Shown here: positions 1 to 64,000 of the stretch, in pieces
Position numbering within the stretch: position 1 is the stretch's first letter
Layout: every line of letters begins with the position of its first letter
Origin: Fimbriimonadaceae bacterium
Lineage (GTDB): Bacteria > Armatimonadota > Fimbriimonadia > Fimbriimonadales > Fimbriimonadaceae
DNA length: 64,000 nucleotides
NCBI GenBank assembly: GCA_019454145.1
Contig: CP075366.1
Location: forward strand, 413,564 to 477,563
Direction: 5' to 3'
The notes under the pieces: model-generated
Databases searched by the model: none
Seen by the model: only the letters and a program-made list of their open reading frames with translations
What the model was told of the DNA's origin: nothing
Made by a program: the position numbers and the translations under genes

Positions 1-2
1 GC

Positions 3-497
3 AAAAAGCACAACTGGATGAGCAAGATTCCGATTGGAATCATCCTTGGTTTGTGGTCGGGTCAGCAAGTTCAAATTTGGTGGCAAACGTGGGGTCCGCA
101 GGTGTATAGCTCCATGCAGCCCATCATTCCGACGACATTCTCACCGATGGCGCGACCATCAACTCTTGAGGTTGCAAATGGCCAGGTGCAAACAATCGCG
201 GATTCGGCTCAACTTGCTAACGTTCAGCAACAGTTGGCAAACAATCTCTATCCAACTCAAGCGTTGACCAACTTGATTTTTGTGGTCACGTTCATATCCG
301 CGTTTAGTTACTTCATCTTCAGCTTTGAGCTTAAGAACAAGCTGATGCTCGGCGTGAACAAACTTGGTCGCTGGATGTTGATGGTTGGTTTCGGAGCAAT
401 CTTCGGAAGCACGGTTATGGCTCGGTTTGCGTTGGTTATTGACCGTATGAGCTTTATAGTCAACGAGTGGGTACAAACTCTAACTCAGAGGGTGTAA
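3..497 (+). CDS. C-terminal part of an integral membrane protein, partial at the window edge
   Basis: The frame is open to the first bases of the window. The first ATG, at 18, has no convincing Shine-Dalgarno sequence, so the gene probably begins outside. Numbered from that ATG, the visible protein has a hydrophobic N-terminal stretch (about residues 4-15), a polar linker, and two strong membrane segments near residues 82-103 and 117-142, followed by a short tail. This resembles the last helices of a larger polytopic protein. I do not recognise a family. It ends 35 nt before recO on the same strand, so the two may be co-transcribed. It could still be a complete 159-residue protein starting at 18. 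Confidence 0.6.
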   Translation, partial: KKHNWMSKIPIGIILGLWSGQQVQIWWQTWGPQVYSSMQPIIPTTFSPMARPSTLEVANGQVQTIADSAQLANVQQQLANNLYPTQALTNLIFVVTFISAFSYFIFSFELKNKLMLGVNKLGRWMLMVGFGAIFGSTVMARFALVIDRMSFIVNEWVQTLTQRV

Positions 498-531
498 AGC
501 CACGGCAGAGATAACTGCTCCCGCACTTGTA

Positions 532-1263
532 GTGCATCGCTCAGACGCCGGTGAAAATGATCGGCGTCTGATTCTTTTAAGCGACACCCTTGGATTGGTC
601 GATATCGTCGCAAAAGGTGCCCGAAAAGGGGGAAGCCGCCTCGCCGGGGCAAGCGAACTAATGGTCTATGCGAAGTTCACTTGGGAAGCGGGTCGGCATC
701 GTAGTTTTTTGAAGCACTGCGCCCCCATCACCAGTTTTCCGGGCCTTCGCACGAATTACGAAAGCATGATGGCGGGAATAGCGTGGTGCGATATGATTCG
801 TAGCTTTGTACCCTTTGGGGCACCTGCCCCAGAAATTTTTGAACTCTCGGTTCAAGTAATGCGAGGATTAGAGGCAACCGAAGATGTTTGGCCCGTATTG
901 GTTTGGGGACTGAGCAAGCTCCTGCAAGAAGAAGGTCTTGCCCCAGAATGGCTGATGTGCATGACCACGGGTGAAAAACTTTCTAAAACACCGGTTCCAT
1001 TTGATCTTTCCGTTGGAGGCCCAGTAGACGATGCCGACACGATTGGGGGCCAAGTGATCTGGGTGGATATTGAGGTCTTGGTGGGATTAACAAAGCTAAG
1101 TGAGATAGAAGAACCTCCGCATAAATTTAAGCGCAGTATTGAAACCGCTTATTTGCTCAAGGAAATCATGGAATACCATGCGGATAAGCGGATGGTGGCC
1201 CTTGGACGATTGATTCAAGAGGCTCGAAATGATGGCGCGGCTACTACTTCACTCTCACCCTGA
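532..1263 (+). CDS. recO: DNA repair protein RecO
   Basis: RecO works in the RecFOR pathway: it binds single-stranded DNA and helps load RecA at gaps. The N-terminus carries the OB-fold signature (AGENDRRLILLSDTLGLVDI, then AKGARKGGSRLAG), followed by an alpha-helical body with the usual 240-residue length. I see no zinc-finger cysteine cluster in the C-terminal half, which is common outside proteobacteria and firmicutes. The only standard start codon is GTG at 532. However, the frame upstream still reads like RecO (TAPALVV precedes HRSDAGEND) as far as about 511, with no ATG, GTG or TTG. Either the first beta strand is lost or a rare start codon is used. It lies between a membrane protein and a peptide-binding lipoprotein on the same strand. 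Confidence 0.85.
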   Translation: MHRSDAGENDRRLILLSDTLGLVDIVAKGARKGGSRLAGASELMVYAKFTWEAGRHRSFLKHCAPITSFPGLRTNYESMMAGIAWCDMIRSFVPFGAPAPEIFELSVQVMRGLEATEDVWPVLVWGLSKLLQEEGLAPEWLMCMTTGEKLSKTPVPFDLSVGGPVDDADTIGGQVIWVDIEVLVGLTKLSEIEEPPHKFKRSIETAYLLKEIMEYHADKRMVALGRLIQEARNDGAATTSLSP

Positions 1264-1277
1264 GTAAAATAGTTAAT

Positions 1278-2897
1278 ATGCGGGTGAGCTTTCTCTCGAC
1301 GGCAGCAATTGCCATAGCATTTTCGGCGTTAGCAGTTCTCAACGGCTGTAGCCCCGGCAACTTCAGCGAACGAGGCGGCAAGGCAGAAGAAAATGTTTTG
1401 CGGTACGCGATTCCTAACAATCCAACAAGCCTTGATTCGGCGGTTGTCCAAGACGGCGACACGCTAGACATGCTCCAACAGGTTTACGAAGGTTTAGTTG
1501 GCTGGGATGAAAACAACAACGTTGTCGGTCTAGTTGCTGAAAGCTGGGAATTCTCAGACGATGCGACCGAAGTAACGTTCAAAATCCGCCCAGGTGTGAA
1601 GTTCCACAACGGTCGCGAAGTCAAAGCCGAAGACGTGAAGTGGAGTATCGAACGTGCTTGCAACGCCGGTTTGAAATCCCAAACCGTTGATGCTTATCTC
1701 AGCGACGTGGTTGGACTGAGCGAAATGCGAGCTGGCACAACTGATTCTGTTCCAGGAATCGAAGTCATTGACGACATGACTGTCAAATTCAAGCTCAAAC
1801 AGCCGACTCCTTACTTCCTTGGGAAGCTCACTTATCTCGTTTCCGCGATTCTGCCAAAGGAATCGGTTCCTTCTGATCGCGAAATCAACAAAGCCGAGGA
1901 GATGGTCGGAACCGGCCCTTACAAAATGGCTCGCTTCGACGACAAGCAGCTTGCTATCTTGGAAGCGAACCCAGATTACTGGGGTGGAAAACCAAAACTC
2001 ACACGAATTGAACGTCCTGTTATTCTTAACGCTGATACTCGATTGACAAAGTTCAAAAACGGCGAATTGGACGTGATCCAACTTCAACGCCAAGATTTGA
2101 AAGGCGTACTTGAAGATCCTGCTTTGAAGGACTTAGTGAAGTACTTCCAACGACCATCCATTTGGTACGTTGGGATGAACCAAAAGCTTTACAAACCATT
2201 TGGTGATAAACGGGTTCGGCAGGCATTTGCGATGGCGATTGATCGAGATTCTATCGTCAACGACTTGCTGGGCGGCGTTAATACTCCTGCTTATACAATT
2301 GTTCCTCCAGGCGTGCCAGGGCATCGCGAAAAGGGCAAGGGTTACGATTACAACCCAGAAGAGGCTCGTAAGCTACTCGCTGAAGCTGGTTATCCAGGTG
2401 GAAAGGGTATGCCTGCTCTTGAGCTCACCCACCGCGAAGGTTATCCAGACATCAAAACGGTTGCTGAAGCTGTAGCTGGTCAAATCAAAAAGAACCTCGG
2501 CGTTGAAGTCCGAGTTCTTCCGATGGAGTGGCAAAAGTATCTTGAGGTTTACAACAATAAGGAGCAGGTGTTCTATCACATGCGATGGGCGGCCGACTAC
2601 CTCGACCCTCAAAACTTCCTGAGCCACATGCTCGCAACCAACGGGCCGGAAAACAAGTTCTATTACTCCAGTCCAGAATTTGATGCTTTGACAAGCAAAG
2701 CAGACAAATTGGTGAACATGGATGAGCGAATTCCGCTTTACCAAGAAGCAGAAGATGTGGCTCTCCAAGATGTCGCGTGGATTCCTCTCTATTTCCAAAA
2801 AGATATTGAGCTACATCGCAAAGGTGTTACCGGAATGCGAGAATCGCTGTTTGGTCACCTGCCGCACACAACAACTTCGGTTAGTCGCGAAAAGTAA
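1278..2897 (+). CDS. ABC transporter substrate-binding lipoprotein, oligopeptide/dipeptide family (SBP_bac_5)
   Basis: This is the extracytoplasmic receptor of a peptide- or nickel-type ABC importer. A hydrophobic signal peptide ends in a lipobox, Leu-Asn-Gly-Cys at residues 21-24, so the mature protein is probably lipid-anchored at Cys24. Family landmarks follow: LRYAIPNNPTSLDSAVV, the VYEGLVGWDE block, LAESWEFSDDATEVTFKIRP and FHNGREVKAEDVKWSIERA. The length of 539 residues is normal for DppA/OppA proteins. No permease genes are adjacent. A matching OppF-like ATPase sits 7.6 kb downstream at 10524, so the system is scattered. The ligand cannot be read from sequence. An AraC-type regulator starts 5 nt after the stop and may belong to the same transcript. 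Confidence 0.92.
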   Translation: MRVSFLSTAAIAIAFSALAVLNGCSPGNFSERGGKAEENVLRYAIPNNPTSLDSAVVQDGDTLDMLQQVYEGLVGWDENNNVVGLVAESWEFSDDATEVTFKIRPGVKFHNGREVKAEDVKWSIERACNAGLKSQTVDAYLSDVVGLSEMRAGTTDSVPGIEVIDDMTVKFKLKQPTPYFLGKLTYLVSAILPKESVPSDREINKAEEMVGTGPYKMARFDDKQLAILEANPDYWGGKPKLTRIERPVILNADTRLTKFKNGELDVIQLQRQDLKGVLEDPALKDLVKYFQRPSIWYVGMNQKLYKPFGDKRVRQAFAMAIDRDSIVNDLLGGVNTPAYTIVPPGVPGHREKGKGYDYNPEEARKLLAEAGYPGGKGMPALELTHREGYPDIKTVAEAVAGQIKKNLGVEVRVLPMEWQKYLEVYNNKEQVFYHMRWAADYLDPQNFLSHMLATNGPENKFYYSSPEFDALTSKADKLVNMDERIPLYQEAEDVALQDVAWIPLYFQKDIELHRKGVTGMRESLFGHLPHTTTSVSREK

Positions 2898-2902
2898 AGC
2901 AA

Positions 2903-4117
2903 GTGTCCGTTCTCCTGCCTGGCAAAATAAATTCTTCACCCGTTTCCTTGCGATGGGTGAGGAATGGTGCCTCTATTTCTGGCTGGCAAAGTCATGGCGG
3001 TGGTGCTCGATTACACCCTGCGCGGGCATTTCCCCAGAGATTAGTGATTCAAGTGCCAGAAGGCGCACAAAGGGTCTCTAAAGTCGTTTTGCGGGGCATT
3101 TTTGCTCTATACGCTCAACTCAGCCATGAGCCAGTGGGGGCGATTGGGGCCTCGCTTAATTTTCTCGGCAGTGATGGCTCATTGCTCGCTAATTTCACTC
3201 TGATCAACGGTCGCCATTACGGTGACGCAACCGACGGCGTTAGTCTCGACCGAATGAATGGCGACGGTTCACGTTTGCTTTCGGTCGGCACAGTTGAAGT
3301 CGAAGGCACACCTTGCCGGGTTGATGAACTGACTATTGATCTCGGTCACCAGTTGCCGATTGCTTCTATTGAATTCCGTGACCTTGGAACTCCCGCAAGC
3401 TTTGTAATCTTTGAAGCAGACTTTGAAACAGAAAGCAAAGCTGTTTGCCCGTTCCGGGGTTATGGCGATAAGATTTCTTTGGGTGAAATCGGTTCTTTGG
3501 TTCGATTGCGCGATTGGCCAAAGCTCGAACAGGCATTAGCTCAGCTCAAAGAAGGCATCCTGATTAGTAAGGAACTGGACGAGGCAAAAGGCTCCGTGCT
3601 CACTTTTCTCGCAGTTCTGAGCGCGGCTCTGCTCGATTTTGGAGTGGAACGCAAACTCCATAGATTCCAACTGGACGCCGCGCGAAAGCTTGATCAAATC
3701 TCGACCAGGGAAGAAATCTGCGAAGTTGCGACCAGCCTGTTTGAATTCCTCACGATGGATGTGATGAGTTCCGACCGTTCTCCAAGCCAAGCGGCAATCG
3801 AAAAAGCTCTGCGGATGATTGAATCTAATTTTGCGAAATCAGTCCGCGATGATGATATCGCTGGGCGGGTGGGGATGAGCACCAGTCATTTCCGGCATTT
3901 GTTCCGCGAGCGTACTGGCGAGCCTTTCCATAAGTACGTTCTGCATCTGCGGTTAGAAAAAGCTCGTCAGCAGATCATTGCCAGCGATTTGCCGATTCAA
4001 GAAATTTCGTCCGGTATGGGGTTCGTAAGTTCTGCTCACTTTAGTCGAGCATTTTTGCAACGGTTCGGAATATCGCCGAGCACCTTGCGTCAAGGCGCAG
4101 AAAAAGCAAGAATCTAG
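2903..4117 (+). CDS. AraC/XylS-type transcriptional regulator with an N-terminal beta-rich domain
   Basis: The C-terminal 100 residues (about 300-398) form a typical AraC double helix-turn-helix: helices in IAGRVGMSTSHFRHLFRERT, then the second HTH IQEISSGMGFVSSAHFSRAF and the conserved FGISPSTLRQ. The first 185 residues are not a cupin. They look like a beta-sandwich, with a segment (FTLINGRHYGDATDGVSLD) reminiscent of carbohydrate-binding or galactose-binding-like folds. A helical linker follows at about 190-290. The start is GTG at 2903, five nt behind the substrate-binding lipoprotein stop, so an alternative is a later start, but the N-terminal domain reads continuously. By position it may regulate the preceding lipoprotein gene. 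The effector is unknown. Confidence 0.85.
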   Translation: MSVLLPGKINSSPVSLRWVRNGASISGWQSHGGGARLHPARAFPQRLVIQVPEGAQRVSKVVLRGIFALYAQLSHEPVGAIGASLNFLGSDGSLLANFTLINGRHYGDATDGVSLDRMNGDGSRLLSVGTVEVEGTPCRVDELTIDLGHQLPIASIEFRDLGTPASFVIFEADFETESKAVCPFRGYGDKISLGEIGSLVRLRDWPKLEQALAQLKEGILISKELDEAKGSVLTFLAVLSAALLDFGVERKLHRFQLDAARKLDQISTREEICEVATSLFEFLTMDVMSSDRSPSQAAIEKALRMIESNFAKSVRDDDIAGRVGMSTSHFRHLFRERTGEPFHKYVLHLRLEKARQQIIASDLPIQEISSGMGFVSSAHFSRAFLQRFGISPSTLRQGAEKARI

Positions 4118-4172
4118 TTCTCGCACACTTGCGGGGTAATTAGATTTCAAAAGCAGCCGAACATCTTCAGTA

Positions 4173-4316
4173 ATGATCTGGTTTGCAATTGGCGCACTCT
4201 ACATTATCAGCGCAGCCGCTTTCTATACAGTGGCCGCGAAAACTGCAAAGCCTCAGTTTGAACTAACACTCTTGGAATCAGGAGTAGATTCAGACGAAAT
4301 GCGGCGCGCGGCTTAA
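4173..4316 (+). CDS. Small single-pass membrane protein (47 aa)
   Basis: An ATG at 4173 opens a 47-residue frame beginning MIWFAIGALYIISAAAFYTV and ending with a charged tail (SDEMRRAA). One membrane helix is predicted by eye at residues 2-21. No strong ribosome binding site is visible, so translation is unproven. It fills the gap between the AraC-type regulator and lemA, and its stop codon overlaps the lemA stop by four nt (TTAA at 4313-4316). This is the same junction style as several undisputed convergent pairs in this window, which favours a real gene. No family recognised. Confidence 0.5.
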   Translation: MIWFAIGALYIISAAAFYTVAAKTAKPQFELTLLESGVDSDEMRRAA

Positions 4317-4867
4317 AACTGAACCTTAACAGCTTCTCGTTCGGCTGGATTTTCGATTTCAAAAAGCTCTCGAGATTTGAACGAGCCGATCCCAGCGATT
4401 AAGCTACTTGGAAACGTTTCGAGCATCGTGTTGTAGCTCGTTACCACGTCGTTGTAATACTGGCGGGCGAACGTGATTTTCGACTCCGTTTCTCGGAGTT
4501 CTTCCTGTAATTCCAACATATTTGTATTGGCTTTTAGGTCAGGATAGTTTTCAACTAGCCCAAAGAATCCGCCAAGTGCAGCCGTAAGTGCGCCTTCTGC
4601 GCGACCTTTTTCGGTAACTCCATGCGCACCGACCGCTTGGTTTCTGGCCGCGATCACCCGCTCAAGAGTGTCCTTTTCATGGGCCATCATTCCCTTAACG
4701 GTTTCAACCAGGTTAGGAATCAAGTCGTAGCGGCGTTTGGTTTGAACGTCAATCTGCGACCAAGCATTCATGGTGAGTTGACGCGAAGCAACGAGGCGGT
4801 TATACATGGCGATGAACCAAATCACGCCGATGACCAAAATGACGAATGCGCCGACTAAGTATCCCAT
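4313..4867 (-). CDS. LemA family protein
   Basis: LemA proteins are membrane-anchored helical proteins of uncertain molecular role, usually with an N-terminal transmembrane segment facing a long coiled helical domain. Here the membrane helix is at residues 2-22 (YLVGAFVILVIGVIWFIAMY), followed by the family hallmark NRLVASRQLTMNAWSQIDVQ, then RRYDLIPNLVETVKGMMAHE and the later block FARQYYNDVVTSYNTMLETF. Length is typical (184 aa). I chose ATG at 4867 instead of an in-frame TTG nine nt upstream. A small lipoprotein gene ends 32 nt upstream on the same strand and is probably co-transcribed. Confidence 0.93.
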   Translation of the reverse strand: MGYLVGAFVILVIGVIWFIAMYNRLVASRQLTMNAWSQIDVQTKRRYDLIPNLVETVKGMMAHEKDTLERVIAARNQAVGAHGVTEKGRAEGALTAALGGFFGLVENYPDLKANTNMLELQEELRETESKITFARQYYNDVVTSYNTMLETFPSSLIAGIGSFKSRELFEIENPAEREAVKVQF

Positions 4868-4899
4868 GCCGTTCAACCACTAAAGACGAGATGAATGGT

Positions 4900-5331
4900 T
4901 TAAGGGTTGCGCTCTTTCTTCAAGATAACGGGTGGTCTTCCGAAGTCTTCCGGATCAACTAAACGGATCGTGTCTTTGTTCACCCATTCAACGGTGATAT
5001 TAGGGTTCTGATTCTTGGTGCTTTGGTTAGCTCTTTCAATCGGCTGATCGAGGATTTTCTCAATTTTCAGCGTGGATTTTTGTGAACCGAAAAGAAAGGT
5101 TCCGGTCGTGGGGAATCCAGCGCGGGAGAGCATAAATGTAGAATCAGGATTAATTTTAAGGATAACCAACCGCAAACTTTCGGCTGTGATTGGGTCGAGT
5201 TTGGCAACTTCCTCGTTCACAAGGTCGGTGTTGCTGCCTTTCCAGGTTCCGACCCATTTATGATTGTCGTTTGAGCAGCCGACCGACCCGAGAATGAGGA
5301 GGGTCAACGGTAAGATTCGGAGTATGGTCAC
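4900..5331 (-). CDS. Small lipoprotein of unknown function
   Basis: The protein has a short signal peptide with a lipobox ending at Cys19 (ILGSVGC), so it is a probable lipoprotein of about 125 mature residues. The mature part includes a lipocalin-like opening, KWVGTWKGSNTD, followed by alternating hydrophobic strands (LVILKINPDSTFMLS; TTGTFLFG), consistent with a small beta-barrel that senses or binds something. The function is unknown. The start is GTG at 5331, supported by an AGGAG ribosome binding site six nt upstream. That site lies inside the 5' end of purL on the other strand, because the two genes start back to back with only one base between them. Confidence 0.75.
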   Translation of the reverse strand: MTILRILPLTLLILGSVGCSNDNHKWVGTWKGSNTDLVNEEVAKLDPITAESLRLVILKINPDSTFMLSRAGFPTTGTFLFGSQKSTLKIEKILDQPIERANQSTKNQNPNITVEWVNKDTIRLVDPEDFGRPPVILKKERNP

Positions 5332-5332
5332 G

Positions 5333-7582
5333 ATGGCTCCTGAAGTATATCGCTCAATGGGATTGCGAGATTCCGAATTCGAGCAAATCGTTCAACTAAT
5401 AGGACGTGAACCGAGCCTGACCGAAGTCGGAATGTTTGCCGTGATGTGGAGCGAACACTGCGGTTATAAATACTCCCGTCCGATCCTGAATTACTTCAAG
5501 CAATACAAAGAAGCCATCGAGGGCGAAGGTTTAGAAAACGCAGGCATCGTTGATATCGGCGATGGTTTAGGCGTGGCGATGAAAGTAGAAAGCCACAACC
5601 ATCCGAGCGCAGTTGAACCGTATCAGGGAGCCGCGACTGGAGTTGGTGGGATTATCCGCGATATTTTCACGATGGGCGCACGCCCAATCGCATCTTTGAA
5701 CTCTTTACGGTTTGGCCCCATCCGAGATGGCGAAGCAAGAGATGAAATCGTGCGTCGCAATCGGTTTCTAGTTGATGGGGTTGTCCGTGGCATTGGCGGA
5801 TACGGCAACTGCGTAGGTGTACCCACAGTAGCAGGGGAAGTGAGTTTCCACCCGAGATTCAGTGGTCGGCCTTTGGTAAACGCCATGTGCGTTGGAATCC
5901 TTGATGTCAACAAAGTAGCCACGGCGGGGGCAGGTGGAGTTGGGAATCCAGTCATTTATTTAGGTTCTGCAACTGGGAAGGATGGAATCCATGGCGCAAC
6001 ATTCGCAAGTGAAGAACTAGAAGACGAGAACGATTCCAAACGCCCGAACGTGCAGATTGGCGACCCATTCGCTGAAAAGCAACTCATCGAAGCAACGCTA
6101 GAAGCATTAGAAACCGGGGCGGTTCACTCGATTCAAGATATGGGCGCGGCGGGACTAACCTGCTCAACAATCGAAATGAGCGCAAAAGGCAATGTCGGGA
6201 TGGAGATTGACCTCGACAAGGTGCCGATGCGCGAAAGCGACATGACGGGCTACGAACTCATGTTGAGCGAGAGCCAGGAACGAATGTTAGCAGTGGCCCA
6301 CAAAGGCCGCGAGCAGGAAGTCATTGATGTGTTCCACAAATGGGGCGTCCACGCGGAAATCATTGGTCATGTTAACGATACTGGCGTCGTACGAGTTACT
6401 CGTCACGGGGAAGTCGTAGCGGAAGTCAAGGCAAAACATCTCGCCGACACTTGCCCAACTTATCGCACGGAAGGTGTCGAGCCAGAACACTGCATCCGAG
6501 CCAAGAAGTTTGATATCAATTCAGTTCCAGAGCCATCTGATATAAGCCAAACAATTCTTAAATTGGCAGGTTCTCCGAATCTGGCCAGCAAAGCGTGGGT
6601 TTACGGGCAATACGATCAGCAAGTCCAGACCCAAACCTGTTTGCTCCCTGGTCAGGGTGATGCGGCGGTTCTCGCTCCCCGAGGAACTAAGAAGGGATTA
6701 GCGGTCAAGATTGATGGAAACGGATTATGGGTTCGGCAAAGCCCATACGTGGGCGGACAACTTGCCGTAGCGGAAGCCGCTAGAAACGTAGCCTGCACCG
6801 GCGGACTTCCAGTAGCGGCAACTGACGGTCTGAACTACGGTAGCCCGGAAGACCCTGGCATTTATTGGACATTCGACGAGAGCGTTCGCGGAATCGCTGA
6901 CGCTTGTGAAGCGATGGCAACACCAGTCATCAGTGGAAACGTGAGTTTTTACAACCACGGAGATTTGGGCGAGGTGTTGCCGACCCCAATGATCGGAATG
7001 CTTGGGATACTGGAATCCGCCGAAAAGTACATCGGGTTCGTGATTCCTCAAGAAGCCGAGGATCTATGGCTATTGAATTATGACCACGCAGAAGTTCCGC
7101 AGCAAGGATTAGGCGCGAGTGCTTACTTAACCGAGATTCATGGGATAGAAGATGGAATCCCGGTTCCGCCCAATATGGCTAACGAAAAACTACTTTGCTC
7201 AACTCTTGCCAAGCTAGTTGATCACTGCGCGATCAGTGCCGCTCACGATGTAAGCGAAGGCGGGTTGGCTCACTGTGTACTAGAAATGCTTGCCTCAAGC
7301 AATAAGGGATCAGAGATCGATCTCCCTGAGATACCTAATGTCACCAGAAACGACGCAAGGCTATTCGGTGAATTTGCCGGATTTGTAGTTGTCGCAACAA
7401 CCAAGGAACAGTCGAATCAGATTCAAAGTCACATTCCCAGTGGCTTGAACCTACGCAAGCTAGGCTCACTCGGGTTAGGGGATCAGGTCAATTTCCGCTA
7501 CAATGGAGAAGCTGTCGCGGTTGTCTCGGCAACTGAATGGCGGCACTGGCACACTTCTTGCTTGGAGAAGGTTCTAGATTAG
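5333..7582 (+). CDS. purL: Phosphoribosylformylglycinamidine synthase subunit PurL
   Basis: PurL is the ATP-dependent synthetase half of FGAM synthase, step four of purine synthesis. It works with the PurQ glutaminase and PurS, neither of which is in this window. Motifs include WSEHCGYKYSR near residue 40, VESHNHPSAVEPYQGAATGV, DMGAAGLTCSTIEMS and DVSEGGLAHC. The length is 749 residues, matching the small PurL type, not the long fused enzyme. ATG at 5333 aligns with the family N-terminus. An in-frame TTG at 5264 and an ATG at 5324 exist, but the extra residues look non-homologous and would run antisense through the lipoprotein signal sequence. A weak GGAG lies about ten nt before 5333. Confidence 0.95.
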   Translation: MAPEVYRSMGLRDSEFEQIVQLIGREPSLTEVGMFAVMWSEHCGYKYSRPILNYFKQYKEAIEGEGLENAGIVDIGDGLGVAMKVESHNHPSAVEPYQGAATGVGGIIRDIFTMGARPIASLNSLRFGPIRDGEARDEIVRRNRFLVDGVVRGIGGYGNCVGVPTVAGEVSFHPRFSGRPLVNAMCVGILDVNKVATAGAGGVGNPVIYLGSATGKDGIHGATFASEELEDENDSKRPNVQIGDPFAEKQLIEATLEALETGAVHSIQDMGAAGLTCSTIEMSAKGNVGMEIDLDKVPMRESDMTGYELMLSESQERMLAVAHKGREQEVIDVFHKWGVHAEIIGHVNDTGVVRVTRHGEVVAEVKAKHLADTCPTYRTEGVEPEHCIRAKKFDINSVPEPSDISQTILKLAGSPNLASKAWVYGQYDQQVQTQTCLLPGQGDAAVLAPRGTKKGLAVKIDGNGLWVRQSPYVGGQLAVAEAARNVACTGGLPVAATDGLNYGSPEDPGIYWTFDESVRGIADACEAMATPVISGNVSFYNHGDLGEVLPTPMIGMLGILESAEKYIGFVIPQEAEDLWLLNYDHAEVPQQGLGASAYLTEIHGIEDGIPVPPNMANEKLLCSTLAKLVDHCAISAAHDVSEGGLAHCVLEMLASSNKGSEIDLPEIPNVTRNDARLFGEFAGFVVVATTKEQSNQIQSHIPSGLNLRKLGSLGLGDQVNFRYNGEAVAVVSATEWRHWHTSCLEKVLD

Positions 7583-7657
7583 CTGGAGGATGCTTATTGG
7601 GTTGGCAATTGAGTTTGCCGAAACCTCGCTCCTTCCAAGTAAAAGGGAAATTTCGGT

Positions 7658-9670
7658 ATGAAACGCACTCAGTTTTGGTCATTCGTTCTGGTATCAGCCG
7701 TGGCACCTGCCGCCGCTCATGCTAGCTCTATATCTGTTGGGTCAAATCTGGTATCTGCGGTGCCACACCTTTTGGTGGTTGCTCAAGACTCCCAGTTAGA
7801 AAAACTTCCAGCAGAAAACGTCGACGGCAGCAAGGTCAATTCCAAGACTCAAGACCAAGCCGCCGCTATTATCAAAGAATTCAAGGCGCAAGAAAGCACC
7901 GACCTGATGGGTGCGGCGTCCGTTGCTCTGGAGAAGTTTGAAACACTCCACCAAACCGACAATCTGAACCTCTCGGTAATGACATGGATCGGTTACCTCT
8001 CTTCGGTAACAGGCAATCACGCCCGAGCCATTGAAGTTCTCGAATCAATCCGTGGCAAAAGCGCAAATGCTGATGTCAATGTGATGAACCTCAAGAATCT
8101 GGCTGGTTCACTCTACGCAACTCAAGCATACGGTAAGGCGGCTGAAGCATTCACTGCGCTCGATTTGGCGGCTCCAGGGAACGCAACCACCCTTTCTCTG
8201 CTGGGCAGTTGCTACGTTCTGAGCAAAGATTACGAAAAGGCAATTGATCCGCTAAACCGAGCTCTTGATCTTCTCGGCGACGACATGGATTCTCGCCGAA
8301 ACGTTCTGGTTGATCTCGCGATCAGCTACCACCGAACTGGCCGAACCAAGGAAGCGATGGGCGTTTTCGACACTCTTCGCGGAGATTCTGAACTCACCGC
8401 TGTCCAACTCGGTTGGATGGGTTACGTTTACCTTCAAAACAAAGCATACGATTCAGCGATTGATTCTCTGGAACGAAGCCTTGCATTAGACGGTACAAAT
8501 GAAGTCGTTGTCAACAACCTCGCAAATGCTTACCTCAGCCGAGGCAAGAGCGGCGACGAAGCGAAAGCGGTTGCACTTTACGAAAAGCTCGCTGGAATGC
8601 AATCGGGTAACGCAGTAGCGGATTACAACATCGGCAGTCTTTACCTGAATCGAGGCGATTTCGCTAAAGCTAAGCCATTCTTGGTTCGCGCGGCACGGAG
8701 TAATGATCCTTACGCTCTGAATAATCTTGGACGAGCTTGCGAAGGCCTGAAGGAAGATAAAGAAGCGGCAAGCAACTACGCAAAAGCCAGCGATCTTCGA
8801 CCAGATGTTGATACTTTTGCCAGCAACGCAGGATTCGCGTACATGCGGTTGAACCAACCAGCAAGCGCAATTCCTTACCTGGAACGTGCTAACAAGCTGA
8901 ACGGAAACGCAGAAATCCGTGTGAATCTCGCGACTGCTTACACCAACACTGGCAAGCACGATGAAGCGATGGTGATTTGGATGTCGCCAGAAGTTCGGGA
9001 AATGAAGAAGAACGACGCGAACTACTGGTTCAACGTTGCCCGAGCTCACGATCAGGCTGGTCAAACCGCAGAAGCAGAAGCGGCTTACCGACAAAGTCTT
9101 TCCATCGATTCAAACAATGCGGCAGTAGTCAATAACCTCGGCGTTCTGCTTTGGAATAAAGGCGAATACGAAGGCGCATTGGATTGCTTCAAGCGACAGT
9201 CCGCTCTTGATCCAAAAAATGTCGAAGCAACTTTGAACGTCGCATCGGCACACGTAAAACTCGGCCAACTCAACGAAGCAGTTGAAATCTGGCGAGGTGT
9301 TGTTCGGTCAAATCCGAAACGAATGGATGTGCGACTTGACCTTGCCGATGGGCTTTGGAATCTCGGTGACACGCCAGGTGCGCGGTTCCACTACGCTTAT
9401 GTGAACAAGGAACAACCAAACAATGCACGAGCATTAAACGGGTTGGGAATGTGGGCGTTGCTCCAAACCCAACACGATGAAGCAGCAAGTTTGTTCCGCC
9501 AGTCATTGAACAACGACCGCAAGTTCGTTCCTGCCTACCAAAATCTCGCGATTGTTCTGGAACGACAGAATAAAGTCAGCGAAGCAATTAAGGTTCTGGA
9601 AGCTGCATTAGCAGTTGATAAGGATAATGACGGTGTGCAGCAACAGCTTTCGCGGCTAAAATCCCGCTAA
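7658..9670 (+). CDS. Secreted tetratricopeptide (TPR) repeat protein
   Basis: The 670-residue protein starts with a signal peptide (residues 1-23, ending APAAAHAS). After a linker it is built almost wholly of 34-residue TPR units, roughly a dozen. Examples are NVMNLKNLAGSLYATQAYGK, SLLGSCYVLSKDYEKAIDPL, AVVNNLGVLLWNKGEYEGAL and ALNGLGMWALLQTQHDEAAS. TPR solenoids bind other proteins, so this is likely an extracytoplasmic scaffold or assembly factor. The partner is unknown. The start has a purine-rich AAAAGGGAAA about eight nt upstream. It lies 75 nt after purL and only two nt before nadK, implying co-transcription with nadK. Confidence 0.88.
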   Translation: MKRTQFWSFVLVSAVAPAAAHASSISVGSNLVSAVPHLLVVAQDSQLEKLPAENVDGSKVNSKTQDQAAAIIKEFKAQESTDLMGAASVALEKFETLHQTDNLNLSVMTWIGYLSSVTGNHARAIEVLESIRGKSANADVNVMNLKNLAGSLYATQAYGKAAEAFTALDLAAPGNATTLSLLGSCYVLSKDYEKAIDPLNRALDLLGDDMDSRRNVLVDLAISYHRTGRTKEAMGVFDTLRGDSELTAVQLGWMGYVYLQNKAYDSAIDSLERSLALDGTNEVVVNNLANAYLSRGKSGDEAKAVALYEKLAGMQSGNAVADYNIGSLYLNRGDFAKAKPFLVRAARSNDPYALNNLGRACEGLKEDKEAASNYAKASDLRPDVDTFASNAGFAYMRLNQPASAIPYLERANKLNGNAEIRVNLATAYTNTGKHDEAMVIWMSPEVREMKKNDANYWFNVARAHDQAGQTAEAEAAYRQSLSIDSNNAAVVNNLGVLLWNKGEYEGALDCFKRQSALDPKNVEATLNVASAHVKLGQLNEAVEIWRGVVRSNPKRMDVRLDLADGLWNLGDTPGARFHYAYVNKEQPNNARALNGLGMWALLQTQHDEAASLFRQSLNNDRKFVPAYQNLAIVLERQNKVSEAIKVLEAALAVDKDNDGVQQQLSRLKSR

Positions 9671-9672
9671 GC

Positions 9673-10524
9673 GTGCGCATTCATACAATCGTCAATCTAT
9701 TCCGCCCGGATGCGGTCGAATCGGCTAAAGAAGCCTTCGACAGCCTCCGGGCTCGAAACGTTACTATCGGGGCGGATCGTGATTCTGCGGCTGCTCTTGG
9801 AATTCCTGCCGTTGCCGCAGATGAATTAGGCAATGCGGATTTAATGATTACTTTCGGCGGTGACGGCACTTTGATCCGCGCCGCGCACCTCTGCAGTGAA
9901 TCCGGCACGCCTATTCTGGGTGTTTATTTTGGGAGGTTTGGATTCGTTACTCAATGTATGCCGACAGAAGTCGGGGCGGCGATCAGTTCGTTTTTAGATG
10001 GTCAAGCACAAATTGAAGAGCGCATGATGGTGCAAACCGATCTGATTCGGGAAGGGCGGACAGTTGCGAGTCTGCACTCGCTGAATGAGGCGGTTGTCCA
10101 ACGTTCCGCAACGACGAGAATCCTAACATTTGATGTCAAGGTTGACGGCAAGCGTTTGAGCCGCTATCCTGCTGACGGCGTCATGGTTTCAACCCCAACT
10201 GGTTCCACTGCATACAGTCTCAGCGCAGGCGGCCCGGTCATTGATCCTGGAATCAACGGCTTACTACTCACGGCGATCATGCCGCACACGCTTTCGGCAA
10301 GACCTCTGGTTATTCGTGACGATGCAGTAATCGATATTCAAATCGAAACCCGTGGAGATGCTGTTTTAAGTTGCGACGGGCAAAGCCGGCTTCACCTGCT
10401 GAGCGGTGACTCTGTACGGATCACAAAAAGCCCTCGCATGACTCGGCTACTCAGTGTTGATCAGCACGATTTTCTGAGTAAGCTGGCGAATAGATTCCAA
10501 TGGAGCAAAAGCTCACGCCTGTGA
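9673..10524 (+). CDS. nadK: NAD kinase
   Basis: This enzyme phosphorylates NAD to NADP using ATP or polyphosphate. The GGDGT phosphate-binding motif is at residues 62-66 (ITFGGDGTLIRAAHL). The second conserved element, the NE motif, is in HSLNEAVVQRSA, and the glycine-rich C-terminal signature is ADGVMVSTPTGSTAYSLSAG. Length 283 is standard. The start is GTG at 9673, two nt after the TPR gene stop. The stop codon overlaps the start of the next gene as TGATG, so translation of the ABC ATPase is probably coupled. Confidence 0.95.
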   Translation: MRIHTIVNLFRPDAVESAKEAFDSLRARNVTIGADRDSAAALGIPAVAADELGNADLMITFGGDGTLIRAAHLCSESGTPILGVYFGRFGFVTQCMPTEVGAAISSFLDGQAQIEERMMVQTDLIREGRTVASLHSLNEAVVQRSATTRILTFDVKVDGKRLSRYPADGVMVSTPTGSTAYSLSAGGPVIDPGINGLLLTAIMPHTLSARPLVIRDDAVIDIQIETRGDAVLSCDGQSRLHLLSGDSVRITKSPRMTRLLSVDQHDFLSKLANRFQWSKSSRL

Positions 10525-11435
10525 TGACTAAAAACGCGCTGGACGTTCATGACCTGACCGTCCAGTTTTCTGTGCCTTCGGGTGTGATTTCCGCCGTTGA
10601 CGGAGTCAGTCTTTCCGTTTTGCCAGGTGAAGCAGTTGCGGTTGTTGGGGAATCTGGTTGCGGCAAGACTACACTCGCAAGAGCCGTGCTTGGGCTTCAA
10701 CCTTTTATTTCTGGTCGTATAGAGGTTGCGGGCGGAGAAGTCGGGCACGATTTATCCGGTCAAGGCAAGCGCATCGGTATGGTTTGGCAAGATCCATTTG
10801 CCAGCATCCAGCCGAAATGGACGATGCGGAAGATAATCGAAGAGCCACTCCGGTTGGCGGGAGAAAAACGCCCGATTGAGCCACTGGTTGAGCAAGTGGG
10901 GCTTTCTGTATCCTTATTGGATCGCTATCCCCATGAGTTGAGTGGTGGCCAACGCCAGAGGGCCGCTATTGCCCGTGCAATCGCCTTACAGCCCCCTTTA
11001 GTGATCTGTGACGAGCCAACCGCCGCGCTGGATTTAAGTATCCAGGCTCAGATTCTGAACCTTCTCAAAGATTTGAAGGCAGAAACCGGTTGCTCATTCC
11101 TGTACATCACTCACGATTTGCAAACCGTTCGCTACTTGGCAGATCGGGTCGCTGTGATGTACATGGGCCAGATCGTAGAACTAGGGAAGACAGAGGACGT
11201 TTTTGAATCGCCTCGGCACCATTACACAAAGGCACTGTTAGAATCCTCTCCAAACCTGGCGGCATTAGGTCACGTTCCTTCTGCACCGCTGGGAGAGATT
11301 CCAGATCCAACCAGCCATATTCCTGGATGCAAGTTCGCGAGTCGGTGTCCCGCCGCTCAACCGACTTGCCAGACTCCGCCACCAAACGACATGAAAGGCG
11401 ACCATTCCGCTTTGTGCCATTTCCCTCTCAACTAA
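10524..11435 (+). CDS. Oligopeptide/dipeptide ABC transporter ATP-binding protein (OppF/DppF-like)
   Basis: This is a cytoplasmic ATPase that would power peptide import. Walker A is GESGCGKTT (about residues 42-50), the Q-loop is in MVWQDPFASI, the ABC signature is LSGGQRQRAAIARAI and Walker B is LVICDEPTAALD. The C-terminal oligopeptide-transporter extension is present with its cysteines (GCKFASRCPAAQPTC), which identifies the OppD/F subfamily. I chose ATG at 10524, which overlaps the nadK stop by one base. An in-frame ATG at 10500 would add eight residues. No permease or second ATPase is adjacent. The substrate-binding lipoprotein at 1278 may belong to the same system. Confidence 0.92.
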   Translation: MTKNALDVHDLTVQFSVPSGVISAVDGVSLSVLPGEAVAVVGESGCGKTTLARAVLGLQPFISGRIEVAGGEVGHDLSGQGKRIGMVWQDPFASIQPKWTMRKIIEEPLRLAGEKRPIEPLVEQVGLSVSLLDRYPHELSGGQRQRAAIARAIALQPPLVICDEPTAALDLSIQAQILNLLKDLKAETGCSFLYITHDLQTVRYLADRVAVMYMGQIVELGKTEDVFESPRHHYTKALLESSPNLAALGHVPSAPLGEIPDPTSHIPGCKFASRCPAAQPTCQTPPPNDMKGDHSALCHFPLN

Positions 11436-11505
11436 GGGATTTGCCAATCGCCCTATACTCAGATTGTCCCAACCATAACTGGTAGTCTGAACGTCTTAAC
11501 AAAAA

Positions 11506-12195
11506 ATGTCCGAGGGGATTCAACCACGTAAGGTGCTCACTGTCGAGAAAGAAGCACTTGAATTAGAAATTCTCGAAATGGTGAACAAGGCCTTGGCAAT
11601 GTTCGACCTCGCTGTACGTTCTCTTAATACTCTTGATCGTGACCTCGCAAAACAAGCCATGCGGGCGGATGATGAAATTGACCGCCTGGATATGGAGATT
11701 GAAGAGCGGTGCCTAGACCTGCTTGCCCTTCAACAGCCTATGGGCTCAGACCTGCGTGAAATTGGCACGGTTCTCAAAATCATTACCGATATTGAACGTG
11801 TCGGCGATCTAAGTGTAGACATCGCCAAAATCACGCTCAAAATCGAAAAAGAAATGGGACGATCTGATTATATAGATCTGCCCCGAATGGCTTCAACCGT
11901 TTCTAAAATGCTGAGCGAATCAGCCCAAGCTTTTGTTCGCAAAGATGCGACCCACCTTCCGCTGATTGCCGAATTGGAAGACCAGGTTGATGGTATGTAC
12001 CGCGACTTCCGCAACCAAGTGCATGCATACATGGTTTCTAACCCCGACCAGGTTGTTGCCGCAAGCTGGATGCTGTTAGCCGTCCACCACATGGAACGCG
12101 TCGCCGACCATGCCTTGAACATGGCGGAACGGGTTGTATTTATGGTCACTGGGGAAATGCGGCAAATAGTCCCGGACGACCTGGAACGTGGATAA
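11506..12195 (+). CDS. phoU: Phosphate signalling protein PhoU
   Basis: PhoU is a two-lobed, all-helical metal-binding protein that links the Pst phosphate transporter to the PhoR/PhoB-type regulators. The protein shows the repeated family pattern, one copy in each half: ALAMFDLAVRSL, RADDEIDRLDMEIEERCLDL, DLREIGTVLKIITDIERVGD and later MERVADHALNMAERVVFMVT. Length 229 is typical. No pst or pho genes flank it here, so it is transcribed apart from the transporter or alone. The preceding 70 nt intergenic region presumably holds its promoter. Confidence 0.93.
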   Translation: MSEGIQPRKVLTVEKEALELEILEMVNKALAMFDLAVRSLNTLDRDLAKQAMRADDEIDRLDMEIEERCLDLLALQQPMGSDLREIGTVLKIITDIERVGDLSVDIAKITLKIEKEMGRSDYIDLPRMASTVSKMLSESAQAFVRKDATHLPLIAELEDQVDGMYRDFRNQVHAYMVSNPDQVVAASWMLLAVHHMERVADHALNMAERVVFMVTGEMRQIVPDDLERG

Positions 12196-12239
12196 CTGAG
12201 AGTCTCTTACGTGCAACAGTTCGTCTTAGAACAATAATC

Positions 12240-12656
12240 ATGTTGCCTTGGCTTTTAGTGCTCATGCCGCCCACTAAAATGGAACCGATGCGTACCCAGT
12301 TGCAGACTGTGGTTTCGCAAAAACGCTCCGTAATGGAGACCATTGAGGTGCGCAGGACGGCGGGTATTCAGGCACAAACTGGCGATAGGGTCACTGTCCG
12401 TTACCGATTCCGTCAAGGCAATGTCATTTTCATGGATTCGGAACGGTTAGGAGTTCAGTTTACGTTTACTATTGGACAAGGTGAAGTTCCAGATGTATTT
12501 GAACTTGCGGTAAACGGGCTACAACGAGGCGGATACCGCAAAGCCGTGATCCAGGGTACATCCCTCGGTGAAGAATTCCTCAGCCGTTGGCCTCTGGTGA
12601 AAGGCGATCTTACGATGGAAGTCACCTTGATTGAGATTTCAAGGATTGCCCCTTAG
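12240..12656 (+). CDS. FKBP-type peptidyl-prolyl isomerase-like protein
   Basis: The C-terminal 100 residues match the FKBP core: GDRVTVRYRFRQGNVIFMDS, FTIGQGEVPDVFELAVNGLQ, GGYRKAVIQ and the final strand LTMEVTLIEI. FKBPs interconvert cis and trans prolyl bonds or act as chaperones. Several active-site aromatics of classical FKBPs are not obvious, so catalytic competence is uncertain. The N-terminal 35 residues are poorly conserved, and the ATG choice (12240, or another near 12279) is open. An initial hydrophobic stretch (LPWLLVLMPP) might be a remnant of a signal sequence or an artefact of too early a start. Confidence 0.75.
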   Translation: MLPWLLVLMPPTKMEPMRTQLQTVVSQKRSVMETIEVRRTAGIQAQTGDRVTVRYRFRQGNVIFMDSERLGVQFTFTIGQGEVPDVFELAVNGLQRGGYRKAVIQGTSLGEEFLSRWPLVKGDLTMEVTLIEISRIAP

Positions 12657-12673
12657 GCAGTAAGATAAACCCG

Positions 12674-13546
12674 ATGCGCGAGAACTTCAAAGAACTTTGG
12701 CGTTTCCGCGAATTGATGTTTGCAATGGTGGAGCGTGAGCTCCGCATTCGCTACAAAAATAGTTCTCTTGGTTTTTTGTGGAGCCTTCTCAATCCGCTTG
12801 TCACCGTTGCTGTCATGTGGTTTGTATTCCGGTTCTTGCTTGGCAACCAAACTGATAACTACAGCGCGTATATTCTAGCGGCTTATCTGCCGTTCATGTT
12901 TTTTAATATGTCGCTGATGGATTCAGCGCAATCAGTGATCGCCTCGCTACCAGTCGTGAAGAAGGTGTATTTCCCGCGCGAAATTTTGCCATTGTCGGCA
13001 GTTATCGCTAACTTTATCCACCTGTGTTTGGCGCTGGTGGTGTTCTTTGTATTTCTTTTCGCGGTTTGGGCAACAACCGGGTTCCAGGTAGCTCCGTTTA
13101 CATGGAAGATCGCCTACTTGCCATTATTGTTGATTCCTTATTTGGCGCTGGTGACCGGACTTGCATTGCTAATCAGTGCGTACAACGTGTTCTATGAAGA
13201 TGTCAAATACATTCTCAGCGTGGCGTTGTATCTGCTGTTCTTTGTCACACCGATTATGTATTTCAGCGAAACGGTCTTTTACGCACTGAAAAATCGCCCG
13301 AACGGGCAATTGATTTACACCTTATATCACCTGAACCCAGTTTCGATGATGTCTACGGCCTTCCGCAAAGCGTTGGTGCCGCCTGGAAAGATTGAAGTTA
13401 TTGATAACGGCGTTTCCACTATGATCGGGCCGCGTCCGTTTGATTACGGATTGTTTGCGGTGACGGTTGTGGTTTCGTTTGCACTATTGTTCTATGGTTA
13501 TCACACCTTTAACCGGATGAAGTGGAGGTTTGTAGAACGTCCATGA
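12674..13546 (+). CDS. ABC-2 type polysaccharide export permease (Wzm/TagG-like)
   Basis: This is the inner-membrane permease of an ABC exporter for O-antigen, teichoic-acid-like or capsular polysaccharide. Hallmarks are the amphipathic N-terminus with ERELRIRYKNSSLGFLWSLL, followed by six hydrophobic segments, and the conserved VKKVYFPREILPLSAVI loop between helices two and three. Length 290 is a little longer than usual because of an extra loop near residues 210-255. It overlaps the ATPase gene by four nt (ATGA at 13543-13546), so the two are certainly one transcription unit. A glycosyltransferase lies convergently just downstream. Confidence 0.93.
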   Translation: MRENFKELWRFRELMFAMVERELRIRYKNSSLGFLWSLLNPLVTVAVMWFVFRFLLGNQTDNYSAYILAAYLPFMFFNMSLMDSAQSVIASLPVVKKVYFPREILPLSAVIANFIHLCLALVVFFVFLFAVWATTGFQVAPFTWKIAYLPLLLIPYLALVTGLALLISAYNVFYEDVKYILSVALYLLFFVTPIMYFSETVFYALKNRPNGQLIYTLYHLNPVSMMSTAFRKALVPPGKIEVIDNGVSTMIGPRPFDYGLFAVTVVVSFALLFYGYHTFNRMKWRFVERP

Positions 13547-14280
13547 GCAAAGTTGCCATTTCGGTGCGCGACATCAAAAAATCGTTCGCACTCAGCCATT
13601 CTGGAGCGGCTTCGCTCAAAACCGCTTTGCTGTGGTGGAAGAAGAAAAGAATTGAAAAGCTAGAAGTACTTCGCGGAGTTTCGTTTGAAGTCAATCACGG
13701 TGAGTGCGTTGCTTTAGTTGGAAGAAACGGTGCCGGAAAGAGCACCCTTTTAAGCCTGCTATCGAATATCTACAAACCAACCAGCGGATCAATTGAAATA
13801 GATGGAAAGATCGCACCGCTCCTTGAGCTTGGCGCGGGTTTTCACCCTGACCTGACTGGGCTGGAAAATATCTTATTCAACGGAATGATTTTGGGGCTGA
13901 CCCGAAAGGAAGTCATGGAACGAACTCCGGCAATCGTTGATTTTGCCGAATTACATAACCATATTGATTCGCCGGTTCGCACTTATTCCAGCGGGATGCA
14001 AGCTCGTTTGGGGTTTGCGATTGCCGTTCACGTTGATGCAGACATCCTGATCGTGGACGAAGTGTTGGCGGTGGGTGACTACGCTTTTGAAAAGAAATGC
14101 TACGACTACATCGCCGAGTTCCGGGCGAAGGGCGGAACGATTCTTTTTGTGAGCCATAACCCAGATTCCGTGCGTAAGGTAGCGGATCGCTGTATTTGGC
14201 TCGCGGCCGGGGAAGTTAAAATGGACGGAACGGTCGAGGCAGTTTTGACCGCATATCAAGCGGCAGGCGACGAACGTTAA
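13543..14280 (+). CDS. Polysaccharide export ABC transporter ATP-binding protein (Wzt/TagH-like)
   Basis: This is the partner ATPase of the preceding permease. Walker A is GRNGAGKST (about residues 60-68), the subfamily marker is LLELGAGFHPDLTGLENI, the signature is YSSGMQARLGFAIAV, and Walker B is ILIVDEVLAVGD, with the H-loop in LFVSHNPDSV. The protein ends soon after the nucleotide-binding domain, so it lacks the C-terminal carbohydrate-binding domain of long Wzt proteins. This suggests export that is not coupled to recognition of a chain-end modification. ATG at 13543 forms an ATGA overlap with the permease. An in-frame GTG at 13522 is less likely. Confidence 0.93.
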   Translation: MSKVAISVRDIKKSFALSHSGAASLKTALLWWKKKRIEKLEVLRGVSFEVNHGECVALVGRNGAGKSTLLSLLSNIYKPTSGSIEIDGKIAPLLELGAGFHPDLTGLENILFNGMILGLTRKEVMERTPAIVDFAELHNHIDSPVRTYSSGMQARLGFAIAVHVDADILIVDEVLAVGDYAFEKKCYDYIAEFRAKGGTILFVSHNPDSVRKVADRCIWLAAGEVKMDGTVEAVLTAYQAAGDER

Positions 14281-15179
14281 GCATCGTGAGGAAGTTGCGG
14301 TCCTTTGATAGGCGCGGTTAACACTTTCCACCAGAGCCTGACCTGCATTTTTTTGAACATCAATCCGTAAGAAAGCATGCGGAAGAACGCTCCTTTGCGG
14401 TTCATGCTCCAGCAGGCGCACTGAGCGATTCTGCCTTTCCGGAACCGGAAATATAGTTCTTTCCCGCGGTTGTACATGGCGATAGACCACCAGCGATTTT
14501 CGCTTGTGCTTGCTCCGAGTTCGTGGGTGAACTCAGCCTCGGGAACATAGAGAATCTTTCCACGAGTGGCTAATCTTGCGCAGAGTTCAGTGTCTTCACA
14601 GTAAAGGAAAAACCGTTCGTCAAAGCTAGTGATTGGGCGAAACATCAGGCATGCTCCCATGACCTGGCTGACCTCATGGGGGCCGCCTCCTTTTGGGATC
14701 AATCTCGCAGATTGCCAGTACGGGCTAAAAAACTTTGAATTCGGAAAAAGCTTTTCTAGCCAGAATTGCTCGCAAAATACTGCCCACAGGGTCAATCTTG
14801 AGCAAGCAGATTGTTGCAAGGTTCCATCGGGATGCAAAAGCCTTCCGCCCGCCGCAACAACAGACTCGTCTTCAAAAACTGATGCAAGCTTTGCGATCGC
14901 GCCGGGTTTTGGTCGAGCATCGGAATTCAAAAGCAGAGCGACATCGCCAGTCATGGCGGAGATTCCTTGGTTGTTTGCCGCCCCAAAACCCTTATTGCGT
15001 GAATTCTTGATCAACTGAACTTCTTGAAATTCTCGCTCCACCATTTCCGTGGAACCATCTTGGCTGGCATTATCAACGACAATGATTTCATGTACAGCTT
15101 CGCTTTTCAGAGCAGTGAGCGCGGCGCGCAGTAGCTCTCGGGTCTTATAGCTGACAACGATGACCGAAACCCGAAGCAC
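14277..15179 (-). CDS. Family 2 glycosyltransferase (rhamnosyltransferase-like)
   Basis: This is an inverting GT-A glycosyltransferase that transfers a sugar from a nucleotide donor, probably in cell-surface polysaccharide assembly. Motifs are VSVIVVSYKTRELLRAAL, VVDNASQDGSTEMV (first Asp region, residue 36), the DXD-like LLLNSDARPKPGAI, and the acceptor-side FFLYCEDTELCARLA with ED as the likely catalytic base. The size and order match the WcaA/rhamnosyltransferase group. The C-terminal 60 residues are basic and hydrophobic and may associate with the membrane. The start is GTG at 15179. It converges on the polysaccharide exporter genes with a four-nt stop overlap, so the pathway link is positional inference. 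Confidence 0.9.
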   Translation of the reverse strand: MLRVSVIVVSYKTRELLRAALTALKSEAVHEIIVVDNASQDGSTEMVEREFQEVQLIKNSRNKGFGAANNQGISAMTGDVALLLNSDARPKPGAIAKLASVFEDESVVAAGGRLLHPDGTLQQSACSRLTLWAVFCEQFWLEKLFPNSKFFSPYWQSARLIPKGGGPHEVSQVMGACLMFRPITSFDERFFLYCEDTELCARLATRGKILYVPEAEFTHELGASTSENRWWSIAMYNRGKELYFRFRKGRIAQCACWSMNRKGAFFRMLSYGLMFKKMQVRLWWKVLTAPIKGPQLPHDA

Positions 15180-15247
15180 GCCCTCATTATAGGCGGAAAA
15201 CGAACTTTCAGCCTAAATTGAAAACTCAGAAAACTGCTCGGAGTAGA

Positions 15248-16348
15248 ATGGAGCAGATGGCAGCGACGGTTTCTCCGGACATTACGATTGATACGATTGC
15301 GGCAAAGGTGTACGCAAACGAACGCATCACGCCAGAAGACGCACTATTCTTATTCCATCACGAGAATCTTATTGACCTCGCGACTTTAGCGAACTATCGG
15401 CGTGAGCAATCTACTGATCCGAAAGTCGTGAGCTACATCATCGGCCGGATTCTCAACTACACTAACGTTTGCTGGGTGCGGTGTAAATTCTGTGCTTTTT
15501 ACCGAGTGCCTAACCACGCAGAGGGCTACACACTCACGAACGAAGAAATCCTTAGCAAAGTTCAAGATACGGTTGAGAAAGGGGGAGTAGAGATTTTGTT
15601 CCAGGGCGGACTGAACCCCAAACTCAAAATCGACTATTACGAAGAAACTTTTAGAATGATTTTGGACAAATTCCCGCAAGTCATTCTTCACGCGTTAAGC
15701 CCCGCTGAAATCATCTACATTGCCCATATTAGTAAGCTGACTTTGGAAGAGTGCCTCACGCGCCTAAAAGCGGCAGGACTACATTCAATCCCGGGTGCGG
15801 GCGGCGAAATTCTCGTAGATAGAGTCCGCAAAATCATCGCTCCTTACAAAGATACGACTGATGAGTGGTTGGAATGCATGCGTACTGCGAGTCGGCTTGG
15901 CATAAAGAGCACGGCTAGTATGATGTTCGGTCACGTGGAAACTCTGGAAGATCGCGTCGAGCATCTGGGACGAATCCGTGATTTGCAAGATGAATGCGAG
16001 CCATTCCGGGCGTTTGTAACTTGGAACTTCCAGCCAGAAGATACGAACCTTCCGATTGACCGCAAGGCCAGCAGTTTCGATTATCTTCGTACTGTAGCAG
16101 TCAGCCGAATCTTCCTTGATAACTTTGCGAACCTCCAGCTTTCCATTCTCACTCAAGGCCCAAAAGTCGCTCAGTTGGCTCTTGGTTACGGCGCGAACGA
16201 CTTCGGCTCAACGATGATCGAAGAAAATGTTGTCAGCGCGGCGGGGAATAAATTCATCCTCAGTTCCGAAGAATTTGAGCGACTGATCGTGGACGCGGGA
16301 TATACGCCAAAGCGGCGGAATACCCGTTACGAAATTTTGCCTGCCTAA
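15248..16348 (+). CDS. mqnC: Cyclic dehypoxanthinyl futalosine synthase MqnC (radical SAM)
   Basis: MqnC cyclises dehypoxanthinyl futalosine in the futalosine route to menaquinone. The radical-SAM cysteines are in the order C-X3-C-X2-C (CWVRCKFC, about residues 75-82), binding the 4Fe-4S cluster. Other MqnC landmarks are ILFQGGLNPKLKIDYYEE, LHALSPAEI, SIPGAGGEILVDRVR and the C-terminal YGANDFGSTMIEENVVSAAG. Length 366 fits. I chose ATG at 15248, behind CGGAG (15239-15243). A TTG at 15218 would extend it. No other mqn gene is nearby. Confidence 0.94.
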   Translation: MEQMAATVSPDITIDTIAAKVYANERITPEDALFLFHHENLIDLATLANYRREQSTDPKVVSYIIGRILNYTNVCWVRCKFCAFYRVPNHAEGYTLTNEEILSKVQDTVEKGGVEILFQGGLNPKLKIDYYEETFRMILDKFPQVILHALSPAEIIYIAHISKLTLEECLTRLKAAGLHSIPGAGGEILVDRVRKIIAPYKDTTDEWLECMRTASRLGIKSTASMMFGHVETLEDRVEHLGRIRDLQDECEPFRAFVTWNFQPEDTNLPIDRKASSFDYLRTVAVSRIFLDNFANLQLSILTQGPKVAQLALGYGANDFGSTMIEENVVSAAGNKFILSSEEFERLIVDAGYTPKRRNTRYEILPA

Positions 16349-16398
16349 ATCCCAGTTCCACTTGCGAGCGCGTGGGTAAAGTGATTATCTAGGAACGC

Positions 16399-17502
16399 AT
16401 GGAATCGCGACTAGTATTGAGTGACGGCACAGAACTTTTAGGACGCCGTTTGGGTGCTCAAGGCGATGCAATTGGCGAAGTAGTTTTTAATACCGGGATG
16501 ACCGGCTACCAAGAAATCCTAACCGATCCGAGTTATGCGGGCCAAATTGTTGTTTTCACTTATCCCCTGATTGGCAACTACGGAATCAACGAAGACGACT
16601 TTGAATCGGAGCGGATTCAAGTAGCAGGAATCGTAGTTCGCGAAGCATGCAAAGATCCAAGCAATTGGCGTAGCCGAAAGACTATTCACCAGCTGCTGGA
16701 AGAACGTGGAATCCCGGCAATCGAAGGGATTGATACCCGTGCATTGACAAAGCGAATTCGTTCGGCAGGGGTCACGATGGGAATCGTGAGTGATCAGTCA
16801 TCCGGCCAAGCTCAAAAACTATCCAATGCACCGCATTACGATGACCGCGAGTTTGTTGGGGAAGTTTCGACCCGAGAACCGTACGGATGGGGTTTTTCAG
16901 GACGCGAAGATTTCAGTGAGCCAGCTGATGGCTATAAAGGCACTCTCGCCGTGTTAGATTGTGGACTTAAGTTCAATATTCTAAGGCGGTTTGCCGCGCT
17001 CGGTATCCAAAGCAAAGTATTTCCGTGTACTGCAAGTGCCGAAGAGATTTTGAGTATCAATCCAAACGGGATTCTTCTCAGCCCTGGACCGGGCGACCCA
17101 GCCAAGTTAGGCGGAGTGGTGACCACCGCCCAAAAATTGCTCGGTCAGCGTCCGATTTTTGGAATTTGCTTAGGGAACCAGATTCTTTGCCAGGCGGTTG
17201 GGGGTTCCACCTACAAACTCAAGTTTGGGCATCGTGGTTCGAATCACCCTGTAAAGGATTTGGAAGATGGCACGGTCACTATGACAAGCCAAAACCATGG
17301 CTATGCAGTTGATCCAGAGTCATTGGATGAATCAAAAGCCGTGGTGACTCAACTGAATGTCAACGATGGAACCGTGGAAGGGATTCGCATCAAAGGTGCG
17401 GATGCCAGCAGTATCCAGTACCACCCTGAAGCCGCTCCCGGCCCCTGGGATTCGCGCAAATACTTTGTTCGATTTGTTGACCAGATGCTTGGCGCAAAAT
17501 AA
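16399..17502 (+). CDS. carA: Carbamoyl-phosphate synthase small subunit
   Basis: CarA supplies ammonia from glutamine to the large subunit for carbamoyl phosphate, feeding pyrimidine and arginine synthesis. The N-terminal CarA domain is recognised by EVVFNTGMTGYQEILTDPSY and TYPLIGNYGIN. The C-terminal class I amidotransferase has the nucleophile cysteine in FGICLGNQIL and the His-Glu pair in IQYHPEAAPGP. Length 367 is normal. carB is not adjacent in this window. The gene follows mqnC by 50 nt and precedes a secreted peptidase gene. Confidence 0.95.
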   Translation: MESRLVLSDGTELLGRRLGAQGDAIGEVVFNTGMTGYQEILTDPSYAGQIVVFTYPLIGNYGINEDDFESERIQVAGIVVREACKDPSNWRSRKTIHQLLEERGIPAIEGIDTRALTKRIRSAGVTMGIVSDQSSGQAQKLSNAPHYDDREFVGEVSTREPYGWGFSGREDFSEPADGYKGTLAVLDCGLKFNILRRFAALGIQSKVFPCTASAEEILSINPNGILLSPGPGDPAKLGGVVTTAQKLLGQRPIFGICLGNQILCQAVGGSTYKLKFGHRGSNHPVKDLEDGTVTMTSQNHGYAVDPESLDESKAVVTQLNVNDGTVEGIRIKGADASSIQYHPEAAPGPWDSRKYFVRFVDQMLGAK

Positions 17503-17541
17503 AGTTTGAAATAGCAATGAACTGAGGGTAAGTTCAAATGC

Positions 17542-20055
17542 ATGAGTGTTCGTGCTATCGCATTAGTTGCGATTACCGCCTTAATGAGTGCTGGCTTCTC
17601 GGCTGGACTTTCCAATGATGATGTCCTCAAAGCCGAAGGATACATCCGACCTTCATCCCTTATCGAAGATGCCGCACTTGCCCCCTGGCACCTAAACGTG
17701 ACGGGTGGGTCTAAGAACGCCAGCAACGAATGGATGATTGTCAACGTGAGTGGTGGATTAACTCCACTTGCTTGGCTCGGTGCTCCGCATTACAATCTTG
17801 GGGGAATCCAAGTGGATTCTGTTGCCATGCGCGACCGAAACATGACGATGCGCGGAACAGTTGGGCTGGACATCATGAAGCTAAGCGATGGTTCGCGCAA
17901 GTCAGTTTCTTTGCCTGCCAACACGCGAGTTTGGGGCGCAAGCTGGAGTCCAGACGGCACGAAGATCGCTTTTGTCGGCATGACCGACACCGAAACGGCG
18001 TTGTTCGTTTATGATGTGGCAAGCGAGAATCTGCGAAAGCTCACCAAAGAAGTCAAGATGACGGAGATCACTTCCGTGCAATGGTTTGGAGATTCCGCTA
18101 GAGTTGCGGTTCCGGTCACTCCACAAGGTGTCAGTGCTCCGAAGGCGAACGCACTTCCAATGGGGCCAAAAGTACGAACCAGCGACGACAAGCCAGATTC
18201 CTTGCGCACCTACGCTGGCCTACTCCAAACCCCTGAGGATACGGATCTGCTCCGTTACCTTCTCACCGTACAGATTGGCGTTGTTGATGTGAAAAGCGGT
18301 CAAGTCAAACGAGTAGGCGAGCCAAAAATGCTTTCCAGTTTTGATCCTGATCCAAGCGGAACCGGATACATTGTTCAAGAATTCGAGGGTGAGTTCACTT
18401 ACCTTAATCCGGCGGGAAGCGGTGCGCGAAAGCAAACCCTTTGGAACGCCGATGGAAAAGAAGTAGCTCTTCTCAGTTACTCAGGCCAGCGCAAAGTGCA
18501 GATCAAAGCCGATGCCCGTCCGCCCCAACGACAGGGCCTTAGTTGGCGACCAGACGGAGCCGGGCTGAGTTTTATTCAAGATGAAAAACTGCCCAAAGAT
18601 TCAAAGGATAAGCCCAAGAAGCAACTGATGCTTTGGAAGGCCCCTTTTGGCGAGAACGATGCGACTGTGGTCTACCAGGCCGAAGGATTCTCCCTTGCCG
18701 GATACGGGCAAGACGGTCAAACCTTATTCATCAACACCACTGAAGACAAGAAGACGATCACGAGCATTGTCAACATGGGTTCTAACGCTGAGCCCAAGAA
18801 AGTTTGGGAAACGAGTTCCGATACTGACTTTTACAAGCGGCCAGGCACTCTCGTTTTCGACACTAAGCCAGGATATGGACGGGTTGTGAAGATGTCGAGA
18901 GATGGAAACTCGGTGTTCCTGAGCGGCACTCAATACGATAAAAAACCGGAAGAAAACGCGCCTCGTCCATTCATTGATGAACTAAAGCTCGACGGGGAAA
19001 TGAAACCAACCAGGATTTTCATGAGTTCGGCTGAGAAATTTGAAGACGCTGAAATTCTTGACGCAGACGGAAAAAACTTGCTGATCACCCGGCAAAGTTT
19101 GACTGAAGTACCTCAGCTCATAAACAAGATGGGGGCACAAGAAACTCAAATCACTCAAAACAAAGATTACGCTCCTGATATTACACAAGCAGAACGAAAG
19201 CGAATTCGTGTGAAACGAGCAGACGGATTTGAGTTTTGGGTAACGGCAACCTTGCCAAAATACACCACAAGCTTCAGCAAGCTTCCTGCGTTCTTCTGGT
19301 TCTATCCGAATGAGTTCACCGATCAAAAGAATTACGACGAAGGCCAGCGAACTTACAACAAGAATCGGTTCCCGGTCGTGCGTTCTTCTTCGGCGGACAT
19401 TTTAGTTCGCGCTGGATATGTGGTGGTTGACCCCGATTGTCCAATTGTTGGTGCTACCGTTAGCGATGCAAACAATCTTTATGTTCATCAACTTCGCATG
19501 AACTTAAGCGCAACGATTGATGCTCTTGCCGATCAAGGTTGGGTAGACCGCAATCGTCTTGCAATAGGTGGTCACAGCTACGGCGCGTTCAGTGCGGCAA
19601 ATGCACTGATCCACACTCCTTTCTTCAAGGCCGGAATTGGTGGAGACGGGAACTACAATCGCTCTCTTACGCCGTTTGGGTTCCAATCAGAACCGCGTCT
19701 GTTATGGGGGGCGCGAGAGGTCTATCAAGATATTTCTGCCTTGTGGAATGCAGAAAAAATGACTGGCGCGTACTTGATGTATCACGGAATGGAAGACCAA
19801 AATCTTGGGACCGACCCCATCAACTCAGAGCGTATGTTCCAGGTTCTCGAAGCATTAGGCAAACCCGCGGCTCTCTATATGTATCCGTTTGAAGATCACG
19901 GCCAAATCGGCAAAGAAACTCGATTGGATATGTGGGCTAGGTGGGAAGCCTGGCTGGATAAGTGGGTTAAGAATCCAGAATCGGACAAGAAGGAAGAAAA
20001 GAAAGACGGTGGGGAAGTTCCACCGTTTGCCGCCAAGATTGATTTCTCAGGCTGA
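17542..20055 (+). CDS. Secreted S9 family (prolyl oligopeptidase/acylaminoacyl-type) peptidase
   Basis: This is a two-domain serine peptidase, with a signal peptide (residues 1-22), an N-terminal beta-propeller with WD40-like PD40 motifs (WSPDGTKIAFVGM; WRPDGAGLSFIQ) and a C-terminal alpha/beta hydrolase. The nucleophile is Ser679 in GGHSYGAFSA, with Asp752 in YHGMEDQNLG and His786 in PFEDHGQIG completing the triad. Length 837 is at the long end of the family. It probably degrades peptides in the periplasm or outside the cell. The C-terminus carries a lysine-rich tail (KKEEKKDGGE). It converges with the next gene, overlapping it by nine nt. Confidence 0.92.
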   Translation: MSVRAIALVAITALMSAGFSAGLSNDDVLKAEGYIRPSSLIEDAALAPWHLNVTGGSKNASNEWMIVNVSGGLTPLAWLGAPHYNLGGIQVDSVAMRDRNMTMRGTVGLDIMKLSDGSRKSVSLPANTRVWGASWSPDGTKIAFVGMTDTETALFVYDVASENLRKLTKEVKMTEITSVQWFGDSARVAVPVTPQGVSAPKANALPMGPKVRTSDDKPDSLRTYAGLLQTPEDTDLLRYLLTVQIGVVDVKSGQVKRVGEPKMLSSFDPDPSGTGYIVQEFEGEFTYLNPAGSGARKQTLWNADGKEVALLSYSGQRKVQIKADARPPQRQGLSWRPDGAGLSFIQDEKLPKDSKDKPKKQLMLWKAPFGENDATVVYQAEGFSLAGYGQDGQTLFINTTEDKKTITSIVNMGSNAEPKKVWETSSDTDFYKRPGTLVFDTKPGYGRVVKMSRDGNSVFLSGTQYDKKPEENAPRPFIDELKLDGEMKPTRIFMSSAEKFEDAEILDADGKNLLITRQSLTEVPQLINKMGAQETQITQNKDYAPDITQAERKRIRVKRADGFEFWVTATLPKYTTSFSKLPAFFWFYPNEFTDQKNYDEGQRTYNKNRFPVVRSSSADILVRAGYVVVDPDCPIVGATVSDANNLYVHQLRMNLSATIDALADQGWVDRNRLAIGGHSYGAFSAANALIHTPFFKAGIGGDGNYNRSLTPFGFQSEPRLLWGAREVYQDISALWNAEKMTGAYLMYHGMEDQNLGTDPINSERMFQVLEALGKPAALYMYPFEDHGQIGKETRLDMWARWEAWLDKWVKNPESDKKEEKKDGGEVPPFAAKIDFSG

Positions 20056-21033
20056 AATTTCTTCGGCAAAAACCGGTTCTTCCATGTGATCGGTCGCTCC
20101 AGATGATATATCCCGAGCTTGGCTCAGAGCGAACTCTTTAAGTAAGGGTTCGCTCTCTTGTTTTGCAGCTTCTTGGAGCGCGTCAATGACGCGAGTTCGC
20201 TCAGCGGGTAGCCACTCTACAAGGTGGAAAACCGCATGCATTGCGCTACGCCGTCCCATCTTACTGGGAGCCGTAAGGCAATTGATAAGGGCATTCGCGG
20301 CTGGCTCGTTACAGAAGTGACCACCGAGAACCACTCCGGCCTTGTAGATCGCCCTCGCGTAGTCATCGTGCGTGGTAGCCATTAAGAATTCGATAGCATC
20401 AACCACTTCTTGAACTTCTGCTTCAGTTTTGCAGAATGCTGAATAGTCTTCCAGCATATCCAACACGCACCACTGAGCGGTTCTTCGGTTCGGATGCTGT
20501 CCATCGCGGAGAATAGCGATGAAGCTCGGCAGGAATTCTGCGGTACTCGCTCGCTTTTCTATTTCCACTACCGCGGCACTGGCCACATCTCGGTCAGAGC
20601 AGAAGAGTAACTTTGCAATATCCGGGGACGAAAGATCAACGAGCTGTCCGTGGAACCGATTTGGTAATCCAATGGATTTACTAATCGCATCCATTCGGTC
20701 GAACCAAGGGTCTGCACCCTCGATCAGTAGTGAAAGAACTTCTTCCCGGGATTCCCCTTTGGCTTCGTTCCAGAGATCAATAATCCGCCCAAAAACACCG
20801 TGCTCGGTGGTAGCCCACTGAATACAATAACGCTCTCCACGAATATCGTGTTCGGATTCATCATGCCAGCAATCTTGCGTCACATGGTAGTCACGGCTAA
20901 CTGCATGAGGCGGCCAATGAAAAGTCACCCGGTGACCAGGATTGATTGCCGTGGAATCCCCGCCCGCTTCATTGAAGCCGCGTTGAATGGCATCATTGAC
21001 ACCAGCGAGGATTTCGTTAGCCGTAGCGTTCAT
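20047..21033 (-). CDS. Uncharacterised HEAT-like helical repeat protein
   Basis: I do not recognise a specific family. The protein is 328 residues, cytoplasmic (no signal or membrane segment), with an N-terminal domain rich in aromatic and charged residues (RVTFHWPPHAVSRDYHVTQD). A helical half follows, containing HEAT-like pairs such as AASAVVEIEKRAS-type helices, RTAQWCVLDMLEDY, YARAIYKAGVVLGGHF and RRSAMHAVFHLVEWL. HEAT repeats usually mediate protein contacts. It lies upstream of, but convergent with, the S9 peptidase. It starts 22 nt after the stop of the metalloprotease gene on the same strand and may be read through from it. Confidence 0.7.
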   Translation of the reverse strand: MNATANEILAGVNDAIQRGFNEAGGDSTAINPGHRVTFHWPPHAVSRDYHVTQDCWHDESEHDIRGERYCIQWATTEHGVFGRIIDLWNEAKGESREEVLSLLIEGADPWFDRMDAISKSIGLPNRFHGQLVDLSSPDIAKLLFCSDRDVASAAVVEIEKRASTAEFLPSFIAILRDGQHPNRRTAQWCVLDMLEDYSAFCKTEAEVQEVVDAIEFLMATTHDDYARAIYKAGVVLGGHFCNEPAANALINCLTAPSKMGRRSAMHAVFHLVEWLPAERTRVIDALQEAAKQESEPLLKEFALSQARDISSGATDHMEEPVFAEEISA

Positions 21034-21055
21034 GCACTATCTATCTATTCAGCGA

Positions 21056-23746
21056 TTACTTAGATTGCCGTTTCAGGAATCGGTCAATTTCCTCATTCAT
21101 TTCAGTTAAATGAAGCGTTGTCAGCATATCCGCTTTTGCGGTTGAATTCAGAGCTGCTTTGACTTTTGCTGAAAGTTTTTTGACGTGGTAAGTCGCCAAA
21201 ATCTGAGCATCCGTTACAACTCCACCGTTGTTCATCATGGATTGTCCGATAAGAACAGTGGAGTAATACCGCTGAAGATCGCGTCGTAGAGGAGAAATCG
21301 CCTTACCATTTCCGATGTCACCAAAAATCGCTTCATACAAGGCACCAAGATGTTCCTCTAGGGTGTATCGCTGGCTAGCATCTTTCGTTTTGAAGGCGTT
21401 CTCAGCAATCGCATCAAGTTTGGTTGGGTTAGAAATGCTTGCCAAAATCAACCGTTGCTGGCGACCCAGGTAATCACGGAACGGCGCGTTGTAGTCGTTG
21501 TTACCTTCGCTCGGATCTTGGCTCATACCAAACAAAACATCTTGCGGAAGATCTAGGGCGACTTCGCTGAGCACGTTGTTGACAATGTATTTCATTGCCG
21601 TTCGTTGGTCAGCCGCTGAGACTGGACGCAAAGTAGGCTGCTCGTTCATATCGCCTTTGAGTTGGCGACGGAATTCAAATCCACCAATCATGCGTGCGGC
21701 GAAGATACTTGCGCTGAACTTTCCACGAATTGAACGAAGAAGCAGTGAATTTCGGCGGGCATAAGATTCGCCATCTTTGGTTGCCTGAGTCAGAGCATAG
21801 TTGCGTAGAAGGGCATCTGTTTTGCTACGAACATTCAGATAACCAACGGTATCCGAACCCAAATCCCAACGCACGCTGAGCGGGTTTTCGCCATCGGCAT
21901 CTTCGTCAGTGAGGAATAAATGCCCGCGCATACCGCTTTTCTTTGCGATTTGGTCGAGGTCGTAGCGTTCTTCATCAGTCGTTTTATTGCCGAACTGCGA
22001 ATAGCCGTAATCAATCGCCCAAAGATCGTAAGCACCGATAACGGGGTTGTAGTAGCCTTTATTTCCTGCAAGAACCGCGTTCAGGTTCAGCGGAGTGTAA
22101 TCCATCACACTAGAAGCAACCGCTTGGCTTTCGACTCGGTTGAAGTCAGCCAGTTCAGCATTGGTGTGCAACGTAGAAGCGGCGAAGTTGTGTCGCAGAC
22201 CAAGGCAGTGCCCGACTTCATGAGCGATGAGATCGGCGATCATGATGCGCGTGTATTCCTTAACATCTACGGGTAGCCCTTTCGCTACCATGACGTTGTA
22301 AGCATACGAGGCTTCATCAGCAAACCCGTGGGCATGGTCGCATCCGATTCGTTTGAATCCTAGCTTCGCAAACGGTTTATCAACTAATTCGTTGAGAATC
22401 GTTTGCTTGCCTTCATCGTCCAGCCAAGGGGTTCGACTACTCGCACCCATTACCTGCTCTTGGAACTCAGTAAACGCGCTTGCCGGATAGTTGGCGTCAA
22501 CCGTGACAGCTGCATTCATGATTTCTCCACTGATCGGGTCGGGGCGGAACCACGCCACCGCGTACGCAGAATTTTCGGTCATTGTCCAGCGGATGACGTT
22601 GTAGCGTCCGTCGGCATGATCGTAATCTGCATCTTTGGGAGCATCCTTAACAACCAAGGCATTTTTGAATCCAATCGCTTCGTAAGCTTTATTCCAGAAC
22701 AGGATTCCGTCACGAACTGCTTGCTTGTACTCTTCGGGGATTGTGTTATCCAGGTACCAAACAATCGGCTTGACTGGCTCGCTCATTTCTGCTTTCGGGT
22801 CTTTCTTTTGTAAATTGAACCGCTGAATTAGCCGAACTGTACGATCAGTTCGTTTAAGCTTGGCAACATCAAAATAGTCACTGGTGAAGTATCCAACCCG
22901 CGGGTCAGCGTAGCGGGGCTGATAGCCTGTATCCCGGCGATTCCACATATTGAAGCTGATTGTAAGTGGCAGACTTCGTGAATCAGCGAGTGGGGACTTA
23001 CCGATTCCGAGCAATGCCGCGAGTAATGCCGCAAATCCGTCGTCATCGCCGCCCCCTGCTTTTCGATAGTGCAGGTTGTAGCGAACAACGGAGTTCTCAG
23101 GATAACTAAAGATGCTGTTCACCGAGAAGTTTGCTCGGTCGGGTGTATATCCGCCGCCGATTGCTCCGCTGATCGCCTGTGGAACACCCATAATATCGCC
23201 GTAAAACAGTTCGGTGATGTTCACAAGTAGTAATTTGCGCTCTGGATCTTTCGCTTCAATTTTGTAGTTATCTAGAATCGCTTGCGGGAATGACCGTTGG
23301 CTCGCAAGAGCAAGAGGATCATCGCCGGGCCATCGAAAGTTCAAATTGGGTTTGGTGAGGCGGATGTCGTCGGTTCCGCGTTCAAAGGCATACACGCTGA
23401 TTGCATCCTGGTTGATCGGGTCGCCAGCTTGAATTCCATCGGAGCCAACGCCCATTGAAACAGTTGCTTGAACGCAGAAGAGTTTTCCTAATTGCGATTC
23501 TGGGAGTTCAAGCAGAATTTCATTCTTTCGTTGATAAAAAGTAAAGTCGCCGGAAAACTTTTTCAGGTCTTTTATTGCCTCTGCGTATGCCTCGGCATCT
23601 TTTTGCTCCTGGGTTTTTTCTTCTTGCTTGTCCTTAAAGGTTGCCGTTACTGGTTTGGTTTCTTGGGCGTAAGCGGGAATGGCAGTGGAGACGACTGCCG
23701 CGAGAGCGAGGACGAGGGTGAGTTGTCGCATCGGTGTAAATTTCAT
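21056..23746 (-). CDS. Secreted zinc-dependent metalloprotease with DUF5117/DUF4953-type domains
   Basis: A large secreted gluzincin/metzincin-like protease. After a signal peptide (residues 1-26, MRQLTLVLALAAVVSTAIPA) comes a DUF5118/5117-type N-terminal region (LKKFSGDFTFYQRKNEILLE; ERKLLLVNITELF). The catalytic site is HEVGHCLGLRHNFAAS, with the DUF4953-type helical C-terminus (QAVASSVMDYTPLN; YGYSQF). Length 896 is typical. I placed the start at ATG 23746, not at the far upstream in-frame codon at 24001, because the intervening 85 residues run over tatA and its terminator and are non-homologous in style. The function is presumed extracellular proteolysis. The substrate is unknown. Confidence 0.88.
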   Translation of the reverse strand: MKFTPMRQLTLVLALAAVVSTAIPAYAQETKPVTATFKDKQEEKTQEQKDAEAYAEAIKDLKKFSGDFTFYQRKNEILLELPESQLGKLFCVQATVSMGVGSDGIQAGDPINQDAISVYAFERGTDDIRLTKPNLNFRWPGDDPLALASQRSFPQAILDNYKIEAKDPERKLLLVNITELFYGDIMGVPQAISGAIGGGYTPDRANFSVNSIFSYPENSVVRYNLHYRKAGGGDDDGFAALLAALLGIGKSPLADSRSLPLTISFNMWNRRDTGYQPRYADPRVGYFTSDYFDVAKLKRTDRTVRLIQRFNLQKKDPKAEMSEPVKPIVWYLDNTIPEEYKQAVRDGILFWNKAYEAIGFKNALVVKDAPKDADYDHADGRYNVIRWTMTENSAYAVAWFRPDPISGEIMNAAVTVDANYPASAFTEFQEQVMGASSRTPWLDDEGKQTILNELVDKPFAKLGFKRIGCDHAHGFADEASYAYNVMVAKGLPVDVKEYTRIMIADLIAHEVGHCLGLRHNFAASTLHTNAELADFNRVESQAVASSVMDYTPLNLNAVLAGNKGYYNPVIGAYDLWAIDYGYSQFGNKTTDEERYDLDQIAKKSGMRGHLFLTDEDADGENPLSVRWDLGSDTVGYLNVRSKTDALLRNYALTQATKDGESYARRNSLLLRSIRGKFSASIFAARMIGGFEFRRQLKGDMNEQPTLRPVSAADQRTAMKYIVNNVLSEVALDLPQDVLFGMSQDPSEGNNDYNAPFRDYLGRQQRLILASISNPTKLDAIAENAFKTKDASQRYTLEEHLGALYEAIFGDIGNGKAISPLRRDLQRYYSTVLIGQSMMNNGGVVTDAQILATYHVKKLSAKVKAALNSTAKADMLTTLHLTEMNEEIDRFLKRQSK

Positions 23747-23800
23747 TTTGCCGCAGGTAAACACTGGATTGCGCGGCTTGCTAGTTCCAGCTATTTGTTT

Positions 23801-23840
23801 CAAAACAAAAAACCACTGACTCGTTCCTGAATCAGTGGTT
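23801..23840 (-). terminator. Rho-independent terminator of tatA
   Basis: A perfect nine-bp inverted repeat (AACCACTGA at 23811-23819, TCAGTGGTT at 23832-23840) with a 12-nt loop. On the minus strand it is followed by TTTTGTTTTG. It lies 21 nt past the tatA stop and separates tatA from the metalloprotease gene. Confidence 0.85.
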
Positions 23841-23861
23841 GAGTTGAAGTCGTTTTTGATA

Positions 23862-24071
23862 TCAGGCGTCTTTGTCTTCAGCCTCTTTAGCCATGTCTTC
23901 AAAGCCTTTCTTGCCTTCGTTGATTCCTTTTTGGAATTCACCCATTCCGCGACCAAGGCCACGCATGAGAGTTGGGATTTTTGCTCCACCGAACAAAACA
24001 AGAATAATCACGCCGACAATGAGCAGTTCTTGGGTGCCAAGGAATGCGATGCTGTTGAGGATGAGGTTCAT
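23862..24071 (-). CDS. tatA: Sec-independent protein translocase subunit TatA
   Basis: TatA forms the protein-conducting part of the twin-arginine pathway. The 69-residue protein has the standard layout: a short periplasmic start, a transmembrane helix with LLIVGVIILVLFGGAKIPTL, the hinge FGGAKIP, and an amphipathic helix (MRGLGRGMGEFQKGINEG), then a charged tail. I chose ATG at 24071. The frame is open upstream to 24188, but that part has no TatA character. tatC is not in this window, so tatA stands alone with its own terminator. TatA versus TatE or TatB is decided by the short length and the FGxxK/P hinge. Confidence 0.93.
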   Translation of the reverse strand: MNLILNSIAFLGTQELLIVGVIILVLFGGAKIPTLMRGLGRGMGEFQKGINEGKKGFEDMAKEAEDKDA

Positions 24072-24144
24072 TTTGTTGCTCGGGGGCGGAATTTCACCGC
24101 ACTGTATTTCTATTATACGGCGATTCCCTGTTAATCTTGACGGT

Positions 24145-24175
24145 AACAGGGCCGGGAAGTTCTCCCGGCCCTGTT
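24145..24175 (-). terminator. Strong hairpin between an unknown membrane protein gene and tatA
   Basis: A perfect 13-bp inverted repeat (24145-24157 and 24163-24175) with a five-nt loop, G+C rich (AACAGGGCCGGGA). It starts 16 nt downstream of the stop of the minus-strand gene at 24192 and ends before tatA. There is no clean T run on either strand, so it may terminate weakly or protect mRNA ends. Confidence 0.6.
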
Positions 24176-24191
24176 GAATTTGGCCCAATGC

Positions 24192-24836
24192 CTAGTTGCC
24201 AGTGCTGATATCTACGTTCTTCTTCTTACCTTTTTCGTCGACCGTCTGCATTTCGCCGCTGACCACAACCACGTACCAACCTCTAGGTTGACCCATCATT
24301 CGAGGAGAGTCTTTGAAATCTTTTGGTTTGAATGGCGCAGTAGCGTTGATTTTTTCAATCAAATCTTCGTAAAACATTGCTGTGTTATCTTTATCGGTAA
24401 TGTCCTTCATCTCTTTTCCGGCGATTTCGCTGTTGTAAGAGATAAAGGTCTTGGTTCCAGACGTATTGCAAGCCACTGGCTTGGAAATATCAGCTACATC
24501 ACCCATGCCTTTGAGTGGGCCAGGTGCATCCTTCATTTCGTCTTTAAACGATTTAGATGACTTGTTGTAATAAGGGGCGAGTTCAGACTGCCATTTATCG
24601 GCATCCGGGAATTTGCCTTTATCCTGAACATACTCTTTCATGCTTTTGTTTAATGTGGAAATTGTGAATATGCAGGGAAACATATCCTTACCCTGATTAA
24701 AAACTGCCGCACCCATTCCAACGAACGCAATTATGGCGATGCAACAAAAAGCTCCGAGGGCTACAAAAATCCAAACAAGCGGGTTAGTGCCTTTCTTTCT
24801 TGGGGCTTCGCCATAAGGAGGAGGTGTGTATGTCAT
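24192..24836 (-). CDS. Membrane-anchored protein of unknown function
   Basis: The 214-residue protein starts with a short proline-rich cytoplasmic segment (TYTPPPYGEAPRKKG), then one membrane helix at about 20-45 (PLVWIFVALGAFCCIAIIAF), and an extracytoplasmic domain of about 165 residues. A part of that domain (MKEYVQDKGKFPDADKW) resembles the post-helix region of pilin-like proteins in which a helix precedes a small globular head. There is no type IV prepilin cleavage motif, so it is not a canonical pilin. Function unknown. It is divergent from selA, whose start lies only 29 nt away. Confidence 0.7.
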   Translation of the reverse strand: MTYTPPPYGEAPRKKGTNPLVWIFVALGAFCCIAIIAFVGMGAAVFNQGKDMFPCIFTISTLNKSMKEYVQDKGKFPDADKWQSELAPYYNKSSKSFKDEMKDAPGPLKGMGDVADISKPVACNTSGTKTFISYNSEIAGKEMKDITDKDNTAMFYEDLIEKINATAPFKPKDFKDSPRMMGQPRGWYVVVVSGEMQTVDEKGKKKNVDISTGN

Positions 24837-24865
24837 GCTAACAAATAATACCGCCGCAGGTTAGA

Positions 24866-26188
24866 GTGAGGTTGCATTTGAAGGGAGGTTCTCAAAGTTC
24901 GGGTAGTAGTCAGCATCCCCCTAGTGTGGATGCAATCGCCCGAGGATTGACTACTAACGCGGAAGAACACCCCTACGCAATCAAAGCGGCGAGAGAAGCA
25001 GTAGCGACGGGCGAGCAATGGCAAACAACCGCATCGGAGCGGTTTGCTCACTATGCTAATGGAACGATCAAACCCCTGATCAACATGAGTGGGGTAATCC
25101 TCCACACGGGTCTTGGTCGAGCACGACTCGCGGATGAAGCGGTTTATGCGATAACCGAAGTCGCAGATAGTCATGCTTCTGTTGAGTTTGATTTAGATTC
25201 TGGCTCAAGAGGTGATCGCCAGGAACACGTTCGCTGGCTTTTGCAGGAACTCACCGGAGCAGAAGATGCCGTGGTCGTCAATAATTGCGCGGCGGCAGTG
25301 ATGCTCGCTCTCTCCGCACAAGGGCGAGGGCAGGTAGTGCTTTTGAGTCGGGGGCAGGTGGTTGAGATTGGCGGGCAGTTCCGAATGCCGGACATCATCG
25401 AACTCAGCGGGTGCTTTTTGGTTGAGGTCGGATGCACGAACAAAACTCATCTTTCTGATTTCGCCAGCCAGATGGATGCCGAAACCGGCGTGATTCTGCG
25501 ATGCCACCAAAGTAATTTCGCCCAAGTGGGATTTGTAAGCCAGCCTCATCCGCGCGAACTAGCTGAACTCGCTCATAGCCAAGGTTGGCTGATGATCGAT
25601 GATTTAGGAAGCGGGTGCTTGGTAGATACCACCCAGTACGGACTAAGCAAGGAGCGTACGGTTCGAGAAGCAATAGCCGACGGCGCCGATATTGCTATGT
25701 TCAGCGGCGACAAACTTCTGGGTGGCACCCAGGCGGGAATCATCGTTGGCAAATCAGCGGTGATGGCCGCTCTCAAAACTCATCCGATGGCTCGAGCGAT
25801 GCGGATTGATAAACTTTCATTGGCTGGCCTTGAAGCAACTCTACGCATGTATTTTGAGAATCGAGCTGAAGATATTCCGGTTTGGCGAGACTGCGCAAAG
25901 AGCTTGACTGAGGTCAAACAGGATTGCTTCAAATTAAAGAAAGCGTGGGGAACCGGAATTATCGAGACCAGTACTACAGAATTGGGTGGCGGCTCGTTCC
26001 CTGGAGATGGTGTCAAGACTTGGCGGTTTGGTTTAGGCACAGATCATTCAAACTTAATGAAGAACCTCCGCCAATCTGGAGTGATTGGTAGAACTGAATC
26101 TGGCCAGATTTGGCTAGACCCAAGAACGGCAACTCCTGACGAAGTTAAGGAGACCTGCGGAGTATTAAAAGGATTGAGAAATGTTTGA
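24866..26188 (+). CDS. selA: L-seryl-tRNA(Sec) selenium transferase
   Basis: SelA is a PLP enzyme that converts seryl-tRNA(Sec) to selenocysteyl-tRNA(Sec). The sequence follows bacterial SelA closely: a short N-terminal tRNA-binding segment, then PLINMSGVILHTGLGRARL, VEFDLDSGSRGDRQEHV, ELTGAEDAVVVNNCAAAV, SRGQVVEIGGQFRMPDII and the PLP lysine K283 in MFSGDKLLGGTQAGIIVG. Length 440 is near the usual 460. The start is GTG at 24866 with CCGCAGG a few nt before it. SelB, SelD and tRNA(Sec) are not in the window, so use for selenocysteine is not proven here. SelA-like amino-acid lyases are the alternative. Two unknown genes follow with eight-nt overlaps. Confidence 0.85.
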   Translation: MRLHLKGGSQSSGSSQHPPSVDAIARGLTTNAEEHPYAIKAAREAVATGEQWQTTASERFAHYANGTIKPLINMSGVILHTGLGRARLADEAVYAITEVADSHASVEFDLDSGSRGDRQEHVRWLLQELTGAEDAVVVNNCAAAVMLALSAQGRGQVVLLSRGQVVEIGGQFRMPDIIELSGCFLVEVGCTNKTHLSDFASQMDAETGVILRCHQSNFAQVGFVSQPHPRELAELAHSQGWLMIDDLGSGCLVDTTQYGLSKERTVREAIADGADIAMFSGDKLLGGTQAGIIVGKSAVMAALKTHPMARAMRIDKLSLAGLEATLRMYFENRAEDIPVWRDCAKSLTEVKQDCFKLKKAWGTGIIETSTTELGGGSFPGDGVKTWRFGLGTDHSNLMKNLRQSGVIGRTESGQIWLDPRTATPDEVKETCGVLKGLRNV

Positions 26189-26639
26189 CATCAAAGGCGC
26201 AGAAGTAGAGCGAGAAAAAACGCTCGGTTCCGATCACCCTGCATGGACACGGTATGTGCGAATCAGGGACATGGTTCTGGCTATGGGGCCGATAATGGGG
26301 ATGTCACCGGAGGATAAAACTGGCTGGAACACCTTCGTTTTAGTGATGGAAGGCTTTCCGCCCGATCCAGAACCCGCTAACTTGGACATTGAACAGGAGG
26401 CAAAGGTGTTCTTAAGGTCATGGCTTGGAAAAGGGCAAGAAACCTTGCTGGACGTCCATGAAGCGGTTTTGCTTTACGACGATTTGCTCATTCAAGACAA
26501 GTTAGAACCGCACGAAATTTTAGACCGCATGGGCAAGCACGAAGAGCTTCCGTTTTCGGATGAAATCATGGCGGCGTTGTTAGAAGTCGTCCCGCAAAAG
26601 GAACCTGAGATCGAAATCCCCGAGATGCCAGATGTTTAA
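26181..26639 (+). CDS. Uncharacterised protein, first of a tandem paralog pair behind selA
   Basis: This is a 152-residue cytoplasmic protein, acidic and probably helical, with no known motif. It starts inside the selA stop region, with an eight-nt overlap (ATGTTTGA at 26181-26188), so it must be co-translated with selA. It resembles the next gene along a region of about 90 residues: RYVRIRDMVLAMGPIMGMSP here against RLVRIQTMVVTIGDELGITT there, followed by PPDPEPA against PSDPDL and similar helical tails. No function can be assigned. A proline/glutamate-rich tail (EPEIEIPEMP) is specific to this copy. Its operon position suggests a role linked to selA or simply shared expression. Confidence 0.72.
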   Translation: MFDIKGAEVEREKTLGSDHPAWTRYVRIRDMVLAMGPIMGMSPEDKTGWNTFVLVMEGFPPDPEPANLDIEQEAKVFLRSWLGKGQETLLDVHEAVLLYDDLLIQDKLEPHEILDRMGKHEELPFSDEIMAALLEVVPQKEPEIEIPEMPDV

Positions 26640-27042
26640 TCAGTTAGAGCTTAGCCGTCGATGCAATGCTTTTACAGACCGCCTAAAGTCAAGCCACGGA
26701 GACCGGTTAGTGCGAATTCAAACAATGGTCGTTACGATAGGGGATGAGCTAGGAATTACAACAAACGATTTGACGTTGTGGCGTTTATTAGTGATCAAAC
26801 AATTGGGTGTTGATATGATGCCTTCTGATCCTGACTTGAAACAGTACTCGAATGCGTACGACGAAGAGTTTCAGATGGCTTTTAGGATAAGTGAGTTGTG
26901 GAACTCGGCTTGGGAGCGAGATGAATCCGATCTCGTTCAAGCTGTTCGCGCTGAGCTTGGTTCGACAATTGAAGAAAAGTACTTCATGGCATTTGAGCGT
27001 GCCGCGAGCAAAATTCACCCTCTCAGAACCACTGAATCCTAA
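26632..27042 (+). CDS. Uncharacterised protein, second of the tandem paralog pair
   Basis: The 136-residue protein starts at ATG 26632, again overlapping the preceding stop by eight nt (ATGTTTAA at 26632-26639). It is a diverged paralog of the previous gene product: shared core RLVRIQTMVVTIGDELGITT, then LWRLLVIKQLGVDMMPSDPD and a helical tail. It is more basic and lacks the proline/glutamate-rich C-terminus. The product looks cytoplasmic and helical. No family recognised. The base composition is more A+T rich than selA. After it come 72 nt containing nothing recognisable before a small unrelated gene. Confidence 0.68.
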   Translation: MFNQLELSRRCNAFTDRLKSSHGDRLVRIQTMVVTIGDELGITTNDLTLWRLLVIKQLGVDMMPSDPDLKQYSNAYDEEFQMAFRISELWNSAWERDESDLVQAVRAELGSTIEEKYFMAFERAASKIHPLRTTES

Positions 27043-27114
27043 AGTTAAAGCCCGCTTGCGTTAAGTCTTCATAAATCGCTTGCCGAACCGTAATTTCATG
27101 GCGTCCAAATAACT

Positions 27115-27363
27115 ATGAAGATTTTTGAGCCGGATACCTACCTTGATGTCATGACCCCGCTCGGGCGGGGAAATGTATGGCTGGTTAAGGATTTCGGATT
27201 AGAAATGGACACGTATTACTCGGTCATTATTCGTGAGGGCGATCACACGGGCCAAATTTTTGATTTTTCAAACAGTGATATTCGGGTTTCGCCTAACTAT
27301 TCGCTTCACCGAGGAAAGTGGGGCGAACTTTCCGAGAAAATAAAAAAGAATTCGTCAACTTAG
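27115..27363 (+). CDS. Small uncharacterised protein
   Basis: The 82-residue product begins MKIFEPDTYLDVMTPLGRGN and contains mixed beta strands (YYSVIIREGDHTG; QIFDFSNSDIRV) ending in a basic tail (KIKKNSST). No motif or membrane segment. It is the last gene of the selA-side cluster on the plus strand and shares a four-nt stop overlap with the convergent flavoprotein gene (27360-27363). The overlap and tidy composition suggest a real gene. Function unknown. A ribosome binding site is not evident. Confidence 0.6.
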   Translation: MKIFEPDTYLDVMTPLGRGNVWLVKDFGLEMDTYYSVIIREGDHTGQIFDFSNSDIRVSPNYSLHRGKWGELSEKIKKNSST

Positions 27364-28598
27364 TCGTGAGCGGCGGTTTCTCCGGCTACGAACCCGGTTG
27401 ACCATGCGGCTTGCAGATTGTAGCCACCAACTGGGCCAGCAATGTCGAGAACTTCGCCCGCGAGGTAAAGCCCCTTGACGACTTTTGAACGCATTGTTTG
27501 CGGATCAACCTCGTCAAGGCTAATTCCACCAGCAACCACCTCTCCTTTATCAAAGAGCACTTCAATTACTTCACCAATCTCCCAACCTTTTAAAGTTTGA
27601 ACTAAGAGATTGATTTGCTTTTTGCTGACATATTGGTTTTTAGTGTCGAGACTGATATCAACCGAATCAAGTAACACAGGAACGATAGCACTCGGGATTT
27701 CGTGGTCGAGGAAATGTCGGAAAAGACGGTTTGGGTTTGATGATTTGAATTTATTTGCAGACTCAAGCAGTTGATCGAAGTTTTGTTTAGGAAAGAAATC
27801 GACTTCAAGCGTGTGACGGCCTTCTTGCCATCGTTCAGCGATCTCTCGCGTGATGCCAAGCACCGTAGGGCCAGAAACTCCCCGGTGAGTAAACAATAAA
27901 TCGTTTTGCCAACGGGCGATCTCTTTGCCATTCAGCTTGGCTTTGAGAATAATATTGCGTAGCGCGAGCCCGGCCTTCATTCGTTCGCCTTTCACAAGTA
28001 ACTCAACTGGAGCGAGTGCGGCGGTAATTGGAACAATTGTGTGCCCCAAGTTCTTTGCCCACACATAGCCATCCCCAGTCGTTCCAGATTTGGGATAAGA
28101 AGAACCGCCCGCACAGAGGATGACTTTATCGGTCGGGATCATCTCACCGCCGACTTTGACACCTTGAATACGTCCACCAGGCGCGACAATGTCTTCGACC
28201 GGAGAGTTGTATTTGATATGCACGTTGGCCTCTCGCAGATACGCCTGCAAGATTGCAACTACGTCTTTTGCGGTTTGATCAACAGGGAAGATTCGCCCAT
28301 CATCTCGGGTGTAAACCCGAAGCCCGCGATCTGTGAGCATATCAATGATGTCTTCGTTCGTAAACCGGTAGCAACTTGGGCGGATGAAGTTCGCTTCGTT
28401 TTTTCGGAACGCGCTCAAAACATGGTTGATTGACCCGGCGTGGGTGATGTTGCATTTGCCCCCGCCAGAAATTAAGATTTTCGTACCTATACGGTCAGTT
28501 TTTTCGATCAGGAGAACGGTTGCTCCTTCGCTTGCCGCTTTCCAAGCGGCGATGATTCCGGCTGCCCCGGCTCCAATAACGATAATGGGGCGACTCAT
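27360..28598 (-). CDS. HI0933/YhiN-family FAD-dependent flavoprotein
   Basis: An NAD(P)/FAD-dependent oxidoreductase of the HI0933 family, whose substrate is not established. The Rossmann FAD-binding motif is IVIGAGAAGIIAAWKAA at the N-terminus. Next are the family-specific GTKILISGGGKCNITHAG, RVYTRDDGRIFPVDQTAKDV and VILCAGGSSYPKSGTTGDGY, and the C-terminal GPVGGYNLQAAWSTGFVAGE closes the flavin pocket. Length 412 is typical. It starts divergently from the potassium uptake genes. Confidence 0.93.
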   Translation of the reverse strand: MSRPIIVIGAGAAGIIAAWKAASEGATVLLIEKTDRIGTKILISGGGKCNITHAGSINHVLSAFRKNEANFIRPSCYRFTNEDIIDMLTDRGLRVYTRDDGRIFPVDQTAKDVVAILQAYLREANVHIKYNSPVEDIVAPGGRIQGVKVGGEMIPTDKVILCAGGSSYPKSGTTGDGYVWAKNLGHTIVPITAALAPVELLVKGERMKAGLALRNIILKAKLNGKEIARWQNDLLFTHRGVSGPTVLGITREIAERWQEGRHTLEVDFFPKQNFDQLLESANKFKSSNPNRLFRHFLDHEIPSAIVPVLLDSVDISLDTKNQYVSKKQINLLVQTLKGWEIGEVIEVLFDKGEVVAGGISLDEVDPQTMRSKVVKGLYLAGEVLDIAGPVGGYNLQAAWSTGFVAGETAAHD

Positions 28599-28677
28599 GC
28601 GCCAACGATGGTACCTGTGGATTTGAATCCAGAAACTGCTTGGTCAGGTACTGTAAGTTGGAATTGAGAATTCATTT

Positions 28678-29361
28678 ATGCGTGGAATTGGTCAGAAAAA
28701 GTCGGAACTAGATCAGGAGTTCGCGGTCATTGGACTTGGTAGGTTCGGCACCAGCGTAGCAAAAACATTGGTCGAATCTGGTCACACAGTTCTTGGGATT
28801 GATAGCGATGTTTCTCTTGTTCAGCGTTACTCTCACATGATCACGCAAACGGTGGCGTTGGATTCTACGGACGAAGAGGCTCTCAAAGAAATAGATATTC
28901 AGAGCTACGACACGGTCATTGTCGCGATTGGAACAAACTTCGAGGCGAACCTCATGACCACAGTTGCTCTCAAATCGCTTGGTATCAAGACTGTCGTCTG
29001 CAAAGCTACTACGGAAATTCAACGCAACATTCTTAAACGAGTAGGCGCCGACAGAATCGTGTTACCTGAATTCGAAGCAGGTGAGCGCTTGGCAATGATG
29101 ATCACTTCACCCACGGTTGTCTCGCAGATGGTTTTGTGTCCGGGGACAAGGATCAGCGAAGTGCTTGTGCCCAAGGCATTTGTTGATAAAAATCTGGATG
29201 ATGCTGACATTCCTGGACGATTTAATTTGAGCGTTGTTGCAATTCAGCGCGGCACAACCGTGATGCCGAATCCAAAAAAGTCGACAATACTTCGGGCGGG
29301 CGATATGTTAGTAGTGATCGGCCCTCACGACGCGGTGCAAAAACTCAGTGCCCACGTCTGA
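28678..29361 (+). CDS. Potassium uptake regulatory subunit (KtrA/TrkA family, RCK domain)
   Basis: KtrA-type proteins form a cytoplasmic gating ring under the KtrB channel and bind nucleotides or c-di-AMP. The RCK_N domain starts with FAVIGLGRFGTSVAKTLVES, a Rossmann GxGxxG, and includes VALDSTDEEALKEI and the acidic, nucleotide-binding region. The C-terminal RCK_C domain is recognised by LNLSVVAIQRGT-type spacing and AGDMLVVIGPHDAVQKL. One pair of RCK domains (227 aa) makes this the short KtrA form rather than the double-length TrkA. It is followed by the KtrB-like permease, probably translationally linked. Confidence 0.92.
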   Translation: MRGIGQKKSELDQEFAVIGLGRFGTSVAKTLVESGHTVLGIDSDVSLVQRYSHMITQTVALDSTDEEALKEIDIQSYDTVIVAIGTNFEANLMTTVALKSLGIKTVVCKATTEIQRNILKRVGADRIVLPEFEAGERLAMMITSPTVVSQMVLCPGTRISEVLVPKAFVDKNLDDADIPGRFNLSVVAIQRGTTVMPNPKKSTILRAGDMLVVIGPHDAVQKLSAHV

Positions 29362-29365
29362 TCCG

Positions 29366-30706
29366 ATGCGCAAGCGCAGACATATTCCTGCCGCTGTCCG
29401 ACTAATTGTAGGTTTGTTGGTCTTCGTACTTGTCGGAGCTTTTCTATTGAGCTTGCCTGTTTCCAGCATGGGCACACCGCTCACGTTGCAACAATCGCTC
29501 TTCACATCGGTGTCGGCATTAGCAGTTACCGGGCTGAGCACAATCACCCCCGCGATCGACCTTTCGCCAACTGGCAAAGTCGTGCTGATGGCACTCATCC
29601 AATTTGGTGGAATCGGATACATGGTTTTGGCGATTCTAGTATTTCGAATGCTGGGCCGAAGTATTTCGCTCACCGAGCGAATGGCGCTCCAAGATTCCCT
29701 CGGATTGATCAACTTGCAAGGAATTGTCCAACTGTCCATCCGCGTGTTTTTTACCGTTCTAGCAATTGAATTCGTTGGAGCAGTTTGCTTGTTTATCAAT
29801 TGGAGCAATGTCGGCCCGATTGCGCACCGCGACCCAGGCTATATCGCTTTTTATGCGATATTCCACTCGGTGAGCTCGTTTTGTAACGCTGGTTTCGACT
29901 TATTCAACGGCAAGTACCAGTTTCCGCTTGACGGAGGCACGATGGCGATTATGTCGTCGCTTATTATCATTGGTGGGCTTGGAATCCCTGTACTGTTCGA
30001 CGTGATGACTTACCACACCAGAAAGAAACTTTCCCTTCACACTCGGCTAACCGCAATGGCGTTTATTGGGTTGATTCTTTGGGGCGGAATTGCAATTTGG
30101 TTGAGCGAATCCGTGCCGGGTGGAAAGTTGGAAGGCCTACATTTCGGCCGTCAGGCGAGTTTGGCGATGTTCCAATCGGTGAGTTGCCGCACTGCAGGAT
30201 TTTCTGCTTTGGGCGGACTTGATGGCTGTAATCCGGCTACTCAGTTGTTGATGATCACCCTGATGTTTATCGGTTGCGCCCCGGCAAGTATGGGCGGCGG
30301 GATTACCACGGGAACATTCATCGTTATGCTGCTAGCAATGGTGGCTTACATTCGCCGTCAGTCAACGCCGATTGTTTACGGGCGGGCTATCCCTGGCGAG
30401 ATGGTGCGTAAGGCGGCGGCAGTCCTCACTATCTCACTGTTTGTAGTCATCACATCGTCTTGGTTGATCATGATGAGCCATCCCGAGTGGTCAATGGGTG
30501 AGTCGGTGTTTGAAGTCGTTTCCGCATTTGCAACTTGCGGCCTTACGCTAAGCAAAACTGGCGAACTCAACGACTTTGGTCAAGGTGTGATCATGTTCAT
30601 GATGTTCTGGGGACGGTTAGGTGCCCTCACAATCCTGTTTGCTTTCACCCGGCCCAAGTCTGGACGCCGCGTTTCTTACCCAGAAGAGAAGATTCTTCTG
30701 GGTTAA
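29366..30706 (+). CDS. Potassium uptake permease (KtrB/TrkH family)
   Basis: This is the ion-conducting subunit of the Ktr/Trk system. It has four membrane-pore-membrane units with selectivity-loop signatures of the family: TSVSALAVTGLST, SVSSFCNAGFDLF, SVSCRTAGFSAL and VVSAFATCGLTLS, plus the large hydrophobic helices in between. The length (about 446 aa) and neighbouring RCK protein gene support a KtrAB-type system. I use ATG at 29366. A GTG at 29348 in the same frame would overlap ktrA by 14 nt. It ends with a four-nt overlap with a convergent membrane protein gene. Confidence 0.93.
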   Translation: MRKRRHIPAAVRLIVGLLVFVLVGAFLLSLPVSSMGTPLTLQQSLFTSVSALAVTGLSTITPAIDLSPTGKVVLMALIQFGGIGYMVLAILVFRMLGRSISLTERMALQDSLGLINLQGIVQLSIRVFFTVLAIEFVGAVCLFINWSNVGPIAHRDPGYIAFYAIFHSVSSFCNAGFDLFNGKYQFPLDGGTMAIMSSLIIIGGLGIPVLFDVMTYHTRKKLSLHTRLTAMAFIGLILWGGIAIWLSESVPGGKLEGLHFGRQASLAMFQSVSCRTAGFSALGGLDGCNPATQLLMITLMFIGCAPASMGGGITTGTFIVMLLAMVAYIRRQSTPIVYGRAIPGEMVRKAAAVLTISLFVVITSSWLIMMSHPEWSMGESVFEVVSAFATCGLTLSKTGELNDFGQGVIMFMMFWGRLGALTILFAFTRPKSGRRVSYPEEKILLG

Positions 30707-31206
30707 AGCTCGTATGTTGTTTTCTTAGCGACAGCAACCGTGCCGCCATCGTTTTTGCGCTGAAGCAGCAATTCGAGCAGATCGTACAATTTCGTGACGC
30801 TTGGCATCAGAACCAAGAAGACCACAGCGGCGAGAGCAGCGATTCCGAAAGCGTAGACCCACCAGACTTTGAAAAATAGCCAAGCGATCACTCCGGTAAT
30901 CGCAGGAATTTCAAAAATCGCTCCGGTTGTGATGATTTTCGATTTGCTGAGATTGGAATCGAGGTCTTTGTGATCAGCAAGACTATCCTGCAGTGGTTTT
31001 ATGCCGAACGCATATCCGATTCCGGCGAACAAAATCGCAACTCCAAGCGCGAATAATGGCAGAACCATTGAATCAGAGGCGGAAGGAATATTTTTCTCGA
31101 CCAGAGGGGCAACAATTCCGAGAGCAACCATCGGGATGAGGAACCAAATCACCGTGAGTTGTAGAGCTTTTCGCTGAGGAGCATAGGGGGAATTCGGAGT
31201 TGCCAT
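30703..31206 (-). CDS. Polytopic membrane protein of unknown function
   Basis: The 167-residue protein has four predicted membrane helices, at about residues 16-36, 47-67, 95-113 and 116-136. It begins with a proline-rich cytoplasmic stretch (ATPNSPYAPQRKA) and ends with a basic tail (KTTYEL). I do not recognise a family. It lies seven nt after the stop of the AlkZ-like gene on the same strand, so it is likely the last gene of that transcript. Its stop overlaps the KtrB stop by four nt. Function unknown. Confidence 0.7.
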   Translation of the reverse strand: MATPNSPYAPQRKALQLTVIWFLIPMVALGIVAPLVEKNIPSASDSMVLPLFALGVAILFAGIGYAFGIKPLQDSLADHKDLDSNLSKSKIITTGAIFEIPAITGVIAWLFFKVWWVYAFGIAALAAVVFLVLMPSVTKLYDLLELLLQRKNDGGTVAVAKKTTYEL

Positions 31207-31213
31207 GGCTGTT

Positions 31214-32407
31214 CTATTGGATCGGTTTTCCGTCGCTCAGTAATTGTATTCTGCCCTGACGGGATTTTGGGGAATCCAGACTAAAAGATCGGAAATCCCT
31301 TAACTCTTCTTTAATACGGTTTTGGGCTTTGACTATTGCCGCTTCGATAAGTTTTGCATCACCTGCCCACGCTTTGTATACTATTTTTTCTTGGTCTGGA
31401 TCGTAGAGCCAGTAGCCGATAAGACGTCCCCGATCAGTGATCATGTGGCAGGTGGGATCGCCAAACCCTTTGGTATCGCCAAGTGTGACCCCATCGAAAC
31501 TCTTAGAATGATCCGATTCATCCACAATGTCGTACAGGCACTTTGCGAGCAAGACGAGATTATCGAGGCTAGCAAGAATTTGAATATCTGGCTCGGACGG
31601 GATTTTGAACGTTGCAAACTCATCGGCATCTTCCGGATTTGCGTAGTAAAGATCGTCAACGGCAACCAGGCCAGCGTTGTCAAAGGCTACTTTCGATTTT
31701 CCAGCGGGAAGGGCAGTGAACCACCGGAATTCATCGATTGTTGCTGGCCCGATCCATTGGAAGAATTGGTGCGCTATTTCCGCATGGAGTTCTTCCGGTG
31801 TTGGCATGGCACCTTTTAGTGGATTATCTTGCCAAAGAGTGTAGATGTACTTTTCTTGATCTAGCCGTCCGTTAGTTGGGATTCGCCGAATTTGCCCAGT
31901 TGTTTGCAGTCGGCCGATCACTCCCGGAAGGTCAGTTGAGATGCCACGCTTTTTGCCTTCATCTCCAAACGAACGAACTTGGTCACCTAACTCTTTTTTG
32001 ATTTCGTTTGTCCGGAAGTTGCCTTTAGAGAGCACTTTGAGAGTGGGTTCCGCAAGAGCTTCTAATTCTTCTTTGGTGATTCCCAATGCTCGCTCGGGCG
32101 ATGTTGGCGCAAAAACGTCGTTAGCTTGAGAAAAGCGAAGCGCAAGGGCGAAATCTGAAGCAGGAACAATGTAAGTGCAACCACGCACGGCAGGGAGTTC
32201 ATGGATTTTTAGGTTAGCGACGGCTTGGTCAATTTGCTCTCGGCTGAAGTTTGCCCGTGTAGCAAAGTGCTGGTAAGGTGCCGCTGAGCCAACTCCTCGA
32301 ACCCAACCTGTTTTTTCAAGGATTTCGGCAGGTGAAAGCTTTGCAAACGGCTGGCCGATCAACCCTTGTTTGTGCGCCCGATAAGCCCGTAACCTTGCCC
32401 TTTCCAT
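31214..32407 (-). CDS. Winged-helix DNA-binding domain protein (AlkZ/YcaQ-like, HTH_42)
   Basis: The protein matches the winged-helix family that includes the DNA glycosylase AlkZ and E. coli YcaQ. The N-terminal region (MERARLRAYRAHKQGLIGQP) is followed by a helical block with RGVGSAAPYQHFATRANFSR, a three-winged-helix core, and the family-typical motif region near ALPAGKSKVAFDNAGLV. The conserved C-terminal GRLIGYWLYDPDQEKIVYKA is also present. The catalytic QΦQ motif of true AlkZ is not clearly seen; the loop reads GSAAPYQ at residues 36-42. I therefore treat glycosylase activity as possible only. I chose ATG at 32407, one base after the upstream peptidase stop, over a TTG- or ATG-like codon at 32464. 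Confidence 0.78.
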   Translation of the reverse strand: MERARLRAYRAHKQGLIGQPFAKLSPAEILEKTGWVRGVGSAAPYQHFATRANFSREQIDQAVANLKIHELPAVRGCTYIVPASDFALALRFSQANDVFAPTSPERALGITKEELEALAEPTLKVLSKGNFRTNEIKKELGDQVRSFGDEGKKRGISTDLPGVIGRLQTTGQIRRIPTNGRLDQEKYIYTLWQDNPLKGAMPTPEELHAEIAHQFFQWIGPATIDEFRWFTALPAGKSKVAFDNAGLVAVDDLYYANPEDADEFATFKIPSEPDIQILASLDNLVLLAKCLYDIVDESDHSKSFDGVTLGDTKGFGDPTCHMITDRGRLIGYWLYDPDQEKIVYKAWAGDAKLIEAAIVKAQNRIKEELRDFRSFSLDSPKSRQGRIQLLSDGKPIQ

Positions 32408-32408
32408 A

Positions 32409-33530
32409 CTAAATCGCTTCCACTGGGATGCCGTATTCGGCTCCAACCGCAAAAATGTGGTCATCTACGTTAACCAAATCAACCGTGTGGGTTTTTGCCT
32501 CACCGACGGGAACTGCTTTTTCCCAGATTGGCGATGTTGTTTCGCGGTGATACACAACGTATTTTTGACCTGGAATCACATCCCATGTAAGCCGTGTCGC
32601 ATGATGATCGGCACGTTGCATTCTCACGTTTTTGGGCTGTGGGCCGGCCTGCGCTAGTGTTGCCATGACAGTGAGATTGGCTTGTGCAACTTGCGCCAGG
32701 TACTCGAAATCCATGTGTTCAACCAAGTCATGCGGTGTGTGCTGGTGGGTGTATTCCTCGTGGACTTCGATAAATCGCACCGCGTTGAATCCTGCATTGG
32801 CGAAAGGAGTATGGTCGCCGCCACGACCAAACCGATCGCGCCGAAAAACGAGTTTTGCCCTGAAATCTTGCATGGTTTGGCGAATGAAGAACTCAGCAAT
32901 ACGAGCGAGTTCACGCGATTGGTGATTTTCGGATTCCTCACTGAAAATGCGAATTCGCTTGTTATCCTTTTGACCTGCAAGGTTTCTTGAGGAACCAACT
33001 GTATCGTTGTTCAAAACCGCATCTATCTTCCAGTTTTCATCCGTAGCTCGCTTTGCCAAAGCAGTTGAACCTAATAGTCCTTGCTCTTCGCCGGAAAAGG
33101 CTACGAACACTAAGGTTTGCTCATGCTCAGTCGCACTGAGGATACGGGCAAGTTCTGCGACTACAGCGACGCCGGAAGCATCATCATTTGCTCCCGGAGC
33201 TGGGCCTTCTTCTGGTTTGACTTCTAAGTTCAGGCTATCAATATGTCCACCAATGATGATGCGGCGGTCAGTTTTGCCCGGCAATGTGGCGACCACTTGA
33301 TAGCTAGGCATATCTTCTGGAACTCGCCTTCCCCTTGGCAGCGTGTATTCCATGACTTCCACTTGCATTCGTGGTAAGGGTCGCAGTTGATCCGCCAGCC
33401 ATTCGCAAGCTGGTTTGATGTGTGCGGATAAAGAATTCCTAGTGGGATAAGAGGCCAGCTTCTCAACTGTATTTTTGAGATGTTTTGCGTCGGGAAGCTC
33501 GGGAGTAGCAACCACAAATTTTGAGTTCAT
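32409..33530 (-). CDS. M28 family zinc aminopeptidase/carboxypeptidase-like protein
   Basis: A dinuclear zinc peptidase of the M28 type. Metal ligands appear in order: His in IIIGGHIDSL, Asp in GANDDASGVAVV, Glu-Glu in FSGEEQGLLGS, Asp in LNNDTVGSS and His in THQHTPHD. No signal peptide is visible, so it may be cytoplasmic. The C-terminal 80 residues form a fibronectin-III-like beta domain (QRADHHATRLTWDVIPG). I chose ATG at 33530 over an in-frame TTG/ATG 18 nt upstream. It starts divergently from nhaA and runs into the AlkZ-like gene with one base between. Confidence 0.92.
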   Translation of the reverse strand: MNSKFVVATPELPDAKHLKNTVEKLASYPTRNSLSAHIKPACEWLADQLRPLPRMQVEVMEYTLPRGRRVPEDMPSYQVVATLPGKTDRRIIIGGHIDSLNLEVKPEEGPAPGANDDASGVAVVAELARILSATEHEQTLVFVAFSGEEQGLLGSTALAKRATDENWKIDAVLNNDTVGSSRNLAGQKDNKRIRIFSEESENHQSRELARIAEFFIRQTMQDFRAKLVFRRDRFGRGGDHTPFANAGFNAVRFIEVHEEYTHQHTPHDLVEHMDFEYLAQVAQANLTVMATLAQAGPQPKNVRMQRADHHATRLTWDVIPGQKYVVYHRETTSPIWEKAVPVGEAKTHTVDLVNVDDHIFAVGAEYGIPVEAI

Positions 33531-33636
33531 GCACCTAGCTTGACACATGGATCGGAAAATATCGCGGCTTATTGATTTACCGCCAAAGACCCTTTTGGGG
33601 CCAATGTATCAACTTAAGCCACCGGTAAGATGAATA

Positions 33637-33693
33637 GGGCTATTTGAGCGTAAGTTCATGAAAGCCTAGGCATCAGGCTACGGAGGGCGGGAA
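33637..33693 (+). promoter_or_regulatory. Structured 5' leader of nhaA, candidate nhaA-I/Li+-type riboswitch
   Basis: The leader folds by eye into a closing stem GGGCU (33637-33641) with AGCCU (33663-33667), enclosing the hairpin UGAGC-GUAA-GUUCA (33645-33658) with a GNRA tetraloop. AGCCU can instead pair with AGGCU (33675-33679), and the adjacent GCCU can pair with GGGC that overlaps the ribosome binding site GGAGGG (33682-33687). Such mutually exclusive pairings are typical of a translational switch. Position before an antiporter and the arrangement are, from memory, like the nhaA-I class shown to respond to lithium. A covariance-model search was not possible. Confidence 0.55.
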
Positions 33694-34920
33694 TTGAAAA
33701 TACCAAAATTACGGAAGATTAGGGCAGTCGTTAACTACATCCGCGTAGAAGCGATGAGCGGCGTTGTTCTCATCGCCGCCGCCTTAATAGCTGTGCTTTG
33801 GAAGAACTCGCCGCTAGCCGAAATCTACGACGCAATTATCCACTACCATCTCAACCTCAACTTTCTTGGCAGTGCCTATGATTTAACCGCACATTTTTTT
33901 GTCAACGACATTCTGATGGCGATTTTCTTCCTTGTTGTTGGGATGGAAATCAAGCGAGAAGTATTGTCGGGCGAACTTTCATCTGCGAAGAAAGCTGTGT
34001 TGCCAGCAATCGCCGCAATAGGCGGCGTAGCTGTGCCGGCAATTATTTATGTACTAATCAACCGCCAGGCAGGTGGGGAAATGCGAGGCTGGGCGATTCC
34101 CACTGCTACGGATATCGCATTTTCTCTCGCGATTGTTTCGTTGTTCGGAAACCGAATCCCATTTTCCCTTCGAGTTTTTCTCACAGCATTGGCGATTATT
34201 GATGACTTGATGGCAGTGCTGGCGATTGCGTTTTTCTACACTGCTTCAATTTCAGTCATGCACCTTGCGTTTGCCGGGATTCTTCTGGCTGGGCTTGTGG
34301 TGCTCAACCGAATGCGAGTCACCCATCTTGCGTTCTATCTCATTCCTGGAATTCTCCTGTTCTACTTCGTCTACAAGTCGGGAATCCATGCGACGATCGC
34401 TGGTGTATTACTGGCGATGGTGATTCCGATGCGTGGAAAAGAGAACCAAGAATCGCCTTTGGTCTCTTTGGAAAATGCGCTACACCCATGGGTTGCAAAT
34501 GGGATTCTCCCCGTGTTCGCATTTTTCAATTCTGGAATTGCTCTTGGATCTTTTACTGGCGCTATGGTCATGCATCCAGTTACCATTGGTTGTTTCGCAG
34601 GACTGTTCTTTGGCAAGCAGATAGGCGTCATGGTCGTTACTTGGATAGCTGTTCGGTTTAAGGTTGCAGACTTGCCATCGGGTGCGACTTGGCTTCAGTT
34701 CTATGCTCTCAGCATCCTCACTGGGCTTGGATTTACAATGAGTTTGTTTATTGGTGCCCTTGCGTTTGGACGCTCGGAATCGGCAGAACTAGCTAAATTC
34801 GGTGTCATGGCTGGATCACTTCTCTCAGCCCTTGTGGCGATAGCAATATTCGCGGTAAGTCAAAATAAAAGTAAGTCTAACGAGGACAGCACCGATCCAG
34901 GTGCAATGCAGGCAACGTAG
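33694..34920 (+). CDS. nhaA: Na+/H+ antiporter NhaA
   Basis: NhaA exports sodium or lithium in exchange for protons. The family is recognised throughout: MSGVVLIAAALIAVLWKNSP, the motif INDILMA-like VNDILMAIFFLVVGMEIKRE, GWAIPTATDIAFSLAIVSLF, and the ion-binding Asp pair in TALAIIDDLMAVLAIAFFYT. Eleven to twelve hydrophobic segments fit the fold. The start is TTG at 33694 with a strong Shine-Dalgarno GGAGGG about seven nt upstream. This start lies in a structured leader, which suggests translation is controlled. The gene ends at 34920, abutting the next gene's stop codon without a gap. Confidence 0.96.
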   Translation: MKIPKLRKIRAVVNYIRVEAMSGVVLIAAALIAVLWKNSPLAEIYDAIIHYHLNLNFLGSAYDLTAHFFVNDILMAIFFLVVGMEIKREVLSGELSSAKKAVLPAIAAIGGVAVPAIIYVLINRQAGGEMRGWAIPTATDIAFSLAIVSLFGNRIPFSLRVFLTALAIIDDLMAVLAIAFFYTASISVMHLAFAGILLAGLVVLNRMRVTHLAFYLIPGILLFYFVYKSGIHATIAGVLLAMVIPMRGKENQESPLVSLENALHPWVANGILPVFAFFNSGIALGSFTGAMVMHPVTIGCFAGLFFGKQIGVMVVTWIAVRFKVADLPSGATWLQFYALSILTGLGFTMSLFIGALAFGRSESAELAKFGVMAGSLLSALVAIAIFAVSQNKSKSNEDSTDPGAMQAT

Positions 34921-35265
34921 CTAACGCATTTCTTGAATCACGTTTCTGCCTTGTCCTTCCCGTGATTCCCAGTTAAAGTGCTCGATGATTTGCACAAGAC
35001 CGCCGGACACTAGAACGTCACATTTGGAGGAGCCACCATCCAAAGTTCCATCAACTTGAATTTGGCAGTAGCGGAACTCTAGTTTGTTAGCTATTAGATT
35101 GCCAACGAGATAACCCTGCCGAATCTTTCCGCCTTTGTATTGAGCGGTTACGAACGTATCAACCTGCTCGAATTGAAATATGGTTTCAGATGAAATCACG
35201 CCACAGGGGTCGGTTTCCACGGCATTCATAACAAGGCTATGCAGATTAATTGCTTTGTGACTCAT
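34921..35265 (-). CDS. Uncharacterised small protein, often annotated as N-acetylglutamate synthase-like
   Basis: The 114-residue product contains VETDPCGVISSETIFQFEQV, FVTAQYKGGKIRQGYLVGNL and FRYCQIQVDGTLDGGSSKC, a beta-rich pattern that I associate with a small family commonly labelled N-acetylglutamate synthase without biochemical support. The sequence has no GNAT motif, so the label should not be taken as function. The start (ATG 35265) overlaps the trmFO stop by four nt (35262-35265), so it is co-translated with trmFO. Its own stop touches the nhaA stop. Confidence 0.72.
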   Translation of the reverse strand: MSHKAINLHSLVMNAVETDPCGVISSETIFQFEQVDTFVTAQYKGGKIRQGYLVGNLIANKLEFRYCQIQVDGTLDGGSSKCDVLVSGGLVQIIEHFNWESREGQGRNVIQEMR

Positions 35266-36605
35266 GACACAGGAGTGAGTAAACCAAGTTCGGCAAGCCA
35301 ACTATTAAACGCGGTTTCTGCGGCGGCAAGTTTCGCAATTTTCCGCTCGCCTTTATTTTTGATGAATGGTTCTGGATCGGGAAACAGTCCCCAGTTAATA
35401 TTCATCGGAGCGAATTCTCGCTCAGTTTCTGCATCGCTCAGGTGGCTAATCAGCGAGCCGTATGCGCTGGGCCGGGAAGGAACCACTGGCTCTAAGCCCT
35501 GGGAACGACGAATCAGCGTATGGGCAACGTAGATTCCCATTGCGGCAGATTCGACATAACCCTCTACTCCTGTGATCTGACCAGCGAGGAATAACCCTGG
35601 ACGAGACTTGAACTCTAGCCAAGGCGTAAGAACCTTTGGAGATTCGATGTAGGTGTTACGGTGGATCACGCCCATCCGGACGAATTCGGCGTTTTCCAGT
35701 CCAGGAACCATTTTGAGAACTTCCAGTTGCGGCCCCCATTTCATTCTGGTTTGGCAGGCGACTAATGAGTAAAGCGTTTTTTCTCGGTTTTCCGGACGAA
35801 GTTGCAAAGCGGCCCAGGGGCGTCGGTCAGTGCGAGGGTCGCGCAAACCGACTGGCTTGAAGTTACCAAATCGTAGTGAATCATGCCCCTTACTGGCGAT
35901 TTCCTCGATAGGTTTGCAACCTTCAAAATACTTCGGGTCTTCGAAGTCTTTGAGCGGCACGCGGTCAGCGGCGACGAGAGCCGTAATAAATGCATCGTAT
36001 TCTTCTTTGTTGAAAGGGCAGTTGAGGTAGTCATCGCCTTCGCCTTTGTCGTAACGCGACTGGGCGAAGATCACATCCATGTTAAGGGTGCTGGCATCTA
36101 CAGTTGGTGAAACTGCATCGTAAAAGTAAAGATGCTCTTGCCCAGTAAGTTCAGCAAGCCATTGACCTAACGGTTCGCTAGTGAGTGGGCCGGTTGCGAT
36201 CACCAACTGCCCGCCCGACCCAAGAAGTTGCTCCGCCATTTCTGGGGTGAATTGCTCCCGAATGATCTCAATGTTAGTATGATCTGATAAAGTCTCTGTG
36301 ATCGCTTTCGCAAAGTGATCTCGATCCACAGCTAAAGCCGATCCGCCTGGAACCGAATGTTTTTCGGCAGTCGGGATGAGTAGCGAACCTAACGCCTTCA
36401 TTTCGGTTTTGAGTTGCCCGGCTGGCGTTGCCGGATCTTGCGATTTGAAGGAATTACTACAAACTAGCTCAGCAAGATAATCGGTTTTGTGGGCAGGGGT
36501 TTGGTGTGGCCCACGCATTTCGTAAAGCCGCACTTTCAGCCCAGCCTGCGCGCAGATGTAAGCACACTCGGAGCCAGCCATTCCACCACCGACAATCGTG
36601 ATCAT
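35262..36605 (-). CDS. trmFO: Methylenetetrahydrofolate-tRNA-(uracil-5-)-methyltransferase TrmFO
   Basis: TrmFO is a flavoenzyme that makes 5-methyluridine at position 54 of tRNA using methylenetetrahydrofolate. The FAD motif TIVGGGMAGSECAYICAQAG opens the protein, followed by the diagnostic HKTDYLAELVCSNSFKS, GSLLIPTAEKHSVPGGSAL and VDRDHFAKAIT. In the C-terminal half are MKWGPQLEVLKMVPGLENAE and FLAGQITGVEGYVESAAMG. Length 447 is standard. It lies 43 nt downstream of the penicillin acylase gene on the same strand. Confidence 0.96.
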   Translation of the reverse strand: MITIVGGGMAGSECAYICAQAGLKVRLYEMRGPHQTPAHKTDYLAELVCSNSFKSQDPATPAGQLKTEMKALGSLLIPTAEKHSVPGGSALAVDRDHFAKAITETLSDHTNIEIIREQFTPEMAEQLLGSGGQLVIATGPLTSEPLGQWLAELTGQEHLYFYDAVSPTVDASTLNMDVIFAQSRYDKGEGDDYLNCPFNKEEYDAFITALVAADRVPLKDFEDPKYFEGCKPIEEIASKGHDSLRFGNFKPVGLRDPRTDRRPWAALQLRPENREKTLYSLVACQTRMKWGPQLEVLKMVPGLENAEFVRMGVIHRNTYIESPKVLTPWLEFKSRPGLFLAGQITGVEGYVESAAMGIYVAHTLIRRSQGLEPVVPSRPSAYGSLISHLSDAETEREFAPMNINWGLFPDPEPFIKNKGERKIAKLAAAETAFNSWLAELGLLTPVS

Positions 36606-36648
36606 CGGTTACATTGTGGCGGGTTTTGAACCTAGGCTGTGCGCCTGG

Positions 36649-38904
36649 CTACTGCCAGCCCCACATCGTTTTGAATTGCCACGACCGAGCAAGCGGTACT
36701 TGATCACGTGAATTCTTGCCCGTTTCGGTTACACCTGGAGAAGCGACTGAACGTGCAAATGTCCAACCAGCGAGTTCTGTGATCTGAATGTATGTTCCTC
36801 GGTTGATGTAAGGAACAGTATCCTCGCCGGGGACTTGAATTGAACCAGGGCGGAAACCCCAATTCGCGATTACTTCGCTACGTTGTTTCTTGGTAAGGGC
36901 AATAGCAGAACGGATCGCCGCTTGCACGGTAGAAAGCGCAGTCTGACCTTCCGGAATGTAGTTCACATTGGTTTTCTGATCCAAAGCTTCAAGAATGACG
37001 TGCGGTTGAATGACTTGTCTGAAGAGGTTATCAGCCGTGAAATTACCGAGTGGCGGAGCAAACATTAAATTGCGAAGCTCACTAACAGTGTTTGCATAAA
37101 GCGTTGCCCCGATAGAGCCTTCAACATTCCAGCCATCAAAAGCGGCGAGTTGATCAAGGGCGGTTCGGTCTGGCTCCGTATTTGGCATTGCTTGAATTGC
37201 ACGGCGAATCCAAGGCTGGAATTCGAGGGATGTATCAGTTTCGCGCCGGGCGATTGTCCAAGCCGCCTTTTCCAGGTCGAAGCTGGTGAGCTTGCCTTCG
37301 GGAATCGCTTGGTTGAGCACTTGATTGCGGAAAATTCGACCCCAAACTGGCGTGTCACCATTGGGCCACCAAGCAACTGGTTTGTTGTTCCAATTGGTGA
37401 TAATTCCGGAATCGGGGTTATCGGTTCTTGGCATATTGCTAGAACTCACAAAGCCTAGCCACTGGAATTCTTTTTCGTCCAGAGTTGGCATCCGTGGGTC
37501 AACCCCTTTTGCACGGAGCGGCATCAATCCGCAGTAGCGGTAACCGATATCGCCAGTTTTTGTCGCAAAAAACAGATTGAAACTCACAGGCATTCCTTGG
37601 GCAACAATAGTGAAATCAGAACTGGTTTTTGCTGAGTAAAGCCCATTCATAGAAGCGATGGTGGAAATTTCCCGTTTCCAAAAGGCAGATTGCAAACTGT
37701 AAACCGCTTTACTTCCGTTTGAACGTAAAAGCACTGGCCCGTGGGTTGTTCGGTATTGGATGAACTCTTTATCTGGCTGACCCTTAACCTTGATGTTAAA
37801 GGTGATTTTTTCGAGAGTCTTTTCTTCGCCTTGCGACATATATTTGTCGCCTTCGGTCAATCGGCTGACAAAGATGTCTTCTAAGTCGGCAACTCCACTG
37901 GTGAATCCCCATGCGGCGAAGGGAGAGTAACCGATCAGAACTCCGGGAATTCCCGGCACATCCATTCCGGCGACTTTCAAATCTGGGGAATCGACCGCGA
38001 CCTCATGAACGATACTCGGAGTTGTGTGCCCCATTTGCGGAGCCGAAAGGAGCATCGGTTTTCCGGTTCCGCTTCGGCGTGGGCTCACTGCGATTGCGTA
38101 ACTTCCAACTTTGTAGGGAACTGCGTTCGCTTCAGCGACCAACTCTTGCGCTTCATTTGACGCAGTACGTACTCCACGTGCGAGTTCTAGGAGATTAGTT
38201 GGTGGCAGGGCAGCAAGCTGGGCTTCCGATTCTGCCCGAGTGAAATTGAATATCTGTGGCTCGCGAAGTGTGGGGTCATCGCGTTTAGAAACGGTCACCG
38301 GAGCGCGAGGATCGTTTTGCCAGGCAAGATCATCAAGAACCTCGAGTAATTTATCTTTTACCGCAGAGCGAGTGCGAAGATACTGGATGAGCGCGTAGTT
38401 GCGAATTTCGCCCGCCCCACCTTGCCCGAATTGCCTTGCTAAACCTACACCTATTGCTGCAGAGTCGGTAGCAGTCCATTCGCGAGGTTCAAAGCCAAAT
38501 TGAGTGTATTGTTCAGGAAGGGAGTTTGCTGCGATGCGCACTTTGATTGTTTCGTTGATCCCAGCAACGTAGGCGTTCCAGTTCGCCTGAATATCCAAAG
38601 GAAGTTGGCTGATAAGCTGTCTATATTCGTCGTCCGTGTACGATTTAGCAAGGGCTGATTCATCGCTGGCCACGTAGTTTGGGCCAAGAACCTCCGCCAT
38701 TTGACCGCGCGCATTTCGGCGGGACATTTCCATTTGCCACAGGCGATCTTCGGCAACTGCCTTGCCCATCAAGCGATAAGCTTCTGCCGTATTGTTTGCA
38801 CGGATCATCGGCACGCCGTAGGAATCGCGAATGATCGCAGGCTCAACTTGTGAGGACTGGAAATCTAATCCTAAAGCGATTGCGACTACAAACGGGCCAA
38901 ACAT
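36649..38904 (-). CDS. Penicillin acylase family (S45) N-terminal nucleophile hydrolase
   Basis: This family cleaves amide bonds of N-acyl compounds such as penicillins or acyl-homoserine lactones. Precursors are self-cleaved to alpha and beta chains. The N-terminus has a short hydrophobic stretch (FGPFVVAIALGLDFQ) that may be a signal. IIRDSYGVPMIRANNTAEAY and MGKAVAEDRLWQMEMSRR are family-typical. The cleavage nucleophile is most likely Ser268 in YKVGSYAIAV, followed by SPRRSGTGKPMLLSAPQMG. Further landmarks are LEDIFVSRLT, YSPFAAWGFTSG and NNKPVAWWPNGDTP. Length 751. The substrate cannot be predicted. It may be the second gene after the small membrane protein at 38934. Confidence 0.93.
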   Translation of the reverse strand: MFGPFVVAIALGLDFQSSQVEPAIIRDSYGVPMIRANNTAEAYRLMGKAVAEDRLWQMEMSRRNARGQMAEVLGPNYVASDESALAKSYTDDEYRQLISQLPLDIQANWNAYVAGINETIKVRIAANSLPEQYTQFGFEPREWTATDSAAIGVGLARQFGQGGAGEIRNYALIQYLRTRSAVKDKLLEVLDDLAWQNDPRAPVTVSKRDDPTLREPQIFNFTRAESEAQLAALPPTNLLELARGVRTASNEAQELVAEANAVPYKVGSYAIAVSPRRSGTGKPMLLSAPQMGHTTPSIVHEVAVDSPDLKVAGMDVPGIPGVLIGYSPFAAWGFTSGVADLEDIFVSRLTEGDKYMSQGEEKTLEKITFNIKVKGQPDKEFIQYRTTHGPVLLRSNGSKAVYSLQSAFWKREISTIASMNGLYSAKTSSDFTIVAQGMPVSFNLFFATKTGDIGYRYCGLMPLRAKGVDPRMPTLDEKEFQWLGFVSSSNMPRTDNPDSGIITNWNNKPVAWWPNGDTPVWGRIFRNQVLNQAIPEGKLTSFDLEKAAWTIARRETDTSLEFQPWIRRAIQAMPNTEPDRTALDQLAAFDGWNVEGSIGATLYANTVSELRNLMFAPPLGNFTADNLFRQVIQPHVILEALDQKTNVNYIPEGQTALSTVQAAIRSAIALTKKQRSEVIANWGFRPGSIQVPGEDTVPYINRGTYIQITELAGWTFARSVASPGVTETGKNSRDQVPLARSWQFKTMWGWQ

Positions 38905-38933
38905 GGCTCCGTTTTACCCGCGCAAGCCAGTTG

Positions 38934-39146
38934 CTAAGGGAGTGATTTACCGTTTCCGGGTAGAGATTTGTCCGCGCCCGAAATGCGATAGATCGCATAC
39001 AGAACACCGAGCACAATGAGAGCGGGAATTGCGAGTTTGAGAATCAGAGCCAGCAGTCCGCCGATGAGCCCGGTGAGAAGAGGAACTCCAAAGAACACGG
39101 CAATGATTGCCAATATGCCAATTGCGATGATTTTTCCGACTTTCAT
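38934..39146 (-). CDS. Small membrane protein (70 aa)
   Basis: Nearly the whole protein is hydrophobic: two membrane helices at about residues 6-28 and 31-54, then a short tail (SGADKSLPGNGKSLP). The start is ATG at 39146, divergent from nadE. It is followed by the penicillin acylase gene after 29 nt. No family recognised. Short two-helix proteins of this kind often sit next to envelope genes, but no role can be assigned. Confidence 0.65.
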   Translation of the reverse strand: MKVGKIIAIGILAIIAVFFGVPLLTGLIGGLLALILKLAIPALIVLGVLYAIYRISGADKSLPGNGKSLP

Positions 39147-39218
39147 GGTGCGATCCCGATAGTGGTCTATTGCCTAAGACGGGATAGCATGGTTGGGGGT
39201 TGTGCTAGTCCTGATTTT

Positions 39219-40115
39219 ATGCCTACGGGTACCATTTATTTGATGCCAATTCCCGTTGTACGTGGGGAAATCAGTTCACCCGCTGGGCAAATACTCAATT
39301 GCGAGCCTCAGCTGTTGGCAGAATATCTCGTCGAGTTTTTGCGCCAAGAATGTATCGTCCAGCGCGGCGTGAGCAAAGCGATCATAGGCTTGAGCGGCGG
39401 CGTTGATTCGGCCGTAACGACTTACCTTGCAGCGTTAGCTTTTGGTGCGGAGAACACGTTTGTCTTTCGGTTGCCGTACAAGGTGAGTTCAAGCGCCAGC
39501 TTGAATCACGCGCAATTAGTGATTGATCATCTTGGGTTACCAGCGGAAACGATAGATATCACGCCGATGGTGGATGGTTACGGCGAAATTCCGAGTGTGG
39601 AAATGACTCCTTACCGCCTAGGAAATGTCTGTGCGCGATCCAGAATGATCGTGCTATACGATCAGGCCGCGCGGCTTGGCGGGTTTCCTCTTGGCACAGG
39701 AAATAAAACCGAACGAATGTTTGGCTACTACACTTGGCATGGTGATGATGCTCCTCCAATCAACCCGCTGGGTGATTTATTCAAAAGCCAGGTTTTTGAA
39801 CTTGCCGAATATCTAGAGGTTCCGGCAGAAATCCGCCTCAAGCCACCCACTGCTGACTTAATTGAAGGTCAGACCGACGAAGGTGATTTCGGCATTACTT
39901 ACGCTCTTGCTGATGAGATTTTAGTTTTGATGATGAGCCGGTATGAACTTGATCAAATCGAAGCACTTGGCTACAAATCCAAAGATATTGAAATCGTTAG
40001 AAAACGAGTTGCCAGCACCCACTGGAAACGAAAATTGCCAACGGTCGCGATGACGAGCACGACTTCGATCAACGAATACTATTTGCGGCCAGTGGATTTC
40101 CGGCACTTGCCTTGA
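39219..40115 (+). CDS. nadE: NAD+ synthase, ammonia-dependent
   Basis: The enzyme amidates nicotinic acid adenine dinucleotide to NAD using ATP and ammonia. The PP-loop SGGVDSA is at about residues 59-65 (AIIGLSGGVDSAVTTYLAAL). Other conserved blocks are GNVCARSRMIVLYDQAARL, LGTGNKTERMFGYYTWHGDD, INPLGDLFKSQVFELAEYL and the C-terminal REDWARRS-like region here reading RVASTHWKRKLP. There is no nitrilase domain, so it relies on free ammonia. I chose ATG at 39219. Upstream in-frame codons add a Cys-rich stretch that looks non-homologous, and ATG 39243 is also possible. Confidence 0.94.
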   Translation: MPTGTIYLMPIPVVRGEISSPAGQILNCEPQLLAEYLVEFLRQECIVQRGVSKAIIGLSGGVDSAVTTYLAALAFGAENTFVFRLPYKVSSSASLNHAQLVIDHLGLPAETIDITPMVDGYGEIPSVEMTPYRLGNVCARSRMIVLYDQAARLGGFPLGTGNKTERMFGYYTWHGDDAPPINPLGDLFKSQVFELAEYLEVPAEIRLKPPTADLIEGQTDEGDFGITYALADEILVLMMSRYELDQIEALGYKSKDIEIVRKRVASTHWKRKLPTVAMTSTTSINEYYLRPVDFRHLP

Positions 40116-40137
40116 ATCCACCAGCCGCTGATTCTGT

Positions 40138-40947
40138 TTAGTTCATTCCGTTCCAGAAACGGTTGACTTCTTGTTCTGTGGTGCCTTGAGCTTTGAGAGA
40201 CTGAATCGGCGTAAATTTAACGTGGCTATCAAGCCAACCAACCAATACCGATTTCTTATCAAATCGTCCCCAAAGCTGACCCTGAGACCGAGCATCTGGG
40301 TAAGTTCCCGTCCAGCCAGTGTATGTAGTTCCGCTGACGGCAAACGGTGGTTCGATGAGAGAATATCCTGGGTTTGCCGTAACACCGCGAAGATTCTTCA
40401 TCGTGGATTCCGCGAACATGATGGTTTGACTCACATTATCTATGGCAGTTGAAGATACACCGGAAAACTGGCGAGTCGGCATGCCGCCAATCATCACCGT
40501 TCCGAGGTAGCTGTTTAAGTAGCGGTAGTTGTAACCATAACTTGGATTTGCTCCCATAAAGTAGTAGCGGAACGAGCTAGTTGGATCAAATCGCCCCTTT
40601 CCTTCTGGATCTGTGAGAGCAGGATCTGTATCGCGGTCTTTGGGGCAGAGGAAGATTTGTTCGTTTCTGGTGTAGGGGAGCAAGAGCAACGGATAGTAGT
40701 GGAATCCTTGGGCGGTTGGATAATCAAGGGCCGCTGGGTCGTACCAAAACACGGGCGGCGTCATATCGTCGTAATCGGCCAGATAAATCTGGCTAGCGGT
40801 TCCGATTTGTTTGAGGTTGTTGAGGCTCTGGGTTTTCTTAGCCGCATCCTTTGCCTGAGCAAAAACAGGGAAGAGGATGGAAGCAAGAATTGCAATGATA
40901 GCAATCACGACGAGAAGTTCGATCAGCGTAAACGCCCGAGTTCGCAT
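40138..40947 (-). CDS. Type IV pilin-like / prepilin-type N-terminal protein
   Basis: The start carries a prepilin signature: a short basic leader (MRTRA) cleaved before Phe6, then [20 protein letters not shown] with Glu at mature position five. The following segment, [19 protein letters not shown], is common in Armatimonadota and related phyla. The rest is a globular head of about 210 residues with aromatic-rich loops ([18 protein letters not shown]), similar to the DUF1559-type group. It is probably a pseudopilin or pilin-like secreted protein of unknown function. It converges with nadE after 22 nt. The promoter side faces the BNR protein gene across 220 nt. Confidence 0.9.
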
Positions 40948-40993
40948 AGCAAATTCATGTTTAGTGATCGGTAAATGCGATTATTTGACTGTG

Positions 40994-41012
40994 ATATTGA
41001 TAATCATTCTGA
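40994..41012. promoter_or_regulatory. Candidate Fur-type iron box
   Basis: The 19 bases GATATTGATAATCATTCTG match the classical Fur box (GATAATGATAATCATTATC) at 16 of 19 positions, and the 7-1-7 form of the motif at 12 of 14. The site lies in the divergent gap, 47 nt upstream of the pilin-like gene start and 156 nt upstream of the BNR gene start. A+T-rich intergenic DNA can produce such matches by chance. The rest of this 220 nt region shows only A+T-rich DNA. Confidence 0.4.
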
Positions 41013-41167
41013 ATTGACGAAAATAATGATATTAGGGACTGATGGCGAAACAGTAAATTAAATCGCTTGACTAAAATAACTTTCGATTGCCTCATGGCAT
41101 GATTGCTTTTGCAAATTCATATAGTAGTGAGTTGCATGGTGCAATCAATCGCAGGCAATAATACGGC

Positions 41168-44080
41168 ATGGCATTTTTTGCAGCCGCTCTTTTGTTGACT
41201 TCGCTCGCGAAAGGGCAAGATCATCCAATGCAGGTTCGACCCGGCGAGCCTAAGATCAACGAACTCACCAGATTCCATAAACCTGATGTTACGGCGATGC
41301 CGACTTCGGTGCGGCTCAATGCCTTTAGCAAGCGGATGCAAATGCTAAAGGATTCACCTTTTCAGCAAGTGCCATGGCGCAGTGTGGGCTCGGAAATACA
41401 AGGTGGTCGAGTTGTAGATATCGCAGTGACTCAAACAGGGCCGCAAAAAATCTATGTGGCTTACGCGACTGGTGGACTTTGGGTGAGTGATAACCTGGGC
41501 CAATCGTGGGCGCCCATTTTTGATGACCAAAGCACTTATGGCATTGGAGACATGGATATGTCCGATGATGGCCAGACCATTTGGATTGGTAGCGGTGAAG
41601 CCAATAGCCAAAGAACAAGCTATGCAGGTACTGGCGTTTTCAAGTCAACTGATGGAGGAGCTACGTGGCAGAACATGGGTTTGCCGGAAAGTCACCATAT
41701 CGGCAAAGTTTTGATTGATAAGAAGTCTCCTAACACAGTCTATGTTGCTTCGCTCGGCCCCCTATACAGCCAAGGAGGCGAACGCGGGCTTTACCGCACC
41801 ACTGATGGCGGAAAAACATGGACTTGCATCCTGAAAGGTGACGCACGCACCGGATGTATGGATGTAGAGGTCGATCCCCGCAACAGCAATGTTATCTACG
41901 CGGCGATGTGGGAACGGGATAGACGGGCTTGGAACCTACTTGAATCTGGGCCAGGAAGCGCCGTTTACAAATCAGTAGACGGAGGTAAGAATTGGTCGAA
42001 ATTGCCCGGACTCCCAAGTGGAACGGATATGGGCAGAACGTCGCTTGCGATGGCCCCAAGTAACCCGGATGTTGTTTACGCCTTTATTGACAACCAAGGC
42101 CCGGACATGGAATCGGATAGCTACGACGAGTACCGCGATAGCGGAGTTCTCACTTTCAACCGTTTCCGAAGAATGACGGAGTCAGCTCTTCGCAAAGTTG
42201 AAGACAAAGCGTTGATTTCGTTCCTTCGCAGCTATATGCCAGAGGGCACAAAAGTTGAAGACGTGGTGAAAAAGTTCATAGCAGGCGATATGAGTTTGAA
42301 AGAGCTTGCCGATTTGATGCTCCAAAAGAATCCCGGGTTGTTTGATGCTGATATGAACGACGCTGAAATCTGGAAGACGGGTGACGGCGGCAAAACCTGG
42401 AAAAAAACGCGACCAGATATGGGCAATCACGGTGGCTACTATTGGAACGAAGCGGTTGTTCACCCAACGAAACCGAACGAAGTCTACACGCTTGGATTGC
42501 TCTGCTTGAAATCAACGGATAACGGAGGTAGTTGGAACGCTATTGCGACTAGCAACCACGTTGACCATCACGCACTCTACATTGATCCCAAGAACTCCAA
42601 CTTCATGTTGAACGGCAACGACGGCGGCATCTACGCTTCGTGGGATGCAGGTAAGAGTTGGACTCAGTGGAACAACGTATCGGTTGGTCAATACACCACC
42701 ATTGCCGTTGACACGAAGGTTCCATACAACATTTATGGCGGATTACAAGATAACGGTACTTTGCGTGGCCCCAGTACTTATCGTCCAGGATTTACTGATA
42801 TCAATGCTTGGAAGGCGATTGGTGGTGGGGATGGCAGTGCAGTCGCAGTTGATCCACGCAACGGAGGAGACATTGTTTACACTGCCTCACAGTTTGGAGC
42901 GCATTCTGCCCAAAATCAGCTGACTAATCAGCGTTGGAACGCAAGGGCAAGGGATATTCGGGGAGAAGACCCTCTGCGCTACAACTGGATCAGCCCAATC
43001 TTGATTTCCAAACATCACCCAGATATCATCTATTTGGGTAGCCAGAGGGTTCATCGTTCGTTCGATCAGGGCAAGACTTACACTGCGATCAGTGGCGACT
43101 TAACTAAGAATTTGCCCAACGGCGATGTGCCCTTCAGCACCTTGACCACCATGGATGAAAGTCCGTTTCTGTTTGGTCAGCTTTACGTTGGCGCAGATGA
43201 CGGATCAGTGAAATACACGCCAGACTCCGGTCTGACATGGAAAGATATTTCGACTCCAGCGGTTGATCGATGGGTGACAAGAATTGTTGCAAGTAACCAC
43301 AAAGATGGTCGTGTTTATTGCACTCAAAACGGATACCGTCAAGACGATTGGACGCCTTATGTGTGGGTGAGCGAAAATAACGGAGCTTCTTGGAAATCTA
43401 TTGCGGCAAACCTTCCATTTGAGTGTGTGAACACCATCCGAGAAGATGATAAAGATCCGAACACACTTTATGTCGGCACCGACATGGGCGTTTACATGTC
43501 GGGGGATCGGGGCGGAAGCTGGATCACGCTTGGTGGCGGAATCCCGAACACTCCAATCCATGACTTGGTGATCCAATCCCAAGCGGAAGATATCGTTGTG
43601 GCGAGTCACGCTCGCTCGGTTTGGGTGATCAGCCTAAAGCCAATTCGACAGGTCACACCAAAAATTGAGGCTGAGGAGTTCCACTCATTCAAGCTCGACG
43701 TACCAACTGGTCGTGCAACATGGGGATTTGAAAGGGCTCAACCATTCAATGATCCTGAGGCGCGAGATCGCCGAGTTGAAACTGAGTTCTGGACAACCAA
43801 GAAAGGCAAAGGAACATTGTCGCTAGTTTCAGAAGATGGTAAGACTGTGGTCGAATCGCAAGTGGACGTAATTCACGGCCTGAACTATATTGGCTTGTCG
43901 TTGTTACTGAAGCCTGGTCAGCCTGGATTGCCGCCTGTGTTCGGCGATCCTAACGATCCCAAAACTGCTTTGAACGATCCTTATGCTTCCAAACGTGCTC
44001 AATATGTTGCGGCTGGCGAGTACAAATTGGTCTTGAAAGTTGGGGGAGCCAACTTCAGCCAAGATGTAGAAATCAAGTAA
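41168..44080 (+). CDS. Secreted BNR/sortilin-like beta-propeller protein
   Basis: The 970-residue protein begins with a short signal sequence (MAFFAAALLLTSLAKGQ). It is then built of BNR/Asp-box repeats with the pattern S/T-x-D-x-G-x-T-W: STDGGATWQNMG, TTDGGKTWTCIL, SVDGGKNWSKLP, TGDGGKTWKKTR, STDNGGSWNAIA, SWDAGKSWTQWN, SFDQGKTYTAIS and SGDRGGSWITLG. This matches the VPS10/xyloglucanase-like propeller group, which binds or hydrolyses polymers. No glycosidase acid pair is assigned, so its activity is unknown. The C-terminal 150 residues are a separate beta domain. An in-frame stop lies just upstream of ATG 41168, so the start cannot be much earlier. Confidence 0.9.
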   Translation: MAFFAAALLLTSLAKGQDHPMQVRPGEPKINELTRFHKPDVTAMPTSVRLNAFSKRMQMLKDSPFQQVPWRSVGSEIQGGRVVDIAVTQTGPQKIYVAYATGGLWVSDNLGQSWAPIFDDQSTYGIGDMDMSDDGQTIWIGSGEANSQRTSYAGTGVFKSTDGGATWQNMGLPESHHIGKVLIDKKSPNTVYVASLGPLYSQGGERGLYRTTDGGKTWTCILKGDARTGCMDVEVDPRNSNVIYAAMWERDRRAWNLLESGPGSAVYKSVDGGKNWSKLPGLPSGTDMGRTSLAMAPSNPDVVYAFIDNQGPDMESDSYDEYRDSGVLTFNRFRRMTESALRKVEDKALISFLRSYMPEGTKVEDVVKKFIAGDMSLKELADLMLQKNPGLFDADMNDAEIWKTGDGGKTWKKTRPDMGNHGGYYWNEAVVHPTKPNEVYTLGLLCLKSTDNGGSWNAIATSNHVDHHALYIDPKNSNFMLNGNDGGIYASWDAGKSWTQWNNVSVGQYTTIAVDTKVPYNIYGGLQDNGTLRGPSTYRPGFTDINAWKAIGGGDGSAVAVDPRNGGDIVYTASQFGAHSAQNQLTNQRWNARARDIRGEDPLRYNWISPILISKHHPDIIYLGSQRVHRSFDQGKTYTAISGDLTKNLPNGDVPFSTLTTMDESPFLFGQLYVGADDGSVKYTPDSGLTWKDISTPAVDRWVTRIVASNHKDGRVYCTQNGYRQDDWTPYVWVSENNGASWKSIAANLPFECVNTIREDDKDPNTLYVGTDMGVYMSGDRGGSWITLGGGIPNTPIHDLVIQSQAEDIVVASHARSVWVISLKPIRQVTPKIEAEEFHSFKLDVPTGRATWGFERAQPFNDPEARDRRVETEFWTTKKGKGTLSLVSEDGKTVVESQVDVIHGLNYIGLSLLLKPGQPGLPPVFGDPNDPKTALNDPYASKRAQYVAAGEYKLVLKVGGANFSQDVEIK

Positions 44081-44090
44081 CTCAGAAATT

Positions 44091-44114
44091 AAAAAGCCCC
44101 GACTAAGTCGGGGC
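44091..44114 (-). terminator. Rho-independent terminator downstream of tRNA-Met
   Basis: An eight-bp stem, GCCCCGAC (44096-44103) with GTCGGGGC (44107-44114), and a TAA loop. The T run is on the minus strand, as AAAAA at 44091-44095 on the plus strand. This orientation terminates transcripts coming from the tRNA gene. It may also weakly end the BNR gene transcript. Confidence 0.8.
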
Positions 44115-44222
44115 AATGAATGGCAAGTTATGGTTACGAGATGATCATTTTTGGAGGAACGATCTACAAGAGTGTAGCACCTCTTTGCGCAGATACCAAA
44201 TAAATTTTTAGAAAATGCTTTA

Positions 44223-44299
44223 TGGTAGCGACGCGCGGACTTGAACCGCGGACCTAACGGGTATGAACCGTTCGCTCTAACCAACTGAGCTACGTCGCC
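44223..44299 (-). tRNA. tRNA-Met (anticodon CAT), probably elongator
   Basis: Read on the minus strand, 77 nt form a complete cloverleaf with encoded CCA. Acceptor stem GGCGACG pairs with CGTCGCT. The D arm has GCTC/GAGC. The anticodon stem AACGG/CCGTT carries the loop TTCATAC (anticodon CAT), and the T arm CGCGG-TTCAAGT-CCGCG follows. The base pair at 1-72 and an anticodon stem without three G-C pairs exclude initiator tRNA. The GGCxACGTAGCTCAGTTGGT start is like elongator Met. A lysidine-modified Ile tRNA with the same anticodon is the alternative. Confidence 0.93.
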
Positions 44300-44377
44300 A
44301 CGCGAATGATATTATGGCGATTTTTTTAATTCTGTGCACCGAGCACTGGGACGGTTTCAAAGCGTAGAATCAGAAAT

Positions 44378-46549
44378 ATGGTCTCCAGCCTCATATTTGC
44401 CCTTTTATTTCGACCAATTGACGTTTCGGAGTTCAACGATTGGGCAACTAAAAGGGACATCGCTTCCATTGAGGCGAACAGCGATCCCTCACTGAAAGGC
44501 AAATTTCAGTTTCTAAAGGGGCAGGGTGCATTCGGGGTTGGGAGATACGGCTGGCAAGCCAAAGAGCTACCCGATGTTGCAAACGGCAAGACGTACTTAG
44601 TATTTACCACTCAACTCACCACTCAAGATTACGGCGACCAAGTTTTTGAAATGGTGAACGGTAGGCTGACCCGCCTGATTCATGAACGTGAAACCCTTGG
44701 TGTTCAAGTGAATCACCTGGACATGGATATCTCTTTTAATTTGGATGAGAAGAAGGCACGAATACTTTGCCAAACAGAGTTGAAAAAGGTGGGAAAAGCG
44801 GAGGATTCTTTCTTTTTACGCCTCGGCGGAAATTACATCGTTCAGGGGGTTGCAGATTCAAGCGGGAAGCCAGTGAATTTCTCGCAGGCCGGAGGTGTGA
44901 TTTGTTTGCCAACCCCAAGCTCAGATACGTTTTCTTATCGTTTACTCTACGAGGGCATCGTTGATAAGCCCAGATTTGCAGGTGCAATTACGAAAGATGA
45001 AGTGATGCTGACCAACGATTACTGGTGGCCAGCGATTGGTCGCCTGCCGTGTTCGTTTACAACCACTACTAGCGTGCCCAAGGGATGGATCGTGGTCGGT
45101 CAAGGTGACCAGGTAGGAAAGAATACTGACGGCCCCGTTGATGTTTACAAATACGACATGAAGGTGCCGGTCTGCTTTCTGAGTTTGAGCGCAGGCAACT
45201 TTCGATATGAAAGTAGAAATGTTGATGGAATTAAGTATTACGCCGCAAGTCGTGAACTAACAAATGAGGATCTCAAAGACCAATTGGAGATGGTGCCGCC
45301 GGTCATTGAGTTCTTTTCCCAGTTTGCCCCACATCCTTTCAAAGAATACGGTGCGGTGGATACACGCCTTTATGGCGGCGGAGCACTGGAAGCCTACAGC
45401 TACGCAACTTACGGAACTGGCTGGCTACCCGACGAAGACCCGCACGAGCCAAGTCACACTTGGTGGGGTGGATTGATCCCAAACACCTATCTCAACAGTT
45501 TTTGGAATGAGAGCTTCGCCGTTTTCAGTGAGGGCTTGTATTCGCGAGAGGGGGCCATAGGGAATATCGCCGAAAAACGGATGGCGTTCGTTGACCCAGC
45601 GAATGCGTCGCCAGCCTATAACCAGGCGACGTGTGAAGAAGCGGGGGCAGAAAGCGGCGGAGTCGCAAGTGATCTGGGTTACGGCAAAGGCGGGATGGTT
45701 CTGCAACAACTAGAACTAGAAATGGGCCACGAGAAGATGATGGAAGTCTGCCAACAGTGGATCAAACAACACAAAGTCGGAGAACCGGGCGATTGGAAGG
45801 ACTTCGAAGCGGTTTGCGGGCCTGAATGGAAATGGTTTTTTGATCAGTGGATTCGCCGAACCGGATGGCCGGAAATAACTGTGCTTAGTTCAAAGTTTGA
45901 TGCGAAAGGCGTCAAAATTGACTTAAGAATTAGCAAGCCAATATATCGATTTAAAGTTGAAGTAAGTGCCTTGATAAGCGGGCAATGGAAGTCCAAGATT
46001 GTCGATATTCAGCCAGATGAAAATGGTAAATACTCACTAAATCCCTTCCCTGGGGAGGAAGTGCAAATGATCTCGCTTGATAGCTGGGATCGGCTATTGC
46101 AGCCAGCGCGTCCACGGCAGAACTTCCGCTGGAGTGACCAGAATCGTAGGCTCAAACTCTACTTAGACCCAAGTGGAAAGGATTGGACTGATCGGAAGTC
46201 AGCTTTTGAGGCGATGCCGCAGGATTTAAGCGGCGTTCTTCTGATTGGACATCCGGATAGCAACCAAACGATTGCTGCACTTTGCAAAAAAGCTGGGTTT
46301 GTTGTAAACGGGAACAACCTCTCTTACAAAGGCACAACGATTGACCTCGATAAAGGCGCGGCGGTTGCGATGGTTGAATTTGAACCAGGTAAGTGGTGCG
46401 GTCTTTCATTAGGAAAAACTCGCCGGACACCTAAAGTTGGAGCGGCAACCGTGGCGATCGTGGACGAATACGGTCGGTTTTTACGTGGTCAAAGCTACCC
46501 TCGACAAGAAGGGCCGCTTGTATTCAAAAATCCAAAGTTCTACAAGTAA
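44378..46549 (+). CDS. M1-like zinc aminopeptidase-type protein
   Basis: The 723-residue protein has a hydrophobic start (MVSSLIFALLFRPIDV), a beta-rich N-terminal half and a gluzincin core. The zinc site is H356-E357-P-S-H360 in DEDPHEPSHTWWGGL, with the third ligand Glu378 in FWNESFAVFSEG, 17 residues after H360. M1 enzymes usually have 18. The substrate-recognition GAMEN motif appears as GALEAYS in LYGGGALEAYSYAT. The C-terminal 200 residues are unlike standard M1. Proline in the HExxH motif is unusual. The protein is likely a secreted or periplasmic peptidase, but catalysis should be tested. Confidence 0.83.
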   Translation: MVSSLIFALLFRPIDVSEFNDWATKRDIASIEANSDPSLKGKFQFLKGQGAFGVGRYGWQAKELPDVANGKTYLVFTTQLTTQDYGDQVFEMVNGRLTRLIHERETLGVQVNHLDMDISFNLDEKKARILCQTELKKVGKAEDSFFLRLGGNYIVQGVADSSGKPVNFSQAGGVICLPTPSSDTFSYRLLYEGIVDKPRFAGAITKDEVMLTNDYWWPAIGRLPCSFTTTTSVPKGWIVVGQGDQVGKNTDGPVDVYKYDMKVPVCFLSLSAGNFRYESRNVDGIKYYAASRELTNEDLKDQLEMVPPVIEFFSQFAPHPFKEYGAVDTRLYGGGALEAYSYATYGTGWLPDEDPHEPSHTWWGGLIPNTYLNSFWNESFAVFSEGLYSREGAIGNIAEKRMAFVDPANASPAYNQATCEEAGAESGGVASDLGYGKGGMVLQQLELEMGHEKMMEVCQQWIKQHKVGEPGDWKDFEAVCGPEWKWFFDQWIRRTGWPEITVLSSKFDAKGVKIDLRISKPIYRFKVEVSALISGQWKSKIVDIQPDENGKYSLNPFPGEEVQMISLDSWDRLLQPARPRQNFRWSDQNRRLKLYLDPSGKDWTDRKSAFEAMPQDLSGVLLIGHPDSNQTIAALCKKAGFVVNGNNLSYKGTTIDLDKGAAVAMVEFEPGKWCGLSLGKTRRTPKVGAATVAIVDEYGRFLRGQSYPRQEGPLVFKNPKFYK

Positions 46550-46551
46550 TA

Positions 46552-46588
46552 AAAAGAGAGTCCCCGTTCTCACTTGAGATCGGGGACT
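46552..46588 (-). terminator. Rho-independent terminator of pepF
   Basis: An inverted repeat AGTCCCCG (46559-46566) and CGGGGACT (46581-46588) with an inner TCTCA/TGAGA pairing. The T-rich tail is on the minus strand (plus-strand AAAAAGAGAG, 46551-46560). It lies 12 nt past the pepF stop and may also serve the M1-like gene from the other side. Confidence 0.75.
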
Positions 46589-46599
46589 TAACAGTTTAT

Positions 46600-48396
46600 C
46601 TATCGAGATTCGGCTAGAGCGCAGAACTCATTGATATCTTCTACGAGGACGTCGAGTGAACCTTTCCAAAAGGCTTTGTCGGCGATGTTGATACCGAACT
46701 CGTTGGTCAAGTCATTTGCCATTGCAAGCCCGGTTCGGCTGAGTAAGTTGTCATACCGCTCATGGAAGCCATTTGGTTCTTGTTCGTACACACGGTATAG
46801 GCCAAGCGCAAACAAGAGTCCGAACATATACGGGAAGTTATAGAACGCCCGGTCGCTGTAGTAATGAGGCTTCGCCGCCCACATGTACGGGTGCATCTTG
46901 TCAGGGTCAAGCCCGTCGCCATAAGTGGCAAGTTGCGCTCGGTGCATAATGTCGCAGAACTCGTCTGGGGTCAAAGCTCGTTCTTTGCGACGGGCGATAA
47001 CTTCGGATTCAAAGATGTACCGGCTAGAAATGTCAACTACGGTTTGACAAGAGCCTTGTAAAGTGGCATCAAGTATAGAAAGTTTTTCTGTACCAGTGGC
47101 ATCCTTGAGTGCCCGCCGTTTGATAATTGCCTCGCAGAAAATGCTGGCCGTTTCGGCAAGTGTCATTGGTGTGGACTTCTGCATTGGCTTTCGATCTTTC
47201 AGACAGAGGTTATGGTAAGCATGACCAAGTTCGTGAGCCAAAGTAGATGCTCCACCGAATGACTCCTTGAAGTTGTGCATCATTCGGCTAACCCCTGGGG
47301 TCACGCCGGCGCAGAACGCTCCGTCTCGTTTGCCAGTCCGTGGGTAAACGTCATGCCATCGTTCTTTGAATGATTGTTTCGCAAAGTCTCCCAATTTGTC
47401 GCTGTAAGCGCGGAATCCATCTTCGACAAAAACTTCTGCTTCTTCCCATGTCCAGGCACTCGATTCGCCGACTTGAGCAAAGAGCTCGTGGAACGGCAAG
47501 CCGTTGTTGAAACCAAGCAGTTTCCCCTTGGCTTTCAAATACCGTCGCCAATCGGGGAAAGAATCTCGTGCAGCTTCGAGCATAGCTTCCAAGCTGGCGC
47601 GATCCATGTTGCTGTTAAACAACGTTTCATCAAGTTGCTCTGGCCAGTTGCGAGCTGCGGCGAGAGTGTTTGCTTCACCCTTGATTGAGTTCATCGCAGC
47701 GGCAAGGGGGATTTCGTTGGCTTTCCAACCTGCGAGTTCCGCTTCATAGGCAGCGGCACGGTTAGCTTGGTTCACGTCGTATGCCATGCCTCGAATGCGG
47801 CTCATCGGGAGATGTTCGCCGTTGAACGGAACTGAAATATTGGAAGAGAAGTCATCCACCAGCCGTTCCCAGGCGGAGAGGCCTGTTTCGCTCAAGTCTG
47901 CGGCTAACGCTTCAAGATCGGGAGCCATGAGGTGCTTACTTGATTCCAGGGTGCGGCTGAGCGGGAAAGCATAGTCAGCGAGCGGCGAGCCAGCGGCTGA
48001 CCAAAGCTCAGGGTTCAGCGTGCCGATGAACGCTTCAAACTTTCTCGCGAACTTCGAGTACTGCGTGGAAATCGGGTTGAGCGAACTGAGTGCCTTTTGC
48101 GAAGTTTGATCGTTCGAATCTGTGCTGACTTTAAGGCTTGTAAAGCTGTAAACCAATCTGTACTGTTCAAGGAAGTCATTAAGAGTATTGATGAACTCGC
48201 TGAGTTCCAAGGCCGTCACAGCATTAGGGTTTGCAGACAGCTTAGAAAGCCGAGAATCGAAACTGCTGATCTGGGTTGGTAAGTCAGCAACACTTTCAAG
48301 GTACTTCGGATCTTCAACCGACGCAAAAAACACGTCGAGATCCCATCGGATATCGGTTTGAGCGGGAGCAGCCATAAATTGCAGTTTGTCTGACAT
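46600..48396 (-). CDS. pepF: Oligoendopeptidase F (M3 family)
   Basis: PepF is a cytoplasmic zinc metallopeptidase that cleaves oligopeptides of about 7-20 residues. The zinc motif is HELGHAYHN in GGASTLAHELGHAYHN, with the downstream Glu in LAETASIFCEAII. Other family blocks are TGKRDGAFCAGVTPGVSRMM and YMWAAKPHYYSDRAFYNFPY. Length 598 is typical, and no signal peptide is present. ATG 48396 is used, with ATG 48375 (seven residues later) also possible. It starts divergently from the Lrp-type regulator. With the peptide importer and secreted peptidases it fits a peptide-using metabolism. Confidence 0.95.
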   Translation of the reverse strand: MSDKLQFMAAPAQTDIRWDLDVFFASVEDPKYLESVADLPTQISSFDSRLSKLSANPNAVTALELSEFINTLNDFLEQYRLVYSFTSLKVSTDSNDQTSQKALSSLNPISTQYSKFARKFEAFIGTLNPELWSAAGSPLADYAFPLSRTLESSKHLMAPDLEALAADLSETGLSAWERLVDDFSSNISVPFNGEHLPMSRIRGMAYDVNQANRAAAYEAELAGWKANEIPLAAAMNSIKGEANTLAAARNWPEQLDETLFNSNMDRASLEAMLEAARDSFPDWRRYLKAKGKLLGFNNGLPFHELFAQVGESSAWTWEEAEVFVEDGFRAYSDKLGDFAKQSFKERWHDVYPRTGKRDGAFCAGVTPGVSRMMHNFKESFGGASTLAHELGHAYHNLCLKDRKPMQKSTPMTLAETASIFCEAIIKRRALKDATGTEKLSILDATLQGSCQTVVDISSRYIFESEVIARRKERALTPDEFCDIMHRAQLATYGDGLDPDKMHPYMWAAKPHYYSDRAFYNFPYMFGLLFALGLYRVYEQEPNGFHERYDNLLSRTGLAMANDLTNEFGINIADKAFWKGSLDVLVEDINEFCALAESR

Positions 48397-48473
48397 ATTT
48401 GCTAGCAGTCGGGTATCTTAGGCCTGCACTTATGGGGATAGGTGCAAAACAAAACTATTGGGGGAAATATAGA

Positions 48474-48938
48474 GTGAAAGAAAAATTAGATAAGTCTGAT
48501 CGTCAAATATTAAAACTCATGCAAGAAGATGGACGGGTTTCCAACGCCGATTTGGCAAGGAAAGTCGGCCTGTCGCCGCCATCTATGTTGCAGCGAGTCC
48601 GAAAACTAGAAAAAGGTGGCTACATCAAAGGCTACTTTACACAGGTTGACGCAGAGAAATTGGGTTTCAGCTTAGTTGTAATTGCGATGATCAGTTTGAG
48701 CATGCACCAAGACAAGCCGATTGACCAGTTTATCTCGGGAATCGCCGAAGTACCCGAGGTTTTAGAGTGTTATCATGTCAGTGGAGACTTTGATTTCATG
48801 CTAAAAATCGTCGCGAAGGACATGCACGACTACGAAAGAATTTTAAGGGAACGATTAGCATCAATAAAAGCAGTAGGAAAGATTCATAGCTGCTTCGTTC
48901 TCAGTATCAGCAAAGAAACTAACATCCTCCCAGCTTGA
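48474..48938 (+). CDS. Lrp/AsnC family transcriptional regulator
   Basis: A leucine-responsive-type regulator: an N-terminal winged helix (KLDKSDRQILKLMQEDGRVS, then ADLARKVGLSPPSMLQRVRK) and a C-terminal RAM effector domain (GDFDFMLKIVAKDMHDYERI). GTG at 48474 is preceded by GGGGGA eight to nine nt upstream. An in-frame TTG at 48399 is unlikely. Length 154. Target genes are unknown. It is followed four nt later by the Eis-type acetyltransferase and then a transsulfuration enzyme, so amino-acid control is a plausible role. Confidence 0.94.
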   Translation: MKEKLDKSDRQILKLMQEDGRVSNADLARKVGLSPPSMLQRVRKLEKGGYIKGYFTQVDAEKLGFSLVVIAMISLSMHQDKPIDQFISGIAEVPEVLECYHVSGDFDFMLKIVAKDMHDYERILRERLASIKAVGKIHSCFVLSISKETNILPA

Positions 48939-48942
48939 AAGG

Positions 48943-50052
48943 ATGAGTGCTTCTTTTGAATTCCGCCCAGCAGAAGCGTCGGATTATCCGACGTTACTGC
49001 AAATCTGGCGCAACGTTTATGGTGATGCCGTAACCGATGACTGGGCGGAACCAAGACCTTTCCAAAAATTCTTTTTAGGTAGCCAGCTCGGGGTTCCTTC
49101 CTTTGCTTGCATTGTCAATGAATTCCCAACTTTGGTTCGGGGAGTTGAATTGAAATGCGCTGGAGTTGGTGCTGTTGCCACTTTGCCAGAAGCCAGGAAT
49201 ACTGGCCTCGCAAGCTTTTGTATGAACAAACTGCATCTGCTTTGCCGGGAGCAGGGCTTTGAAATCGCCAGCCTCTACGGATTTAGAGACACGTTTTATC
49301 GAAAGTTCGGCTACGAGTCGTGCGGTTGGCGCTGGCAGATCAAGTGTCCGACGGATCGTTTGCCAAATTTGAAGGGCGAGCTTCCGGTTCGGCAGATTAT
49401 GCCAGATGATATTGGTGAACTTGATGAGTGTTACCGAACCTTTATTCGCGGCATGAGTGGCTCTTGTTTGCGAAATTCTGACCACTGGGATCGCAGAATG
49501 GGCAAAAAACCGCCTTCTATCTATGCAGTTGGCGATCCGGTTGAAGGTTATCTTTGGGCCAACACGGGTGGATTCTGGAACGACATGGAAATTGGCGAAA
49601 TCGCCTGGTCGAGTAAGCGTGGGTACGACTCACTGCTTGGCTTGATTAGGGGTCTTGCAGTCAACAAATCGGGAGTTATTTGGAACGAGCCGCCTAAGTC
49701 TCCGTTCCTAGCAAGGTTCATGGATTCAGGAATTACGGCCCACTGGCACCGACACACAATGTTCCGAGTTCTCAATGTTGAGTCTGTGATGACCAAACTC
49801 AGCGAGATTCGTCCGAATAAACCGTTCCGACTCAAAGTAATAGATGAGTTGATTCCAGAAAACGAAATAATCTTCGGTACGACTGGTGAGCTATTAGAGA
49901 TTCCCATTGCCGCGTTTAGCCAGATTGTGATGGGTGACCCAAGTGTGGAAACACTCGTAAAAGAGGGTCAAATCACGGGCGATAAGGTAGCAATTGATGC
50001 CTTAGAAGGCGTGCTAACCGAACAGCAAGTTTGCTGCATGGAATTTTTCTAA
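48943..50052 (+). CDS. Eis-like GNAT N-acetyltransferase
   Basis: The protein has the two-GNAT-plus-SCP2 layout of Eis enzymes. The first GNAT domain carries the acetyl-CoA loop (GVGAVATLPEARNTGLA) and the family marker IASLYGFRDTFYRKFGYESC. The second domain has VEGYLWANTGGFWNDMEIGE, and the C-terminal SCP2-like domain ends in CCMEFF, providing the carboxylate used as base in this family. Eis proteins acetylate amines including aminoglycosides, but the natural substrate here is unknown. The gene lies in the lrp transcript (four nt gap). No neighbouring resistance genes are seen. Confidence 0.9.
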   Translation: MSASFEFRPAEASDYPTLLQIWRNVYGDAVTDDWAEPRPFQKFFLGSQLGVPSFACIVNEFPTLVRGVELKCAGVGAVATLPEARNTGLASFCMNKLHLLCREQGFEIASLYGFRDTFYRKFGYESCGWRWQIKCPTDRLPNLKGELPVRQIMPDDIGELDECYRTFIRGMSGSCLRNSDHWDRRMGKKPPSIYAVGDPVEGYLWANTGGFWNDMEIGEIAWSSKRGYDSLLGLIRGLAVNKSGVIWNEPPKSPFLARFMDSGITAHWHRHTMFRVLNVESVMTKLSEIRPNKPFRLKVIDELIPENEIIFGTTGELLEIPIAAFSQIVMGDPSVETLVKEGQITGDKVAIDALEGVLTEQQVCCMEFF

Positions 50053-50105
50053 TACCCAGTCTTTTTTGCAAAAATTAGTTTTGGGGGGTCAAAATAGAGC
50101 CTCTT

Positions 50106-51260
50106 ATGGCTAATCGTTCGCTTGACACGGATTTGGTTTTCTTGGGGAGTCGCCCATGTCCGCTAACAGGAGCGGTCAGCCCGCCGATCTTCCAAAGCTC
50201 GACGTTTGCGCAGGAAGCTCCTGGTGTTTACCGCGAATACGATTACACCCGCACCGATAACCCAACCAGAACGGTATTGCAGAAAATGCTGGCACGGGCA
50301 GAAAATGCAGAGAATGCGCTAGCATTCGCCAGCGGAATGGGTGCGATTGACTGTATATTTGGCTTGCTGCAAGCGGGCGACCACGTCGTCACCGGAGATG
50401 ATATCTATGGCGGAACATACCGCTACCTCACCGATATTGCCGCTACCCGTGGGATCACTTTTGAATTCATCAAGATTGACCAAGAAGCCAATCTGCGCGA
50501 AGCTCTCCAACGAACAAAAACCAAGCTTGTGTGGTTCGAATCCCCCACTAATCCACTGCTGAACCTGGTTGACATCGAGATGGTGGTTCGTGTTGCTAAA
50601 GAATTCGGAGCATGGACGGCAGTGGACAACACCTTTATGAGTTGCTATTTCCAGCAACCGCTGAACTTCGGCGTTGACTTTGTCATGCACTCCATGACCA
50701 AGTATCTGAACGGTCACAGCGATGTGATTATGGGAGCGGTAATGACCAATCGTAGCGATTGCATTGAGCGGCTGAAGTTTGTACAGAACGCGGTTGGAGC
50801 AACCTGTTCGCCGTTCGATTGCTACCTTGCGATTCGGGGTATGAAAACTCTGGCTGTTCGGATGAAAGCGCATGAAGAAAACGCACAAAAGGTCGCGGAA
50901 TGGCTGAGCCAACACCCCAAGATCGAAAAGGTTTTGTATCCTGGCTTGCCCGCGCATCCTCACCACGAACTAGCTAAAAAGCAGATGACCGGGTTCGGCG
51001 GAATGGTGTCGTTTTATCTCAAAGCCGACCTCGACCAGACGATCAAGTTCCTGCAGTCCACTAAGCTATTCACGCTGGCGGTTTCGCTAGGTGGAGTGGA
51101 GAGTTTGATCGAACAACCTGCCACGATGACTCACTTTGAAATGCCCAAGGAAGTTCGGGAATCGGTTGGGATTACCGACAGCCTGGTTCGGGCGAGCATC
51201 GGGATTGAATCGGCCGAGGATCTGATCGCTGACTTGGATCAGGCGTTGGCTCAGATATGA
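50106..51260 (+). CDS. Cystathionine gamma-synthase/gamma-lyase family PLP enzyme
   Basis: A transsulfuration enzyme of the MetB/MetC/MetZ fold. The PLP lysine is K199 in MHSMTKYLNGHSDVIMG. Other landmarks are FQSSTFAQEAPGVYREYDYT, YTRTDNPTRTVLQKMLARAE, ALAFASGMGAID, GDDIYGGTYRYL and VWFESPTNPLLNLVDIE. Length 384. Synthase, lyase and O-succinylhomoserine sulfhydrylase cannot be told apart reliably from sequence. It follows the Eis-type gene on the same strand. The final 15 codons reappear, diverged, as a fossil at 51739-51789. Confidence 0.9.
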   Translation: MANRSLDTDLVFLGSRPCPLTGAVSPPIFQSSTFAQEAPGVYREYDYTRTDNPTRTVLQKMLARAENAENALAFASGMGAIDCIFGLLQAGDHVVTGDDIYGGTYRYLTDIAATRGITFEFIKIDQEANLREALQRTKTKLVWFESPTNPLLNLVDIEMVVRVAKEFGAWTAVDNTFMSCYFQQPLNFGVDFVMHSMTKYLNGHSDVIMGAVMTNRSDCIERLKFVQNAVGATCSPFDCYLAIRGMKTLAVRMKAHEENAQKVAEWLSQHPKIEKVLYPGLPAHPHHELAKKQMTGFGGMVSFYLKADLDQTIKFLQSTKLFTLAVSLGGVESLIEQPATMTHFEMPKEVRESVGITDSLVRASIGIESAEDLIADLDQALAQI

Positions 51261-51357
51261 TTGTCGCAAGTTAATGCGCTCTTGCTGGAAACTAATCGGT
51301 AGCGCTTAGTGTTGCAAAAGGAAAGAGGCTTGTCTGCACCCAAAATCCGAACTCAAG

Positions 51358-51672
51358 ATGAAAACAATAACGCGTAGGGTTGGGATTGCCTTATTAGTAT
51401 TGCTTACTCTTGTATTGTGGCACCCTATCGAATGGATGACATTGCAATACCGAGCTCAAAAAGTATGGATAGGTCAACCAGTTGAGACTATTGAGAGGGA
51501 AATGAGTAACACAGGATTCAATATGTATGCCGTCGAGAAGACTGGAGAAAACAAAAGGAATTGGTTCAGACCTTACTGGTTTCTCGGTGGAAAGGAAGTT
51601 GAGATTGATGTGACGGTCGACAACGGGGTTGTTACTTCAGTTAGAACGGGTGACCGATTCCCAGTTTATTAG
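51358..51672 (+). CDS. Small membrane-anchored protein of unknown function
   Basis: A 104-residue protein with a basic N-terminus (MKTITRRV) and a single membrane helix at about 8-22 (GIALLVLLTLVLW), followed by a soluble domain: a helix (QPVETIEREMSNTGF) and two beta strands (EVEIDVTVDNGVVTSVRTGD). The pattern resembles small PepSY- or SmpA-like folds but no clear family emerges. It sits between the transsulfuration gene and its decayed duplicate, and so may have been brought in with a rearrangement. Codon use is more A+T rich. Confidence 0.62.
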   Translation: MKTITRRVGIALLVLLTLVLWHPIEWMTLQYRAQKVWIGQPVETIEREMSNTGFNMYAVEKTGENKRNWFRPYWFLGGKEVEIDVTVDNGVVTSVRTGDRFPVY

Positions 51673-51738
51673 TGAGGAGCGTACATATAGTTGCAACCTC
51701 AATTGTGGTAAGCAAGCTCTCGCCAGCGACTAAAAAAA

Positions 51739-51789
51739 GCGGCTGAGTATCTGATCGCAGACTTGGATCAGGCTTTGGCAGTGATATAA
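51739..51789 (+). pseudogene. Fossil 3' end of a second transsulfuration gene
   Basis: The frame reads AAEYLIADLDQALAVI then a stop. This is nearly identical to the C-terminus of the intact upstream enzyme (SAEDLIADLDQALAQI). Over the last 15 codons including the stop I count about 39 identical bases in 45, with most changes synonymous. Upstream of 51739 the frame no longer resembles the enzyme. The rest of the second copy was apparently deleted or replaced by the small membrane protein gene at 51358. Confidence 0.75.
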
Positions 51790-51827
51790 CCAAGCAATAA
51801 TAATTTAAGCTGTTACAGAATTCAGAG

Positions 51828-52430
51828 ATGGACAATGGTGACTACTTTGCCAATACAAAAAAGAGGTGGCTAGAGAGAATTGAATCGAACTCGGGGATCG
51901 ACTTTTCAGAGTTGGAACCGTATGGCGAACAGGACAGCTTATTTTGGCGCGAACTATTTGAATTTGAATTATGGGGAATGGGTTGTTTCATGCGCGACAA
52001 TCGAACTATGCTTCGATTTCGACTCCAAGGAGGCATGGGTTTGACCAAAGGAGTGCTGATTGACTTGATTTGTGATGGTGTTACATCATCGGATGTTGAC
52101 TGGCGAATTAGTGAAGTACTTAGGGTTTGGGGAGAGACTCAAAAAGATGCAGTTACTGTGAACATTCAAGACAATTTAACGAGGTACGTTTCACGAATTA
52201 CCTGTTCAAGGGCATGGATAGAAATAGTTATGGTTTCAGATGATCTATTAAGTAAACAGACTTATACAATTGCTGCACGGTGCTTAAAAGCTGACTTGAA
52301 CAACGTTGAAATTGAAAACGGGCAAGACTCGGAAAATGAGGAATCTGATGCTATTCGAATAGACGATTTAGTTATCATGGATAACAACGAAAAGTTCATT
52401 GACCGATACTTTGGCGAAGGGACTTCTTAA
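51828..52430 (+). CDS. Uncharacterised acidic protein (200 aa)
   Basis: No family recognised. The protein is cytoplasmic in look, with a helical N-terminal half (NTKKRWLERIESNSGIDFSE; LFWRELFEFELWGMGCFM), beta strands in the middle (WRISEVLRVWGETQKDAVTV) and an acidic tail (ENGQDSENEESDAIRIDDL). It is the most A+T-rich gene of this stretch and sits directly beside the fossil gene, so it may be horizontally acquired. Its 3' end extends into the upstream in-frame region of the MmgE/PrpD gene but ends before my chosen start there. Confidence 0.6.
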   Translation: MDNGDYFANTKKRWLERIESNSGIDFSELEPYGEQDSLFWRELFEFELWGMGCFMRDNRTMLRFRLQGGMGLTKGVLIDLICDGVTSSDVDWRISEVLRVWGETQKDAVTVNIQDNLTRYVSRITCSRAWIEIVMVSDDLLSKQTYTIAARCLKADLNNVEIENGQDSENEESDAIRIDDLVIMDNNEKFIDRYFGEGTS

Positions 52431-52467
52431 GAATCCTTCTGAACCCCGTAGGATAAACTCACACGCG

Positions 52468-54081
52468 ATGTCCAACTCTGTCAGCCTGCCGCGCAACACC
52501 AACCAAGCCCTAGGAATAGGGCAGTTTGCAATCGATTTTCTCAGCGGCAAGCTCGGCCCAGGCCCGAGCGACAAAGTTCTGGAACGAACACGCCTCTTCC
52601 ACACTGATTCCGTGCTCTGCGGAGTCAGCGCACTGGCCTTGCAGACCAACGCGCCGGTGGTTCTGCGAAAAGAAGCCCTCGGCTACCGAGCCGAAGACCC
52701 CAGCCACGCCGCAATGGTGTTCGGCAGCAACCAAGGCGTGATGCCAGAAAAAGCGATTGTCGCCAACAGCGCGGCGGTGCGCGAATGGGATAGCAACGGC
52801 ACCAACTTCGGATTCCGCCCAGAACACGGACACACAGCGGGAGAGTTCGGGCACAACGACTTCTATCCGGTAGTCATCGCCGCTTGCCAGCAACGGGGGC
52901 TAGATGGAGCGACCGCGCTCAAAGCCATGGTGCTTCTAGATGAAATCCGGGGTCGGCTCGCGGAAGTTTTCAGCCTCAAAACTTACAAGCTCGATCACGT
53001 TGTTCACGGGGCAATCGGAAGCGCGGCGGTGTACGGTGCGCTCATGGGAGCGAGTGCCGAAGAAATCGAAAGCGCAATCGGGATGTTTGTGGCGCACTAC
53101 ATTCCTTGGCGGGCGATTAGAGCCGGTAAGCAACTCAGCGATAGCAAAGGCGCAAGCGCGGCGATCAGCACGGAAGCCGCGATTTTGTGCATGAAGCGGT
53201 CCATGAGTGGCTTCCGCGGCCCGCGCGACATCTTCCGCAACCCAGAAGCGATCTGGCGGTTCTTTGAACCCACCACCGAAGGCGCCGAGCGATGGAAAGA
53301 AACCGGCGACAGTCCGTTCGACCTCATCCTTTCGCACAGTGGCGACGATTTTGCCGTGATGGGCATGCACTTCAAACTTGGTTTGTACGAGCACCAATCC
53401 GCCGGGGCGTTGCAGGGAGCGATTGATCTCATCGCGGCTCAGCCGCAACTATTAGCAAACGGGGTAGATGGCATCAAATCCATCAATATCGTGGCGTATG
53501 AACCGGCTTTTGGCATCATCGGCAACCCCATGAAGAAAGACCCCAAAACCCGCCAGAGTGCGGATCACTCCATGGCATACATCGTTTCAACCTTGCTTCG
53601 CAAAGCCGGAGATTATGTGGCACAGCACGGTTCGTTGCCCAAGGGCGGCGGCGCGCACGATGAAATCTGGAAGGCTTTGATGCTTGATCCTTGGGATTAC
53701 CAAGAATCCGATTCGGCGATTTTCTGCCCCGATACCCGCGCGCTCATGCAAAAAATTGAGTTCACCCACGGCGGGCCAGAATACGATGCCAAATATCCAG
53801 ATGGCATCCCCACTTCCATTGTCATCACGGGTGAGGATGGCCACGCCTACGATTCTGGACTGGTGATGTATCCGGCGGGCCACGCTCGTAACACCACCGC
53901 CGACCTGCGGGATATCCTGCGGCACAAGTTTGCGCTGATGGCGGACTTGGCTCTGCCCGAAGGGGCTGACCGCCAGGAGTTCATTGATCGGTTTGAGGGG
54001 ATTGAAGCTCTGGACGAGTTCGGGGTGGCGGCGTTGTATGATTTCGAATTGGGGTCAGTTGAGGGATACGAGGCGGTTTGA
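52468..54081 (+). CDS. MmgE/PrpD family protein
   Basis: The family includes 2-methylcitrate dehydratase (PrpD), cis-aconitate decarboxylase and related lyases. The protein begins with a helical domain (IGQFAIDFLSGKLGPGPSDK) and has EWDSNGTNFGFRPEHGHTAG, where family members have the catalytic D-x-D and H region, plus FGHNDFYPVVIAACQQRGLD and VVHGAIGSAAVYGALMGASA. Length 537. The exact substrate is not determined. ATG at 52468 was chosen over an in-frame start at 52399, which overlaps the previous gene. The gene is visibly more G+C-rich than its left neighbours. No prpB or prpC is nearby. Confidence 0.88.
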   Translation: MSNSVSLPRNTNQALGIGQFAIDFLSGKLGPGPSDKVLERTRLFHTDSVLCGVSALALQTNAPVVLRKEALGYRAEDPSHAAMVFGSNQGVMPEKAIVANSAAVREWDSNGTNFGFRPEHGHTAGEFGHNDFYPVVIAACQQRGLDGATALKAMVLLDEIRGRLAEVFSLKTYKLDHVVHGAIGSAAVYGALMGASAEEIESAIGMFVAHYIPWRAIRAGKQLSDSKGASAAISTEAAILCMKRSMSGFRGPRDIFRNPEAIWRFFEPTTEGAERWKETGDSPFDLILSHSGDDFAVMGMHFKLGLYEHQSAGALQGAIDLIAAQPQLLANGVDGIKSINIVAYEPAFGIIGNPMKKDPKTRQSADHSMAYIVSTLLRKAGDYVAQHGSLPKGGGAHDEIWKALMLDPWDYQESDSAIFCPDTRALMQKIEFTHGGPEYDAKYPDGIPTSIVITGEDGHAYDSGLVMYPAGHARNTTADLRDILRHKFALMADLALPEGADRQEFIDRFEGIEALDEFGVAALYDFELGSVEGYEAV

Positions 54082-54122
54082 AAAGCTTCTCACTATAAAT
54101 CCTCTCCTAATCCTTCAGATAA

Positions 54123-54193
54123 GGTAGGGGCACTGAGCTTTAGCAGTGAAACCGCGTATTCGTGCCCCTACCATTCAAATTTGAATGGTAGGG
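54123..54193. repeat. Left arm of REP-like array flanking a RAYT gene
   Basis: Contains the word GGTAGGGGCAC at 54123-54133 facing its exact inverse GTGCCCCTACC at 54162-54172 across a 28-nt spacer. A perfect 28-bp palindrome follows at 54166-54193 (CCCTACCATTCAAA and its complement). The spacer holds a small hairpin, CACTG/CAGTG. The last word, GGTAGGG, ends 20 nt before the transposase start. Confidence 0.88.
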
Positions 54194-54213
54194 AGTAACA
54201 GGAACCTGGCTTA

Positions 54214-54759
54214 ATGGGTAAACGAAAGGATTATCTGGAAACAAATGTGGTCAGAGAAATTACTTTCTCTACTTTTAGGAAAACACATCTCCTCAGGGAT
54301 AGAGAATGCGCGCAATATGTCGAACAATCTTTGTTTGAGGCAAAGAGGAAATATGGCTTTCAACTCTTTTCTTATGTCGTGATGTCAAACCACGTTCATT
54401 TCCTGGTCATGCTTAATGAACCAACCCCAATTAGCTCGATTTTGAGTTCAATAAAGGGCTCCTCTGGGAAACAAATTCTAAAGCACCTCCGGTCAACGAA
54501 CCCGGGTTTGTTAAATGAAGTCGCAATCGTGAGGGATGAAAAGGTACGCCATCGAATCTGGTTGCCGGGCGGTGGATATGACCGTTCACTCAGAGATGAC
54601 CAATCTATTGAAAACGCGATTGACTATATCCACAACAATCCCGTTAAGGCGGGGTTAGTTAATACAGCCAATGAGTACGCGTTTTCGAGTGCAAAAGAAT
54701 TTTTCGAAGGTGACTTCTCCCGTATTGACCCAATGCCTCGTTTGAGTCGATTCGGGTAA
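54214..54759 (+). CDS. REP-associated tyrosine transposase (RAYT, Y1/IS200-like family)
   Basis: RAYTs are single-copy domesticated relatives of IS200/IS605 transposases that process REP hairpins. The histidine pair H60-x-H62 is in VVMSNHVHFLVMLNEP, the catalytic tyrosine lies in the ENAIDYIHNNPVKAGLV block, and the total length of 181 fits. Charged loops (KRKDYLETNVVREI) and the C-terminal FSSAKEFFEGD follow. The gene is boxed by inverted GGTAGGG/CCCTACC words. It is a mobile or genome-mobilising element on its own, inserted between the MmgE/PrpD gene and clpB. No target-site duplication was found. Confidence 0.92.
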   Translation: MGKRKDYLETNVVREITFSTFRKTHLLRDRECAQYVEQSLFEAKRKYGFQLFSYVVMSNHVHFLVMLNEPTPISSILSSIKGSSGKQILKHLRSTNPGLLNEVAIVRDEKVRHRIWLPGGGYDRSLRDDQSIENAIDYIHNNPVKAGLVNTANEYAFSSAKEFFEGDFSRIDPMPRLSRFG

Positions 54760-54850
54760 CCCCTACCTTTTGGAAAAGGTAAAGGGCACTGGCTCTTTAT
54801 CAAACGCATCATTAAGAACTCCCTACCTTTCTTTCAAAAGGTAGGGGCAC
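54760..54850. repeat. Right arm of REP-like array
   Basis: Four further words occur in alternating orientation: CCCCTACC at 54760-54767, GGTAAAGGGCAC at 54778-54789, CCCTACC at 54821-54827 and GGTAGGGGCAC at 54840-54850. The interval GGT...ACC spans 50 nt at 54778-54827, the same length as the left unit at 54123-54172. The last word ends four nt before the clpB stop codon. Confidence 0.85.
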
Positions 54851-54854
54851 GATG

Positions 54855-57431
54855 TCACGAGTTAAACGAAAACGCACCGTCAACATAATCCGCGACGATG
54901 TGCGAACCGTCGTGAATCTCGCCGCTCAGAACCTTCATCGCCAGCGGATTCAGAACCTCGCGTTGGATAGCCCGCTTGAGAGGACGTGCTCCGTAGACCG
55001 GGTCGTAGCCAGCGGTGGCGATCTGAGTTTTTGCCGCGTCGGTGAGTTCCAGCGTGATGCGGCGGTCGGCTAGCCGTTCGGAAAGTTGTTCCAATTGGAT
55101 ATCTACAATCCGCTTAATTTGGGCCACGCCCAGCGAGCGAAACACGATGATGTCGTCGAGCCGGTTGATGAACTCGGGCCGGAAGTAGTGGCGCATTTCG
55201 TCCACAACTTTGGCCTTGATTTCTTCAAACTTTTCCCCCTCCAAAAAGCCTTCGCCGTAATGGTGGCTACCGATGTTGCTGGTGAGGATGATAACCGTGT
55301 TTTTGAAGTCCACCGTTCGGCCCTGGCCATCGGTGAGGCGACCATCATCCAGCAGTTGGAGCAACACATTGAACACGTCCGGGTGAGCTTTTTCGACTTC
55401 ATCCAGCAGAATCACGCTGTACGGCTTGCGGCGAACGATCTCAGTGAGTTGGCCGCCTTCTTCATAGCCCACATATCCCGGAGGAGCACCGATGAGTCGC
55501 GAAACTGAGTGCTTTTCACCGTACTCGCTCATATCAATGCGAACCATTGCGCGTTCGTCATCAAATAGCAGTTCCGCGAGGGCCTTAGCGGTTTCGGTTT
55601 TCCCGACCCCGGTTGGCCCAAGGAACATGAAGCTACCAATCGGTTTGTTCGGATCGCTGATTCCGGCGCGCGACCGACGGATCGCATCGCTGAGGATGGT
55701 GAGGGCTTCATCTTGCCCGACGACCCTTTCCTGCAGTAGCGATTCCATGTGGATGAGCTTATCGAGCTCGCCCTGCATAAGCTTAGAAACGGGAACGCCT
55801 GTCCAGCGAGAAACGATTTCGGCAATGTCTTCTTCGGTGACTTCTTCTTTGAGTAGCACCGAATCGTCGTTTGCCGCAGTGGCATCAGCGAGTTGCTTTT
55901 CTAGCTTAGGCAGTTGCCCGTGTTGGATTTCTGCCGCGCGTTGCCAGTCGGTTTCTCGTTCTGCGGTTTGAAGGTCATTACGGAGCCGCTCAATTTCTTC
56001 TTTGAGTTCACGAAGACCCTCAATTTTGTCCTTTTCGCTTTGCCATTTCGCACGCATGGCATCAGCCTGTTCTTTCAGGCTAGCGAGTTTTTCTTCGGTG
56101 GTGGCGAGACGTTCCTTACTTGCCTCGTCCTCCTCTTTTTTCAGAGCCTCGCGATCAATTTCGTACTGGCGCATCTGCCGCTCCATCACGTCAAGTTCAT
56201 GCGGAACCGAGTCAATTTCGATTTTGAGCCGGCTGGCGGCTTCATCTACAAGGTCAATCGCTTTATCCGGGAGTTTACGGTCGGTGATGTATCGGTTGCT
56301 GAGCGTAGCGGCGGCAACAATGGCACTATCGGTAATCCGAACACCGTGGTGAATTTCGTAGCGCTCTTTTAGCCCACGCAGGATACTGATTGCTTCAGGA
56401 ACGCTTGGCTCGTCAACAATAACCGTTTGGAATCGCCGTTCCAGAGCCTTATCTTTTTCAACATAAAGCCGGTATTCGTTGAGCGTGGTTGCCCCAACGC
56501 AACGCAGTTCGCCACGAGCGAGCATCGGTTTGAGCATATTAGCCGCATCAAGCGAACCTTCGGCTTTGCCTGCGCCAACAAGTGTATGCATCTCGTCAAT
56601 GAACAAAATCACTTGTCCGGCCTGTTGTTTGATTTCATCAAGAACAGCCTTCAGGCGTTCTTCAAATTCGCCCCGAAACTTAGCACCTGCAACCAAGGCT
56701 CCCATATCAAGCGCAACGACGGTTTTTCCGCGCAAACCTTCTGGAACGTCACCAGCAATGATGCGCTGGGCGAGTCCTTCAACAACGGCAGTTTTACCAA
56801 CCCCAGGTTCCCCAATTAGAACGGGATTGTTTTTGGTTCGTCGGCTAAGAACTTGGATAACCCGTCGGATTTCTTCGTTCCGGCCGATGACCGGATCAAG
56901 TTTGCCTTGCCGTGCTCGGTCGGTCAGGTCAATGCCGTATTTTTCAAGTGCTTGCAGGGAAGTCTCAGCGTTTGCGTCGCCGATGTTGCGACCTTGGCGG
57001 ATTTCTTCGATAGCCTTGAGGATGCGCTCTTTGGTCACACCACCGTTGAGCAGGAGCTTGCCGGCACTGCCTTTGTCCTCGGTGAGCGCCAGCAAAATGT
57101 GATCAGTAGAAACATATTCGTCGCCCATTTTTGAAGCGGCATCAAATGCTTCATTGAACGCGGTTGCGGTTCTGGAGCCGATATTAGAACCGTATTGTGC
57201 GGCTCCGCTAATCTTTGGCGCCTGATCGAGAGCCTTGCGGGTTTCTTCTTTGATTGTGTTTGCCGAAACGCCGACTTTGTCCAGAAGGGCGGTGGTGATG
57301 CCTTCTGAATCTTGTAGCAACCCGAGAAGTAAGTGTTCGGGTTCAATAGATTGCTGTTGGAATTCCGTCGCAGCTTGTTGAGCGGACTGGAATGCCTCTT
57401 GTGCCTTGATAGTTAATTTGTCGAATCTCAT
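54855..57431 (-). CDS. clpB: ATP-dependent disaggregase ClpB
   Basis: ClpB with DnaK rescues aggregated proteins. The 858-residue protein has an N-terminal Clp repeat domain ([20 protein letters not shown]), NBD1 with Walker [16 protein letters not shown], a coiled-coil middle domain ([19 protein letters not shown]) and NBD2 with Walker [17 protein letters not shown]. The C-terminal domain ends [18 protein letters not shown] chose ATG at 57431 (MRFDKLT). An in-frame TTG at 57452 falls inside the HAIR operator. No Shine-Dalgarno sequence is seen. The gene is probably controlled by HspR. Confidence 0.97.
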
Positions 57432-57454
57432 ACTTGAGTCACTTACACTCAAGT
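57432..57454 (-). promoter_or_regulatory. HAIR operator (HspR binding site) of clpB
   Basis: ACTTGAGT at 57432-57439 and ACTCAAGT at 57447-57454 with a seven-nt spacer. The core matches the HspR-associated inverted repeat consensus (CTTGAGT-N7-ACTCAAG) exactly. The site touches the clpB ATG. It implies heat-shock control by an HspR-like repressor encoded elsewhere. Confidence 0.92.
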
Positions 57455-57472
57455 GACGTGCGTTTAAGGGTA

Positions 57473-57811
57473 TCAGGTTTCATTGGTGGGACTATTTTGC
57501 ACATTCTCGCGCGGATAGTTTGAAAGAGGATTGAGTTCGACTCGATGCGACCCTATTGGAGCTACTCCAGTTGCAATCAGAAATGCCGCACCGATGACCG
57601 TACTTAGAATCACGGCGTTTGAGATGCCGATCATCACGGCCGCGGCTATTGGATCGGTCATCTCAACTTCGTAGACGATGGTTGGCCATTCGGGTGCAAA
57701 AAATGCGATGAGCAGGCCGATAACAATGCCAATCGGTATTCCAAAGAAGGAAATCCCTATTGAAATGACGAGTGCCTTTTTCCAAGAGAGGTCAACTAGC
57801 CGATCTTTCAC
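57473..57811 (-). CDS. Small polytopic membrane protein of unknown function
   Basis: The 112-residue form has at least two strong membrane helices ([40 protein letters not shown]) and a polar C-terminus with an Asn/Pro-rich tail. I place the start at GTG 57811 because the only in-frame start upstream is a TTG at 57877 that would overlap the divergent neighbour's start. Either start remains unproven, and no ribosome binding site is clear. The gene ends 41 nt before the clpB start, so clpB could be read through from it, but the HAIR site implies a clpB promoter in between. Function unknown. Confidence 0.55.
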
Positions 57812-57867
57812 GGCTTGATGATACTGGTAACCCCAATTAAAAGAGATAATCTCATGATAATAGAAAT

Positions 57868-58770
57868 ATGAAACCAACTCCAGAGCTTGTTATTCCACAG
57901 GTGCTCGCAGACCGCTATGGCTCTGGAGAGGGTGGTTTACTTGAACAAGTTTGCCCTCTCGTTACGAACAAAATGCTCAAGGTCATATCAAACAGCGATT
58001 ATGGGCATGATGCAAAAGAGCATTACGAAGCAATTAAAGCTATTAGAGACGGTCAAAACTGGGACAAGCCATTAACTTGGGTGCCCAATGAAGTGCTGTC
58101 GCTCTATCGCTGGAGCACGTTTGAGAGCCAGAAAGAAATAAAGTCTGAATCTGAATATCATATTACAAGGCTTTTTGCGTGCTGTGCGATGGGCAGGATT
58201 GGCGATAAAAATGAAAATTACTTACAAACCAGTCCCGACTTACTAGAGCCAATGGTTGACTCGGCGATATTTTTGAAAGGGGAATTTTTAGAAAAGCTAA
58301 AGTTAGAGATTATAGCTGTGCTCCGTGAATCCAAACCTTGGGACAATCATGCAATGTTCTGGATATTTGGATTGCTAGCACTCTCTGTATTAGGAGAAGG
58401 AAAGGCTATTGAAAACGAGCCGCAGATTATCGGGGATTGGCTAAATGAAGTCAATGAAGAATCCTTAGAGTGGTTTTCATCTTACACCGGGAAAGATCCG
58501 AAGACATTTCTCGATATTAACTTTGAGACAATCCACCCTGATCGGTGGGCGAAGCTGGCAAAAAGAATGATTGCTAAGGGAGTTCTTGAAGGTAATGCCC
58601 TCGCATATATTCAGGCCGTATCGGAACACAGGCCCTGGCGAAACTATAAAGCAACTTCGCACTTACTTTCACCTGGCTGGCGATTATTTGCTTTCATGGA
58701 TGCCTTTAAGAAAGCAATGAATCTGACAAGATCGGTTAAGCGCCAAGCGAAACAGCAAAACAAGGATTAG
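57868..58770 (+). CDS. Uncharacterised helical protein (300 aa)
   Basis: No family recognised. The protein is soluble, acidic and mostly helical, with a central hydrophobic segment (HAMFWIFGLLALSVLGEGKA) that may be a buried helix. Aromatic-rich stretches (WDKPLTWVPNEVLSLYRWST; HPDRWAKLAKRMIAKGVLEG) and a basic C-terminus (RSVKRQAKQQNKD) are visible. The composition is A+T-rich and Lys-rich compared with the neighbours, suggesting a recently acquired or fast-evolving gene. The 160 nt after it contain nothing recognisable. Confidence 0.6.
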   Translation: MKPTPELVIPQVLADRYGSGEGGLLEQVCPLVTNKMLKVISNSDYGHDAKEHYEAIKAIRDGQNWDKPLTWVPNEVLSLYRWSTFESQKEIKSESEYHITRLFACCAMGRIGDKNENYLQTSPDLLEPMVDSAIFLKGEFLEKLKLEIIAVLRESKPWDNHAMFWIFGLLALSVLGEGKAIENEPQIIGDWLNEVNEESLEWFSSYTGKDPKTFLDINFETIHPDRWAKLAKRMIAKGVLEGNALAYIQAVSEHRPWRNYKATSHLLSPGWRLFAFMDAFKKAMNLTRSVKRQAKQQNKD

Positions 58771-58932
58771 TTTAGTTCTAGTTCGCCTGAGTCAATATCA
58801 TAGCAGAATACGGGCCGAGTGCGAACATAGGGATGGAGCTTTTGTAGCTAGCTCTTGTTCATCGCGTGTTTACGCTTCAAGTCACTCGCCCTGTCCTCCA
58901 AAACAAGGGGAAGATTCCGGTAGTTCTTTCGT

Positions 58933-59871
58933 TTACAAAGGCGGGGCTTGCTCAATCGCAATGGTGAATCGCCCATGAACAATTTCTTCCCAGGATTGGC
59001 CCTCGTCGTAGGAATGGAAAATCACGTGTTCCATTTCGGTATCAGATTTCTTTTTCCATTCTTCACGTACGTATTGCGATGTTCCGTCTGGGAAATTTGT
59101 GATCCCTTGAATTCTCACGCCATCCGCTACTTTTGAAACGATTCGTTCGGATTTCCAGCCTTCCGTCGTAACCGAGGTCGAATTCCAAGTGCCTTTAATT
59201 TTGTCAAAGGAGTAAGTCGTGGTGGACTTCGTTCCATCTATGCTTGTCCAAAATTCTTGAATTTCGTACCCTTTGTTGAGCTTCTTGATGACCGAAAAGC
59301 CGCCCTGCGCGCCCCCTGGCATCATGTAATTCCAGAAACCTAACATGAAGTCGAGAAGCTTCCCGTTCTTATACTTTACGGCAGGAAATTCAACCATTTC
59401 AGCCGCAACGATGTAGCGTTTGTGGGTTCTGAGTGAGTCGAACTCACCAGCTTTTTTAACTTGACTTATATCTTCAAAGCCGTACTTCACCGCTTCGTCA
59501 AGATGGTTGAATGCGGTTTCAACTAAATCTAAGCCTGCGTATGCTCTTGAAAGGGCAAATTCGCATTCCTCTCGATGATAAGTTGCAGTAATGGCGACAT
59601 CTAAAGGTTTAATTGCACGGCTGTAATCACCTAACTCAATCCTAGATCGCCCTAATCTAAAATAATCGGTAGCCGTTGCTTGGGTTCCGGCCGTTATTTT
59701 TGAATATTTATTCTCGGCGGTTTTCCAGTCCGAATTTTCGTAAGCCGCACCTGCTTCACCTCGAAGTTGCTCAACAACTCCTGTTGCTGACTCTCTACTT
59801 GTGGGTGCGGTTACCTGCCCATCTAACCCTAATGCGATTGCAGATACCACGAAGGATAACGCTGATACCAT
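58933..59871 (-). CDS. Secreted TPR-containing protein with C-terminal beta domain
   Basis: A signal peptide (MVSALSFVVSAIALGLDG) is followed by TPR-like helices (SDWKTAENKYSKITAG; DYFRLGRSRIELGDYSRAIK; FALSRAYAGLDLVETAFNHL) and a motif (EFDSLRTHKRYIVAAEMVEF) also seen in the next protein. The C-terminal 130 residues are a beta domain with repeated strands (FSVIKKLNKGYEIQEFWTSI; TTTYSFDKIKGTWNSTSVTT), perhaps a lipocalin-like or polyketide-cyclase-like fold. Length 312. Function unknown. It follows a shorter TPR gene on the same strand with 43 nt between. Confidence 0.68.
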   Translation of the reverse strand: MVSALSFVVSAIALGLDGQVTAPTSRESATGVVEQLRGEAGAAYENSDWKTAENKYSKITAGTQATATDYFRLGRSRIELGDYSRAIKPLDVAITATYHREECEFALSRAYAGLDLVETAFNHLDEAVKYGFEDISQVKKAGEFDSLRTHKRYIVAAEMVEFPAVKYKNGKLLDFMLGFWNYMMPGGAQGGFSVIKKLNKGYEIQEFWTSIDGTKSTTTYSFDKIKGTWNSTSVTTEGWKSERIVSKVADGVRIQGITNFPDGTSQYVREEWKKKSDTEMEHVIFHSYDEGQSWEEIVHGRFTIAIEQAPPL

Positions 59872-59914
59872 GATTGTGCCCTTTAGATTTATCGTTTAAG
59901 ACCAAGCGAACGTT

Positions 59915-60409
59915 TCACTCTTCTCGCATTTTATTGACGATTTTCTGAAATTTTTCGTTCGATCGAAGGCTCACAAGGTCAGGATCTTCCTCGGCCCACT
60001 CTGGTTGATTGAATCCAACTTTTGCGGAAAATTCTAATTCTTCAAGGGCTTTTTCTTGATTGCCTTGCTGAGCATAGCCGCAGGCTAAGTTGTAATGCAC
60101 TAATCCACGATTGCTCCCGAGCTCTTCAGAGTCGAGAAAAAGCTCACGAGCCTCATCGTAACGGCCTTGGTAATGGACGGAATATCCGAGCATAAACCAT
60201 GCTTGAGCATCCTTGGGATGCTTCTTGATCATTTCGCGGTAATGGTTTTCAGCACCGACCCAATCGCCTTCTGCATAGGCGGTTTTGGCTTCCCACTTCG
60301 TTTGGGTGTATTCACGCTCTTTTATTGTTTGCTGAGTGTTCCTAGCAACTGCCGCCCCGGCAATGACTAAAGAAAGCACCGCAATTATCCAGCCGAATTT
60401 GTGAAGCAT
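59915..60409 (-). CDS. Membrane-anchored TPR protein
   Basis: The start is ATG 60409, backed by GGAAG seven nt upstream. The protein opens with a membrane anchor or signal (HKFGWIIAVLSLVIAGAAVA), then three TPR units (WVGAENHYREMIKKHPKDAQ; FMLGYSVHYQGRYDEARELF; VHYNLACGYAQQGNQEKALE). It ends with DPDLVSLRSNEKFQKIVNKM, a motif typical of small TPR proteins and shared in essence with the downstream gene. It is divergent from pdhA. Likely a scaffold or assembly factor at the membrane, but the partner is unknown. Confidence 0.75.
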   Translation of the reverse strand: MLHKFGWIIAVLSLVIAGAAVARNTQQTIKEREYTQTKWEAKTAYAEGDWVGAENHYREMIKKHPKDAQAWFMLGYSVHYQGRYDEARELFLDSEELGSNRGLVHYNLACGYAQQGNQEKALEELEFSAKVGFNQPEWAEEDPDLVSLRSNEKFQKIVNKMREE

Positions 60410-60650
60410 CCTGACTTCCTTTACTATGTTCATTATGGGCAAAGTTCCCGTGCCCACCATTATCGTTGTCATTATTGCCGCAACTTACCGATATTAAGAG
60501 TGATTCGAACCCAGTATTGGTACCGGGCAAAAATTGCCATTGATCGGGCAATCTGCCCCGGGCGGGAGAAGGGAACGACAGGTAGAATTAACAAGCACGT
60601 CTCAATGGAGCGGCGGGCCGAAAAATCAACGATTCAAGAGGAATATTCAC

Positions 60651-61664
60651 GTGGCGAAGGCCAAATTGGAAGAATTAGAAAGCCCGGCGATGCTGGAAGA
60701 ATTTTATCGGCAGATGGTATTCATCCGTCGATTTGAAGAGAAGTGTAACGTTGCTTACCGACTCGGCAAGATTGGCGGTTATATGCACACCGCTGTGGGA
60801 ATGGAAGTGACCCCTGTTGGGTTTAATCACGTTCTCAAACCAACCTACGATTACATCATAACAGCTTACCGAGATCACCCACAGCCTTTGCTACTTGGTT
60901 CTGATCCGGTTGCTGTCATGGGAGAAATCATGGGCCGCAGTGCTGGCCTCAGCCGAGGAAAAGGCGGTTCGATGCACGTTTATGACATCGAAAAAGGATT
61001 CTTCGGTGGATGGGGAATCGTTGGCGGACATATCCCTTTGGGTGCAGGATTAGCATTTGGTAGCAAATACAAAGGTGAAGACAGAGTCACTCTTTGTTTA
61101 CTAGGCGACGGCGCGGCGAACCAAGGCGTTGTTTTTGAATCGATGAATATGGCTGCCCTTTGGGATTTGCCGATAATCTTTGCGATTGAAAATAACGAAT
61201 TCGCTATGGGTACTCGCCTCGAATACCACGCTGCCGACACCGAGCTTTACAAACGCGGAGAGCCATTTGGTATCAAGAGTGAGCGGGTAGACGGCATGGA
61301 TATCTTGAGCTTCATCAAAGATGCCAAGCGCATTGTAGATTGGGTGCGAAAGGAACAAAAGCCATTCGTGATGGAAATCATGAACTACCGTTACAACGGT
61401 CACGGTGCCGCTGATAACGATCGCCAGTTATACCGAACCAAAGAGGAAGAAGCAGCCGCCGAGAAGAGAGATCCGATTGCTCGGCTCGAAAAGGTTTTGA
61501 TAGACCGAAACATCATGAATCGCGAAAAAATGGAAGCGATTGATGAAGAGCTAACCGATCAAGTCGAGGCAATTTATGAGGCCGCGGATGCCTCTCCATT
61601 CCCGGATGCGAGCGAAGTCTACGCAAACGTTTACACAGATATGGATCCGGAAAAAGGACACTAA
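60651..61664 (+). CDS. pdhA: Pyruvate dehydrogenase E1 component alpha subunit
   Basis: This is the TPP-dependent alpha chain of the E1 heterotetramer that decarboxylates pyruvate. The thiamine diphosphate motif is GDGAANQGVVFESMNMAALW, ending in IIFAIENNEF. The family start EFYRQMVFIRRFEEKC, RGKGGSMHVYDIEKGFFGGW and the C-terminal PFVMEIMNYRYNGHGAADND support alpha identity. I chose GTG 60651 with AGAGGA about eight nt upstream. Longer in-frame extensions look like noise. Related branched-chain 2-oxoacid or acetoin dehydrogenases are the alternatives. pdhB follows one base later. Confidence 0.93.
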   Translation: MAKAKLEELESPAMLEEFYRQMVFIRRFEEKCNVAYRLGKIGGYMHTAVGMEVTPVGFNHVLKPTYDYIITAYRDHPQPLLLGSDPVAVMGEIMGRSAGLSRGKGGSMHVYDIEKGFFGGWGIVGGHIPLGAGLAFGSKYKGEDRVTLCLLGDGAANQGVVFESMNMAALWDLPIIFAIENNEFAMGTRLEYHAADTELYKRGEPFGIKSERVDGMDILSFIKDAKRIVDWVRKEQKPFVMEIMNYRYNGHGAADNDRQLYRTKEEEAAAEKRDPIARLEKVLIDRNIMNREKMEAIDEELTDQVEAIYEAADASPFPDASEVYANVYTDMDPEKGH

Positions 61665-61665
61665 G

Positions 61666-62646
61666 ATGGCAACTATCGAAATGACTTATCGAGATGCCAT
61701 CTCTAAGGTGCTGGCAGAGGAAATCGAGCACGATGAAAATGTGCTTATCATGGGCGAAGATATTGGTCGCTACCAAGGAACGTTCCGGGTTACACAGGGG
61801 ATGTTTGAGAAATACGGTGGCAAGCGAATTTTGGATACGCCTATTACGGAAGCAGGATTTACGGGAATCGCAATTGGTGCCGCTATGGTTGGGCTTCGAC
61901 CAGTCGTTGAGATGATGACGATGTCGTTTTCCATTCTCGCGATGGATCAAATCATCAACCACGCAGCGAAGATTCACTACATGACGGGTGGTCAAGCCAA
62001 GGTTCCTTTGGTAGTTCGTGGCCCGGGTGGAGCAGCTAAGCAGCTTTCTGCCCAACACACTCACTGCTTGGAAGGCTGGTATGCGCATGCTCCTGGCCTC
62101 AAAGTTGTCGCTCCGGCAACTGCGGTTGACGCATACGGAATGCTCCGCACGGCGATTCGGGATGATAACCCGGTTATCTTCACAGAAAACCCAGGTCTTT
62201 ACACGATCAAAGGAGAAATTCCTGATGACAAAGATTTCTCAATACCTTTCGGAAAGGCACAGATACTTCACGAAGGGAATGATGTCAGCTTGATCGGTTA
62301 TTCGCGAATGACCCAGGTCAACCTTGCGGCAGCGGAAGCTCTGGAAAAAGACGGAATTAGTGCTGAAGTCGTTGACGTCCGCTCACTCAGTCCATTGGAC
62401 ATGACTACCATCAACGCAAGCGTGGCCAAGACCCACCGCGCTGTGGTTGTGTACGAAGACTGGAAGTTCGGTGGGTTCGGTGGTGAAATTGCCGCAAGAA
62501 TCGGTGAAGAAAGCTTTGATGAGCTTGATGCTCCAGTTGTCCGATGTGGGGGACTAAACGTTCCAACTCCGTATGCACGAAATCTTGAACTAGAGTGTAT
62601 TCCTGACGTTGACGATGTCATCGCAGCAGTTCGGAAACTCAGTTAA
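61666..62646 (+). CDS. pdhB: Pyruvate dehydrogenase E1 component beta subunit
   Basis: The beta chain of E1. Conserved blocks are EEIEHDENVLIMGEDIGRYQ, ILDTPITEAGFTGIAIGAAM, VPLVVRGPGGAAKQLSAQHT and a C-terminal domain with VVVYEDWKFGGFGGEIAARI. The start is ATG 61666 with AAAGGACAC upstream and only one base after the pdhA stop. The frame is open far upstream, within pdhA, but it is antiparallel to nothing homologous there. Length 326. E2 and E3 genes are not in the window. A strong terminator follows 18 nt downstream, so the pdhAB transcript ends here. Confidence 0.95.
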   Translation: MATIEMTYRDAISKVLAEEIEHDENVLIMGEDIGRYQGTFRVTQGMFEKYGGKRILDTPITEAGFTGIAIGAAMVGLRPVVEMMTMSFSILAMDQIINHAAKIHYMTGGQAKVPLVVRGPGGAAKQLSAQHTHCLEGWYAHAPGLKVVAPATAVDAYGMLRTAIRDDNPVIFTENPGLYTIKGEIPDDKDFSIPFGKAQILHEGNDVSLIGYSRMTQVNLAAAEALEKDGISAEVVDVRSLSPLDMTTINASVAKTHRAVVVYEDWKFGGFGGEIAARIGEESFDELDAPVVRCGGLNVPTPYARNLELECIPDVDDVIAAVRKLS

Positions 62647-62663
62647 AATTTGTCGCTCGGAAG

Positions 62664-62699
62664 AAAAAAGCTGGGCACTCGCGGGTGCCCAGCTTTTTT
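62664..62699 (+). terminator. Rho-independent terminator of pdhAB
   Basis: A nine-bp G+C-rich stem, GCTGGGCAC (62670-62678) with GTGCCCAGC (62685-62693), extended by six A-T pairs and followed by a T run (TTTTTT). It is symmetric and would work on both strands. Confidence 0.93.
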
Positions 62700-62791
62700 A
62701 CCAGTTCTAGGGAAATTGAAGGATTGTTAAACAAATCTAGTATTTTTTGGCGGCACAGCCCCATTAGCGTTGGGTTAAAATATGCACGTTG

Positions 62792-62840
62792 CGCTTCGTT
62801 TTTGAAGCGTATTTGTTCTGAGTCTGCTTTGCAGATTTTT
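62792..62840 (+). promoter_or_regulatory. Leader hairpins ahead of the PEP-CTERM protease gene
   Basis: Two short hairpins lie in the 5' region: CGCTTC/GAAGCG (62792-62809) with a GTTTTT loop, and TCTGC-TTT-GCAGA (62823-62835) followed by TTTTT (62836-62840). The second resembles a short intrinsic terminator just upstream of the coding start. Attenuation is possible but unproven. Confidence 0.4.
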
Positions 62841-62855
62841 AGGATGGGAATTAGC

Positions 62856-63869
62856 ATGCAAAAAAAACTGGTTACACTTGCTTTCGCGGCTTTGTGCCTC
62901 AACACTGGCGCCTTTGCCCTAAGCTTTAACTTCACAACGTCCGGAAGCGTTCCAACCAACGTACAAAACGCATTTGCCCAGGCAGGTCAACGTTGGTCCG
63001 ACTTATTTAGCGATAACTTCACAGTAAACGTAACTATCGGTTGGCAAGCCCTTCCGACTGGCGTTTTAGGGGCTGCCGGCTCATCATCTCAAAACGTAAG
63101 CCTGAGCACATTGCGCACGGCTATGATGAATGACGCGACCTCGGGCGACGATACGACTGCGGTTAACAGCCTTGGACTTGGTTCGTCCATCAACTTTTTG
63201 ACTAACCACAACTCCACCAACAGCAACGTGTATTTGGACAACAACGGTTCTACGAATAACACCACGCTGAATATTAATACGGCTAACGCAAAAGCTCTCG
63301 GAATTAGCACGACAGCTACTACCGATGCATCTATCACATTCAGTAGCTCATTCAGCTGGGATTTTGACCCTACGAACGGAATCACATCTGGTCAATACGA
63401 CCTTGTGGGTGTTGCAGCTCATGAAATCGGTCACGCCCTCGGCTTTACTAGCGGAGTAGACGGACTTGATACAGCAAATGGAAGTCAGAGCGAAGATAGC
63501 AGGTTACTAAAAACTTTGGACTTGTTCCGGTATTCAAACCGAGGTGGATTTGGTTTACAACGAGACTTCGTTGCTGATAACAACGCGAAGTTCTTCTCAA
63601 TCAATAATGGAGCTACCCTGGGATCTCAATTCTCACGAGGTATTAATCTCGGTGACGGCAACCAGGCAAGCCACTGGCGCGACAACTCCGGAATCGGCAT
63701 TATGGATCCGACCGCTGCTCCTGGAGAACTCATGGTAATCAGTGCTAATGACATTCAAGCGTTTGATGTTATTGGCTACAATCTGAAAGCAGTACCAGAA
63801 CCATTCAGCATGGTTGGCCTCGGAGTCGCAGCACTGGCAATTGCACGACGCAAGCGAAAGAACAGCTAA
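62856..63869 (+). CDS. Secreted PEP-CTERM metalloprotease (NF038122-like)
   Basis: The protein has a signal peptide (MQKKLVTLAFAALCLNTGAF), a large Ser/Thr/Asn-rich catalytic domain with H189-E190-x-x-H193 in VAAHEIGHALGFTSGVDG, and a C-terminal sorting signal: VPEP, hydrophobic GLGVAALAIA, then basic RRKRKNS. This is the PEP-CTERM design, recognised by an exosortase-type system encoded elsewhere. Length 337. The long Asn/Thr-rich stretch (NSTNSNVYLDNNGSTNNTTL) may be glycosylated or structural. It is probably an extracellular protease. Start at ATG 62856. An ATG at 62844 is in the same frame. Confidence 0.9.
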   Translation: MQKKLVTLAFAALCLNTGAFALSFNFTTSGSVPTNVQNAFAQAGQRWSDLFSDNFTVNVTIGWQALPTGVLGAAGSSSQNVSLSTLRTAMMNDATSGDDTTAVNSLGLGSSINFLTNHNSTNSNVYLDNNGSTNNTTLNINTANAKALGISTTATTDASITFSSSFSWDFDPTNGITSGQYDLVGVAAHEIGHALGFTSGVDGLDTANGSQSEDSRLLKTLDLFRYSNRGGFGLQRDFVADNNAKFFSINNGATLGSQFSRGINLGDGNQASHWRDNSGIGIMDPTAAPGELMVISANDIQAFDVIGYNLKAVPEPFSMVGLGVAALAIARRKRKNS

Positions 63870-63893
63870 CCCAAGAAAACCAGTAAACCCTTG

Positions 63894-63928
63894 GCGGGCA
63901 AATCAGCTAGTCTAGTTTGCCCGCTTGA
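63894..63928 (+). terminator. Probable terminator of the PEP-CTERM gene
   Basis: A nine-bp repeat, GCGGGCAAA (63894-63902) with TTTGCCCGC (63916-63924), separated by a 13-nt loop and followed by a T-rich tail (TTGATTTT). It lies 24 nt past the stop codon. Beyond it, up to the window end, no gene can be called. Confidence 0.75.
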
Positions 63929-64000
63929 TTTTGGTAATTACGTTTGCACATCGCCGTCATTGCGCTCATACCCATGCTCAGATAAAACGGGCGGAGTTCT

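Follow-up and report, generated by a model that had tools for sequence, protein, structure and literature searches.

The locus that occupies positions 54106 to 54850 of the window is very probably a REPtron, comprising a single-copy, vertically kept RAYT gene enclosed by REP hairpins of its own; further copies of the hairpin are dispersed in the genome. The window is the complete stretch of 64 000 nt that was analysed (G000:C1:413564-477563), and lies in the single 2.76 Mb contig of a genome of the Fimbriimonadaceae (Armatimonadota). The presence of a REPtron in an Armatimonadota genome was the substance of the original prediction. It is supported by the match of the gene to the RAYT model, by the dispersed hairpin and by the retention of the array at the orthologous RAYT gene of a sister species.

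Organization of the RAYT locus

Direct reading of positions 54100–54860 confirmed all seven positions of the repeated word in the original prediction. Exact copies of the word GGTAGGGGCAC lie at 54123 (+), 54162 (−) and 54840 (+), and shortened ones at 54187 (GGTAGGG) and at 54761 and 54821 (both CCCTACC). This is as had been described, except that the copy at 54778 is interrupted (GGTAAAGGGCAC) and that the real structure is one of four hairpins. The words are paired, CCCTACC being followed close by with GGTAGGG, giving four units around the RAYT gene with the consensus 5′-GTGC followed by CCCTACCTTTG-loop-CAAAGGTAGGG. GTGC (GCAC on the opposite strand) is located at one foot only of each of the four units. 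Since this tag lies beyond the stem on a single side, each unit has an orientation. The features are as follows.

54106–54133, − strand: REP unit 1; left arm decayed (CCTAATCCTT), GGTAGGG arm, and GCAC at 54130–54133, which is the GTGC tag on the − strand; the matching place in the sister species has an intact hairpin.
54162–54193, + strand: REP unit 2; GTGC tag at 54162–54165 and a perfect 28-nt palindrome CCCTACCATTCAAATTTGAATGGTAGGG; the sister keeps the hairpin with a changed loop.
54214–54759, + strand: RAYT gene; 181 aa, with NHVH at 59–62, WLPGGGYDR at 116–124, catalytic Y138 and NPVKAG at 142–147; assigned from NF047646, Pfam, AlphaFold2 and dN/dS.
54761–54789, − strand: REP unit 3; right arm damaged (GGTAAAGGG), GCAC tag at 54786–54789; the sister has a better preserved copy (CCCTACC...GGTCGGGGCAC).
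54821–54850, − strand: REP unit 4; CCCTACCTTTCTTTCAAAAGGTAGGG and GCAC tag at 54847–54850; conserved in the sister.

The hairpins lie close to the gene. Unit 2 ends 20 nt 5′ of the RAYT start codon, and unit 3 starts one base past the stop. The gene is thus flanked by inverted REPs, with the tag of unit 2 on the + strand and those of units 3 and 4 on the − strand, and the same arrangement is found in the sister. The stems are damaged in two of the four units. Inspection by eye of the neighbouring ORFs indicates that the upstream one is presumably of the MmgE/PrpD type and that the downstream one, on the other strand, is presumably clpB.

The sister species is represented by the Fimbriimonadaceae MAG ACE_ARM7 (JAHBTE010000001.1; G004), whose RAYT protein is 86% identical. 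The same four hairpins are present around this orthologous gene in the same orientations, with changes in the loops and linkers, and the tie between the words and the RAYT gene is therefore kept in the sister. Several finer points of the original prediction need correction. The orientation of the words does alternate, yet this is automatic and forms no independent pattern, because each pair of opposite words makes up a single hairpin, one word per arm. Two spans of the array are each 50 nt as reported, but the matching spans in the sister are 72 and 46 nt, so that the equality is a coincidence. The A+T-rich, nearly palindromic character ascribed to the linkers applies in its first part to the hairpin loops, which are A+T-rich, whereas the linkers between the hairpins are not palindromic. 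A structure of seven independent words in 50-nt units was consequently rejected.

The RAYT protein and its relatives

The product of the ORF scores 90.9 bits against the NCBIfam model REP_Tyr_transpos (NF047646), for which the cut-off is 80, and its Pfam match is Y1_Tnp. In an alignment with 29 relatives the HUH motif H60-V-H62 and the catalytic Y138 are present, T17 near the N-terminus is invariant and the sequence NPVKAG (142–147) conforms to NP(L/V)(R/K)xG. A conserved N-terminal threonine and NP(L/V)(R/K)xG are hallmarks of RAYT proteins (PMC2817692). An AlphaFold2 model based on an alignment of 30 relatives has a pLDDT of 93. For both fold and sequence the best match in the PDB is 4ER8, in which the E. 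coli RAYT is complexed with a REP hairpin. The dN/dS of the gene relative to the sister is 0.15, compared with 0.02 for two neighbouring genes. The RAYT gene is therefore under purifying selection and less constrained than its neighbours. It is present once in the genome and is syntenic in the sister. A scan of named genomes with the protein gave no relative besides ACE_ARM7, and a search of plasmids gave a single match, 37% identical, in Bernardetia.

These properties are hard to reconcile with an ordinary IS200/IS605 element whose terminal hairpins persist at other sites as MITE-like remnants, a reading that we regard as barely credible. The IS200/IS605 transposases do share the HUH/Y1 fold, the catalytic residues and a guide tetranucleotide 5′ of a hairpin, and the IS200 model gives 32 bits for the protein. 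However, this falls far under the cut-off of 55, whereas the RAYT model passes, and ISDra2 and IS608 are more distant in fold than 4ER8. The model score and the fold comparison led us to reject this explanation. Moreover there is no multicopy element here, only one copy at the same place in both species.

The REPtron closely resembles those of the gammaproteobacteria (E. coli, 4ER8; Stenotrophomonas; Marinomonas) (PMC2817692, PMC8266576) in having a single-copy Y1 HUH gene, inverted tagged palindromes that are also dispersed intergenically, the N-terminal threonine, catalytic tyrosine and NP(L/V)(R/K)xG, and a four-base tag directly 5′ of the hairpin. It differs in that the tag is GTGC in place of GTAG or GTGG, and in that the loop reads WLPGGGYDR where theirs reads WQPRFWEH. 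It further differs in its perfect stem with a variable loop, its Armatimonadota host and its low copy number.

Two other RAYT-like genes are present in the genome. RAYT2 (G000:C1:823303-823767, L017; sister copy G004:C1:1868755-1869222, L145) encodes a protein of the same glycine-loop clade (see below) that is 37% identical to the first RAYT. It has an in-frame TAG near its end; the frame is open in the sister. It is boxed by GTGG-CACTGGTT...AACCAGTG hairpins, of which there are 12 exact-pattern copies in the genome, and together these form a second, separate REPtron. The third gene (G000:C1:528067-528537, L243/L244) lies outside the window and encodes 157 aa. At the place of the HUH motif the protein reads EKTE, and the catalytic tyrosine is replaced (WEAILSSPVD). 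Both histidines and the tyrosine were lost in 30 of 30 members read, where the region was covered. This gene was found in all 37 Fimbriimonadaceae genomes searched, with 37–100% identity, and in none of 24 genomes from other families of the order. Its dN/dS relative to the sister species is 0.04. Judged from its sequence the protein is a catalytically dead relative of RAYT, and is possibly a domesticated DNA- or RNA-binding protein.

Dispersed hairpins in the genome and in related species

The original prediction called for further copies of the word, and these are found dispersed, mostly between genes. There are 15 exact copies of GGTAGGGGCAC in the genome compared with one for the reversed control pattern and 1.2 expected from composition. 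A pattern that excludes the tag, CCCTACC-N4-24-GGTAGGG, gives 18 sites compared with one control site. In 13 of these 18 hairpins the adjacent tetranucleotide is GTGC, and no other tetranucleotide occurs more than twice. The stem pairs covary, with 15 cells changed on both sides and none of 500 shuffles as high, in an alignment gathered with the word, for which the tag columns are circular and the inner stem less so. G–U pairs are tolerated in the stems.

There are ∼31 hairpins in total, that is ∼27 beyond the four at the RAYT gene, which is few for a REP family. According to a crude ORF model, at least 28 of the 31 sites lie between ORFs, with 11 of these between convergent ORFs. The family has the character of a REP in being a 20–40 nt palindrome with dispersed copies that are mostly between genes; the 5′ tag, on the other hand, is GTGC and not GTAG or GTGG. 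A total of 24 GTAG-tagged REP families have been described in eight phyla (PMC3733652). They too are 20–40 nt palindromes with a one-sided, unpaired tag, occurring as singles and dimers that are mostly intergenic. However, their tags vary at positions 2 and 3 (GYAG, GTRG, GTMG, GTGG), whereas here it is the fourth base that is C. Most of the dispersed sites are single hairpins, with few pairs (for example 105791/105895 and 2104511/2104573), so the REPIN (a mobile inverted pair of REPs) was rejected as the main unit.

The positions and G–U pairs of the hairpins would also suit terminators or mRNA-stabilizing elements that were multiplied for the benefit of the host, with the RAYT gene among them by chance, since many lie in gaps between convergent genes (11/28). 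Yet a terminator has no use for a GTGC tag on one side, and the boxing of RAYT genes by cognate tagged hairpins recurs throughout the phylum with different stems (see below), so that we consider this very unlikely.

Of the 31 sites, 21 are common to the sister and 10 are unshared. Comparison of the ten unshared places with the sister genome gave no clean empty site of a single REP. Two are simple indels; that at 391031 is a 36-nt palindrome lacking the tag and that at 145283 a block of ∼160 bp, and neither can be polarized. All ten differences may reflect loss from the sister. These data raise the question of whether the system is a relic, with REPs that have stopped spreading and a RAYT turned to host functions such as the binding or trimming of REPs, or control of its own transcript via units 2 and 3. 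The number of shared sites, the damaged stems at the gene, the small number of copies and the retention in the same bacterial family of a RAYT relative without catalytic residues are all consistent with this. Set against it are the intact catalytic residues of a constrained gene, and the ten unshared sites with their two simple indels, although loss in the sister explains the latter equally well. We view a relic as possible but somewhat doubtful.

Covariance-model searches, with up to 150 candidates scored in each of eight genomes of the genus, gave 54 matches in the genome under study and 38 in the sister, most hairpins matching on both strands, and 0, 0, 0, 1 and 1 in five congeners. The exact hairpin family is thus nearly absent from congeners without this RAYT. 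The remaining congener, G002, gave 11 weak matches among the candidates scored. Those inspected are mostly a different dispersed hairpin, GTGC-CCCGACCCTTCAGGGTCGGG (loci L080, L088, L091, L094 and L100), and no RAYT of the glycine-loop clade was detected in that genome. These hairpins are either an orphan REP family, or their RAYT falls in an assembly gap. Their presence weighs against the REPtron reading, as do the small copy number of the hairpin under study, the departure of its tag from GTAG or GTGG and the failure to find a clean empty site among the ten unshared places.

Two further observations concern the surroundings of the hairpins. On comparing G000:C1:105700-106020 with G004:C1:2614310-2614530, a gene end and REP appear to be duplicated in the former, giving two REPs with tags that face each other where the sister has one. 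It may show how pairs of REPs originate. Another dispersed repeat, approximately CCCTCCCCAAG-CTTGGGGAGGG and then GGGTGGGGTTGA, often adjoins the GTGC REPs and lies within the same unshared blocks. Many of its loci are near REPs (for example L004, L005, L007 and L012), and no gene has been linked to it.

The GTGC tag and the glycine-rich loop

A search of the phylum with NF047646 gave a match above the cut-off in 111 of 255 genomes, placing the Armatimonadota on the map of RAYT proteins. The sample comprised 118 distinct proteins from 128 loci, and all 256 tetranucleotides beside hairpins in the RAYT flanks were counted. Ranked by the number of loci, GTAG, GTGG and GTGC come first; they account for 33, 22 and 21 of 762 hairpin ends, respectively, with ∼3 expected for each. 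When the tag and stem upstream of the gene had to match those downstream, GTGC remained at nine loci, GTGG at nine and GTAG at seven; TGCC, which ranks higher in the raw list of boxed tags, is GTGC read one base in. Boxing of RAYT genes by cognate tagged hairpins is thus found repeatedly in the phylum, the stems differing in sequence.

In a quick maximum-likelihood tree the proteins with W-x-x-G-x-G-[YHF]-D-R form one clade of 32 (SH-aLRT 98). The boxed tags of this glycine-loop (WQxGGGYDR) clade are GTGC (nine), GTGG (six) and GTAG (none), while those outside it are GTGC (none), GTGG (three) and GTAG (seven). Fisher tests of clade against tag give p = 0.0002 when GTAG is compared with the rest and p = 0.003 for GTGC, or 0.0007 and 0.005 with near-identical orthologues merged; as the members of a clade are related these values are too small and are used descriptively. 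GTGC and GTGG are intermixed within the clade, and inspection by eye revealed no obvious residues predicting G or C at the fourth base. We found no literature report of RAYT or REP in Armatimonadota or Fimbriimonadaceae, nor of a GTGC-tagged RAYT, in a search that covered few subscription papers. What goes beyond the systems already known is the tag GTGC, which is probably new, together with its link to the glycine-loop clade. All families underlying one published genome-wide search for REPs carry GTAG or GTGG (PMC6006769), and GTGC REPs would therefore escape it.

The glycine-rich stretch coincides with the tag-reading region of the E. coli enzyme TnpA-REP. Residues W94, Q95, E100, H101 and R104 have been discussed for recognition of GTAG (PMC6006769), as have Q95, position 100 and R104 for recognition of the tag (PMC8266576). 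In a pairwise alignment these five correspond to W116, L117, D123, R124 and R127, with one extra residue in between owing to the glycine-rich stretch. The loop thus differs at the place where the E. coli enzyme reads its tag. This suggests that GTGC is a guide read by the glycine-containing loop, and the co-occurrence of the two points to the changes of loop and tag belonging together. In E. coli, however, the last two bases of the tag are contacted by two residues of the C-terminal tail, G160 and E161 (PMC8266576), and reading of the fourth base may therefore take place outside the loop.

E. coli TnpA-REP acts on single-stranded REPs, forming a Tyr-5′-phosphate link, and is able to transfer strands (PMC8266576). 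If the RAYT works like its counterparts in E. coli, Stenotrophomonas and Marinomonas, it would bind a folded single strand with 5′-GTGC at the foot of the CCCTACC...GGTAGGG hairpin, and nick beside this hairpin through Y138 with a metal held by H60 and H62. The ends would then be joined or re-primed, leading to spread of the REPs at a low rate. Binding, nicking, strand preference and mobility are thus all properties that we infer from these relatives.

We tentatively suggest that the WQxGGGYDR-loop clade of the Armatimonadota moved the REP guide from GTAG to GTGC or GTGG, with GTGC in about seven lineages; this is quite possibly correct, though far from assured. In the published guide model GTAG chooses CT via bases 3 and 4, or CA via bases 2 and 4 (PMC8266576). 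Applied to GTGC, the same rule predicts a choice of GC or GA. If both the proposal and the model hold, then GTGC enzymes should cut at GC or GA and not at CT, and the clade would exemplify natural re-targeting of RAYT cleavage by a joint change of loop and tag. Changes to the last two tag bases block cleavage by the E. coli and S. maltophilia enzymes and redirect it in a Marinomonas enzyme (PMC8266576). A natural clade in which the last tag base and the tag-reading loop are both changed would make the choice of cut site by the tag directly testable.

A dispersed GTGC family is also found in another family of the order, where genome G040 has 17 copies on five contigs, with none for the control. 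In the same genome six GTGC-CACGGGCAAC hairpins are arranged head-to-tail with a spacing of ∼40 nt downstream of a glycine-loop RAYT (L054:2060-2279).
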